A stretch of 64,000 bases of DNA from Nymphaea colorata. Its lineage: Eukaryota; Streptophyta; Magnoliopsida; Nymphaeales; Nymphaeaceae. Below are positions 1 to 64,000 of this stretch, in pieces. The stretch's first letter is position 1. Every line of letters starts with the position of its first letter. The notes beneath the pieces were generated by a model, which worked only from the letters and a program-made list of their open reading frames with translations, had not been told where the DNA came from and did no database searches. The stretch spans positions 935,001-999,000 of the forward strand of contig NC_045142.1 in NCBI RefSeq assembly GCF_008831285.2. Direction: 5' to 3'. Made by a program: the position numbers and the translations under genes.

Positions 1-219
1 GAATTTGGAAACACTCAATACGGTGTTCCTAGTGCCGAACAACTCTTAATGGTTAGGGAGACAAGGGTGCACTTGTTTAACCAGTTATGTCTATATATGA
101 TGCCACTTAAACATGTTAAGGACAATGACTTTCCAATAAAATTTTGGCGGATTCATAAGAGAGCCAGTATGCTATGGCAGGAAGACACAATGAAGTTTGA
201 ACTCATGACCAAATCATAA
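1..219 (+). CDS. 3' end of an unrecognised protein-coding exon (partial)
   Basis: Frame 1 is open from the first base to a TAA at 217-219, giving 72 codons. The peptide is well mixed and not low-complexity, with stretches such as YGVPSAEQLLMVRE, FNQLCLYMMPLKH and FPIKFWRIHKRASMLW. This composition looks like real coding sequence and unlike the A+T-rich DNA that follows at once. The start lies outside the window, so I cannot tell whether it is a final exon, the end of a single-exon gene, or a gene fragment. I do not recognise the family. Being open for 72 codons is only modest evidence, so a pseudogene fragment is possible. Confidence 0.45.
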   Translation, partial: EFGNTQYGVPSAEQLLMVRETRVHLFNQLCLYMMPLKHVKDNDFPIKFWRIHKRASMLWQEDTMKFELMTKS

Positions 220-1923
220 TTCATTGTTTTTAATGGTTGAGATCTAGGCTAAAATCAAGAAATAATTACACAAAAATGTTTAAGGTTTAGGAAAATAATA
301 AATTAGCGCCCAACTTTTCAAACTTAAAAAACAGATGCTCAATTTTTTGAGAGAGATTCTGATATCGCTACTTGCCAAAAAAGAATATTAATTTTTTCAT
401 CAGCCGGGAGATGATGGATTGTTTCTTAGAGGTATTTTTGTTATTTTATATAAAAAAAATTAATGTTTTATATTAGTAAGCTGCTCTGCTCTTTGAGAAT
501 GCCTCTCTCAAAAGTTAAACAGTGACGTGTTATTATCAAAATTTGGGCATCTTTTGTATAATTTTTTCCTAAATCAATGTTAACAAAATCCGCTAATATT
601 GGTTGATCTGAATCGAATTTGTGGTCTTTTTTAAACTTTTTGTAAAATGCTTTTAGAGTTTTTTTTTTTAATTAATTTTTCATTTGTTTTTCTCAAAAAG
701 TTAATTTTTAGACACTGCTTTATCGATTCACAAGCCGTTGATCATCCAAAACTTTTAATTAGACAATTCACAAAACGCGGGTGAATTGAAGGATTAATCT
801 CATAGCCTTAGTAACCTCTCTCATTGTCTTTGCCTCTTTTTTAGGGTTCAGAGCTGCGTTAGTACCAAAGGACAAGTCGTACATGTGCTTCAATTTGCCT
901 TAGCTCTGCCGGATGCAGCTATGAGTGGTGAAAATATATGCTTGAATTAAAATACCCACAAATTGTGTTGATCAGCCCGTGTTTAGGTCAGATATCCCAT
1001 CAAAAAAATCAATGCTGAAAGAAAAAAAAAAATATCAGCCTCTGGTTAGGTTCCGCTTAATTAATTATCTATAAGCATAACAGTAGAGACTATTTTAAGC
1101 ATAAGCGTAGTGTTGGTTCACATGTTTTCTTGCTGGCAACAGTAGAAGATTGCAGTGTGTACATTATCAAATTCGGTTTGCTTTCTGTTCAAGCAATTTT
1201 ATACTGGCATACAGAGAAAGATGTGAGATTCCTCTTTCCATGTCCAAAGTGATCAAGCCCCTGTGGTGAACAAGACTTCATATCGTTAAATTCTCTGAAA
1301 TTAGGTTTTAGTTCCCTGATGTGTGCCGGCAGGCCTAAAAACGGAACTGCTTGTTCTGTTCTGCAGTGTTCCAACCCATTCAAACGACCTCTCATGTTTG
1401 CAAACATGGCGCAGGTGAGACTGCAAATGGAGCTGAGCAGCCATGGCTAAAATTGGAAAGCTTGTTCTTGTTCATCTAAAACTTTCTATTTAAGGAAATG
1501 TTCGGAAAAATTAACAAATTATTGTTACTCAAAGATTAAAGCAGATTCATGACAGAATTTAAACATATATGAGATTTGGACTTGGAACTATGTATCCTGA
1601 GATTTTTGTCTTCTGCTTTCCAAGGATCCAAGTCCACCTCTGACAAATGTAATCCCAAAGTTCAACTCCAAAACAGTAAGGTCCAAAAAATTTACGGCTT
1701 AGACTACCAAGTTCAAACATAAACCGAATTTAAACAAACTTTGCTACACTATTATTTTATAAAACTTTATGGAAGTACATATGAACATACTCATTTGGCC
1801 AGAAAACTATCGTTTTCAAAAATTTATTTGACGTTTATTATCTTTTAAAAATATACCCAATGTAATCTTGAATAAATAAATAGAATTAGAAGCTTTTCCA
1901 AATTCATCCTTTATGCTGGATTC

Positions 1924-2007
1924 TTTGTTTAAGATTTTGGTTGCGTTTGATTTCCCACTGATCCGTTTGTTTAAGATTTTGGTTGCGTTTGATTTCCCAC
2001 TGATCCG
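1924..2007. repeat. 42-bp tandem duplication
   Basis: Two essentially identical head-to-tail copies of a 42-bp sequence start at 1924 and 1966, each running from TTTGTTTAAGATTTTGG to CACTGATCCG. The near identity suggests a recent local duplication. Confidence 0.9.
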
Positions 2008-2028
2008 GATCTGAAACCAATGACAGCT

Positions 2029-2060
2029 GAAATCTATAGTTTTAACAAACTATAGATTTC
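2029..2060. repeat. Perfect 14-bp inverted repeat (hairpin)
   Basis: GAAATCTATAGTTT, a 4-nt loop TAAC, then the exact reverse complement AAACTATAGATTTC. It lies about 870 bp upstream of the PPR start. It could be the end of a small foldback element; no function can be assigned. Confidence 0.85.
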
Positions 2061-2931
2061 AAGATCAACCCCAGCGTGGGTCTCAAATACACACTATATT
2101 ACAAAAAGAGTGAATTTGAGACATGATTGGGAGGAGCCGAGGAGGGGTTGGTCCGGTTGGACCTCAAAATTGTGGATCTCAAGTTTGTGGTAATCAAACA
2201 CAGGCATTGTGTCCTTTTTTCTTCTTACTTTTTAGATAGTCGAGGGTTGTAATGTGTATTAACATCTATCCGAATTTAAAGATAAATTTTACTCCAAACC
2301 AACATTCAATTGGCACTCCAAATGAAAATTTTTTCTCAACTCCAAAGCTAATTTATATTAGTCTACATGGGAATAAGTGTATGAGCAGATTTTTTTTTTT
2401 TTACCAACTTGAAAATGCAAAAATATTTCTTTTTTGTTTTTTTGTAAAAACTAAGTTTCATAAAAACCAAGTATTTTAATGAGTTTTAGAAACTTTGTTT
2501 TTCTTGGTTGGTGACACATCCAAAACATGATGTTTGAATAACCCAAAAGGGATCTAGTTTTTCACTCCTTTTTATAAAACTAGTTTTTTTTCAAAAACTA
2601 GTTTTTTTAAAAAAAAAACTCAATTTTGATGGTATCAAACACTTCAAAAACCTAGTTTTAAAGTGTCATCCAAACGCCGCCTTTATAATTTATAAAAAGA
2701 GACATTTTACTTTTTTTATAATTCTCTTTTGAGTGTTAAAGAACTAAGAAGTGCTTGTTGAAAAAAGAAAAAAAAGTTGTGATATTTAAAAGTTGCTTAA
2801 TAAAAAGACAGTACACCCTTCGAACACACATATCTGAAATATACATTTTAAAAAACATTAATATTTTTAATTTCAAACTTTTCTAAATTTAAGAACATTT
2901 TAAACAAATTAAATTGCTACGCTGTGGGCCC

Positions 2932-4653
2932 ATGGCGATCTTTTCCGCGGAAAAATATTTCCTTTTCCTGCCGATGCCAAACGCATTAGTTAGAACAGAA
3001 CGCATCATGGCAGGGATGCCGGAAGGCTACCGCCGAACTCTCTCTTTGCTCCAGCGAATGGCCAAATCTCCACCGCAGAAGTCTCTTCTCGTCCTCCACT
3101 TTGCATCTCTCGATGGTGGCCTTCACCACTCCCACCATTCAGCAGCCACCCTCCTCTTCCTCCTCCTCTCCTCAAACAACTTCCAACAATCAGAGTCTTT
3201 CATCCATGACATCGTCTCCGGCAAATTCCCGCGCCCCCTCACCCTCTCCTCTATCCTCAAGCACTTCTTTCCTTCAAAGAAAGAGCACACCAATCTCACC
3301 CAACTTGTTTTTGACATGATTATCAATGCACAATCTCGATTGGGCATGGCTGATTCAGCTTTAGAGACCTTCGATAAGATGGTTGACCTTGGATTGACGC
3401 CTAAACTGAGTACCTTTAATAATGTGCTTGGTGTTCTTGTCAATGTTGATAAGCTTTCTGAGGCTTCGAGAATTTTTGATAAGTTTGGCGGGAGGGTGGG
3501 TGTGGATGGTTTTACTCTTGGTGTTATGGTCAGAGGCTGTTGTAAAGCTGGGAAGATGGATAGTGCAATGAAAATTTTACCCAAGTTTGGGGAATTGGGC
3601 CATAGGCCTAATGTGATCATATACACGATTCTGATCAATGGTTGGTGTAAATCTGGCAATGTTGGTGAAGCGAAACGACTATTTCGAGAGATGGAAGAGG
3701 AGGGATTTCCCCCTAATGAGTACACCTACACTGTGATGATCAATGGTTGTATAAAGAACGGAGACAAAGACGGTGGTTTCGACCTTTACGCGGAGATGAG
3801 ACGTCGCGGAGTGTTGCCGAATCTTTTTACGTACAATTCCTTGATTCACGCGTACTGCAAGCTTGGCAGATTGAAGGAGGCCTTCCAACTGTTTGATGAA
3901 ATGGTAAGTGAAGGAGTTGTTCCGAACGTTGTGACTTATAACACTGTCATATTCGGGCTGTGTCAACGACGTAGGGTCTCGGAGGCTGACAGGTTCATGA
4001 ATAGAATGCAGAACAGCGGTTTGGTTCCTAGCGTTGTTACGTTTAATACACTAATCGATGGGCTATGCAGAGAGGGGGAGTTTGTAAAGGCACTGAGGAT
4101 TTTGGAGCGGATGAAGTCGAGTGGTCAGCCACCATCTTTAGTGACGTATAACACTCTCATTTGTGGTTTCTGTCGTTCTTCTAAATTAGTTGAAGCTGCA
4201 AAACTAATGGAAGAAATGCAGTCAAGGGGATTAGTGCCTAATAAGGTTACATATACAATTCTTATAAATGCTTTTGGAAGGGAGAACGACATGGATAGAG
4301 CTTTTGAGTTGTTTGATTCTATGGAGAAGTTGGGAATAGTGGCAGATGTTTATACTTATAATGTGTTATTACACAGTCTCTGCAACCAGGGGAACATGAA
4401 GGATGCTTGGAAGTTGTACAATGTGATGCTTGAGAAGCAGTTAAAACCCAACGACGTCGTCTACAATACACTAATAAATGGTTACTGTAAGCAAGGAAAT
4501 TCGTATAGGGCTCTAAGGTTGCTTTCCAAAATGACTGAAGATGGCATGGTTCCTAACGTTGCCAGCTATATCCTGACTATCAATTGTCTTTGTCTAGAAG
4601 GCAAAATCAAGGAGGCTGAACATCTGTCTGATGAAATGAAGAAAATGGTATAG
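2932..4653 (+). CDS. P-class pentatricopeptide repeat (PPR) protein, intronless
   Basis: Single open frame of 573 codons from the first ATG (2932, good CCATGG context); later in-frame ATGs at 2974 and 3007 are possible alternative starts. From about residue 130 it is built of roughly 13 consecutive 35-residue PPR motifs of the P class, seen as recurring VTYNTLI..LC..G...EA..L...M...G..PN blocks. No E, DYW or SMR domain is visible. P-class PPR proteins bind specific organelle RNAs, one repeat per base, and act in processing, stability or translation; most are imported into mitochondria or chloroplasts. The N-terminus is rich in R, S and L with few acidic residues, which fits a transit peptide, but the organelle cannot be decided. 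The overall form resembles At1g09680-type proteins. The frame stops inside the last motif, and the missing motif residues continue in another frame just downstream (see 4646-4720). Confidence 0.93.
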   Translation: MAIFSAEKYFLFLPMPNALVRTERIMAGMPEGYRRTLSLLQRMAKSPPQKSLLVLHFASLDGGLHHSHHSAATLLFLLLSSNNFQQSESFIHDIVSGKFPRPLTLSSILKHFFPSKKEHTNLTQLVFDMIINAQSRLGMADSALETFDKMVDLGLTPKLSTFNNVLGVLVNVDKLSEASRIFDKFGGRVGVDGFTLGVMVRGCCKAGKMDSAMKILPKFGELGHRPNVIIYTILINGWCKSGNVGEAKRLFREMEEEGFPPNEYTYTVMINGCIKNGDKDGGFDLYAEMRRRGVLPNLFTYNSLIHAYCKLGRLKEAFQLFDEMVSEGVVPNVVTYNTVIFGLCQRRRVSEADRFMNRMQNSGLVPSVVTFNTLIDGLCREGEFVKALRILERMKSSGQPPSLVTYNTLICGFCRSSKLVEAAKLMEEMQSRGLVPNKVTYTILINAFGRENDMDRAFELFDSMEKLGIVADVYTYNVLLHSLCNQGNMKDAWKLYNVMLEKQLKPNDVVYNTLINGYCKQGNSYRALRLLSKMTEDGMVPNVASYILTINCLCLEGKIKEAEHLSDEMKKMV

Positions 4654-4720
4654 TACCTAGTGCTTCAGTTTATAGCACCATATCTTGTGCAAAATTTAAG
4701 GTACAAGACACTGCTTCATG
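4646..4720 (+). pseudogene. Out-of-frame continuation of the PPR reading frame
   Basis: Directly after the PPR stop (TAG 4651-4653), a shifted frame reads GIVPSASVYSTISCAKFKVQ and ends at a TGA (4718-4720). G-IVPS-ASVYSTIS is exactly how a PPR motif ends and the next begins, and the annotated frame breaks off with ...DEMKKMV just at that point. The simplest reading is loss of one base (one G after ATG) near 4648, which shortens the protein by about 24 residues. A sequencing error would look the same. Confidence 0.6.
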
Positions 4721-6199
4721 AAAAAAAATGAAAAATTTTGGTCTGTGGATGCACTGGAGCGAGGTGATTTATGATTCGTGTGTGTGACAAGCTCAGTGCG
4801 AAGAACAGAGGAACTTGAATCAAGGGGCCAATATAAAATCAGCCACTACAGTTGCCCGAAGCAAGAGAGTCTCTGTCTGGATCGGCAATGAACTCTTGAG
4901 ATTATGCTCTACTTGAAGTATCGTAGGGGAAACGAGAGGCCTATCTCCACCAATAGGAAGGTTTCATCAGTAACCATGATATTATGTCAGCTGCAGAAAA
5001 GGCAACTGGCTTCCTGCACAGGCTGAGCATGTGTTCCTAAATGGGATCTGGTGTATAGTTTGGACTTTGGACATATTTTTTGGTGCCAAGATTATGTATA
5101 TCAAATTATCAACTGCATCTTGCAGCACTGGAGTTGATTCTTGCAGCCATGCCACCTCAGGTTTCGATCTGCCCTCGCTAATATCTATCTGCCCACTTAA
5201 AATCTTCTCTTCAGCTTTGCGTGTTATTCGGATGAAGGGGAATCGGGTTTTAATCCCACAGTTGCATTTCCATCCTTTCTTCCTTGAAGTACCAGAATAG
5301 TCAATGGCTCAATATGCACGGTGCATATTTTCGCATAAATTAGAAGCGCCTGCCTCCCCCCGCTCGAGAGAAGCACATCACACAACTTGGAGAACCAAGA
5401 GATGCAAGAATCAAGATGAAAGTTATTAGAGACATAATTTACTGTCCAATGTCCATAAGTATCCTCCTCGTTCCTGCAGTCTCTGAGCCATTACGTGAGT
5501 TGTTTTTCGCAAACCCATAAAAGGATCGTGCGAATTGATATGTAAACTAGATTTTGTGAAGTATATTAGCAATTAACAGTGTTGGACTTGTCAGGTTCTT
5601 TCCCGTGTCCCAAAAAGAAAAGTGTCTCGATGAAGGCTGTCTTCCAGCAAGTGAGAGGTTACTAATTACAATTCTCCGGTTTCAGGTTGGTGAAAAGTGG
5701 AGGAAGGCATTCTTGTGACATTAATGAAGAACAAAGGGAAAAGCGAAGAAGAAATGAGCCCTTACAAGGCAGTTTTTTTCTGTGCTTTGCATCAGTTCAG
5801 ATGTTGTCTAAATGATGTATGGGATACCAGCTGGACATAAAGATCTTCCTACGTCCATTGTCACATTGAACTTCCACTGTTTGAAACAAAAACAAATCGT
5901 CTTCAAATAGGAGTCTAAAACAACACACAAAAGTAACAAAAATTACAATGAAAACCCTTAACCCAGACTCCAACAGAAATTTCTACCCACGTCTAAATTT
6001 TGAAACCAAATCTCTTGATTTCAAATCGGGATCGAAGATCAAACTGCATGCCTATGAATAGCGGATCAAGACCCGATTCATTTACACCGCCCCGCCATTA
6101 AAAATCTCAAGATTGAAGAGAGAGAGAGAGAGAGAGAGTCAATGGCCATTTCGGTCCTCGACTCTGAGTCAGTAGGCATTTCCGTCCGACAGCCAACAG
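4721..6199. other. Intergenic region between PPR and MYB3R genes
   Basis: It contains the probable 3' UTR of the PPR gene, then unremarkable sequence without recognisable coding potential. A short ORF at 5031-5300 (89 codons) resembles nothing I know. A (GA)n tract lies at 6117-6138. Confidence 0.55.
6117..6138. repeat. (GA)n microsatellite
   Basis: About 11 GA units in the region upstream of the MYB3R gene. GA/CT tracts are common in plant promoters and 5' leaders. Confidence 0.9.
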
Positions 6200-6477
6200 C
6201 CGTTGCTGATGCGGGGGTAGTGGGAAACCGCGATGGACGGTCAGGATCGCCCGAAATTTCCTTGTAACCGCCTTAGTTCTGAACCGCGTGCGTGCGCTTC
6301 AAGTTGACGGCCAGAGAGAAAGAGAGCGTGCCGTTTGATGTTCAAAACTTCTAACTTCCCCCCACCGACGGAAAGCGTTAGCAGCCGTTCAAATCCCACG
6401 AACGGCTCCTAACGGCGTCGTTTGCCTCCCGCAGACGTTCCCTCCTTCAGCCAAAAACATAAAGAAACTCGCAACGG
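6200..6477 (+). promoter_or_regulatory. Cluster of MSA-type AACGG motifs upstream of MYB3R
   Basis: Six copies of the AACGG core occur in 278 bp: three as AACGG (6401-6405, 6411-6415, 6473-6477) and three as CCGTT on this strand (6200-6204, 6331-6335, 6385-6389). The copy at 6411 sits in TCCTAACGGCG, close to the full MSA consensus YCYAACGGYY. MSA elements are bound by MYB3R proteins and drive G2/M transcription. Finding them in front of a MYB3R gene suggests autoregulation or cross-regulation. The function is inferred; the motifs are seen directly. Some may lie in the 5' leader rather than the promoter, because the transcription start is unknown. Confidence 0.5.
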
Positions 6478-6813
6478 CCTTCCCTCCCTCCCTCCCTCTC
6501 TTTCTTCTCCGCTCTCACTCACTCTCTCTCCTCTCTCTAGGGTTCGGTTTCCTTCTTCTCCCGCCATAACTTACCGCTCCATTTTTGAGAGCTGGCGTTG
6601 TGGTTCTCTCTCTATTCCTCTGTGGGGTTTCCGCTTCTTTTCGTAGTTTCTTCTTCTCGTTCTTCCCCTGCTGGCGTTCGGGAGGTGGGATTCCAGATGT
6701 AGGAGATCTGAATTCCTCGGGACTTCGTTAATTGGTCTCGGTTCTCGATTGGAAGAAATTTAGCTGCCTTTCTAGGGTTCTTTGAGGTCGTGAACTTCAT
6801 CTGCGTCTCGGTG

Positions 6814-9800
6814 ATGGTGGAAGAATGGTCGGGGGAAGCGGTGGCCGTGCCGAAGAAGGAGCTGGACTGTGCCGAGAGCCAGCTCCCCGTAGCTGTCTGC
6901 CTGTCGTCGGATTCTGATAGATGCTCGAGCCCCGCGTCTGCGTGCCCGTCTCATCGGTGTGTTGGATTCCGTTCGTTTTTTTATTGCTGTTAATGGAGAT
7001 GCAGATTATTGTTTCTGTTTTGTTTGTTGTTTCTGTGTTCTTTGATGGCTTGCGATCGCTTAATCGTGTCGTCTGGTTCATCCTTGATGCTTTGTGAATC
7101 AATTCTGGTTTGAAGTTGCATGATCGGGTAAGAGTGCATCGGTCATGGGCCTAGGATGAATTTTTAAGAGTGATCGGAATTTTCTCGTTCTGTTTGTTTT
7201 CCTTCAATACTTGTTGTGCGATGATCGTAGTTCCAACCATGGAATGCGACACGAACAGCGATTTTTTATCATTGATAGCTGATCGATCCTCCGTGTGATT
7301 GAAATTTTGGTAAAATGATGGTTGCGTTCTATGATGAACAAGCCGTCGTTAGCCATTCAATGACAGGAGGGGCTTATTTTCTGATGCCAGAATTAGTAAG
7401 GGTCATATCCATTATTTTGCATTTATTGCTGTATTTAGGATACATCTATCCATGCTATCTCAAATTGCCAGCCGAAATGTTAGCACACGCAAGTGTAGCG
7501 CATGATGTTGTCCACTTTCGTTAAAAGAATTGGTAAAACTTTAAATCTTTTGAGTAACTTCGGAAGTGTATATCTGGTCTAGCTAATAGCCTTGGAATCT
7601 TTTATTACAATATCAACGAAATTATAAATGCAAAATGTGTTTTCTTCTGTCAAATCCTGTTCTTTTCAGTTTTAACCATATTCTTTGTTCTCTCACTGTA
7701 GTGCTCTTTTATTTTTCTCATCTTATTTTTGATCTTTTATAGTATAATGACCTTGCCTTCTGCTGAAAATTGTTGGATTCTTGGCTGAAAAGCTTAGATG
7801 GCTTCACTGTATGTTTCATTGATGCCTCTTGAAATTCAATTTAGGAGGAGTGGACCAATTCGGAGAGCAAAGGGCGGTTGGACACCAGAAGAGGTAAAAT
7901 AATTATAATCTGAAGGTCATTTTGTTTGTTTTTTTGCTTCTAGCTCGGTAGTTATTTTCTCTCTCTCCAACATCCATGGTAAATTTAAAGAACCTGTCAT
8001 TAGACATGTCACAGCCTGAGTCTCAACTAAAAGATCCATTTTGCAAAAAGATAATGTTACTACTCCCATTTTACGTGGAAACCTGCTGCTTTAATTTCAT
8101 TATGATTTACTTGTGATGTTATCGTTTCAATTATTTACTGATGCAATTCAGGTAACTCATGTCTTTCTGATTCTACAGGATGAGATGTTGCACAATGCAG
8201 TCAAATTTTTCAAGGGAAAAAATTGGAAAAAAATAGGTTTGCATCTCTTCTTCTGATCACAGATGTAGCTTAGTTATTAGTTCTTGCTTTTCTTTTCAAT
8301 GACTGAATCAGTAACTTACGCTTTTCAAATTTGTAAAAAGACTTCTGGTACTGTTTTGATGGAGAAACTTGATGTGGCAGTGGATATGGAATTCATGGAA
8401 CCTCAACTGACTCAACTCTATGTTCATGATAATGTGTATCGCTTCAGTTATGCTCCTTGGGGCACCGTTCTAAATATAATTACATATTTTCTTTGCAAAT
8501 CAGATTTTTTATGAAATTTTTTGGGGGATACTTGGCAAATATCAGCATCAATGAAGAACAGTAATTGAATAAACTAAGGATTATGATAGAGTAAGAATCA
8601 TCATGTGACCCAAAAATGAGTCATTTGACATAAACATATAATTTTTACCTGCTTGGCATGTTATCTTCCCTGCATTAGAGGACTTTGATGAATGACACTA
8701 TTTTCCGGCTCTTCTTTACTGGATGGAGCTCTGGTAATTGCTGATGGATATTTGCTTGCAAGAAGCCAATATCAGGGTTTTAGCAAATGCTCACCCTATG
8801 GCTGAATATTCTATATGAGTTTGTAACCTGAGAGTCTGAGGTGACTGATACCACATGGTTGGCATTTGCATGGATGACTGCACATAAGCAAACTCTCTTT
8901 CCGTGTCCTTTTCTGCTAGAATTACTTTCCCCCCTACTCTCAAAATACCATAGGATGTCAGCCTCCGGAATTTATGGTAGAGTTGAACATTTTCTTTGTG
9001 AGAGTTTTGTGCTGTTAATATTTGAAGGCTCTGAAGACAACATGTATAAATAAACAGTTGTTTTGAATTGTCGCTTTGTTATTAAGTTTTGCTTGATGTC
9101 TAGTGCTATGAAAGTTTTCAATGGTGATTTATTACCCAGGTAATTGACATAGTTGCATATTTGGTGGGCATGCAGCACAGTTTTTCACAGATAGGACAGA
9201 AGTGCAATGCCTTCATCGATGGCAAAAGGTTCTTAACCCTGAGTTAGTGAAGGGGCCATGGACCAAGGAGGTTTTGCACTTCTCAGAGAATTTTCTGATG
9301 TTTAAATATATATATATATCTGAATCTTGCATGTTAATGTGGGACATTTCCTATCTTCTGTTTTCCTTGCAGGAAGATGATATAATAATCAAACTGGTTG
9401 AAAAATATGGCCCAGCAAAGTGGGCTGTTATAGCAAAATCCTTGCCAGGCCGTATAGGAAAGCAATGTCGGGAGAGGTAACGTGGCTAGGCCTGTCCATG
9501 TTCTTATTTTTCTTGTGGATGTTGGTCAGACTTCAATTCTACATTTTTCTTTCTTCTTTGGTTATCGTTTGGCTTATTTTTTTGTTCTTAGATTCTGAAT
9601 AACAGGATTATTTTCGAAATGTCTTCACTATTTCATGTTTCCATGTTTGGAGGAAGTTTTCTACAGTAACATGGCTAACACACCAAAACAAGTACTTTAG
9701 CGAAGATATGCTGTAACTGTTGTTTCTCTTCATTCCATAGCAAGTGCTTGACTTTAACAAAAAAGGAAAAAGAAACATAACTACTTGGTAATAGGATCTG

Positions 9801-12184
9801 TTTCCAGTAAGGTTAGGTCTTTTGGGAGAGTGACAGGGAAGATTAATCAGAACATTTCAGAAACTATTCTTCTTTATTTATATGCCTGTTTCTGGACGTG
9901 GTACAATAATTTGATCCATACATATATAGAAGACTGAAGCCTTGCAATCAGCTGCCTGACTGTCCAAGTAGTTGTGCCAAACCTATATGAGACTAAAATG
10001 TTACGAATGGATTCCAGGGCACCATAGGTCAAATAGGTGGTTTCAAGACTAGGTCATATTTTTTTTCCTGTTTTTTTTTTCTTTTTGCTTTTAACTCATA
10101 ATCAAGCTTGTTTAATCTATTAACAAAATAAAGATATCTCTTTCCTAAGGTCCAAAAATGTTCAAAAATTGTCAATGAACAAGTTCCATACTTTGTATCC
10201 CTGATCCATTACTATTGTTTGGATACTTCATGAGCAATGGGTGTGTTATTGATTGATGTGCCTGTGTGGGTTACTGAAGTTGCATGCTGAAGGAGCCACA
10301 CTAAAATTTTACTCTGGCTTGGCTTATTTAAGCTAGATTTGAGTTTCACTTACATATTATACAAGTGAAAATAAATATCCATGTTTGTTGTATATTTTTG
10401 TTACAATATTGCTTTCCTTACGTTATATACATGTCCAAATAAATATCCATAGCTATGTTTATTATGTTACAACTAGCAATAAATATAGTACATGATGCTA
10501 CACGATATAGGATACATGTCCAAATAAATATCCATAGTTATGTTTATTATGTTACAACTTGCGATAAATATAGTACATGATACTACACGATATAGGAAAG
10601 CCATGCAAGACAACCTAAAAACTACCTTTGCTGCAAATAAGGAAAAAAAAAATTATTCGATGGGGCCAAAAAACTAAAAAGACTTAAGAGTTACAGAGAG
10701 AAAGAGCGCCTCGTGACACTGTCTATGGCTGTATTGACCACCATGAAAGAGATATCAATCAATCCACTGGTACCCTTTACTTGAATATGCACACACATAT
10801 GGAGGGAAGGAGAGAGAGATGCCACAGTTATTACAGTGGCCTCCCTTTCTTAATATATTTGTAAAGAAAAAGGACAAAACATGCACCAGATATAACTAAT
10901 ACGTAAGGACTAGTTACCAAGTCAGTCAATTAGACCATAATAATGGACCACACTAATTTTAACCCATTGGATTTGGTCGATTGACTCCCAACTTGGTCAA
11001 CTAGTCCATGGTTTGACATAAAAGCTAGACAATATATTCTAGTTTATTGCTTTTGCCTACTAGTAGAAATTTAAGCCACTTCCAGTAGCTGGACTTTCTT
11101 TGTTTTTTTTTTTCTTGTAGCAATTGCAGAATAATTATTTATTCTGCAAGAATTTTTTTTGAATTGTTCATTATTAAGGCTTTGTATATTGAAGTACTGC
11201 AGTCAGTCAACATTTCATTTTTCTCTCTTGAAATGGTCTATTGCATTGAGTTGGTTCTTTAAATGTATTTTAGGTGGCATAATCACTTAAACCCTGCAAT
11301 CAAGAAGGATGCCTGGACAAAGGAGGAAGAGTTAGTACTCATTGAAGCCCATAGAATACATGGAAACAAATGGGCTGAAATAGCAAAAGTGCTTCCTGGA
11401 AGGTATTGATGATAAGCTATGTCTTAATATGCTTGCAACTCTGTCACACGGATACTTGAGTTTAGCCCACGTACCCGTATCCGATACGTGGACATGCATA
11501 TCCGGATACAGGACATGGCTGGTACACGCCAAAAAATAAACTATTAGTTTAATGTTTTTTTTTTTCATTTTATCTTTTTTTGTGATGCATCTAATTATTT
11601 TCATGAACAATCCTTTCAAATACTCGGCACTTCTGTGATAAAACAAACTTTTTTATAAGAGTGAACTATTAATTTAATGTTTTTTTTCATTTTATTATTT
11701 TTGAGAATATAAAATTTGCCGTATCTGCGTATCTAAAATTTTCAAAATTGCCGTGTCCGTACCCGTATCGTACCCGCACCCATGTGACATATGCTTGCGG
11801 CAGGCAATGTTATTTCTTGATCTGCATTAAGTGTAGTCTTAAACATTAGAGTGGTTCTATCATTGTAAGATCTCTTATCATCATGGTGCTACTTTGATGT
11901 CTTGACTGTTGACTAGCTTTTTGTTAATCATTTATAAAGCAATTGTCATCAGAAAGGACAAGTCATGAGTGTACGGCTGTGTGCATACTGGAATAAGGTG
12001 CTTGTCATTGTGTTATGTGTTTTGTAGGCAAATAAGAACAACAATGAAATACAATGGGAAAAATGAGAAGAGAAAGGAGGGGAAAATCCAGCAATACATG
12101 ATTATGGCAATAATGTACTTCTTATTAACTACCACTGGCCATCTTGCTAAAAGCTATGTCATACAGGTGTGAGGTGTGGTGTGG

Positions 12185-12246
<62 letters not shown>

Positions 12247-15200
12247 CTTGTCATTATACAACTGACAGGTTGCAGACTAAGTAACATGGACCTTTCACAC
12301 AAGTTGCTGCACCTGAGTCAACATGACTTGGGGTGTGGATGCCGCTCAAGTGTAGTGTGGGTGCAGCACTGGACAGTTTGCACACTTTCTCAATGAATCG
12401 TTGATAGAATAATTGTTAGTTTGTTCAGTGGATGCCGCTCAAGTGTAGTGTGGGTGCAGCACTGGACAGTTTGCACACTTTCTCAATGAATCGTTGATAG
12501 AATAATTGTTAGTTTGTTGAACAAACTAACAATTATTCTATCAACGATTCATTGAGAAAGTGTGCAAACTGTCCAGTGCTGCACCCACACTACACTTGAG
12601 CGGCATCCACACCCCAAGTCATGTTGACTCAGGTGCAGCAACTTGTGTGAAAGGTCCATGTTACTTAGTCTGCAACCTGTCAGTTGTATAATGACGAGAA
12701 TACAACCTTCTGTACATTGTAATACCCAGTAATGTGCTTGTGAATTTAGGTACATTTTGCATTGAGGGGGCCATGGCAATTTATGCAGCAAGTGCAACCA
12801 AAAGCTTTAGGAGCAATATTCGACATGAAGTTCCTGGACAAGTTTGGGACCACTTGTCTCCGTGAATATCAGAGACCATTTTATTAATGAAGAGTCCATT
12901 CCACAAAATGCTTAGTCCACTATTATGAGTCAATTTGTCTCGAACAGCACCATCTTAGAAACAATTTATGAGGTACAGAGTCGTTGCACAATTGGTGACA
13001 AGAGACATGAAATACTTTTGTCTCTTATCAAAGAGCATTTAACACCAAATTTCATGTTTCCAGAACATTATACAAGAGCAGACCAAATTCTAGTTTCCCA
13101 TGTCAATTTAGCATGTCTCTGTAAAATGGTCCTACGGTTGTCATCCAAATAGGGATGTTACATTGTTTTCACAGATAACTGGTGGAGATCAGACAGTGGC
13201 ATGGATCACGTGTCATCAAAGAAAATGTATGGAAATGTTCATTTGTTTCTTTTTGTGAGAGCTACTCTTGCATTGAACTGGCAGCTTAGGAAACCTAGCC
13301 AGACATATGACATCTGTGACTAGCTATTCTAGTTCCTGGTTTGTATCATGCATAATGATAGATCAGGTGAACTAATCACTACAGAATTTCGTGGTGGGTC
13401 GTTCTTTACGGTAGTTGATAGGTCAAACTTGTTGAAAAATGACATTTTAAAGAAAGACACGTTTCTGAATGATAAGATCATATACTAGTTTGGAAAGACT
13501 ATTTGCATTATAATATTCTGATCATTTACAAAATTGAAATGCTATCTTTAGCCTAATCATATTAACATCTTTTGTTGTCCAGGACTGACAACTCAATAAA
13601 GAATCATTGGAACAGTTCCTTGAAGAAAAAGGCTGGTATGTATATAGCTGGGCACTCGATGTCAGCTATAGCTTCAGATATACATGATGCATCCAAGAAT
13701 GTAACTGGACTGGCTAATGAGGAGCTAAACATAAAGCCCATGTCTATTTCTATTCTCAGTACACAAAATGGGTCCAAGAATATAACAGAATCACCAACTG
13801 AAGCATTAGATATAAAACTTCTACCAGCTCTCATGTCACCTATGTACGATGGATCTGCAACAAGGTCAACTGGCGACATTTTTACCATAAAACCAATATC
13901 AGCCCTTGAGTTGGATAGACACGGTGGATCAAGCAACCTGGTCCTAACAGCCTTGGAAGATTTGCATATAGATCCTGTATTTGCTTGTGTTTCAGCTGCA
14001 AATGATGAGGCTAAGGATGTAGAGAAACCATCCAGAGAAGAAATGGTTGGGGAACTGATTCCAAATCTTGATGCAAGGATTAACCGTGGTTCTGAGAATG
14101 CATCAATACTGTCCAATGGAGATCTGAAAATAAGTTCAGATCTAGATACTTCCAGTATAGATCAAGCAGTATCCATCGTCACTCAACCTGCTGACCTATC
14201 GGCAAATGCAACTCAATCAGACAGTGAAGGCAAGCAATCTTCAAACACAGGGACTTGCTCTGATGCAGTATCCCCACCTGCTGGCCGGTCTGCAAAATTA
14301 TCTGGGTCTGAGAGTAACGACAAGCACAAGTTGGAGTATCCTGCAACAACATTTTCTGGCTGGATATTGAAACAACTTGCAACACTTTTTCTTAGCAAAG
14401 ATAGCTTTTCAGGTGCTATAGACAGAAAACAACAGCCCTGTTTAGATGATTCAGGGCCCCAAAAAACTAAATTTGGTCTCTGTTACAGTAAAGCAAGCTC
14501 AAGAAACAAGTCAGGAAAGTACTCCACAGGAAGTGGCATTGATCAAGCTAACAATAATTCTGAAGTGACAAATCTTGCCTCAGTTGTAGATGATGAAATC
14601 AGTCAATCCATGGAAATTTCTGAACCAGGCAATCATGTTGGGATCCCTTCGTCAAGCTTGTCGTGTGTGGAAAAGAGTAATAATAATCAAGCCAATGACA
14701 TTATGGAAGAAACACATGACGCTACAGAAAATTCATCTTGCAGAATTTCTGAAACAATATCTCTTGCTGAAATCCCATTGTCTAGTTTGCCATGCCTAAG
14801 GGATGGTGAAGCCAATCAAGTGGACAGGAACATCGAGTCCTTGAGTCGTGCCAACTTTCCATGTACATTTTCTTGCTACCAGTCTCCTGGTTCAGCAAGT
14901 AGGAAGGTGCCTGCAGATTCCAGCCTCTTTGATGCCACTGAATTAACTCACCGACAGCAGATGGCTGCTTCACCTGTTTATGGGGTTACTGCTTCAGTTC
15001 TTAAACGCAATGATCTGGTCCTCCAAAGTCCAGAATCTGTACTGAAGGAGGCAGCTAAAACCTTTACAAACACGCCCTCTATTTTCAGAAAAAGACGGAG
15101 AGAAAATTCTCCCATGGACTTTAAATGGGGCGAGAAGATATTTGGAAGCAAAAACGTGCAGGAGAGCCCACTGACTCCTAGTGAGGGGAGCCAAACCACG

Positions 15201-15488
15201 CTTGATGCTCGTACTGCAATAGCAACTGATGAGAGTACAAGCTGTGCCCAAAATATAAATGCAGATGGTGAAGGCGACCTTTCTATTAAAAGCCCTTTTA
15301 TCGTCTCCCCACCATATTTGTCGAGGATAAAGCGTAGAGCGGTCACCAGGGAAGTGCGGAAGAAGTTGATTTCAGGTGAAGATAATCGAAATAGAAATGC
15401 TAGATTTCTTGCTTTTACAGGTAGTGGGACCTTGTTTGCTAACAGATGGAATTCATGCATAGAAGATACACGCAAGGAAATCAGATGA
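6814..15488 (+). CDS. MYB3R: R1R2R3-MYB (MYB3R) cell-cycle transcription factor
   Basis: Seven coding exons join in frame: 6814-6956, 7845-7893, 8179-8236, 9176-9270, 9373-9476, 11274-11402, 13583-15488 (2,484 nt, 827 aa), all with GT-AG introns. Three MYB repeats: R1 about residues 57-108 (GGWTPEEDEML...RWQKVLNP), R2 109-160 (KGPWTKEEDDII...RWHNHLNP), R3 161-210 (KDAWTKEEELVL...IKNHWNSS), with regularly spaced tryptophans and the typical R2/R3 recognition helices. Plant MYB3R proteins bind MSA elements (AACGG) in G2/M genes and act as activators or, with DREAM-type complexes, repressors. The long C-terminal exon carries conserved family motifs: SPESVLKEAAKTF followed by a basic RKRRR stretch near residue 675, and SPPYLSRIKRRAV near 767. 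The start is the first ATG in exon 1; a pyrimidine-rich leader precedes it. Whether the protein is activator or repressor type cannot be told from this sequence alone. Confidence 0.92.
10427..10596. repeat. 85-bp tandem duplication in MYB3R intron 5
   Basis: Two near-identical copies begin ATACATGTCCAAATAAATAT at 10427 and 10512 and end in TACACGATATAGG. A weaker, partial relative lies just before them. Confidence 0.85.
11437..11788. mobile_element. MITE-like element (family A, copy 1) in MYB3R intron 6
   Basis: A 352-bp insertion flanked by a perfect 10-bp direct repeat ATATGCTTGC (11427-11436 and 11789-11798). Its ends are imperfect inverted repeats: TGTCACACGGATAC near the left end, and the right end reads, in reverse complement, ATGTCACATGGGTGCGGG. 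The interior is rich in CCCGTA/TACGGG motifs at the ends and A+T-rich in the middle. A related copy lies at 38763-39043. There is no coding capacity. Target duplication size (8-10 bp) and TIRs fit a hAT- or Mutator-type non-autonomous element. Confidence 0.7.
12190..12240. repeat. (TA)n microsatellite next to the palindrome
   Basis: About 25 TA units immediately left of the long inverted repeat in MYB3R intron 6. Confidence 0.95.
12243..12702. repeat. Long near-perfect palindrome with internal 93-bp duplication (MYB3R intron 6)
   Basis: Left arm 12243-12427 is repeated in inverted orientation at 12520-12702, with one mismatch visible over about 183 bp. Between them lies a direct copy (12428-12520) of the inner 93 bp of the left arm (12335-12427), differing only near its last base. 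The order is A-B-B-B'-A' (prime = inverted). The right arm can pair with the full left arm, looping out the middle B, or with the middle B alone around a centre at 12519. As it lies in an intron, the primary transcript would hold a stem of about 180 bp. Neither arm encodes anything recognisable; both contain the same accidental open frame. Confidence 0.92.
12703..13582. other. Remainder of MYB3R intron 6
   Basis: No coding similarity recognised. A 75-codon open frame (12925-13152) has no family resemblance. The intron ends with a good acceptor (TTGTTGTCCAG) before exon 7. Confidence 0.5.
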
Positions 15489-15651
15489 TATTTTTCAAGT
15501 AACAGTTGGATATCCGAACATGATGATCTGAAACTGCTAGCCTTCTTAATTCATGAATACTGCCTGGTGTAGCTATAACACCATTCCTTTTGAGCTACCT
15601 GGGAACCACAGTGAATGAATCATCTTTTCCATTTGTATATATGTTAAGCCT

Positions 15652-15729
15652 TGTGTGTGCGTGCATGTGTGTGGGTGTGGGTGTATATATATATACATAT
15701 ACATATACATACATATACATATATATATG

Positions 15730-15765
<36 letters not shown>

Positions 15766-15786
15766 AAGAGAGAGGGAGAGAGAGAC
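15652..15786. repeat. Compound microsatellite (TG)n(TA)n(CA)n(GA)n
   Basis: Successive TG/GTG, TA/CATA, CA and GA tracts over about 135 bp, some 165 bp after the MYB3R stop codon. Confidence 0.95.
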
Positions 15787-17122
15787 ATGCTTGACCTTTT
15801 ATGGAGTAACAAAAATATGCGTTTGTCTGGATTCTTTCACTTAACTGCCTAAAGTAACATTGCAAATGAGGCGGTAAAATGAAAGAAATCCAAAATCAAA
15901 CCTGTTCTATTATACCATGAAAGTTCAAAATAAATTCCTTGATTTTCTCTTCAGTATATGAAGATGAGCTTTCTTCTGCTCTCTTCCTTGGGCTTTTCAA
16001 CAAATTCCTATTTAAGGAAATAAAAAAGATAGGGCATTGTCACAAGAGCACCATTTTCAAAATTTTGCAATGGTGTCGCCAAAGACGAGTGAAGCGAGGA
16101 AAGAGGAACTTCCTGTGATATTTTTTAAAATATGACCAAAATGAAAATATTGTGATTCTTTAATAACTGTTTTGGATTTTATCAACGTTTTTGTAGGAAA
16201 ATTAAGAAATGAAATTTGTAATTTATAATTTTCCTATTATTTTGTAGATAACCTACAATTTTTTGAATTTCAAAATTTTTCTGAGGAAAAGAAACTTTGA
16301 ATTAATATAAACGAAAATTTGCATCAAAAAAACCCGAAGATGATATTTACAACGACCGAGTACCCCAATCTGGTCAACCAAGCGTAGACTTGTTTTGCAA
16401 TATTAGAAACAGTTACTACGAGCGGTACTTTACTTTCTTCCAGTGTTCCCAATTACTATCTCAGATCGAGTGAGATAATCGGACCCGTAGCAGTATTTTA
16501 AGTGAGGGACATGTGGCGGATTCGATATCATTTCACAACTTTTCATAACTGCACTTCTACATCAAGCAGAACACAAAGTCAATTTTAAAAAAATCTAAAA
16601 CTTAAAAAAATGCAATAAATAAGAAACTAATTATATAAAACATAAAAAACTAAGTAGATAAGTAACAAATAAAAATTAGAAAATAAAAAACAAGCAGTTT
16701 GAAAAAAGTGAAAAGAATGTCCAAAATGAAAAAAATTAAAAAGCATGAAAAAAACGCATTTGTTTTCAAAGGAGACTGCATTTTTTTAAGTTTTAAATAG
16801 CTAACTTATTTCTAATATTTTATACGCGTTTTTTGCATCTATGCTTAGAAGCTTCCACAAAATGAACTAACGGCAACAACGAGCTTCCTTGTGAGATCAG
16901 AAAACATTTTCGCGGCAACGATATTGACTGCATATATAAAAACGCTACAAAATAAACGGATTCGTGCAAGGAGAAGTGGGAGTGAAGTTGCACACAAAAG
17001 CTTTAGCCGGACCCGGGATGCGACCAACGTATACAAGTTGGCCTCTCCAACATGTTTACCCATGCATTAGTAACAAGGATAAATCAGAGGGAAGACGAAA
17101 AGATAAATGTCTTTGTCCTTCG

Positions 17123-17124
<2 letters not shown>

Positions 17125-17161
<37 letters not shown>
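17125..17161. repeat. (TA)n microsatellite
   Basis: About 18 TA units; a second interrupted TA tract lies at 17281-17311. Confidence 0.95.
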
Positions 17162-17165
<4 letters not shown>

Positions 17166-17309
17166 TTAATCGTGATTTAAATTATATAATAAAATACTAA
17201 TCTTATCCAGTTATATAAGTTTCCCATATAAAATATATATCGACATCGTCATGTTGGATGCATTCTCTCCCGAAATACAATGTATATATATGTATATATA
17301 TATATATAT

Positions 17310-18490
17310 ATTGTAACAACCTAGCCCATTCTTACATTGAACTCATGCATTTGGTTTGACAGATTCCAATTCACCTCTTAACAATTTATATTACAGCTCA
17401 AAAAGGTTAGGAGAATTGTAACAAAGTCAAAAATTTAGTTTCGTATTGAAAATTGTAATAGATCTTCAAAGGCTTATGCAAAGGAGGTCGTCAAGTAGTT
17501 GGTAATCATAGTTTCTAGTTTTTTGGGGCTGGAGTTAAAACTGCTAGAGGGCGGGTTGGGATCCACTGGACTAAGGGTCCAAGCTTAGGAGTGAGTTAGA
17601 TCGTTACTTTGGTATCAAAGCATGGTTCAAACTCGAATCTGGCAAATCATGGTTCAAACTCGAATCTGGGGTCTCATATATGCCTTAAGGATGGTGGATT
17701 GTAATACCCCAAAAAGTTTTCATTATTAAAGATTTTAAGAGGTCATGCAGAGCTTCTAAATGGGGTTGTTAAGTTGTTGATTGTCTTGGTTCCTATCATT
17801 TTTTATGCTAAAACAAAAATTACTAGGGGGTGGATTGGGATTTGTATGACCAGGGGCTCGAACCCAAATTGGGAGTTGGTCGGGTTGTTACAGTGGTATA
17901 AGCGTACGATTCAACACTTGGACTTGAGGTCTCACACACGCGGACGTATGTGTTTTAAGGAGAGTGGATTGTAACACTTTAAAAATTTAGACCCACATTA
18001 AAGATTGTAAGTAAGGTTGGGTGTCGGGTCTAGCACTCGACAGGTACCCAGTATCCGGCCCGACTCAAACCCAAAAAAAAGGAACCAGGCCGGCCTGATA
18101 AGTTATCATTTATCGTATTGGTCCGGCCCAAGTGGGCTTGACTGAGCTCAGTTCGGCACAATAAATTTTTTTAATACATATTTTATTAATTTTTATATAT
18201 AATTATAATATTTTATTACGATTGATTATATTTATAATTTATATATTATTTTATATTAAAAATATATTGTTTTCTAATTTAATCGGGTCAGGCCGACCCG
18301 AGCTCGACTCCTTATCACCGGCCCGATGCCCAGGCTTAATTGTAGAGATCTTCAAAGAATTATAAAGGTAGTTGTTAAATAGTTGATAATCATGACTTGT
18401 AACCTTTTTGGGACTGAAGCCCAAAACTTTTAGCGGGCAGGTTGAGATTTGCCGAACTAGAGGTCTGAGCCCAGGTGTGGGTCATATCAT
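17310..18490. repeat. Three diverged direct copies of a roughly 270-bp non-coding repeat
   Basis: Recurring landmarks in the same order are: a TGTAATA/TGTAACA start, an ATTAAAGATT or ATCTTCAAAG block, GGTCATGCAGAG or GTCGTCAAGTAG, GTTGTTAAGT..TTGAT, a GGCGGGTTGGGAT or GGGTGGATTGGGAT block, and GGGTCxGAGCCC(A/C)A followed by TTGTTAC. Copies lie at about 17420-17700, 17700-17970 and 17975-18490. The third is split by the MITE at 18012-18338. A short internal duplication (TGGTTCAAACTCGAATCTGG, twice) sits near 17620-17665. Confidence 0.6.
18012..18338. mobile_element. MITE-like element (family B, copy 1), nested in a repeat
   Basis: A 327-bp element beginning TAAGGTTGGG and ending GCCCAGGCTTA (imperfect terminal inverted repeats), flanked by ATTGTAAG and ATTGTAGA, a mutated 8-bp target duplication. 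The ends are G+C-rich (CGGGT, GGCCCGA blocks) and the centre is almost pure A/T. It interrupts a block that is continuous in neighbouring repeat copies (GATTGTAA / AGATCTTCAAAG), which defines the insertion precisely. The closest relative is at 32660-32943. An 8-bp duplication fits a hAT-type MITE. Confidence 0.75.
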
Positions 18491-19426
18491 TACAAGAACA
18501 ACCTACCATTTAACACCTTCTTTAAAGCATAGAGTCCGCATGTGTAGGACCTCAGTGTGCATCCCCACATAAAGATATCATCATCGCTATCGGTTTGAGT
18601 GGGTCGGGTTGTTAAACACACATATGTCATATTGATATTTGTGAATACATATTAGTGTGTGCATAAATCTCTTATTTAGCTAAAACTAACTTGTTAAGAA
18701 AGGAAATTTGTGGAAAATAACGGTTAGATATTGACAGTGGATGTCACACCGCAATTTGTGTAAATTGATGGCCTAAAATCTTTGGACAGCCGTGTGGTCC
18801 AAGGTCTGGCAAGTTGTTACGAGCAATAGCTTTAGTTCTTCGCAGCATTCAAATAAGCATATCTGGCCATTAATGGCCTTCTGATCATTGTCTCAAGTTG
18901 GTTTTCAGTTTTCACCAGTTCCTGGTTCTACCTTGCAAAACTAGATTATATATATGATTCAACTCCACGACTATTAAAAACTAAATTTAACGATTATCAA
19001 ATGCACAACTCGACCTTTATCAGTCGGCATCTAACTAAATCAAGCAGGAGAGTAATTGCATGTGACCTCAACACTTCTAGATCTTCCCTGCATATTCTCT
19101 AATTCATGGATTTTTTTATTAATGGCCGAAAATGAAAGGCTGGCCGTGGTTTTAGAGCATTACCCATTTAATCAACCACTCGCGGTTCCCAAAACGAACT
19201 TTGGCTGCATGACTAATAGTTCAGTAAGACACGACTGAAGATGAAGTAAAACAAGTCTGGAGCACCAATCAACATCTTAATGAATGAGCTGAACACGACC
19301 CTTTGCTTTTTTGGCCTTGTAATTCTCTTTGGCATTCAATGTAAGATGGGCCTATTGATGAGTGATGACCTCCATACATATCCATGAACAACCTTACAAG
19401 AGAGAAAGCGATCAAAGAGATGATCT

Positions 19427-19469
19427 AGAGAGAGAGAGAACACACACACACACATATATATATATATAT
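19427..19469. repeat. (GA)n(CA)n(TA)n compound microsatellite
   Basis: Lies just beyond the 3' end of the HIPP gene and may fall in its 3' UTR. Confidence 0.9.
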
Positions 19470-19495
19470 CTTTTCATTAAGTAGTTATATTTTCT

Positions 19496-20850
19496 TTACA
19501 TGATAGAGCATGCATTAGGGTTTTCATCACTAAAGAGGGAGGCATACTTCTCATGGGGGTCGCTCGGACTGGCGGCAGCTTGTGGCACGTTTCTCACGAA
19601 ACCAGCCGGGGCCTTCTTGTCGTAGACCCCCGCTGCATAAGGGTAAAAGGCCAAGTTGGCTTGGACATAAGGCCACAACTCAGCCTTCTTCCCCACGCTT
19701 CTCACCCTTTTCATCACCTTCTTTGCGGTCACATATCCAGTGACTACCACCTTGTTCTGCTTCCTTATCACATCATATGATTTCACACCTGTACACCAAG
19801 CAACAACGTTAACACAAAGATCTAGCATATACAGTCACGAATACATCTTAATATCAGTCAAATGATTCAAATAAGATATACATCCTTGAACGCATTTGAT
19901 TACTTGATCTAATTAATTAGAAGACCTGATCCAGCTGTCTGTGTGTGTGTGTGTGTGTGTGTGTCAGAGAGAGAGAGAGAGAGAGAGATCTGAGATTGAT
20001 GAGTCATTGTTTTGATGCCATATTCATGAATCAAGGCTACCAGTCAAACTTGGAAAGCAAGGATCAACGAATCTTAAGTTTGAAATAACTGTTAACCTAT
20101 AGGCAAGACAATTTTGTTTACATAGTGGAAATACAGCCTTGGTCTCAAGCTTAAAGGGGATCGTTAATCAATTCCACTTTGGGAGCTAACTTCTACTGCA
20201 ACACCAAAATTGTAACTTAATTTTATGAAAACTTCGTCTATATCATTGATACAGGCTTCAGTTTTCCTTTGTTGATATATATCAGGCAAGTCCGAGACTA
20301 GAAATAGGCTTGAAGAACTGAAGAACAGGTTTTCTGCAGTTGGCAAGGAGGGGTATGTCATGTGGTAGATCCGTGCCAAATTAATTATATCAATGGAGAC
20401 TCACTAATGACATTAAACTTTTGACCTTCTCAGACTTGGATGACCTTTAAGTACAATTCCTATCCGGGTGGACTGGAAAGAAAGGTTTCTAGAAGCCACT
20501 AAGAAATGAAGAGTAATTGCATTGTTGCACCTTTCATGGAGGACACTGCGTGTTTAACTCTTCTTTCACAGCCATCACAGTCCAGCCTGACTTTGAGCTC
20601 CACCGTCTGCAGGAGGAAAATTAAGTGAGAGATGTAAACTTTATGATCATTACTAGAAGTTGGCAGGATGGAGAAAGGAGAGGCGGTGGGAATGTTGGTA
20701 GCCTTTCTCCTGCTTCTGATTGGAGTAATAGAGACAAGAAGAAGAGAGAGGGATGAGTAAATATGTGGCAAGTCATACCTGCATGGCTTTTCTTCTTCTG
20801 CGGATGGAAGTGACGGTACAGAATTTGGAGAGGTGATCCAGCACCCCCAT
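19496..20850 (-). CDS. HIPP: Heavy-metal-associated isoprenylated plant protein (HIPP)
   Basis: Three exons on the minus strand, 20779-20850, 20531-20606 and 19496-19788, join in frame (441 nt, 146 aa) with GT-AG introns. The start MGVLDHLS is the usual HIPP opening. The HMA fold begins at residue 25 and holds the metal-binding pair in LDCDGC (C34, C37). The body KVVVTGYVTAKKVMKRV and the KKAELWPYV segment are typical, as are YDKKAPAGFVRNV and the end FSDENPNACSIM. The last four residues, CSIM, are a CaaX farnesylation site. Length and motifs match the HIPP20-27 group. These proteins bind metals such as Cd, Zn or Cu and act as membrane-anchored metallochaperones or protein-interaction modules in stress responses. 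Intron 2 (742 bp) carries a (GT)n(GA)n tract. Confidence 0.93.
19938..19988. repeat. (GT)n(GA)n microsatellite in HIPP intron 2
   Basis: About 12 GT units followed by about 11 GA units. Confidence 0.95.
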
Positions 20851-20905
20851 TTCTGTTTCTGATCTACCTTGCTTCTCACAAAGAAAGAGATGAGAAGAAG
20901 GCAGT

Positions 20906-20913
20906 ATTTATAA
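20906..20913 (-). promoter_or_regulatory. TATA box of the HIPP gene
   Basis: On the minus strand this reads TATAAATA, a canonical plant TATA box, 56 bases upstream of the HIPP start codon (20850). A short leader of about 25 nt would follow if transcription starts some 30 bases downstream. Confidence 0.6.
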
Positions 20914-23900
20914 TGCAAGCAATGACAGAAGAATGTTTAATGAGAGAGGGAGGGAGTTGGTCCGTCACGTCAGATATTTACGTTTTTCTGCTTACTGAAT
21001 TTCTTTGATTTGGACCACTTTTTCTATGGAAATTCCTTGTGGTAGTCCACTTTTTTTGCAATACCGTTTCTAGACCTAAGCTTTCATTTGTGATTCGTTT
21101 TGACATTTGTCATCCGTTTCCTTTTTCTAATTACGGCGAGGAGGCTATACCTCTTGGGGACTCTAGTAAGACCACAGAGGATCTAAAATCCTAAGAACAT
21201 CTTTAATCATGGGTTCTTAGCAAGGATTGGAGTTTCTTATTTGAAGGATCATAAATAATGTATATATATGATTTAGAACCATGACTTAAATTGTCTGAAT
21301 CCTACCAGCTGCCAACATGAAATTTTGTTTCATAATTCTAAATAGCTCTAAGTATATTATTCTACACGAGAATGTTTTTATCTTACACTGAGAAGCAGCT
21401 CTTCAAATCTAGATGCACGATCCTCAATTGGAGGCTGAGGAACCGTGCTCAATCCTTGTTTGACAAATAGTACAAAGCAACAACATGTTGCAATAAAATC
21501 AGAAAGCAAGGGGGCGACCCCTGGAAATCTCGATAAGATGCTGACTTTTCCGTGTGGACAACAAGGGAATCGTGGTGTATGACAGGAGAAAATATGAAAT
21601 GGCTTAAGTTGAAGAAGATCATCAAAAGTTAGCACTGAAACTAAAACTTTCTTTATTAACAACAAAGGAAAATATCAAAAAGCTCGTTATCTTGATTAAT
21701 ATTGCCAATGAGTCGCCTAAAACGACTCCTCAGCATATCAATTTTGTTAAAATAGGAATTCTGCAATCGGGTAAGATGTTTCATTCTTCGGTAGAATTCA
21801 AAAGAACTGTGCTTATGTTGTGGTCAGAACATAAAATCTTTTAATCCTTTAGTTCATTAGATCTCGAACAATATCTGCGTTTGTTAGGCCAACTTCTTGG
21901 TGAGCCTGCCAAATATATTCTTAATCTCTTATACTCAGAACCGCGTTAGATCTAAAAAAGAAACAAAAATAGAAAAAACTTGGCCCACTGAAATCTCACA
22001 TTTGTAACAGATAAGGCAAATCATTTTTAGTAGGTAAGCTAAATATTGGCACTTTAGATTTGGGTAGTTGTGTATTCTTATTTCAAGGTTAAGGTGACCG
22101 GGGCTCACAAAGTGGTAGAAGAATAGCATATGACGATACCTATACGAGATGAAACCCGTACTCATGATTACAAAGAAGGGGATATATGTGCATTAATTCC
22201 CCATTAAAGGTGTAACAATCACACCCCACTGCGTTGTATTCAATGAGGAATACTTTTTCTTTGCTGAAAGAAGTGCAGATTAGTGGGGCAAATCCTATCT
22301 CAATTCAAGTAAGGTCTCTCTCTCTCCAATCTTGAATCGGATGCCCTTCAATAATTGCCAACTTCTCATGGTCCGGTGCAGATGTTCACAACTTTCAAAG
22401 ATAAAAGCTACTGTTTCATTCATGCTCTGACACCAAAGTGGTGTCTAAAGCTAGAGGATCTCTTAACAGGAACTCGATATATATGAGGGAGTTAGCCTAA
22501 CAGTTAGGCCGGGGGCTGTTAAGCAGTTCGTTACTAATTTTCATACCATGAACTCTTTGTACTGTAAAAAAGGGCTACCAATGCACAAGTTGTAGTGCAG
22601 TGGGCTGACACTAAAAGACCTCAAAACATGCCCTATATCTTACGGGGGCAAAGGGTTGAGTGGGAGATTCCGTTCTTTCCTGTGTGGTAGGATGAGATAC
22701 TCTTCATGTTCATACAGAACAAGAACTCAATACCCATTAGTTTTTCTGGTTATTGGTACGAGAAAAAAACCGTAGTTACTTTGCAGCACCAATCTCTGAC
22801 TTTCTAGGCCAGCAATTCAATATTGCTAGAGACACTTGATGATTTCCCTCATCATCGAAACATGCAGTATCTTTTTGAAAGAAAGATACTATTATAAGCT
22901 GCCTATGAGCTCTTGTTTAGGCAAGCTCCTCCAACCCAATTCAACTACAATTTTTTGCAAATCTTAGATCAAACAAATCAAACCAATTCTAACTTATGCA
23001 TGGTTAAAGTATAAGATTCAGACCCAGGGCTGATCTGGATCAACCCCTAAAGGGTAGCGTATGTCCTGGCCAGAACTTCCTGAGATTCGAACCAGTGCTT
23101 ATGATTTAGAGCAACATCCCTCAAGATTAATGCTCCAGCGATGAAGGGAATCGTATCTGTATCTACTTACATACATTGAATGACTATTCTGAATTTTCAT
23201 TTAAGGCTCGCTTTTGTCCATAATCACAAAAACATGTCTCCCTTATTTTCTGAATTTTCTCATACATGATAGGCTTTTACTGACAATTGCTAAATTGGAG
23301 CCTCCGGATAAAACCTGGCATGCTGGAAGGCGAACTTTCGTTGTTACATGTTTTTGCATATTCTCCTATATATGAAGCTAAAATTGTGCTGTTCAACTTT
23401 GCTATTCCACTCAATCTGAGATGGTTGGTAGTCAGAGTTAAGAAAGATCAAGCAAGCATCCATTTGATAGTTTGAGGAAGATTGCCCATGCCAATATTAA
23501 ATTCAAAAATTTGGGGTCTGTTTTGTAATGCTACCTAAATGGAAAAAAAATCATGCATATGATTGAAGATCGTGGTCAAGCCTAAGCATTTATCGCTTCA
23601 TTCATCTGGGCCATTCATATGAAAAAGAAAACAGAAAAAAATGTTGGCATAATTTTGTGGGCATGCTCATATCTCCTAACATAACAGGAGTTCCTTTCAA
23701 TCCGTGAAAATTAGTTGTAACTGCTACCTACTCAAGGAATTTCATAATAATGGGAACGCCTAAGTTTGATCAGTATGTATCTTCACGTGCATCTTTTGAA
23801 ATGTACAGACCTAATGGACTGGTCATCTCTTTTCTTCAGGTCGGCACCTGTTTGGCAGGAGAAAAATAAAGCAACGATTGCCAACAACAAGAGTTTCATC

Positions 23901-25191
23901 CACATGTTAGGCTTCAAACCTTTTAGTTGAACATGCTAAAAAGTACAATGCTTATGGTGGTGCATTTTTCAATGGCATAAATTGGTATCAGTCTATCTAA
24001 CCTTAGCTTGGTTTTCTGATGAGCAACTCCAATTTGCATGAACAATTGATAGGACCAGATGTTGACCTGTCAAATTCGCAAAAATGCAGCGATGTCGGGT
24101 TAATAATTCACGCTTCCAATGTCATGGAAAACCCTTAATCTTCACTCTGGTTAGCGCTACCCTCTTCTAGGGGTATCATCAAGTGCAGAGCTAGAAATTT
24201 TTCGGTACAAAAACTGAACTATAGTTTCAAAACTTTAACAAAAGATAAAATATAATTTTCTAAATCTTTTTATAAGTTAAATTAAAATTTCAAAAATATT
24301 ACAAGTAAAATTTTTATTTTCTAGGAGTTTGAGCGAGGGCCACGGCTGCTGCCGTCGCCCCTGCCTCTGCTTCTAGGTAGAATGATCGTATTTTTTACAA
24401 GAGGATGAATTTTCTAAGCACCTGCACCAAGTTGACCAAGCTTTCTTCCTCTTTCTTGAGCAGATTTGCTTTGGAATTGGTCTTTAGGAATTCGGTCATG
24501 TTTTCTGTGACTGACAATAAAAATAGAGACCCTTCACGAATTTATCAAATTTTGCGGGAAATTCTGGACTCTTGATAGCATTCAAGTCACAGGAGATATT
24601 TTTTTTCATTTCTGGCAATTGGGTAGTTGTTCAATTGATCCATACCTTTTCTTGTCCTACTATCAGGCCAGGGGGAACCCTCCATTATCACTGTTTTCAC
24701 ATTGGCAGACATCTGAATGATAAAGACCTTTCAGTTTATCTTTGACTGCAGAGAGTGCCATCAACTTCAAATTTACGACAAATTTAGCAAATAAAATTTG
24801 ATCAATCGTGAGGCGCTTTAAGATTTCCTAATCAGTTTTGGCAATTGTTTTTCCTCTGATTTGTTGGTATTGTGACATTGATTCGATTATTTGTTTGTAT
24901 CTAAATCAGAGTTTGCTAAAATTTCTAAGTGTATTTTCATCTCTCCACAGAGATGCAAATGGATCAGCTCTGGTTTGGAGGTTTAGCCACTATTGGCTGC
25001 AGTGAATATGGCAAAGATTTCGCTCCTCGTGTGTCTCATTGTTTGGACAAGCAGTTTAGAGTATATATGCCAAGATTAACAAAAGCAGTTAGCTAAAAAC
25101 AGAGATCAATTGCATAAAAATTTGATTCTGGTGACAGAGAAACCGCTTTTAGGGTGAAGACCTCCCTGCACTGGGGAAAGCTACAATCAGC

Positions 25192-25586
25192 GGGTGTTTG
25201 ATGAGGCAGGAACTGTGGAACTATAGAATTAAAATTCTCGTTTTTTGTGAAATGAGAATTGTCTTAACAAACAAAACATGTTGATTTTGGAATTATATGT
25301 TCCTTCTTGAAGCAAAATTCTGGAATTATGATTCTACCCTAGAAGTCGAATTATGGTTCCAGAATTTTAGAAATATTCATGTCATGATGGTTCAAACTCA
25401 TCAATTCTATAATTTTTAATTCTTGTTTTATGGAACACATCATTTTCAACTCTGGAATCAAAATTTCAGACTATTAAATACAAAGGGAAACTAGCACTGA
25501 AATTTTCATTCTAAGTCTAATTTGAGGTGGAATTTTGTTTTTAGAGTTTTAAATCTAGACTCAAATTCAAAGCCATCAAACGCCCC
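25192..25586. mobile_element. Probable MITE with GGGYGTTTGATG ends
   Basis: The left end reads GGGTGTTTGATG. The right end reads, in reverse complement, GGGGCGTTTGATGGC. The interior is A+T-rich with repeated TGGAATTAT / GGAATCAAAATT blocks and no long reading frame. I could not identify a target duplication. Confidence 0.45.
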
Positions 25587-26898
25587 TGAAGCTCTTTGGT
25601 GTTTAGTTTCTGATTCAGAGATTTTGTGACATTTTCTGATTCCGTTGGTGGGTACCTCATTACTTGAACTCAATGTACACTTTAGTGGTTCAGGGAACCA
25701 CATGCTTCCCTGATCTCAATCTGGCTCTGCTGTCATGGAAATCCCAATCCACATTTCTTAGACATTACACATGATCTGGTCATGGAAACAATATCTGTTC
25801 AAGCATGCAAACACGTTCATTTATTTGCCCTATTTATAGAAACGAGAACTCTTCTTCTTGATATGGATTTGAATTCTTGGAGTTCAAAATCAATTGAGGG
25901 AGATGAATAATTCAATATCTAATTGACGGGTGTACTGTACCACACTCAGTGCGAACGCAGCCCAGGACCTTAAGGGCAAGAGAAACAGAGGGAGGAGGGG
26001 AGCTTTGGTGTTGTTAAGCTCATGCTCTGGTTTTTATATATATGTGTGTGTGGACACAAATGTAAAATTATAAATCTGAAAATAATAGAGAAATGAGACC
26101 ACCAAGTTGGTTACAAGTAATAAAGGAACAACTTTATCCAGAAGAAAGAAATACCATCAAACTGGACTTCACACCAGCAGAAGCAAAAATTGATTTAAAT
26201 TCTCTTAAACGCATTTAAATAGAACCGAGTGCGACGGCGACCAGGAAGTCCACGTTCTTTTGTTCAGAGTTGACAGAAAAATTCCCCCCTGCTGTCCACT
26301 TTTTTTACATGACCCGAGAAACTGACGGAATTTAACCAATTTTCCCGAAAACCAACTGGACCTATTAGGTCAATCTCACTTTGGACTATTTATTTTATTT
26401 ATTTATTCATAAATATAACTTTGCAAATGTGATGTATAAAGTTGATTTGGTCAAAACATCTTTTGAACTATCGAAATTGAATATATACCAAATTTTTTGA
26501 TAAAATCAAGCACCAAAAAATGAAATTTTATAGGCACAAATGAGGGAGGGGGGCATGTTCAGGAAGCACATATTGCCGCCTTCCTATGCTGCATACTTTA
26601 TAGAAGAGAGAATGCCAAAACCTTCTCACCTTTGTTGACATGTAACTTTTTAAACTCTTAAATAGTTAGGGGTGAAGACAATTTTTTTTAAAAATTTATT
26701 TGTTAAATTTTCTTAACTTTTTTTTTTTTGAGGTGAGGCTAGGATCCATGCGAGCTCGACCTTAGCTCTATACATGTTGTATCCTGTTATCTTCAACAAG
26801 GAAATACAACACATGTTTTAGTAAAAAAAACATTCATCTGTTGGGTTTTTATCATGTTGAGGACACCTACACCCATAAATCAAATCAAGATGATTCGA

Positions 26899-27000
26899 AT
26901 TGTGAGATGAAAAAAATTAGCAGCTAGAGGACACAAGGATCCCTTAAGTATTGTGAGATGAAATAAATTAGCAACTACAGGAAACAAGGATAGCATGAGC
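26899..27000. repeat. 51-bp tandem duplication
   Basis: Two diverged copies begin ATTGTGAGATGAAA at 26899 and 26950 and end with ACAAGGAT. Confidence 0.8.
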
Positions 27001-27480
27001 AATTCTAAAAAGGAAATGGTCTTATTATGGGATAGTTCAAAAGGAGGTGCACGAAATTAAAATTCTCCTTGCCGAAATGGTGTTATTATCAAAGATGACG
27101 CAATGCGTAACATCCCATTTTTTCGACACGGCAAATCGCCGAGCCGCCGTCGATTCTGCTTAGCTTGCGGCGAAGGACGATCCGTCTCTTTCGTCCCACC
27201 ATCATCGGAGGAAATCTCGACGTTCCATCAAGCTGCCCTTCCATCGGATAAAGGCGAAAAGGAGAAGGCAAGGTGCGATCTTTGCTGGTCCTGTTGGTGA
27301 ATCCGTTCGTACAGCAGGGGGATTCGAGGGGAGTTCGTATTAGGGTTTGACGTTCGGAGTCGAGATCGATTGGGTATCTGCGGTTTTTGTTCGGTGAATC
27401 GTCATCATCCCCGGAAGTTTTAACCTTTGGACAGGGGAGTTGGAGGTTATTTCTGGTTGCTGCAAGGTCCGGCGAATGCT

Positions 27481-30400
27481 ATGGAGTTCAAGATTGGGCG
27501 GATCAACCTCAATGCCGTCGCACAGGTGTCTTTTGTAGTTTCTTAAAGAATTTCTCTTGCTCTTGTCGTCTTCTGTGGTGATTGGCTTACATCCGGCTCT
27601 AGGGTTCGATGTGCTCCTTTAATTATGATTGAAAATATCATAGTTATGAACTCATTCGATCGAATGTCATATGGAAATAACCTAAAAATAGTTGTGTGAA
27701 TGCAGTCCTTGTTATTGCATCATTTCGCCAAAAACCTGAATGCTGGTTCGGTTAAAATTCGTGGATGGAATCTGTCCATTGTGCTCCACTAATCAGACAA
27801 TAACATCATAACTTTTGAGCGGCAGTTGGGTTGTCTCTGGTGACACTCGAGTCCTTTCAGTTCCAATGGCTTTAATTCAGGCTGTTGTCAGTAGAGACTT
27901 GGTATCAGCGTCCATTGAAGCTCCGGTTCATCTGTTAAAATGAAAGTAATCGAACAAAGGAACAGGACATGCTGGTTTAGTTTAATATATGTGGTCAATA
28001 TGTGTTTTATTGTTTCTGAAATAACTAGTTAACACAATGTTGAATTGGAGATTGAGTACATTTGGTTTCGGCCGACATCTTTGCTATCTGCTTGATGTTG
28101 CTTAGAATTTAAAATTGCGATTTCTCTTTTGCTAGTAACAGTAGAGGGTGTTTTGAGCTTTCACTGTTCCTTGGGTTTGTTACTTCGTGCGAACATGCCT
28201 TTGGTAGTTCGTAAAGGTCTGAAAGTGCGCATAACATAGTTGGCCAACTCAATAACTTGGAATAAACTAGTTTTGGTCCAGTTTGTGACTTAGCTAGTCA
28301 ACCATGATTTTGCCTAAATATCATAATATAGTTGCTGTACATAAAAGAAGTTTTTTAGATTGTCGTCGTTTCCTTCTTGTTTTTGGGTCTCATATTGTTT
28401 AGTACATTAATGGCTAGGGTGTTGGCGGACTTGTTTTTGGGAATGATGATCAAACCGCTGCAAAAGAGGACAGGCAAGTTTTTCTGAGCCATTTATATTT
28501 CTTATGAGTATGGAAAGCAGTTTCGGTCCAAATTTTGGGTGTCTTAAACATTTTTTTGATGGATAAACTTATTAAGGAATATTCTGGCATAGAATCAATA
28601 TCTCATCTGATTGATGGTGCAATTTTGCATCAGGACATGTTGCTATGCTATTAAACTTGAAACAGCAAGGACATTACTTTTTAGCTATGTAACATGGAAG
28701 CTATATATGGCTGGACATGGGTGCAGGACAGCTCTGGACTCACCACGGACATGGTCAATGCTATGTCAGCTGTGGTCATACACCTGTGGTTATAGTGGTC
28801 CAGAAATGGTCCTTGAAAATGCTTCTTGCCTATGCCTGTGTGACATCTTTTCAGTAATTCAAGTTATAGACAGTCTGAAATTCTTGTACCCTTTTCTTTT
28901 CTGGATTAAAGCATGTCTTTTGCCTTCTAAGTGTTCAATTCATCATTTCATTGTTGTGCTTTTCTTTGCCATGAGGCTAATAGAGATGCTTTCAAAGTTC
29001 TGGAGGCACTTATCAAGAAGTAGTCATTTGAGCTATTACCTGTACCATTGTTAGGAAAGAGCAGAACTGGTTATGTGACCATTAGATTCATCTTTCAAAA
29101 AAAGGTTGTCAGACCCAACTGCATAGGAGCTTAAGCTTGTCAATCTGTCTTCCATAAGGAGTGTATAAGATGAATCACATCAGAAATTTTTGAAGTATGC
29201 TGACATTCAAACAATCTGGTCAAGTGCACTCTTGTTTCTTATCTGGTAGAATTCCGACTTGTTTACATGCCCTTTTTTGGGTAACTTTGGGCATACATCT
29301 TACATTGTGCCCTTTTATAGTATTCCTACTACGTACTAATAAGCCACAAAAGTAGGATCTCCAGCTTCCTTCTAAGGTTGTCCTTATCACATGATATAGA
29401 GGGTCTCAATTTGGGACAGATGAAAAAAAACCAACTAGAACCTAATGAACTAGGTTCAGTCACAAAAATAAGAATCTAACTGTAAATGAACTGCATACAT
29501 TTTAGATGCAATCAGATTCAGATTCCATTTGGTTGAAGGATTGATTACTGTTGGTTTTACAGCAGTTGGTTAAGCTATTCTAATAAAGGAGTGTAAGATT
29601 GAAAGGAACCCATAGTATGTAAGCATAAATGTGGCTTATAGAAATTCCAAGAGGTAGAAAAGTGGATTCAGCATATATGGTGTCAACCATTTTGAACAGC
29701 TTATCTTTCTCATTCTCATGAATAGCAGCAGTAGACAAGTCCTCTACTGCAATATTGGAAAGTGGAAACACCAAGATTGATTATGCAAAATCTTTGATGC
29801 ATCCTGCATCCATCCGGCCAATAAATCAGACTTCTAGGCAGTTATAAATAGCATCAATGTCACAGATATCGCGGAATCTTAGAAAATGTTGGCGATATTA
29901 ATGAGAAGAACAAGAAAAATGTGAAATAAAACAACGGAACAATATGTTTATTGTGTTTTTTCCCTTTATTTCCCCTTTTTTTAATTTTTCTCCTTTTTAA
30001 TGTTCATATTATCATGTATTTAAATTTGAACTTAAATTAACTTAGTTTTCATCATTTTTATCATCATTAAAACATTATTTTTATCACTTTTATCTAGTTT
30101 TATTTATGTTTTCTTATTAGTTTGTGATTTATTTCAATTTTACCTATTTTTTGATTTTTTTTCATTTTTTAATGTTTTCCAACTTTTTCCCAAGATTTTC
30201 TGAGGAAAAGAACTTTGCTGAAAGAATACCCAGGAAAAAATCTCGCTGTTAGAAACCCGACAAACGATGTTTTGTGACAATGAATAGCATTAAGTTAAAC
30301 TGTGTCTCGCTTAGGTTTTTTTCTCCTTTCATAGGTAAAGCAACGTGGCCATGTTTTTTCATCCTGTTGCATATAGTTGAATATATGCATATATGCGCTT

Positions 30401-33400
30401 GACAACCGAATTTGGCCTAGAAATCCTCCCTTTTTTTTTTTGTAATTCATGAGTGTCTTGTAATGTTCTGAGTTGGCAGTTCGGAGTTTGATCATTTATG
30501 GGCACCATTATCATCTTTCTATTTAGTATCGCTGTAGGATGGTGTAGCTTTACGATTAAATGCAAGGTTCAAATAGAAAAAAGCCTTCTTTTGATATATG
30601 GGTGCCTAGAAAGTAGAAAAGGGTGCAGAGAGCGACAAAATGCTTCATGGAGTAAAAATAAACACATGTACGGAGAACACCAAATATATTTCTTCTTAAT
30701 ATTTCATAACATGGTTTATGTTGGCTGTAAGATCTTGCACTGAAGTCTTGCGCCACCAAAAGTATGGTGAATTTCATGGATACATGGAATCGATATTTTC
30801 ATGTAGAAGGATGCTGACCTGATGTCATTTTCTGGATGTTGAGTATCAGATATGCCCTAACCTGTGGTTGTCTTTACCTTTCCTATCTTAAAATGCTAGG
30901 CATACAGTGTCTTCACTAGTAAGAAAATTAGACATCAGAATGCATATAGATCTACGTCCCATTCACATGGATGTTGTCCGTGTTACTGTGTTTGGTAATA
31001 GTATCTGTAACTCACCAGATTTTTTAGAGAATTTTTATTCTTTTTTTGATTAATGGAACTTTACTGTGCTTTGGGTTGATTGATGTTTGATGTTGGGTCT
31101 ACTACTGCAGCTCATTTCTGTTAGAGACATTTGGTTCCATGAGTTCGTCGTGAAATTTGACTGGTTTGCGTGTGTTTTAGCGGAAGGCCTGGAAGCAGAC
31201 TAAAATATGTTATCCTGGTTCTTCTTGTTTGATGCACCTTGCTGATTCATAGATATTACTTAACAACAGATATGTTGAACGTTGTCTCGACCGGATAAGT
31301 AATGGTGTTTTGGCAGAAGATAGACATGCTGCCATGACCGAACTGCAGTCTATTGTTGCGGAAAGTCATCAAGCTCAGTTGGCATTTGGTGCAATGGGTG
31401 AGAAATTTACCATGTACTTGTCTGTGCCTTTTTCAAGAAATTTGATTCTGGCTAATGCTGAGGCATTTCTTTGGTGCTCAGGGTTCCCTGTGATTATGTC
31501 TGTCTTGAAGGAAGAACGTGCAGATGTCGAAATGGTTTGTATTTGTTTGCCTCTCAGCTTCTTGATTCATGCTTGTGCCTCAAGTTTACAGTGTCTTCTT
31601 TAACATCAACAACTTTGTCCAAACCATGTCAATTGGCAGGTTTTTTTTTCTATAGTTTTTTTGTTTCCATTTGGTACACTCTTCAAAGCAATAGCTGCAC
31701 TAGTCAGTGGAAATTTGTAAATTTGGCTTCAATTGGCTGGTGTGTCTGACTTTTTGTCTGATTCATGGTGAACTAAGCAACATTCTGAGTCAACACAAGT
31801 CACGTCTTGCTTCATGAATCTCTTTATTTTCATTGTGAAATGTAAGGGAAAGATTCCAGTTTGGCCTAGACAACTCAGTCTATTCCTCCACACATTCCAA
31901 TGATCTTTTTAAGTCCTAGCTCAATATGATCACAGATCATGCTGTTCTCTGATTTTCAGGACACTAGGTTCATGATTTTAGACTTTTTTGGGACAGCTCA
32001 ATATTCTGGTGGGAGTAGATGAAAACTGAAATACTGTGACTGAATCTAATTCCTTAAATACCAGGTTCTTGTAATTCTTAAGGCCTTTAGTACGTAGATT
32101 GCCTGTTATCTGTGTATGTGCACCTGCTTTTCCTTTGTCTGCTTCTAGTTTTGACTTGTCAAAAGAGAAAACCTAAAGTTAATGAGAATATGGAGGAGAA
32201 GTTTGATAGAAAAAATCAGTGTCAACACCAGGGAGAAATATGCGAGCTTGATAAGGTTCTTTGGACTATCTGTTCGTAGTCTTCAGTTTTATTTTAGGTC
32301 TTAAATGAGACCATAATTGTTAGTGCTCAAACATACAAGATGGCATTGGGGCCTAGGTCGGATGTTCTTTAGTGAGTAGAAGGCAAAAAAGCAAATTCAA
32401 GAATTTGGGTCATTCAAAAAAAAAAAAATTAAAAGATCTTAAACATGTAAAAGAAAAATATTAAAACATAGGGATTTTTAGAGAAATATACTCACCTAGG
32501 CAGTTAGAAATATGCTTACTGCTCATGACATTGACATCGACAAGGCTATACACTTGAATGCCACTCGCTAGAAATGAATGTATCTAGTAAAAATTTCTCT
32601 GCCATGGTACTATTTATGTTAAAGGAGGAGCAATTGATTTTGGACAATCTCTTTGTGGTTAAGGCTGGGTATGGGGCCGGGCCACCGTCGGGTACCCGGT
32701 ACCCGACCCGACTCAGGCCTGGGCCCTGAAAGAAGGGCACTGGGCAGGCCCGATAAATTTATCGGGCCGGCCTGGTTGGGACCAATAAGCCCGGGTGGGC
32801 CCAATATATTTTTTTAAATATTTATTTGATTAATTTATATATATAAATAAAATATTTTATTATTTATATTAAAAAATATATTTTTTAATTAAATCGGGCT
32901 GGGCTCGGGTTTTAATAGTCGGGCTGGCCTGATGCCCAGCTTATTTGTGATTATTGATACATTTTTTCCCTCTTCTTTGATGTTCTTAATATCGATGGGA
33001 TTTAAGGGCTTTTTATGATATGTATCCAAAGCAACCTGCACTTAGGCTTCAGGTCTCCAAAAGGCCTAATTTTGGACAACTGGACTAATCGGTATGGTCA
33101 GAGCCAAAAGGAAATCTTAAGAGTTCAGCTTACAAAAATGAAATTTCAACTTAGAATTAATGCATAATTCAGGAAAATGATGCATGCAAAAGCAATTGGA
33201 AATCCTGTTTGCTATATTTTCTTAAAAATTTACATTTAAAACAGCAAGGAAGAAAACTAAAGTTGCTAGCTTCTGCTTCTTGTCACACCAGTTCTCGCGA
33301 CTAGGTGCCACTATTAAAGTTGGTTCAGATTCCTTCCAAAACTGTAACGAATCCTGAACTTGTTGGAGTGCATCATAAGTAGTTCTTACCTTCCAAATAT

Positions 33401-36400
33401 ATCTGGAAACAAACCTGTCAACAGCTCAAATTTTTTATGCAACATCTTCTCAAGTAAAGACGATTGTTTGTCCACATCTTAAAAAAGCCAAGCTGCCAAG
33501 CATCTACTACAGTATAGTTGGAAAGTTTCTTTAGTAGTGAACCTTTAAAGTTTGCAAAACAAAAATATTTAACTTAACTATGATGACCCCATGTTTATTC
33601 TTGTCCTTTATTGCAAGGTTGGTTACTTTTCTCATGCAGGTCCGAGGTGCACTGGAAATACTTATAGGTGCATTGACCCCCCTTGATTCAGCAGGTAGAT
33701 TGAAGAATGAGCTTCAACCATCTTTGATGAACTCTGATCTTCTTTCAAGGGAGTCTGATAATATCTCTCTTCTTTTGAGTCTGCTGGTAAGATTTGATGA
33801 TTGGTGCTCCTTTACATTACAGTATTTTTTCTTTTGTCTGATTTCCATCTTCCAACTAAATAATTCGGTCACTTGCCTTATTCTTTTGGTGTATTATCAG
33901 TCTGAAGATGACTTCTATGTTCGGTACTATACACTACAGCTTTTAACATCTCTGTTGACCAATTCTCCGCATAGGTACTGTCTATGAGTTCTGCTTCTCA
34001 CTTGCTTAAGTGTTGACAAGACGGAATTTCATGAGCTGTGATTCATTAACTTGCAGGCTACAGGAAGCAATCTTGGCCACCCCTCGTGGGTTGACTAGGC
34101 TTATGGATATGCTGATGGATCGTGAGGTAGGAAATATGAGTTTCTGACAATATATTCATCCATGCCTGGCATGAGTTTGAAAGTCTGTCTTCTGTTTATC
34201 TGTTTATCAACAATTTATTTGACTTGGGTGACACTCTCTCCCATGTCCATGTCCTTCTTTCTTCTCCTGGCAGTGGGAGTGGGAACTAGAATCCAGTGGA
34301 TGACTGTAGTTTGATCTCCTCATTCCTCAGGGTTTCCAAGTTAAATGTGAGGAACAACTTAATATGTTTCTCTATGCTACCTTCGCAAGCATGCATGGGA
34401 ATGCAGGTGCATACACCCCATGCAAAGATAATCCTTTAATGAGAAAGAGAAATAAGATGAAGTTAGTACCTTATGTCATATCACAAGCAACTTTACTTGT
34501 ATGTTGTGACACCCAAAGAAAAAAATGAAAGTATCTTATTTTTAATCAGTTATTAACTACAAAAGCTTACTAGAATCCTCATAAGATATCCAAAATAATA
34601 GCATTGTAGAGCATATGTCTTCAGAAGTTCATAAGGTGCTTACCAAGCTTTAGTGTCCGCTCTGGTCCTGGGCTTAAGCAACATAATCATACAGCAAAAC
34701 ATGCATGTTCTGCTGACATGTCAACGTGCCGATATTTGAGTGGCTAAAATGGATTTGTGTCAGTATTGACAAAGTCCAATTTTGTCCAGTTTTACTGTTA
34801 GTCTTTACAAACTTGTTTTGTACGTTGTGTACTATGATACTTTAAGTTAAATTAGCGCTTTTTTTCTTAAATTATTAGTAAATGTCAAAATAGCAATTTG
34901 GTACAAATATCTATGTTTTCCCAGTTCCCTGCATACCAGTGCAAATTGATTTGTAACAGTGACAAAGTCTTGGGGTTAGGGCTTAAGCTTCATTTACCTG
35001 TTAAGTGGGTGATTCAACATGTTTGTTTATGAAATCTATAGGCATAGCTACGTATAGTGCTTGTTCTTGTTTTTCCTGAAAATGGGATAGGCACCACCTT
35101 TCAATTGCAGTTGACGACAGAATTTACTTTCGATTTCTGAGATTGACAATCCTGTGCCCTACTTGTCTGTCAAATCTTTTGCTTCTATGTAATGGTGTTG
35201 TGAATTCTTGTGGTCCACTTGCAAGGTTGTCCAGTTTGAATGCTTATGATTTGCTATCATCAATTTGTGTTGGTGCTTTTGATTTTTATAATACTTTCTT
35301 TATGGACACATTTTACAGAAAATATCTGATTTTCCAGTATCAATCATGTCCTCTTGATAGGTCATTAGAAATGAAGCTTTGTTACTTCTCACTTATCTTA
35401 CTCGTGAAGCTGAGGTAAGTTATTGATGCTTCATAAAACATGACCATATTTAGTTAATACATTTGAATTTTCAAATAGTGTTGACACAACTTGCTGCCTT
35501 TCTTGTCTTCAGGAAATTCAAAAAATTGTAGTATTTGAAGGTGGCTTTGAAAAGATCTTTGCCATAGTTAAAGAGGAAGGTGGATCTGAGGGTGGCGTTG
35601 TTGTTCAGGTAGGGATGAATACTTTTGTCTTTGCTGATGCGTTTTGCCAGCTTTTAGAGTTTCATTTGCAGATGAACTCTGAAGTTGGCTTCAGCTTTTA
35701 ACATTTGCTAGAGTATGACTTAAGCTTGAACATTTTATATCTGTCTATTATTAGTTTGCTGTTGCTCATCCCTTTCTCTAAGACATGCACATGCACATTC
35801 ACATAGTTAGATCAGCTTGTGCCTTTCCCAATATTTTGTAGCCCACAGTCCACATGCACACAATATATTTTGATCGAATCTTCAAATGATCAACAAATTG
35901 CTGAACTTAAATTACTTAAATCAGGTCCAGCAATAACAGGATGTATTAGATTCTGATATCTGTCTGCTTGAGGAGGATTTCTTTATCAGAAAAAACATAA
36001 GCTGTGGTGAAACTTATAGATAGTGTGGTAAATTTTGAATGCCTAATGCATGCTTCCGACATGTCTCAGTTCCAAGTACATACTCATGTCAGTATGTTTC
36101 CTTCAGTTGTTGATATTTACCCATCTTGTCCTAGTTCATTTTGACATGGATGATGGATTGCTTGCTTTTATCATGCCATAATACAAAACCTATAGTCTAC
36201 ATGAATTCCTAATATGCTTTCCTTTCTCTTATAATATGCCACTATATGTTTTTTGCCCCTTTTCCTCTCAACATTTCACGTATGTTTTCTCCTGATTGGT
36301 TGCATTACTTGACAAACAGGACTGCATTGAGTTATTAAACAACCTCCTTCGCAATAATACATCCAATCAGGTTTTGTATATTCAAAGTATTGATTAAGTT

Positions 36401-39400
36401 GTGTGTCCAAAATAGGAAGTATATGTCTATAACATTCTTTCATTGCAGATACTGCTGAGGGAAACTGTGGGAATTGAGCCTCTGATATCAATTTTAAAAC
36501 TTCGGAAAGGCAGTGCTTATAACTTTACACAACAGAAGGTGCGTACATGTCCAATTTCCTAGTTGTTTACCACTTTTATCATGTACAAGATTTCTGCAAG
36601 TGCCAACCTAAAAGAAAATCACCTTCCAGATGCTACCTTTGGAATGGTGGCATGTGCAGTTCATTGCCCAGCAAATTTTAAAGTGTCTGTTTGCTTTAAC
36701 CTGCTGCATTAGTTTTTGCTTCACCACATTGTTTAACAGCCTTCAGTTTTGTCATTTGATAGCAATTAGGGATTTTTACTTTATCTGGATATGTGTTTCC
36801 TTGATCAACTAAGTTTGCATTTTGTTGTACAATAATTGATATGTCAGTAGACAGTGAACCTGCTCAGTGTATTAGAAGCCATTAGATTGCTTTTGGTGGG
36901 AGGTGCTGAAGCAGATGCTGCAAAAGATGTAAATAGAGTGACAAATCAAACATTTCTTGCACAGGTAAATTTTTTTATCGTTATTTAACGTTTCATTCAG
37001 GACATGATTTTACCCTTTTGTTCTTTTTTGCATGTCCCAGAATAAGGTGCTGGACTCCCTTTTGATGTTAGGGGTTGAGAGCAGGTGGGCTCCAGTTGCA
37101 GTTCGCTCTTTGGTGAGTACATGCTTTTGACAATTTGTTTTCCAGTACCGGGAAAACTCATGCTATCTGGTTCATAATTAATCAAGTCAAGAGCTTGATG
37201 TTTATATTTTGCAACAGCAAACGTGTCTGCACCTTGTTGAATATTTTGACAAGTGGAAGCAATAATGTTTTATTTTAGGTAATATTAGGATTTTAATTGA
37301 TAAGCACAAATTCAAAAGGATATTCTGATGGTGTTTACCAAATAACTAGTCATAGCTTGTCCTGTACTTGTTACGAGGTAAGTGGGGAACTTCTAATGTT
37401 CCCTCTCTTAGATTGTGAAATATGTAGCAGTTTAGCTGGTTATGTTTAATAAGCGACTGCCTTAAGTTATATTTGCTAGGGGAATGGGATCAAATGGATA
37501 TGAAGTAACATTGTATCAGCATTAATAGATAGAGATGTTCCTTTTTTAGCCTTAATGCTGATTTTAGTGATTGTAAGTAAAAGGTATAAGGCACTTGTAT
37601 AAGATGTGCCCTATTAAATATGTTAATAAATGAGCTATTGTTGCTAAAAACAGGATATCCCCTTATGTTCACAGAGTATGATTTAGGTCCAAGGGGCAAT
37701 ATATACCAATGGGCATAAACTTGTAATTCACATGTATGACATAGATATTAAGAGGTATGCGAAGTGTCAAATTATACCATAGTGGATAATCCAACGGATG
37801 TTTTGGATAATGCTTCTGTAGTGATTGTTGCTTCCTGTATTAATTGGTTGTCATGCTTTGAAGTAACTGTTGGAAATGGTGTCATTACATTTGTATTATA
37901 GTCTGCTCTTCTGTGCATAAGAATGCCTGTTTTATTTTGTCATAAAAAAATCTATTTCCTTGGTCAATAAGTGGTTTTCTCCTCCCTGTTGTGAAAAATT
38001 TCATTGTTGTACAACATCGGTCCGTTTTGCTCATCTGAGCGACACATTACTTATAGCCTCCGACTCGGCAATTACTTTTTCTTTTTCTTTCAAACATCCT
38101 GATTTTGTACTTTTTTTCTAGGCACTGCACTGTATCGGTGACTTGATTGCTAGACACCCACAAAACCTTGATGCAATTGTCCGTAAACTAATTGGAGAGG
38201 AGCCACACGCAGAGCCTGCGTTGAATGCTATTCTTAGAATTATTTTACAGACTTCTGATATTCAAGAGTCAATTGCTGCTGACTATGTCCTAAAATGTTT
38301 CTGTGAGGTAAGATTATCGTGGACAATTTCTGCTTGAGTACTACTTTTTTTTTTACATCCTGTTGCCTGCTGCTGCTAGTTTGATGCACTGAGTTGGTAA
38401 CTTTGATATTTTTTGATCCTTTTTATGCTTGCTTGTACGAGTGCCATTCATAAGCTTGTCAAATTCTGTCAAGTCATTGGTTTGAGTTTGACAGCTTGAA
38501 TCTTTCAGTACTTATGTCACACGTGTGCCAAGTTATGGACATGCAAAAAATTGGGCTCACACATCCACACAGATAATATTTAAAACGCTGGGGCACACAT
38601 TGTGTTTTCTGGCTTGTGCTTCCTCAAAAGAAAATTTTGAAAATTCACACCACAAAAGTTATTTGGTTTGAGACTAAGCTAATGAAGCTACGAATTATGA
38701 CTGACAACACCAAGCTCGAGGTAGGTCAAGCCAATGTATTTGGTTGACTGTACTTGTCATTGCCTATGTGACACGGGTACGCCAGTTTTGCCCACGTACC
38801 CGTGTCGACACGTGGGTACGGCTGCTTTGAATTTTGAGATTTTTCTTTAATTTAACAGTACCTAAGAGGAAAGGTTTCCTCCCTTTTTTCTTTAATTTTT
38901 GAGATTTTTTGTAGATTATAAGACTATTAATGTTTTTTTTTCATTTTATCATTTTGAGAATTTAAAAATTTGCCGTACCCGCGTGTACCCACAATTTTCA
39001 AAATTGCCGTACCTGTACCGTACCCGCACCCATGTGAAATAGGACTTTTTTGAGGTGTGCAACATTAATGTCACTTATAAAGTTCTAAGGCTTAAAAAAC
39101 ATGATTTTTGATTGATCGATTGTCGTTCTTTTTGTCTATCTCAGCAGATAGACCATGCCAGATGCATACACAGAAATTTATTTGCAAAAGAGCAGTTAGA
39201 AATACCTTGTGTACATTCATTTTTCATGTATTTGCTGGTCCACACACTCATCTCTCTCTCTCTCTTTCTCTGTGTGAATAATCAGCATGGCCTGGCTGAG
39301 TTGACAAGTTGGCTGATGTGATTATTCAAGAAGTGCTAATTCAAAACCACTTTTATGGGCCTTTTAAACCTCCCCTTAAAATACTGAGGTACCTCTAGTC

Positions 39401-42400
39401 TCGGCTGTTCTTGAGATACTGAGGTACTTCTAATTAAGGTCATTCTTCCTCATCAAGGCATTTCTCCATCAATTCTCCTGTCTCGAGCATATGACTTGAA
39501 TTTCTGTTTTTGCATAGCTCCTTCATTGCTTACTATAAAGTATAAAGAAGGTTTTGGAATTTCATACACATTTTCCATAACTTTTAGCAGGGATGCATCA
39601 TACTTTTTGTCTCCTTTCCTAATTTATAATTTTATATATATTACTTGATTAGTTTCCACTTGACTTGTCTTAAGTTTTATCCTCTTTTTATTGCTTGAAG
39701 TAGAGGAATCCAGATGGCCAGGCAATCTTAACGTCCACGGTGAACCCTCAATCTTCAATTAGTGCCCATGATGTCCTTGATAAAGATGTTCATATTCCAT
39801 TTGGCAGGTTGGTGCTTATTTTTCCCTCAATGAGAGCTGTGTTTGTTTTTTCTCTTTCTCTCTCTTCTTTTAATGTATCTTCAAAGGTTTTGCAATGGAA
39901 AAACTCATTCATTTTCCCCCTTTCCATTTTACAATTTGTGAATTGTGTTAGAGCATATAGACAGCCAATAATTTTTGTGTGCTAACCGCCCTTACTTGAG
40001 CTGGAAAATTTTCTCTTTAGTGCATGTCCATATCTGCGAATTTTTCATATCTTTTAGTGCGATTACCGTGTGGTTTATGTTTATGCTGCGTGTAACATTC
40101 GTTCTTTCATTGGAACAGCATGCTACTGCACAGCCTTACAGTATGTGAATCTGAGAATGATCTTGAGGTAATGGCATTACAAAAAGTTGATCTTCTCTTG
40201 TGCTGAATGTACAAATTTCTAAAATGATGTAGGTTTGCATGTCATAATGTCTTTCTGTTACTTTGTTTAGTTAAGCTTTATTGAGCGTCAAGTCCACACT
40301 TCCTATCCCAGCTTGAGAGTGCATTGTTTAGGTCTTTGAACCTTTTGCTGAAATTGTAATGAAATTCCTGTTTGACAGAAAGGCCTGTTTATATTGCAAG
40401 AAATTTCTATAAATTTGACTAATGCGCCTCTCTGACATGCATAGTAGTTTGTTTGTGTTCTTGTGCCTCAGCAATATAATGGATCATCGCATCTCAGTAG
40501 TAACTTAAAGCCTCATCTGACCAATTTTTCTGTGTTACAGAGGCTAGATAAGAGATATTTATTAAAGTCTCCAAAATTTTTCTGCTTTAAATCTCTATAG
40601 GACTTGTCAGTGCATCATGACAATCAAACTGCTTTTTTTTTTTTCATGAATAAAACAAGCTATCTTTCTATAAATCCGGTGGTAGAATCTAATATAAAAG
40701 AAAGTTCTAAACCAAATGCGGAATCTTACGAACACAAATGCAGACCAAGCTTTGCAATTTGAGCCCCTAATATAAAAGAAAGTTCTAAACCAAATGCATA
40801 ATCTAAGGAAGACAAATGCAGATCAAGCTCTGCAATTTGAGCCCCCTTGTCTGCAGTCCATACAGGTGGCTTAATTCCTTCTCTTGGAACTCTACTTCGA
40901 AGTTTCCTGCCTTTCAGCTCAGCCAACTCCGGTTTTGGCTTACGTTTTACCAAATGCAGACCAAGCTCTGCAATTTGAGCCCCTAATATAAAAGAAAGTT
41001 CTAAACCAAATGCAGAATCTTAGGAACACAAATGCAGATCAAGCTCTGCAATTTGAGCCCCCTTGTCTGCGGTCCATACAGGTGGCTTAATTCCTTCTCT
41101 TGGAACTCTACTTCGGAGTTTCCTGCCTTTCAGCTCAGCCAACTCCGATTTTGGCTTACGTTTTTGTTTATCATTTTGGTTGGGCCACGATGCAAGTTCT
41201 TTTGTGCTTGGCTGACGGTGTATGTGAAGTGTGCCCCAGTAGGTATGAATATGAAAGGAGGCATAAATGAAAAGCTGACCTACTTGATTCTTTTTAACTC
41301 TTATTCTCAGAGACTCAGATGCCAATCTAACTTGTCATCCTAAGTGGAAAAATTTCATCTTTCTCATCATGTTTCTAATGCTAGGAATGCTTGAATTACT
41401 ATGACCAGTGGATAAGCTATAACTTTTCACTAAATCATGCATTGAAAATTAGCTAAAACTCTTTTTAGAAAATGGTAAATAGCATAAAGGTTGCATTTGA
41501 AATCTAGAAGCATGGTTCCTTGTGTAGTTTGAAATTTTGAATGCATTTTTGAAATAGTTTATCCATGTAGTTAGCATGTGCATGTTCTTTGCATATATTT
41601 TATGCTGCTCAAGCACAACCTGTTTTTAGGACCTTTATCCTGCACTGATTCAAACATGTGAAGCTGGATTGAGCCTCCAGATGGCATCTTATCTGACTTG
41701 AGATGAATAAATTGCTGAAATTTTGGACTGGCTTGAACTTGTCAACCTGGGTTCATGATCTTATGCATCCATGTCTTACTATATATTATTTTTGAATTGG
41801 CTCGTCAAAATGTTGTTTGTGTACATCCCTTTTTCTCAACAATTCAGTGAAAGAGTCTTCTTTCTCCAAGAAAAGAACAAAAGACAATGACAGCGTTTCT
41901 GGTGCTGGACTCTTTCTTGCAGATATGTTGCAGGGCTGCTAATGTTCTTTCTCATCTTCTGAAAGATAATTTGCAATGCAAGGAAAGGGTATGTGTCCAA
42001 TGAGGCCTGTAATTCCTCTCACTTATTTTCTGTCTGGTATTTATACCCATTTATTTTAAGATATTTGCAATGGGGTTCTTCACTTAAAATGAGAAAAAAT
42101 TCTTTGAAATTAGAGAACAAACTGAACTCGTGTGAGGATTTATTTTACACTAATCTGACTACTATTATTCTTTGTGGATCTTTTCATGGGCCATCATGGT
42201 TGTTTCATCGAATCTTAATTGAATGTAATCTGCTGCACAAATTCAGTGCTTGAAACCAAAGACTGTTAGGTGTTCATCTAGTATTGAAAGACCAAAGTAA
42301 ATTTGAATTGGATATGGTCATGAATTTGGTTTATTGTTTCCATGGTCGTGTGCCATTTATCCCATATTGACTTTAAATTTCTTAATTATAAATTTTTTGC

Positions 42401-44106
42401 ACCTATTTGAAACCACTAAACTTCAGTATGCTGATGGCCTAGAAGAAGAATAAGCAACTGTGTCAGCTAAGATCTGAAATCTCCTAATGCATGTGAATAA
42501 TGTACTTGTGTTGGAGACTACCGTTTATATATTCAAGATTTCTCTATTGTCGAACCTTGCAGTGTCGTGAGTTATCCTTTTGTCATGTTGTTGCCTGTTT
42601 CCATATGTTGTAACCAATAGGGGATGCTTGGATACAATTCTAGTACATGTTCAATTTTCTTGTTTTTGATGTTGAACTGATCTTTCTTTATCCATGGGCT
42701 GTGAGTTATATATATACACACACACACACACACACATATATATATGGGCACCTTTTTCACTTGAGTAACTGCTGGAATTCATTGATAGGTTCTTCAGATT
42801 GAACTTGAAGCATCGGGTCCATCACTAGTAGCGTCAGAGCCTCTTTTGCATCGAGTTGTCAAATATTTGGCAATTTCTTCATCCACAAAAAATATAGAAG
42901 TTGAACAGGAGATGGGCAGTCAAGATTTGTATATGAAGCCAATTATTTTGCGATTACTAATCATATGGTTAGCTGATTCCCCCAGTGTTGTGCGCTGTTT
43001 TTTGTCTTCTCCTGCACATCTGACATACTTAATAGAGCTCCTCTCTAGCCCTACTACGAGCATCTTCATTCATGGATTGGCAGCCACCCTGTTGGGTGAG
43101 TGTGTGATATATAACAAAGGTGGTGACGGCAGCAGGGATGCATTCATGGTGGTGGATGCCATTAGCCAAAGGATTGGACTGACTGCATATTTTCATAAAT
43201 TTGAGGCAATGAGGAAAAGTCCCATCTTTGCCTCCTCAGGATCTAAGAGACAGTTGTCAAAGCCACCTAGTAGATCAACCTCATCAGAGGCTGTTGGCCC
43301 CAGTGACATACCAGATGAAGATCAGAATGGAGATGACGGTGGTGGCAGCTTGAAGCTTGACCATCCATTATTGCATCTGGTCTTTGATCCAGCTTTTGTC
43401 AACTTTGTGAAACATCTGGAACCAAGTATAAGGGAGAGTGTTGTGGATTTATTCAGCCATCCGAAAAATAATGTGTCGATTGTGCCAGCAATGCTGGAAC
43501 AGAAAAATGGCGAAAATGACAAGGATTATATAGCACGGCTGAGGTTGTTTGTGGAGAAGCAATGCAATGAAATTCAGGTATGTCATGTTCACATTTTCCT
43601 TTTTATTCAATTTGGTCTGCGTTCTGGGGCATGCAAATGTCATGCAGAACACTCTCATGTCAAAGTTTCTAACGTTTTGGTACTATTGTCACATATATTT
43701 TTGGTACTATTGTCACATATATTGTGTACGGGTATTATAGGGCGAAAAATCTCGGGTATAATATGAAAAAGTTATATATCTCGAGAATATCTCGGCAAAC
43801 TTTTAAAAAATTTAAAACATTTAATAAATCCTGAAAATTTAAAAATAAAAAGTTAATAAAAAATGCAAAAAAACGTGTATAATATGCATTTTTTTCATGT
43901 TTTTTATTTTCTGGCATGTTTTTAAAAAACGCGTCTAATTGCCGTTTTATATGACTGACTTATTTTTTGCATTTTATACATGTTTTTTTTCAAATAATGC
44001 ACTTTTTCTGTGACAATGTTTGGTACACAATCCAACTTGGCTGGCTATGTTTACTATGGATATGACATCCAAAAAGGAGTTTAAAAAAAGAAAAGACAAA
44101 AATAGA

Positions 44107-44148
<42 letters not shown>

Positions 44149-44829
44149 GGTTATTTTTCCTTGTTACTGTAGTGGGATTAGATGCATTAGGCGCCGATGG
44201 ACATTTAGAAAGGAATGCCTTTAAAAAATAGTTTACTTTTGGTGAGGCCTGACTTGTGACCTGCTGGTGTTTGAAAGGATCTACTTGGCCGCAACGCTGC
44301 TTTGGCAGAGGACTTGGCAAAGACAAGTGGACGTGGCGAGATGTCTGCTGATGGTTCTGGATCCAGCGGTAGAGACAGAGTACAGGTGGAGAGCCTGCGG
44401 CGGGAGCTTATGGAATCACGTCAGCGCCTTGAAAATCTTGTGGTGGAGAAGACCAAACTTGAATCAGAAGCATCAACGTACAAGCAGATGGTTGGTAAGA
44501 TAGAATCTGATCTTAAAAGCCTCTCTGATGCATACAACAGCCTGGAGCAGGCCAATTTCTGCCTGGAAGCTGAAACCAAGGCATTGAGAAGTGGCAAGGG
44601 GAACGATCTGCCTGACCTAGAAGCTGTCCGTGCCGATGCTCGGGAGGAAGCTCAAAAGGACAGTGAAGCAGAGCTGAATGACTTGCTCGTCTGCCTGGGA
44701 CAGGAGCAAAGCAAGGTCGAGAGGCTCAGTGCAAGGTTGATGGAGTTGGGAGAGGATGTTGACTCCTTACTGGAAGGAATAGGCGATGAGGCTGAGGCTG
44801 GGCTGCTGGAAGAAGAAGAAGAAGGATGA
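27481..44829 (+). CDS. GC6: Golgin candidate 6 / p115-Uso1-type vesicle tethering factor
   Basis: Nineteen coding exons join in frame (2,796 nt, 931 aa): 27481-27525, 28418-28473, 31270-31397, 31482-31534, 33640-33786, 33901-33974, 34057-34126, 35361-35414, 35513-35608, 36320-36370, 36449-36538, 36851-36964, 37041-37112, 38122-38307, 39704-39807, 40119-40167, 41923-41988, 42789-43577, 44278-44829. Arabidopsis GC6/MAG4 is about 914 aa. Residues 20-740 form the armadillo-like head of the Uso1/p115 family (LNNLLRNN, YYTLQLLTSLLTN, GVESRWAPVAVR). Residues about 760-910 are coiled coil (VESLRRELMESRQRLENL), ending in the family motif ELNDLLVCLGQEQSKVERL and an acidic tail. The protein tethers ER-derived vesicles to cis-Golgi and is needed for storage-protein export. 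Intron 2 is GC-AG. Exon 1 (MEFKIGR...) is the least certain, set by a good GT donor and correct phase. Confidence 0.94.
28474..31269 (+). other. GC6 intron 2, with a GC-AG splice pair
   Basis: Exon 2 ends GAGGACAG followed by GCAAGT, the consensus of GC donors (AG|GCAAGT). The acceptor is AACAACAG at 31262-31269. Only this donor keeps the frame: the joined codons read E-D-R-Y-V-E-R, matching family members (ED-x-YVERLLDRIS). The intron is 2,796 bp long and contains a MITE at 29855-30282. Confidence 0.85.
29855..30282. mobile_element. hAT-like MITE in GC6 intron 2
   Basis: A 428-bp A+T-rich element flanked by a perfect 8-bp target duplication AATAGCAT (29847-29854 and 30283-30290). The left end is CAATGTCACAGATATCG. 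The right end is, in reverse complement, CATTGTCACAAAAC. The 8-bp duplication and CA(A/T)TGTCACA ends suggest hAT. A TGTGACAATG motif also occurs at about 44009-44018 in intron 18, next to a similar A+T-rich block, so a second, more degraded copy is possible. Confidence 0.75.
32660..32943. mobile_element. MITE-like element (family B, copy 2) in GC6 intron 4
   Basis: 284 bp beginning TAAGGCTGGG and ending GATGCCCAGCTTA, flanked by TTTGTGGT and TTTGTGAT (8-bp target duplication with one mismatch). It has the same design as 18012-18338: G+C-rich ends full of CGGGC/GGCCCG and an A/T core (ATATATTTTTTTAAATA). Confidence 0.75.
38763..39043. mobile_element. MITE-like element (family A, copy 2) in GC6 intron 14
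   Basis: About 280 bp in the same orientation as 11437-11788. The left end is CCTATGTGACACGGGTACG. The right end is, in reverse complement, CCTATTTCACATGGGTGCGGG. The right-hand 80-100 bp (CATTTTATCATTTTGAGAAT ... CGTACCCGCACCCATGTGA) are strongly alike in both copies. No clear target duplication remains. Confidence 0.65.
39248..39272. repeat. (CT)n microsatellite in GC6 intron 14
   Basis: A short run of CT units (TCTCTCTCTCTCTC followed by TTTCTCTG). Confidence 0.85.
40714..41166. repeat. 216-bp tandem duplication in GC6 intron 16
   Basis: Landmarks recur with a 216-bp period: GAGCCCCTAATATAAAAG at 40761 and 40977, AGTTTCCTGC at 40901 and 41117. The copies differ at only a few positions. 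On the minus strand both copies keep the same reading frame, with peptides ELAELKGRKLRSRVP and GIKPPVWTADKGAQIAELD. That could be a captured exon of another gene or a transposon fragment. I do not recognise the peptide. Confidence 0.85.
42707..42745. repeat. (TA)n(CA)n(TA)n microsatellite in GC6 intron 17
   Basis: A compound dinucleotide tract about 45 bp before the exon 18 acceptor (AG at 42787-42788). Confidence 0.9.
43675..43723. repeat. 24-bp tandem duplication in GC6 intron 18
   Basis: Two copies of TTTGGTACTATTGTCACATA in tandem, followed by an A+T-rich, possibly MITE-derived block to about 44020. Confidence 0.85.
44105..44148. repeat. (CT)n(AT)n microsatellite in GC6 intron 18
   Basis: About 12 CT units followed by about 10 AT units, some 130 bp before exon 19. 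Confidence 0.95.
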
Positions 44830-44914
44830 GGGACAGGCACTGGCGTCTTTTTTTCCATTGTTTTATTTGTTCAGATGTATTTTGGGAGATTTCTGCTGTA
44901 TATCTCAATGTAAA

Positions 44915-44920
44915 AATAAA
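44915..44920 (+). terminator. Polyadenylation signal of GC6
   Basis: Canonical AATAAA 86 bases after the GC6 stop codon, preceded by T-rich and TGTA-containing sequence (TTGTTCAGATGTATTTTGGG), as in plant 3' ends. Confidence 0.6.
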
Positions 44921-46817
44921 GGTGCCCATGAAACAATCGTGTTTGAACGTGAAGTAGAGATAACATTTCATAAAATTTAACCCAAGGAACATTGCTCAGT
45001 TTGTTTCTGAGGATTGCCTAACCCACGGCATCCAATGGTTCCCTGTCAAGGCGACCGCTCGTGGACCATAATGAATGCGCTGATGGTAAGGATCACAAGT
45101 GTACAAGAAAAGGGGGAGCAACAAAAAAGATTCTTTTCGCAAGCTTGTTTGCAACTTGTTTGGACCTTACGTGCAATTTGTGTCCACATTTTATAACAAG
45201 GACGTTAGAGCTTTTTCTTAAGGTTGGGCATCGGCTCAAGTCAAGCTGGCCCAATGATCAACAAAGTCAGGTTTGGGCTGGCATGAAGTTTTTGTTGGTG
45301 GCTTAAGTTCGGCATACTTAGCCTCGACCGTTAATTTTAAAATCGTTGGGTACACGGTTCAATGTTTATTTATATTTAAAACTTTTAATATTTTATATTT
45401 TAATATCTCAAAAGCTCTTAGCGACGTGCTGAAATCTTTTAAGAATGTTATCAGCCACATATAAAGAGTTTATAAGAGTCTTATCTAGTGACAATGAAGA
45501 GTATTTAAAGGAGTCAACAAAATGCGGAGGGATGAGGTCTAAGTATATATATGTATCAAGATAATAAAAAAGTGTGGAGAGATGAGTTATATATATATAG
45601 GTCGACTTGGGGAGAGTAAGTTTTGTATGCTGTTTTGTGTATATAATGAGCGTATATTAAATGTGGACCATACTATTAATATGTATAGTTAGTTTCATGC
45701 TCAAATATTGCATATGCAGGTGCGTAAAATAATAAATATGTATAAAATAACAAATAAATATAAAAAAATGTTTATGAGATAACGAAAGATTTATGATGTA
45801 ATGAGATAACACTAAACATAAATATAAGATAATGGTTATGAAGTAATAAAATATTTATGAAATAATGAGACCTTTATTGAATCTTTAAATTTTCTTTTTG
45901 CGGTTTATTTTTTTTGTACTGGCAAAACATTTCTTTTTGTCTTGATCATGGATATTTTTTGTCATTATTAAAATGACTTATGAAATTATATATTACAAAG
46001 GGATGACACATTTAATTAGCTTCGGACTTGAGCCCGACTCGAGCCAGCCAGGCCTGGCGAATTTTTTAATCGAACTAGCCCAAGAGTCAAAGAACCAGCC
46101 TAAACCTGACTCATGACGGACCGAATACCACCGACCCATCAGATATGCTGATTGCCCACCCTTGCTTACTGTTATACTGTTATAAGTAACTTTTTTTTTT
46201 CTTTTTTCTTGATTTTTCAAGGCAGACTTCTTTTTCTTGACGCTTATAACACGTTTCAGGTTTGACAGTTCTTTAGTGCGGGAATCCAACTTCCTGTTAT
46301 TATCACCGGCATTGTCTGCATTTCTAAATTACCTCGTACAAAGTCCATTAAATATTGCTTTTTCGATGACTTAGTCGTTTTATTGACGAACAAAGGTCCA
46401 CAATATGCAGTGTACCCGAGTTGGCCTATGCAAAATTGGCTTGAGTGGTATGCCTGAAACGTATATTTGTCAAGATTGTATCGATTTTAAGATAGAAAAA
46501 TTGTGTCAAGATTTGTGAATTTTAGGATAAAAAAGATAAATGATTGAGTGAAAAAGAAAAAAAAAGTGAAAAACACTCGTATTCAAATTGTATGGCAGAA
46601 AATAAGCAAGAGCCTGAAACAGTATAAACGGGTAAGTTCTGGTGCGGTTGTGTCATTTTGTCGGTTCCCTCCCTTGGTTTGTTCAACACTGTAGTTCGGA
46701 CTTCAGACACACGTACGGAAGCAACTTCAAATCCGCCAGCTCGTATCGTCGGAGTCTTGCGTCAGTCTCTCCCTCTTTCTCTCGCTATAAGCTTTTGACT
46801 CGATCAAAATCCCCTTT
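44921..46817. other. Intergenic region between GC6 and the MBD gene
   Basis: No coding sequence recognised. Most of it (45219-46168) looks like a longer, older relative of the family B MITE. The last 150 bases are the likely promoter and leader of the MBD gene, with no certain TATA box. Confidence 0.55.
45219..46168. mobile_element. Possible longer relative of the family B element
   Basis: The left end TAAGGTTGGGCATCGGCTC resembles the family B start. The right end reads, in reverse complement, TAAGCAAGGGTGGGCAATCAG, and the sequence before it carries the GGCTGG / GACTCGAGCC type of G+C-rich motifs. The middle is about 700 bp of A+T-rich DNA. No target duplication is visible, so boundaries and even unity of the element are uncertain. 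Confidence 0.4.
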
Positions 46818-49526
46818 ATGGTCGCCGGCAGCTGGCGGAGCTCGCCGGAATCACAAATGTCCACAGCGGACGGAATCCAGTCTCTTCCCTTCAAACCCAA
46901 GCCAATACCGACGGACCGCTTGCCCTTCTCCGCCATTAGGGGCGGTGATGACGTCAATGTCCTGAACCCACCGGCCGCTGCCAGAGGAAGAGCCTCAGGA
47001 GCACGAGAATTGACGGGCGGGTTCCGGGAGAGATCGTCGGTTCTTCTGCCCGGATCGTCGGATTTCTTCTCAAACACGGGCGTCACCATCGCTGCGACCG
47101 TGGACGGAGAAGCGGCGTCCATTGGCGCCAGAGACGGGGGGTTTGACGTGTGCGCGCCTGTGCCGGTCCAGGTGGCTCCCCCGGCGAAGCGAAACTCCGA
47201 GCTGGTGGCAGCGGGTGTGCCGGACTGGTTGCCGGAGGGTTGGCTCATAGAGTTCAAGGTCAGGACAAGCGGGGCTACGGCAGGAACGAGGGATAAGGTA
47301 ATCCTAAAGTCTGTATCAATGTGATGGTGGAAATTCTAGAAATTTCCGCTTTTCTTTCTATCTGTTTTCTTTTTCAGTTGATTCAGTGTCTTTCTTCTTT
47401 TTAATTTTAACGCTAACTATTCTTTATTGAAATGATAAACCTTGGATTTAGCTCCTCGGAGCTTGACCTCTTCTACTTTTTCATTTTCCCGCGGTGTTCA
47501 GCGCGAATCGTTATCCCAGATCGATGGATGCTGGCATCTGTAATCTCTTATGGTGTGGGTAGTTGATGGGTGTAAAGGAATGTTTAAGAATGTCTCTGTC
47601 ATTTTCCTGTGGGTTGTAGATAGCTCAAGGTAGCATTTCATAAGTTTTCTTTCTTATGAAGTTCTTTCAGATTCAAAGGGACTGAGTTTACGGAAAATCG
47701 TTAGCTTGATGGTTCCTCTCTTCTAGTTAATATACCACCTGTCGAGAAATGCAATTTGCTGTTCCTTGGCTCGTGCAGTAACAAGTCAGTGGTGGATCTG
47801 GCTAGAAATGTCTGCATAGTTGTACTTAAAATATGCATGTGATATTTGAAGCCTGCTATATGTTTTGAATGTAATGACTAAAAACTCCGAATGATTTCCA
47901 GATTCACTTGTTACACAAAGTCTATAGCTAGCTTTTATATTTATTGTGAACAATTCATCAAGTATATGATTACTTGTTAAGCGTCCCTAAAATTTCATGA
48001 ATAAAAACAGTGATTGCCTTATAGGCGTGTTTGGAAGCTCAATTGCGTGAAGGAACATTCTTTTTACGTGCTGTTTTTCCGTGCATGTGGAAGCACAATC
48101 TTTCCTGAATGACTATTCATTTTCTGTAAAAATGGCTTCAGATGACCCAGTATGTGTGACACAAACTTGACTAAAGGATACAAAAACTATTTCTTATTTA
48201 TCGGCTGTTCCTTCCCAAGGAACTGTAGTAAGTATTCAATGAGATCAGTGGTATAGGGATCTCGGTGAGACATGATGCAGACTCAATCTAATTAAAGAAA
48301 AAGGGTAGCATAGATCCTGCTCTTTCAAGTGCTTGAAAATGCTGACTCTTGATATGATCACCAGTTCAAGTGCTGATGAAGGAGAAAAGGAACGCCAATT
48401 AGGATGTCATCCACAATGGCAAGTGATCCAGAAGCAAAGAGGAGGTTTAGCAGGATGGGAAAGGAGGTAAACCTAAAACAGTAAAAGCAAATGTAAGGTG
48501 GCATGGGAATACGTTAGCATTTTGGGGCATGTTTCTTGTCTGTTTGTTTTGGGGAAATGTGGTACTTCACAGCAGAAATTCTTCTATATTGCCTCCTGAG
48601 ATGCTTCTGAGAGTTTAGAAACTTACACATTGAAGCCTGTTGTTGTGGCAATGGTGGGGTTCTTTGTTTTCCTTTTACAGAATATATTGGGTGTTCTTTA
48701 GATATTGCCTTCCATCATCTCCTACATTTATGTTTGTAAGAATACTTTCTTCTGTTGTTCCTTTTTTTTTTTTTATCTGGCATGATACGTTTATGAAGTA
48801 ACTCACTGTTTTCTGTTGTGCAGTATTTCTATGACCCAGTTTCAAATAGGCGTTTCCGTTCCAAAAAAGAGGTGTTTTGCTTTCTTCAAACTGGAAAACT
48901 TGGACGATACAAGCCTAAAGTGCGGTTAAATGAATCAGATGCTAATTCGACTGACAAAGATCTTTATGTAAGCTCCTTTATCTTCTTAAACGTCTCTTGC
49001 TTCTGATATTGTCTTCATCAAAAGTGTTCATATTTAAGCACCTAGCTGGAAAGAAAATTTTACCAGATCAAAGGAAGTAAAATAGCCTAATTCCCCACAA
49101 TAAATGAAAGAATTGTAGAAATGGTTTAGTTTATAAGAGACAAATTTGTTTATCTTTGTTTTCTCAGTTCTCTGGTCTCTTTCTTCTACCTGTTATAGCA
49201 CATTCGTATGCTCTTCTGAAGTAGTCTATGTATATTTCTGTTAAAACAGGCTGTTAATTTCTGTCTGACAATAATATTGTGAACTAACATACTGTGTTGC
49301 AACTGTTAACTTGGATCAGGCTGGTTTAAGCTCCAAGCGAAAAAGATTTGATTTTCTTAGCAGACCAGCAAAAGTAAGATGGGTTCTTGATGGATCAGAA
49401 ACATCATGGACACCATTTATAGATGAACAAGAGGTGCCTGAATCAAGCAAGCGAGCATGGATGGCTGTGCTTGATCTTCATGACAATGACTTTGATTCTT
49501 TTGAAGGGTATTTCCATTGGACCTAA
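46818..49526 (+). CDS. Methyl-CpG-binding domain protein (MBD5/6-like)
   Basis: Three exons, 46818-47297, 48824-48967 and 49320-49526, join in phase 0 (831 nt, 276 aa) with GT-AG introns. The MBD spans the first splice site, residues about 134-190: VPDWLPEGWLIEFKVR, TSGATAGTRDK, then YFYDPVSNRRFRSKKEV and FLQTGK. This is the pattern of plant MBD5/6/13-type domains, several of which bind methylated CpG and link it to silencing. After the domain comes a basic patch (SSKRKRFDF) and a C-terminal block PAKVRWVLDGSETSWTPFI...VPESSKRAW, which resembles the conserved tail of MBD5/6. The N-terminal 130 residues are low-complexity and G+C-rich in DNA. Intron 1 is 1.5 kb. The exact subgroup is inferred. 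Splicing at GT in GAAGGGTATTT near the end could give a different tail; the simple TAA end is preferred. Confidence 0.88.
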
Positions 49527-50519
49527 AATTCTTGTTCTTGACCCTGCTAGTCTACAGCATTCTCAAATTGCTTTGATACTTTGATATTTTCAGATAATAC
49601 CAAGTTGGCACAATTCCAATTCGGAAGAACTCACGCCGAAGCTTTTCACTTGGGATATTGTTGTTCAAGGCTGAAATCTGCAAGTTGAGCTCCCATGTAT
49701 TAGAGGTGGACATATCGAGCTTGGTGTTAATTCCATAAAATTTTGCAATTTTCGTTATGATCACTCGACCAAAAGATTGAGTGATGAATGCTACTCAGAT
49801 GTAACTCAAGTACTCAACGGCAGCTGCAGGATGGCCTCCAAGAACTTGTATGAAAAGAAAGCTCATGTATTCTGTAATATGGTCCTCACAAATTATGAAA
49901 AGAATCTTCCTTCTTTAATATTAAATGTGTACATGTAGGATTAACCAGGAAGCATATAAAAAGGTTTTGCATTGAAGAGGAACCACATCATGATAGCATG
50001 AACATGAAGACATCACATTGGCTGGTCAGACATTAAAAATCTTGGTGGTTTCCTTCATCATAAAAAAAAAAATAGTATGTGTCCAAGATGGAATCTTGCT
50101 GTTTGTGTAGTACGCCAGGGCTTTCTTTTGGGTCAACTGCTGTTGAGCGATTGATCTACTTGTAGGCTGGTGGTTAGGCATTGTAAGAGGACACGATCGT
50201 TGTGCCTGCACATGTATGATAGCTTTTTATGGTGTAACAAAACAGCTGCCTTTGTAGTGAGGCCAACAAAGAGGATTCTCTCATTCTACTATGTTCAATT
50301 TTTTGGATATTCATATATTCAGATTCAGACTTAGATTCAAATTCGGATGAAAAAAACTTATATCATATTCGAATCTGACTTTAAAATCTATATGAATCTA
50401 TTCCAATTCAAATTTTAAGTTATATTTGAATCCGATCCAAACTCGATTTTTTTAAGTTATATCTGAATCCTTTTGAATCGATTTATAACATTTAAGCCAT
50501 ATGCAAATCTGATCCAAAT
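49527..50519. other. MBD 3' flank and A+T-rich intergenic DNA
   Basis: Probable 3' UTR of the MBD gene, then non-coding sequence. From about 50310 it is rich in GATTCAAATTCGGAT-type motifs, the same motif type found on the far side of the hAT relic. Confidence 0.5.
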
Positions 50520-51131
50520 TTAACTTTTAAATACTATCCAATTCGAAATGAGCTTTGTTTTCATCCTTATTATCATATTTGACAGGCAAATATATAAACT
50601 TGAACACATTTTTTCAAATTTCACCTTTATCTCACAAAACTCTTTAAAATAAATATTAGAAGTTAGATAGTTGACTGCAAAAATGGCATTAATAGCATCA
50701 TAAAACATTTTTAAACTGTTTTGAATAATTGTAGTCTTATTCCACTAGTCTTTAGTTGGTGTCAAATGATAGTGACGATCAAATTCTTGAAAACGACGAG
50801 CTGGACATGCTTTGATATATTTAATGTTTTCTCTAATCATATCAATCACATCACTTATTTCTTTGACACGAACTTGCACAACCAAATTTAAAACATCTTG
50901 AAAAAAATTTCCATTACAAACAAGTGCATCTTTTTAAAGAAGTCATTCTATCAATTTTATAACCATGATATCATTTGTTGAATAATTATCTAAAGTAATT
51001 GAAAATAACTTGTGATCTCCATGAAAATCATTAGCTCTTAGTCAATTTTGTAACCATGATATCATTTGATGTATATGGTAACTATAAAGCTATAATTATA
51101 TGCAACTCCATGGAAGTCATTAGCTCTTAGT
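50520..51131 (-). pseudogene. Degenerate hAT transposase fragment
   Basis: Read on the minus strand, 51029 to about 50760 gives DFHGDHKLFSITLDNYSTND, then (after two in-frame stops) FFQDVLNLVVQVRVKEISD and VIDMIRENIKYIKACPARRF. Further on, 50708-50520 reads FYDAINAIFAVNYLTSNIYF and KEFCEIKVKFEKM. These are the successive blocks of plant hAT (Ac/RICESLEEPER-type) transposases: the ITLDN segment with its acidic residue, the LNL(I/V)VQ region, and the later Y-TSN-F block. The usual H-x-RCAAH before LNL is missing, so the gene is broken by stops and a deletion. Its upstream end carries a 91-bp internal duplication (50951 and 51042). Confidence 0.8.
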
Positions 51132-52317
51132 ACGATTATACATTCATACAAAATTATATTCTCCTTGTCTCATGATGTTAAGTTAGTGCATTTGGTTAGA
51201 CCTTTTGCCCAAACATCCTACCATTATCATAAGTTACAACTTCAAAACCTATGGCCACCAACTCAACTCAAGCTCACGGTTCGGATTCAGATATTAAGTT
51301 ACAACAGATATTAAGTTACAACAGATATCATTTACAATTCGAATTCGGATATCAACTCAAGGTTCATATTCAGATATTAAGTTACAATCCGAATTTCGAA
51401 CGTACTTGTTAAGATAGTTGTTATCAGATAAGATATTTATTTAAAACCAAATTTGAATCGAATGCTATTTCTTAAATCTGAATCGAATTTGATTTTCTCA
51501 ATCGAATGTTAAATTGCGTGCCATATTTGATTTTTAAAAGCAATTCGGGACATACATCCAATTCAATTCAAATTTGAACTGTTGACATCCCTATTGTCAA
51601 TGCCATATTTTATATACAAAGATTAAACGTCTTCAAGCTGCAAGCCAAACCTAAGCTTTCGACCTCCTGTTGTAACAATTTTTAGGGTCTCATAAAGTTT
51701 GGGTAATGGGTCAGCCCGGTCTGGCTCTACAAGAAGTCAGCAAACTGCTTAGAATAAAATATATATATTTATACGGTCACCAACTAAAGCTCTCATAGGA
51801 TACAGATATTAAATTACAAGATTCGAATATCAACTCTCACTATTCAGATTTGGATATCAAGTTACAATTTGGATCCGATTATCAACTCACAATTTAGATT
51901 CAAGTATCAGGTTACAATTCGGATTCAAATGTATTTGTTAAGATAATTAGTATTCATCGGATATTTATTTAAAACCTAATCCGAATAATCCGAATCCCTA
52001 TCCGATCGTATGCTATTTCTTAAATCCAAATCTGATCCAATTTTCTTAATTGAATGTTAAATTGCTTACCATATCTTATTAAACTTATTTTTTAAAAGAA
52101 ATTCAAACGGACATCCAATCCAAGTCTAATCCATTAACATCTCTACCGTTAATGTCCTATTTTTTTTTGTTACAAAGATTAAACGTTTTCATAACGCCCT
52201 TTGTGCAAGCCAAAACTGAGCTTCCATCCTCATGCTGCGACAATTTTTAGGGTCATACTGGGTATTGGGTTGGCCCGGTCTAACTCCACAATAAGTGAGG
52301 CTAGGGCAGATTGATTA

Positions 52318-52370
<53 letters not shown>

Positions 52371-52480
52371 TAAATTTTATAGTTTTATTCATCATAAATA
52401 TGTTGTCATCGTTATGGATTACATCTAGGATTATTTCTAAGGTAATTGGGCTTCTGCATCATACAGCATATATAAGCAGC
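51132..52480. repeat. Subterminal-type repeats and a diverged 550-bp direct duplication
   Basis: Many ATTCGGATATCAAGTTACAA-like blocks alternate here. Two long direct copies, about 51280-51760 and 51800-52320, share in order: TTGTTAAGATA, a GATATTTATTTAAAACC block, GCTATTTCTTAAATC, GAATGTTAAATTGC, a GACATC/AACATC end block, ACAAAGATTAAACG, CAATTTTTAGGGTC and GCCCGGTCT. The block ending GTTGACATCCCTA (51585) looks like the TAGGGATGTCAAC end of hAT-type elements. The whole may be a remnant of the element that carried the transposase. Confidence 0.6.
52321..52370. repeat. (TA)n(CA)n microsatellite
   Basis: About 20 TA units followed by CA units. Confidence 0.95.
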
Positions 52481-54071
52481 TCCTATCCACTGGAGGTAAG
52501 AGTTTTTTGTAGGACTTCATACAATTTTAAACATGGCTCTTTGGTCTGATCTAAGATCCAGTAACAAAGTTCGGAGATTTGTTGTAAAGTTAACTGCTTG
52601 TTACCGACCTTAGTGAAACACATAAGGCTTTTAAGTTTCATAAGGTAACCTTTATGGGCTGACTTTGAGCAATTCATGCATTCTAATTATGGAAACTGAC
52701 ATCAGCTTCTTTTGTTTCTTTGTTTCACTAGGGTTCATATAGGTATACACAAGGGAGAACATGTTAGCTGAAATGACCGGATAGTTCCAACCATAACCAC
52801 ATAAACACACAAAAAATAAGTTAGAGAAAAAACATAAAAAAGAAGCCATTTTTTGGAGAAAAACGTCAAAATGAAAAACAATGCAAAAATGTGTTTTTTT
52901 CCTTTTTTGCTTTCATGTATTCTTATATTTGTATATTTTCTGTTTTCAGATCTTTTTATAATTTATGCTACCACATTTTAACTCTTGTATTTTTATTTTG
53001 AAGATCTTTTTCTAATTGTTTTAAAATTTGTCAAGATTTTTCTAAGAAACAAAGCTGTATTATAGATGAGAAAAACCTAGCTTTAAAGTTCTAACCAAGA
53101 GTCAATGATTCCATTCTAACCTTACACCATACGAAAGAGCAAGGTAATTAATAAGCTAGCTCAAGCTCCTACCTTAGTTTTTTGAAGTTCAATACTCTGC
53201 AACTGCAGGCCTGCCAAGCCCCGAGAGCCATATTCTCAAGGAGCCCTATCGCCAGCAGCTTTGCAGTGGAAGCCCCAAGAGCCACGCTAATTTAGTTTGG
53301 CTGTATGCTTGACTGCTCCTGGGCTTGCAGTCTGACATTGTTAATTCGGTTTCACTTTCTCACACGATGCTAAAGAAATTACACGATGGAATTGTTGCAA
53401 GTTGGATTTGATATTAAGTGATGGCATAATCTGTCTGAGTGTGGGGTGCCGGTGCCGCGGCACATGTAAAAAATTTAGGTGCGGTGAGAGTATTTTATTA
53501 TTATTATTAATTTATTATTATAATAATAATAATATGTATATAATATATATGATAAAAAATTATCTATAAACCACAAAATTATTAAATAACAAGATCAAAA
53601 TTACAAATTGTAATTTGCTAATCATGATATCAGACGTGAAATAGAAGTTCACATCTAGCAATGAATGCCCATAAACAAGTTTAAAGAGTTATCCGCTATT
53701 CTAAAGTCAGGAACAATTTAATAAAAACAAAAAAAACAACCAACAGTTAACTTGCAAGCAGCAATATTAATTTTTGTGTCCTGCCAACACTTGAGAAAAC
53801 AACCAAGATCAGATAACAAGCAGACTACCAGCCTGCAAAACGTACAAACAGAGACAGGTTCCATTAGAAACTCAAATTATATTTGCCAGCGGCCTCCTTA
53901 ACTGTGAGCATGTTGTCTTGATCCATCTCTAATTGATCCGCAAATGATAAACAATTCAGATAACAGTCAACATTCCAATAGTCAGTCCAAAATCAAGCCA
54001 AACTCCACATATATCGTGCCGAATACCCTTTTTTGGCAGTAAAAATGCCTTGCCAGACAAGAGACTGATTT
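52481..54071. other. Intergenic region, no gene recognised
   Basis: Short ORFs only. 53200-53300 is locally G+C-rich (GCCAAGCCCCGAGAGCC, AGCCCCAAGAGCCACG) but breaks quickly in every frame. An ATT/TAATAA-rich stretch lies at 53490-53545. Confidence 0.45.
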
Positions 54072-54672
54072 TTAATGGATTGGGTTAACCAGGAAAAGTT
54101 CTTGAGCAGGGACTAAATGCATTCTGCAATTAACTTCAGAATCTCCCCACAAGAACTTAATCATAATTTCTTCAAGCTTCTTGATTACAGAAATCAAGTA
54201 CTTCAAGACCATAAACCAATAGCAGCGCAGCACAACAATCACAAATTTTAGGAGACAAAGTTTTCCTGCATATGACAGCATATGAGATTTCCATTGATTT
54301 AGGCGATTCTGCATCTTCAACACAACCCGATCCCAATCAGCTGTTGAGAGACGTAAAAGAGATGGTGGGAGGCCTAGATATTGCGTGGGAAATGAGCCCT
54401 GAACCCACCCAAATTGATCACTAATTCCTCTCATTCTTTGTTTTGACAAAGCAAAGCCAAAGACGTTTGATTTGGACTGATTAATGTGCACCCCAGCAGT
54501 CTTCTTAAATTCCTTTAAAAATATTCTAGATGATGCAAAGATCTCTTGGATGCTTTAACAAATATGAATAGGCCGTCAACATACATGGTAGCTGATAATG
54601 GCTGACTCAATCTTTCTTGAAAAATTTTCAAGAATCACCAAGAGGTATGGGGACAGAGGGTCCCTTGACAAA
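54072..54672 (-). pseudogene. LINE (L1-type) reverse transcriptase relic
   Basis: On the minus strand, a 139-codon frame (54491-54072) carries HINQSKSNVFGF, QYLGLPPSL, WDRVVLKMQNRLNQWK and LSYAGKLCLLKFV, then IKKLEEIMIKFLWGD. This is the well-known region after the catalytic core of plant L1-like reverse transcriptases (normally ...YLG.P.........W..L..K....L..WK...LS.AG...L). Further upstream on that strand, in other frames, follow DPLSPYLLVILENFSRK and YVDGLFIFVKASKRSLHHLE, relics of the DPLSPYLF and Y/F-x-DD boxes. The second aspartate of the catalytic pair is changed to G and frameshifts separate the blocks, so it is dead. Confidence 0.85.
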
Positions 54673-54674
54673 GG

Positions 54675-54778
54675 CGGTTTTATGAAGAAAGCAGGAAAAC
54701 AGAAGAGAAGTAGTCGAGTTGAGGTACGGTTTTATGAAGAATGAAGGAAAACAGAAGAGAAGCAGTCGAGACAACCAC
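54675..54778. repeat. 52-bp tandem duplication
   Basis: Two copies of CGGTTTTATGAAGAA ... GAAAACAGAAGAGAAG ... AGTCGAG start at 54675 and 54727, at the upstream border of the LINE relic. Confidence 0.8.
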
Positions 54779-54779
54779 C

Positions 54780-55210
54780 AACGCCGGATGGTAGGAAAAC
54801 ACAGGGAAAGAAGGAAAGCTGACGCCGCCGGCCGGAGATAATGCCACGGACGCCGGTCGCCGGATAGAGACTGGAGAGGAAGCTGCCGGTGGAAGAGAAG
54901 ATTGTAGGCGAGAGGAACAGCAGCAAACGAGCAAAGGGGTAAAGCAGCGGCAAAGGGGAGAGGAGATGCGGGATCGACTTTGTTAAAAAAAAAAACCTAA
55001 AAATTGAAAAATATTAAACCGACTCTCATTTGACCGCACCTGACTCACATCAAATGCGAGTTGAGTGCGAGTCTAAAAAAGACGATTTTAGTCGGGTGCG
55101 GCTGACCGCACCTGACTCTTGTTTGACTAGCTTGGGTGCGCATCCGGAGCACACCTGCATCGCGTCGACGAGGGTGCGAGGCCAAAAAAGGTGCACCTAG
55201 GTAACGTTGC
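54780..55210. other. G+C-rich block beside the LINE relic
   Basis: 54780-54960 is rich in GCCGGCGGC, CGCCGG and AGGAAGC, unlike the surrounding A+T-rich DNA. 55030-55200 contains two copies of GACCGCACCTGACTC (about 55033 and 55110) and inverted GAGT/GCGGGT counterparts. It may be the end of an inserted element or a captured 5' leader. No family is assigned. Confidence 0.4.
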
Positions 55211-57391
55211 TGAATACTTGGTTAATTATATATAAACCAAATATCTAAATTGAGTTATACTTTTAAGCATATCTATTTACCACATACAAAAATGAAGTCA
55301 AATTGTTTGCATCAAAAAGGGTCTTCAACAACTAATACAGTAGTAGACTACCTAAATTTGGGTTGGGCAGCTAGAATTAAAATTCTTGGGATGTCCACTT
55401 ATGCGCTACATTTCATTGTCTGTTCATTTTACACCTATACAACAAAACCGCAAAAAGTGCAAACTAGAAGGAAAAATAAAAAAGTTCCAAACTGACTATT
55501 TCTTCTCATTCTGCATTCCACTTTATTGAAGATAGGTGTGATGAAGTTCTTAAGGCCCATTAGGATGATATCAGAATAATGAAGAAGTTGGTTTTTAACA
55601 TCAACACAATCAGTTACAAATTTTATATTTATCTATTAATTTTTGTGGTATGTAACCTCATTTGGGCCAAACTTAAACAAACTAATCATACGCACCAAAT
55701 GCACCAATTCGCCATTCCAATTGCCTAATGAAATAAAACAATGTCTACAATATCTAAGATATGAGCTGCAGAGACAAGATAGCATAGACATCATAGATTG
55801 ACAGGGCTGTGAGGCAAAGTACTTGGTGCAAGTTATGTAAGATCCCAGAACTAATGGCAATTCTACTCCAGTTTATTGTGCCCACAAGAAACAAAGGGCA
55901 TAAAAAACAGAAAAAAATGTCAAGTGATGGGTACCCAAGCAGACCTGTAACTTGGGTCCAGAAATGGAAAATTTTGGCTCAGGTTCTTCACATGTATAAG
56001 CTTGAATGCAACTAATAGATGTATTGGCATGCAGGCTCCAGAATATACTTTTTCATGTATCTAATCTGAGACAGTAGACCTGTCTCTTTTGAACTATAAG
56101 TGAATTTTAAGGTAAATATGATGTCGAGGAGGGTTCATGTCATTAAGGTTGCAAGTCAACATCCATATTAGTATATAAAGCATCAAAGGATTTCAACAAG
56201 CACAAAAGTTAAACTTGTGCTTGCTTTATAAATGCATTTCCAAAGCTTTTATGTTAATAACTCCCTGCAGCAGCCTGTAACAGACCAACTGCAGAAGATG
56301 TCCTTTCAGATGGACAGAAACCCATCAAAGGATCTCCATATCAAAGGTATCATTTGCAATTTCAAGTTTCAAACTAAAGAACGGTTGCAATAATTGAAAA
56401 TCTACAAGAAAGTAGAAAATGGAAGAGAAAATTACCAGTAAAAGAAAAACAGTATTCATAGTGATTTTTTTTTCCTTTTTTGTTTTTCATCCACTGAAAT
56501 TACTCATAATTTTCTAAGCAAGAATCTAGCTAGGAGAAAAAAAACTAGAAAGTTTTTCTTTTTTGAACACTGAAGCTGATAAAATATGATATATTCAAAA
56601 TATTTGGTGGTCTAGCTTGCACATCAAGAAAGAAAGGAAAAAGTGCAACCACAAAACTATTGACCCTCTCCAATAGCAGTGGCATTGCCTTCATCTCAAT
56701 TTTCGGTTTCTATTCCATTACAATTGCATCTTAAGGAAAAGCAGAAAAGTAAGAGAAGACAATGCTCATACTAGAAACCAAGGAGTCCAGCTTATTTGTG
56801 AAAATCATGGTGAATATTGAAGGCATATATTATAAAAGCAGGTAAAACCTGATTATTATATGAAATTGATCATTTCAATATAAAAATTTAATTTTTGAAT
56901 ATGTGGTAGAATTAAAATTTCGAAAACAAAGCCACCTCCTTGATGTTGAACTTTTCACGCTCTTAAAACTTGAATTCCTTGACAGGTGAACAACAGCTTT
57001 ATTTTTTAATTTTTTTTTTTTGAGTTTCATTCAGTGCGCCTGTGGGAGACATTTTGTTTGTTTGTTTGTGTTACATGTTTATCTATTAATTTTGCTTATA
57101 TAGTCATGAGCAGTGGTAAAAATGTGCAATGCAACTGGTGCCTTGTAAGGAACTACAAAAGATTATTCACAAGGACTATATAAGTAAAACCAACAGGTAC
57201 TGATTAGACTTGGTTGTTGGAATCACAGAGGGTATTACAGATGGTGTAGCCCCAAGGGTTGTTCAACAAGAAAGGAGGTTGGAGATCAGGTACTATGAAA
57301 CTCAGTCGGCAAAATTCCCTGAATTAACTGACTAAACCAGAAGGAGTTTTCATTCCATAAAACAATATTCAAACATTATATCTTCTTGCCC
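55211..57391. other. Intergenic region, no gene recognised
   Basis: Only short, unremarkable open frames on either strand and no RNA gene seen. Base composition is A+T-rich throughout. Confidence 0.45.
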
Positions 57392-57645
57392 TAAACCAAG
57401 TGGATGAATGATATAAATCTACAAGTGGTTCACAGAAATGCATATGAATATATCGATCAAACTATAGTAGATAACTAAATTAAAAGAATGAGGGAAGAAG
57501 CCTTACCGATCCTCTGGTCGTAAACCAAATAGATAAATGATATAAATCTACAAGTGGTTCGTAGGAATACATATGAATATATCAATCAAACTGTAGTAGA
57601 TACCTAAATCAAAAATTGAGAGAAGAAGCCTTGCCGACAAACCTG
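57392..57645. repeat. 129-bp tandem duplication
   Basis: Two copies start TAAACCAA(G/A) at 57392 and 57521 and share ATGATATAAATCTACAAGTG, ATATGAATATAT and GAAGAAGCCTT(A/G)CCGA, with a handful of differences. Confidence 0.85.
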
Positions 57646-59693
57646 AAGACCAAGGGAGGAGGAGCGGTTGAATCTATAGGCATTGTACATACACACATAG
57701 AGTGGGCTTCATACCAATCATAACAAGTTAATAAACAAAAACAAAAAACAAAGAATGACACTGATTGCCTACATTTGTGCAAGTCACTGCCTACATCTAT
57801 TGCAGGGATGTCTTTTTCAGCCAACATTAGTTTCCATTTCAGCGAAGTTCTATGTAAACTCATGCAAATCAATTGGATGCCAGAATTCCATAGGGAACTC
57901 TTAACAAAAATTTGATTTTACCATAGAAAACAAGATCAAACTGCTGCGACCATGAGACAACAAACTATCCTACACAGTCCTGAAAATAAAAGTAAAAATA
58001 GAACATGCTATACCTAGAAGTTAAACCTAAAAGCAAAACAAAAAAATAAAACAGTGGTACACAGTCTCCAAAACATAGAAAAGATCCAAGACAGACTAGA
58101 ACCGCAATTTTTTTTTCTTTGACGGAGAATACAAATGAAGATACCTTATTCGTCAATGTAATTTATTTATTTTTTGTCTCTTTCAATTAAAACAGCAATA
58201 ACAAATCCAAACTTTAATCCTAAGATGATCAAAGCACAAAGAATTAAGTTAAATATGCTACACATGAAGCATGAGAATCACAAAATTAATCTTAACTAAT
58301 GCAATGCTAGAAATCAAAACGCAACCTTATGATGCATGCGTGAAAGATTCCTACACCTACACCAAAGAAGGTCTTTCTACCTTGGGATTTGGGGAGATGA
58401 TTGCACTTCACCTGCTTTGGTGAACACTCTACTCAGAATTCAACACTTAATGAAGCACTCCTCTTGACTTACATGGGACGCAGGAGGAAGACTTAAATAA
58501 GTCAAGGTTAAGAAATCAAGGATAGGAGAGAAAAGGCTACTGAAGAGGACATGAGCTTCAAGGCATGATCACCAAAGGAGGACGGTGAAAGCTTTCTAAG
58601 AATTCCCAAAAGGAGGGAATTATTCCCACTCCCCCTTCGAGAGATTTTATAGAGATCTAGCCCTCATTTTGAGTACTTCCAGTACTCAAAACACTATTAC
58701 ACTAGAAACCTACTTTTCACAGAAGTTGGACTTTTTTCTAAATTTTAAGATATGGATAACGCACAAAAGAATTGCATTCAGTAAGTCAATCCATTATCAG
58801 ACTTGGGCCGAAACTGAAGTTTAAGGCCAAGGTGCAAATTGATCATTTTGCCCGCAAGGCCCTCTTTGCACTATTTTCGGGTATTTTGCTTGTTGTAACT
58901 CTGATTTCCATAAAATTCAAATAATGGCTCTATAACAACTAAAACAACATAAATATGGGCATAAAAGTACCAAATGGATGAAAACATGCAAATATAACAA
59001 AAATATAATGCATTCATGCATTATCAAAACCCTTGATGCCTATATGCTGCTAGTCCTTGAGCAACATTTTAGTTAAACACCAAACTAATGAAGGAAAAGA
59101 CGAAAGCAAACAGACAAAACAAAGTAAAGGCACACTCTACTGTACAACAATCTAGCTATCCTAACTCACTTTAGTTGCATTTAGCATATGCAACATGCCG
59201 GTTAAGCCACCAACCTAATAGATGAGTGAGGTCTCATGAGGTTTTTTAGATATGGTACTCACAATCATCAATGTATAGCAAGCATAAGAACTTTTGAAAA
59301 TCATCATAAAAATAATAAATACAACCATAAGTGACACTTCATGCAATTGTATTCATTAGCATATGGCAAAAATACATGCCTCCATAGTCAATTTCAGTCA
59401 AACACAAAATTTACACTTTATTCTCTAGAAGTCAAACATGAGCATATCATCTTCCTTCAATCTGTATTGATACAATTATGAAATGGATTTTTCACTTTAT
59501 GCTTTAAGCAAGAATTTTTCTTTTTTATTTTTTAATTAAAAGTATGAGACACCCTTCTCTTTTAGACAATATTTCTTCACTTCGAGTTACTCAACCTGAA
59601 AGCTACTATAAGGATTCATTGTTCGGTGGCAATGTCTCGTCTGCTAAATTTTCTACTTGGTCCTCGTAGCAAGCTCTGGTCTGACAGCTCTCA
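57646..59693. other. Non-coding DNA, possibly retrotransposon-derived
   Basis: No open frame of note. The stretch at about 58790-59060 (TTTGCCCGCAAGGCCCTCTTT, ... CTGCTAGTCCTTGAGCAAC) has the flavour of LTR-retrotransposon non-coding sequence, but I see neither paired LTRs nor protein domains. Confidence 0.3.
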
Positions 59694-60110
59694 AACCAAT
59701 TGGATTGAAGTAGGGGAATCTCAGCCCTTTTGCTTCTGAAGGATACAAGCAAGAAATATTAGGACTCTGGCTTAACCTCTTAACCTATATGAATTGAAAT
59801 AGGATGGTTGCACCCTTTTGCTTCGGCTTGAAATAAATAAAGAAAAATGGCCTAGTAATTTGATAGGCATCTTTGATTAAAAATTTCAAGTTGGACCCCT
59901 TAGCATGAATGAGTTGAAGCAAGGGAATTTTATCTTTTTGGCTTCAAACAAAAATAGATAAAAAAATGCCTCAGTTTAAAAATATCTGGGAAGTCAAACT
60001 CGACTAGAACTGAAATTTGAATGAGTTGAAGCAGAGAAGTATTGCCCTTTCTCTTCTGAAGTATATAAAACAAGAAACATCTTAAAAACAAGTTTGAATA
60101 AAAATTCAAG
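59694..60110. repeat. About four degenerate 110-bp tandem repeats
   Basis: Each unit has a (G)ATTGAAGTAGGGGAA / GAGTTGAAGCA(A/G)(G/A)G start, then a CCCTTTTGCTTC-type block followed by an A-rich stretch. Units start near 59703, 59789, 59907 and 60029. Spacing varies because of small indels. Confidence 0.6.
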
Positions 60111-60119
60111 TTTAAGTTA

Positions 60120-63100
60120 TCCAGTCTAGTTGTGGGACTAGATCAATGGTCTTATCTAAACCAAAAACAGTTGAACTTTGCATACAATTAGGAATTGTTG
60201 GATTGGGATTTGGTTGTGGGTCTAGATCAGTTATCTTATCTGAGCTAAAAATTGTTGGATTTGTAATGGGTTGTGGGTTTCAATCATAGTCACAAATAAC
60301 GTCTCGGATCTAGATCAGTGGTCTTATTATATCTGAAAATTGTTCAATTTGGAAATGGTTGTGGGTCTAGATCAAGGTCTTATTTGAACACACACACACA
60401 CGAGTCTTATCTGATTTGAGAAATTGTTGAATTCAAATCATTTTGTGGGTCAAGATCAGTGGTCTTATCTGATCTAGAAATTGTTGGAGGATCGATGGTC
60501 TTATCTGATCCAGAAATTGTTGAATTGCATATGATTGTTCATTCGAACCAGCGGTCTTATCTGATCCGAAAATTGTTGGATTTGGGATATGGTTGTGCTA
60601 TTAGCCTTGCCAACATTATCTAAAAAACAAGGCTGTGAAATTCAATGAACACGCAACCCTCCGTTCGATCATGTCCTTAGTTTCGACATTCACATGCATG
60701 CTTATCAAATCTATTCGCAATCACCAACTCAACTCATCCTAAAACCCGAACCATTTTTTTTTCATAGAAAATGTGCCTTATCATAACCTCCACACTATCA
60801 GTGATTTTGGTTTATGAGATCTTCTACATTTATTGAGAACAGTATGTTCTACTTGTGGGTCCCAATTAGAGGTCATATGCTATTTGAAAATTGTTGGACT
60901 AAAATAATGATGTTGGTCTAGATCAGTGGTCTTCCCTGATCTGAAGATCGTTGGATCAAAATCTGACTATGACGTCGGATCAGTGGTCATATCTGATTCG
61001 AGAATAGTTGGATTGTGTGTGTTTGTACATCTGGATCAGTGGTCTAAAGTGCTCTTATCTGATCCACAAATTCCTTTATTCACCTCTAGTTGTGGGTCTA
61101 GGTCAGTGGCTTCACCTAAAATGTAAATTAAGGGATTTTTTTTTTATTTTGGGCATGGACTATGAGTGTTATCTAATTTGAGAAATTGTTGCATTCAAAT
61201 CATTTTTGTGGGTCAAGATCAGTGGTCATATCTGATCTAGAAATTATTGGATTTCAACTTCGTTGCGAGACAGGATCGATGGTCTTATCTCATCTAGAAA
61301 TTGTTGAATTACATATAATCGTTCATACGAATCAGCGGTCTTATCTGATCCGAAGGTTGTTGGATTTGGGACAACATAGTTGTGGTACTAGCCTAGCCGG
61401 CATTATCTGAAAAGCAAGGTTGTGAAATCCTTTGAACATGCATTGCTCAGTTCGATCACGACTGCGCAATGCAACAATTCAAGGTGCTATAAAACGCAAA
61501 CTGTCAGATCTCTAGTTTTCTCCCTCTCCTTCTTTCTCTCCTTCAATCTTCATACTTTTCACCTATCCATCTAAGACCAGGCTCTCCTTTATCTTCGACA
61601 ATTGAAACTTGAAATTTCTTCAACCAATCTTAGAGTTGAGGCATTTCCGATGGATATTTAAGGACTTCTTTTTTTCACTTCATCGACACTTCAATGCCAA
61701 CAAAGACTTCATCACCACAAGTTTTTTTTACATTCTTATTCCTTTTTTATTGTTCCATACTAAGACTTTAGGGTTTCATGGGTTCGACTGGACTATGAGT
61801 CCTTATCCTGATTTGAGAAATTGTTGACATTCAAATCATTTTGTGGGTCAAGATCAGTGGTCATATCTGATCTAGAAATTATTGGATTTCAACTTCGCTG
61901 CGAGACAGGATCGATGGTCTTATCTCATCCAGAAATTGTTGAATTACATATAATTGTTCATACGAATCAGCGGTCTTATCTGATCCAAAGGTTGTTCGAT
62001 TTGGGATATAGTTGTGGTACTAGCGTAACCGGCATTATCCGAAGAGCAAGGCTGTGAAATCCTTCGAACATGCGACCCATAGTTCGATCACGGCTGCGTA
62101 GTGCAACAAATAAAGTTGCTATAATACGCAACCTGTCTAATCAGATCTCTAGTTTATACTTCTCCCCTCTCCCTCTCTCTAAATCTTCATCTTTTTCACC
62201 TATCCACCGAAGACCACGATCTCCTTTATCTTCGACAATTGAAACTTGAAGAAATTTCTTCAACCAACCTTAGAGTTGAGGTATTTCCGATGGATATTAA
62301 GGACTTCTTCAAATTGTTCTTAATCCTTTTTCACTTGATCGACATCTCAATGCCAACAAAGAATTCATCACCTCAAGTTTCCATCAAATCTCAACTCCAT
62401 TCACCATCGTTTAAGGAACTTATAATATATCTCCATCTGCCTTGATATTGACTTTGATTTCACATCATTTTCTCTTAGATCATCAGATCCTGTCCACTCC
62501 AACATATCTCCTTCACGAGCGTAATCCCTATTGCAAGTTTCATATTCGCACGCCAATAACAAGCGACAAAGGAATAATACATGAGTCTAAGACGTACTAA
62601 TAAAGCAAGACCTCATTTTCAACATCCACATCAATGTTCATCAAATCCATTTGCATCACCAATTCAGATCATCCTAGAACCCGAACTTTTTTTTCATAGT
62701 AAATGTGCCTTATCAAAACCTCCACACTATCAGTGATTTTGGTTTATGAGATCTTCTACATTTATTGAGAATAGTATATTCCACTTGTAGCTCCCAATTA
62801 GTGTCATATCCTATTTGAAAATTCTTGGACTAAAATAATGATGTTGGTCTAGATCAGTGGTCTACCTGATCTGAAGATCGTTGGATCAAAATCTGGCTAC
62901 GACGTCGGATCAATGGTCATATCTGATTCCAGAATAGTTGGATTTGCTGGTTGTACATTTGGATCAGTGGTCTTATCTGATCCACAAATTGCTTCATTCG
63001 CATCTAGTTGTGGGTCAAGATCAGTGGCCTCACATAAAACGTAAATTAAGGATTTCTTTGGGTTCTGGTCATGGACTATGAGTCTTATCTGATTTGAGAA

Positions 63101-64000
63101 ATTGTTGAATTCAAATCATTTTGTGGGTCAAGATCAGTGGTCTTATCTGATCTAGAAATTGTTGGATTTGAACTTCGTTGCGAGATAGGATCGATGGTCT
63201 TATCTGATCCAGAAATTGTTGAATTGCATATATTGTTCATACGAACCAGCGGTCTTATCTGATCCGAAATTGTTGGATTTGGGATATGGTTGTGCTATTA
63301 GCCTGCCAACATTATCTAAAAACAAGGCTGTGAAATCCTTTGAACACGCAACCCTCAGTTCGACCACGGCTGCGCAATGCAACAAATCAAGTTGCTACGA
63401 AACGCAAACTGTTAGATCTCTAGTTTTCTCCCTCTCTCCCTCTCTCTAAATCTTCATCTTTTTCACCTATCCACCGAAGACCACGATCTCCTTTATCTTC
63501 GACAATTGAAACTTGAAGAAATTTCTTCAACCAACCTTAGAGTTGAGGTATTTCCGATGGATATTTAAGGACTTCTTCAAAATTGTTCTTAATAACTCCT
63601 TTTTTCACTTGATCGACATCTCAATGCCAACAAAGAATTCATCACCTCAAGTTTTCCATTCAAATCTCAACTCCATTCACCATCGTTTAAGGAACTTATA
63701 ATATATCTCCATCTGCCTGATATTGACTTTGATTTCACATCATTTTTCTCTTAGATCATCAGATGCCTGTCCACTCCAACATATCTCCTTCACGAGCGTA
63801 ATCCCTATTGCAAGTTTCATATTCGCACGCCAATAACAAGCGGACAAAGGAATAATACATGAGTCTAAGACGTACTAATAAAGCAAGACCTCATTTTCAA
63901 CATCCACATCAATGTTCATCAAATCCATTTGCAATCACCAATTCAGATCATCCTAGAACCCGAACCTTTTTTTTCATAGTAAATGTGCCTTATCAAAACC
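60120..64000. repeat. Large tandem array: 55-57 bp sub-repeats within 0.64 and about 1.28 kb units
   Basis: Over 20 copies of a short unit with the core GGTCTTATCTGATC occur, in places spaced 57 and 55 bp (63139, 63196, 63251). Many carry GATCAG and CTGATC separated by 9 bases, a small inverted repeat. These blocks sit inside larger units. CATAGTAAATGTGCC recurs at 62695 and 63975 (period 1,280), with an earlier copy (CATAGAAAATGTGCC) at 60763. CGACAATTGAAAC recurs at 61596, 62233 and 63500 (637 and 1,267 apart). Each large unit also has a pyrimidine-rich segment (CTCCCTCTC...) and a unique-looking stretch. The array continues past the right edge. No transposase or known satellite family is recognised. 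Confidence 0.85.

Follow-up and report, generated by a model that had tools for sequence, protein, structure and literature searches.

Introduction

Several groups of fold-back elements that reside at microsatellites have been described. MuTAnT elements of Medicago are Mutator-like and target TA microsatellites (PMC4486113). The type copy is 292 bp long and forms a foldback of four similar segments with nearly identical arms of 144 bp, although the mean arm of the family is only 47 bp and its usual size is 200-300 bp. Copies within introns or UTRs account for 36 of the 218 reported, the number of terminal Gs ranges from zero to four, the tabulated copies carry TA repeats at both flanks, and copies located outside perfect tracts show 9-nt duplications (PMC4486113).

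The Ac-mMITE-1 and Ac-mMITE-2 families of pineapple comprise 28,426 and 24,588 elements, respectively, and Ac-mMITE-1 measures 510-570 bp with arms of 140-180 bp (PMC8449440). A microsatellite is present on both sides of 15,361 of the 21,994 full-length copies, and one-sided copies are also reported. Their first and last bases are mostly GA and TC, and 9/10-bp duplications accompany 1435 copies (PMC8449440). Five of the 15 gSaTar families tabulated in another report are 380-440 bp long with arms of 120-180 bp, and many of the gSaTar copies at microsatellites have no target-site duplication (PMC5907723). According to the same source, gSaTar and rSaTar elements (including rice Micron) are multi-copy, and the arms of some families resemble autonomous MULEs (PMC5907723). 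Micron elements are described as widespread in Poaceae and Rosaceae and rare elsewhere (PMC12550479).

Here we describe a 460-bp fold-back element (12243-12702) in an intron of a MYB3R-type gene, located in the 64-kb stretch of DNA that was analysed as a whole (the window). We judge that the element is most likely a MITE-like DNA transposon of the snap-back (foldback) type, young and non-coding, which inserted beside a (TA)n tract, and give this interpretation, which an earlier sequence-only reading of the locus did not name, a probability of about 0.6.

Results

Host gene and intron

The intron interrupts the third Myb repeat of the host gene, and both flanking exon pieces belong to that repeat. 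The upstream exon ends with ...EIAKVLPGR at AG/GTATTG, and the downstream exon starts at CAG/G ACT GAC and encodes TDNSIKNHW. These exon ends, which were fixed by eye from the splice-site sequence, therefore define the intron as listed in Table 1. Pfam Myb_DNA-binding is matched by the upstream exon piece (E 3.3e-12), which passes the cut-off, and by the short terminal piece encoded downstream of the intron at E 0.14, which fails it. The gene is presumably a MYB3R, a name that we take from the repeat layout and characteristic motifs and that is the same as the one given in the sequence-only reading. Genes of the MYB3R class control G2/M genes.

Two other features were noted in this neighbourhood. 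A 586-aa frame for a PPR protein (2893-4653; Pfam PPR_2, E 8.6e-145) lies upstream of the MYB gene, and the two genes together point to a plant as the source of the DNA. The same MYB intron carries a dispersed repeat, in which 11439-11791 resembles 38764-39041 in two pieces with 81% and 83% identity.

Anatomy of the hairpin

Each of the outer arms spans 185 nt (12243-12427 and 12518-12702), and the two are reverse-complementary except at position 12249, where a T (TTCTTGTC) stands in place of the C found in the reverse complement of the other arm (TTCTCGTC). The 90-nt loop between them (12428-12517) is a direct repeat of the inner arm, such that segments B1 and B2 are alike at 91/91 nt with a start-to-start spacing of 93. 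Segment B2 also forms a second inverted pair with B', perfect over 91 nt and separated by a spacer of 1 nt. The complete layout reads A, B1+CA, B2, G, B', A' (Table 1), wherein the CA at 12426-12427 base-pairs with the TG at 12518-12519. With the (TA)n region (12181-12242) removed, exact inverted stems in the intron reach 178 nt, compared with a maximum of 18 when the remaining sequence was shuffled 200 times by single bases. A larger element with ends farther out was considered and was not adopted because the arms stop at 12243 and 12702.

Table 1. Coordinates of the fold-back element and its surroundings (window positions)
Feature	Position	Strand	Basis or remark
Host intron, GT..AG, 2180 bp	11403..13582	+	Exon motif translation, splice sites by eye, Pfam
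(TA)26 tract, possible insertion target or replication barrier	12190..12241	.	Tandem-repeat detection gives an array at 12190-12245
Segment A, outer left arm	12243..12334	+	Complementary to 12611-12702 except at 12249
Segment B1 + CA, inner left arm, 93-nt unit	12335..12427	+	12335-12425 identical to 12428-12518
Segment B2, direct copy of B1	12428..12518	+	Outer-hairpin loop (12428-12517) or left arm of the alternative inner hairpin
Segment B', inverted copy of B	12520..12610	-	Perfect 91-nt inverted pair with B2
Segment A', outer right arm	12611..12702	-	Inverted copy of A

A single base (A at 12242) separates the left arm from the (TA)26 tract. The right arm is flanked by CAACCTTCTG, which contains no TA tract, and it ends one base before a mirrored (TA)n would start. 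This right flank opens with CA, the dinucleotide that also comes next after B1. No 8-11-bp target-site duplication was seen, and flanks TATATATAA and CAACCTTCT differ. The outermost bases of the element permit a TA duplication (TA/TTCTTG ... GAGAA/TA), but this edge TA/TA lies inside the palindrome and beside (TA)n, and is weak evidence of target-site duplication. The sequence-only reading had described near-perfect arms of about 183 bp with one difference, a central direct copy in the order A-B-B-B'-A' and an adjacent (TA)n tract, all of which these measurements bear out with only small adjustments of length.

Copies and coding content

No second copy of the element is present in the 64-kb window, and no source copy of the arm, which the sequence-only reading had proposed to seek, is found there. 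The window contains 58 inverted pairs, and 23 of the 25 listed are matches between TA tracts. When low complexity was masked, the only other minus-strand self-matches in the window were two of 30 and 34 bp. A text search of the literature with four arm strings yielded no occurrence. Scans for exact arm patterns in viral contigs and prokaryote genomes gave 0 matches, which is uninformative because these collections include no plants.

Six stop-free peptides of at least 23 aa can be derived from the arms, and none of the six matched a Pfam family at E up to 10; two open frames near the element likewise match no Pfam family. A captured gene was considered as the source of the arms and was rejected on the result for the six peptides. 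The element is short (460 bp), is bounded by terminal inverted repeats (185 nt) and has no Pfam match, in keeping with the short, non-coding, inverted-repeat character of MITEs. Searches of the window for structured RNAs returned no Rfam match at the gathering score and 0 genes from ARAGORN.

Elsewhere in the window, a large diverged repeat region extends from 60129 to the window end at 64000, with direct matches of up to 1077 bp that are about 67-93% alike. Overlapping tandem repeats occupy 40689-41164 (a 78-bp unit present twice with 91% matches, and a 216-bp unit present twice with 96%), and a 160-aa open frame on the minus strand (54072-54554) resembles what we take to be a remnant of a LINE reverse transcriptase.

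Predicted RNA fold

The RNA of the element has a predicted minimum free energy of -380.4 kcal/mol, compared with -130.13 +/- 5.73 for 100 dinucleotide shuffles (z -43.7). Two hairpins are possible, as the sequence-only reading had proposed: the outer hairpin as written, with a predicted energy of -359.7 kcal/mol, and an alternative in which A pairs with A' and B2 with B' while B1 is bulged out (-346.9 kcal/mol). In a fold of 1200 nt of intron context, a check that the same reading had suggested, the hairpin stays intact and keeps 185/185 outer pairs, one of which is a G-U at the mismatch site. The outer hairpin is predicted to be favoured because of its lower energy and these retained pairs.

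Age and base composition

One difference per 185 nt means that the arms are of recent origin or that they underwent later conversion or homogenisation. The former had been proposed in the sequence-only reading and is backed by this count; the latter would also fit. The mismatch is a C versus a T before G, and therefore a CpG/TpG difference of the sort that methylated DNA gives, which counts toward the MITE interpretation. The G+C content of the arm is 0.426, whereas the flanking intron sequence has 0.352 and 0.365; the arm thus appears slightly foreign, which likewise counts toward a MITE. The arm has 2 CpG sites (observed/expected 0.24, versus 0.71 in the left and 0.34 in the right intron flank), a depletion that does not discriminate between the models.

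Discussion

A snap-back sequence that is long, near-perfect and located in a plant intron is more often a MITE, and several attributes of the locus count toward that interpretation, including near-perfect 185-nt arms without recognisable coding content, the position of the left arm one base from (TA)26, and the other dispersed repeat in the same intron (11439-11791). The fact that there is no second copy within the 64-kb window counts against it. Microsatellite-targeting MULE MITEs are expected to have 8-11-bp target-site duplications or tracts on both sides, neither of which is found here. The presence of (TA)n at the left side only counts against the element, although one-sided copies are reported for Ac-mMITE. 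The element has the appearance, and probably the mobility, of a snap-back MITE, and we name no superfamily because (TA)n is one-sided, an 8-11-bp target-site duplication is not seen and the copy is single in the window. The main rival, which we consider less likely, is a local inverted duplication produced by replication template switching, whose product would be single-copy and not mobile. In such a scheme, the fork would copy A-B-CA, slip back and recopy B, after which a strand switch would allow B'-A' to be copied back up to (TA)n; the fork would stall there and return to the original template. Inverted duplications made by template switching consist of a local inverted copy with short overlaps at the joints, and the present locus is like them in both respects. 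Template switching accounts for the right-hand joint slightly better than does a MITE. The right arm halts one base short of a mirrored (TA)n, as if stalled, and, given that CA both follows B1 and opens CAACCTTCTG, an ancestor ...GTTTGTTCAACCTTCTG... would therefore resume at its point of departure. The scheme also agrees with the placement of the single arm mismatch at base 7, counted inward from the outer edge, with the direct copy B2, which is compatible with serial switching, and with the lack of a further copy in the 64-kb window. However, three switches are required, the CA agreement involves two bases only and would arise by chance 1 time in 16, and insertion beside the tract would yield an identical left border. 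If the locus is a template-switch product, it offers a clean example of how a long hairpin can originate beside TA tracts, with joints that predict the ancestral sequence exactly.

Other explanations were judged far less probable. One of these, which we regard as very unlikely, is that part of a protein-coding gene gave rise to a young inverted-repeat proto-miRNA locus whose small RNAs would be directed against that gene. The extreme predicted hairpin is in its favour, as is the resemblance of the inner arm end (12518-12538) to a MYB exon segment (14540-14560) at 18/21 positions (3 mismatches), a match equalled in 0/60 single-base shuffles; the opposite arm would therefore be antisense to the host mRNA. 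However, an equal exon match was obtained with 3/400 dinucleotide-shuffled arms and with 2/212 real window slices (212 of 225 were used, and 13 with long TA runs were left out), and the exon was examined only after an unrestricted search had revealed the match. Moreover, the six arm peptides have no Pfam match, and no arm match in the window is longer than these 21 nt. We therefore treat the apparent match at 14540-14560 as a lead only, and consider the proto-miRNA idea to have little support because its only target-like match (21 nt, 3 mismatches) recurs in about 1% of controls. An assembly or library artefact (foldback chimera), which the sequence-only reading had raised, is less likely still. 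Chimeric reads can produce near-perfect palindromes, but a simple foldback read fits poorly because it mirrors everything outward from its centre, whereas here the mirroring runs for 185 nt to each side and no farther, and unique intron sequence continues to the acceptor site. The arms, furthermore, are not wholly identical, and the internal direct copy would be unexpected. We assign the lowest probability of all to the idea that serial template switching at (TA)n created a single-copy hairpin in situ and that siRNAs from this hairpin hit the mRNA of the host gene at 14540-14560. If this were true, the hairpin would be a self-regulating intronic proto-miRNA at birth, within a MYB3R-type pre-mRNA. 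A narrow literature search from 2018 on returned no match for a template-switch origin of miRNA, and one for foldback families likewise returned none.

The anatomy, the position and the predicted fold of the element are shown here. With a snap-back MITE as the preferred interpretation, we further infer a course of events in which a transposase supplied by some related autonomous element would bind the element ends and move the element in trans. The internal duplication (A-B-B-B'-A') would date from the formation of the element or after. Once in place, the element would be transcribed as part of the pre-mRNA, form a 185-bp hairpin and be removed together with the intron. Dicer-like enzymes may cut some of these hairpins to 21-24-nt siRNAs, which could in turn keep the element methylated. 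Such processing is plausible because MITE hairpins give rise to DCL3-made 24-nt RNAs, and such hairpins can turn into miRNA genes (PMC10004981). If the element is a MITE, it represents another young intron insertion and a possible siRNA source at a MYB3R-class gene.

Comparison with known elements

The element shares with the MuTAnT type copy its long near-identical arms and foldback modules, and with the family a border at a TA tract and an intron location, and is unlike it in having TA on one flank only (PMC4486113). MuTAnT is also multi-copy (218), whereas the present element is single in the 64-kb window (PMC4486113). Its ends do not start with G, in which it differs from both MuTAnT and Ac-mMITE, but this is a weak objection because the terminal Gs of MuTAnT range from zero to four. 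The resemblance to Ac-mMITE-1 lies in a similar size and arm length (460 bp and 185 nt here) and in (TA)n, which some copies of that kind have on one side only, and the difference in ends other than GA and TC and in the lack of a visible 9/10-bp duplication (PMC8449440). Five gSaTar families are like the element in size and arms, and the frequent lack of a target-site duplication in gSaTar copies at microsatellites would fit a locus where no 8-11-bp one is seen (PMC5907723). As compared through published descriptions, the layout of the element appears to resemble those of Micron, MuTAnT, SaTar and Ac-mMITE, and elements of its kind are already known in plants.
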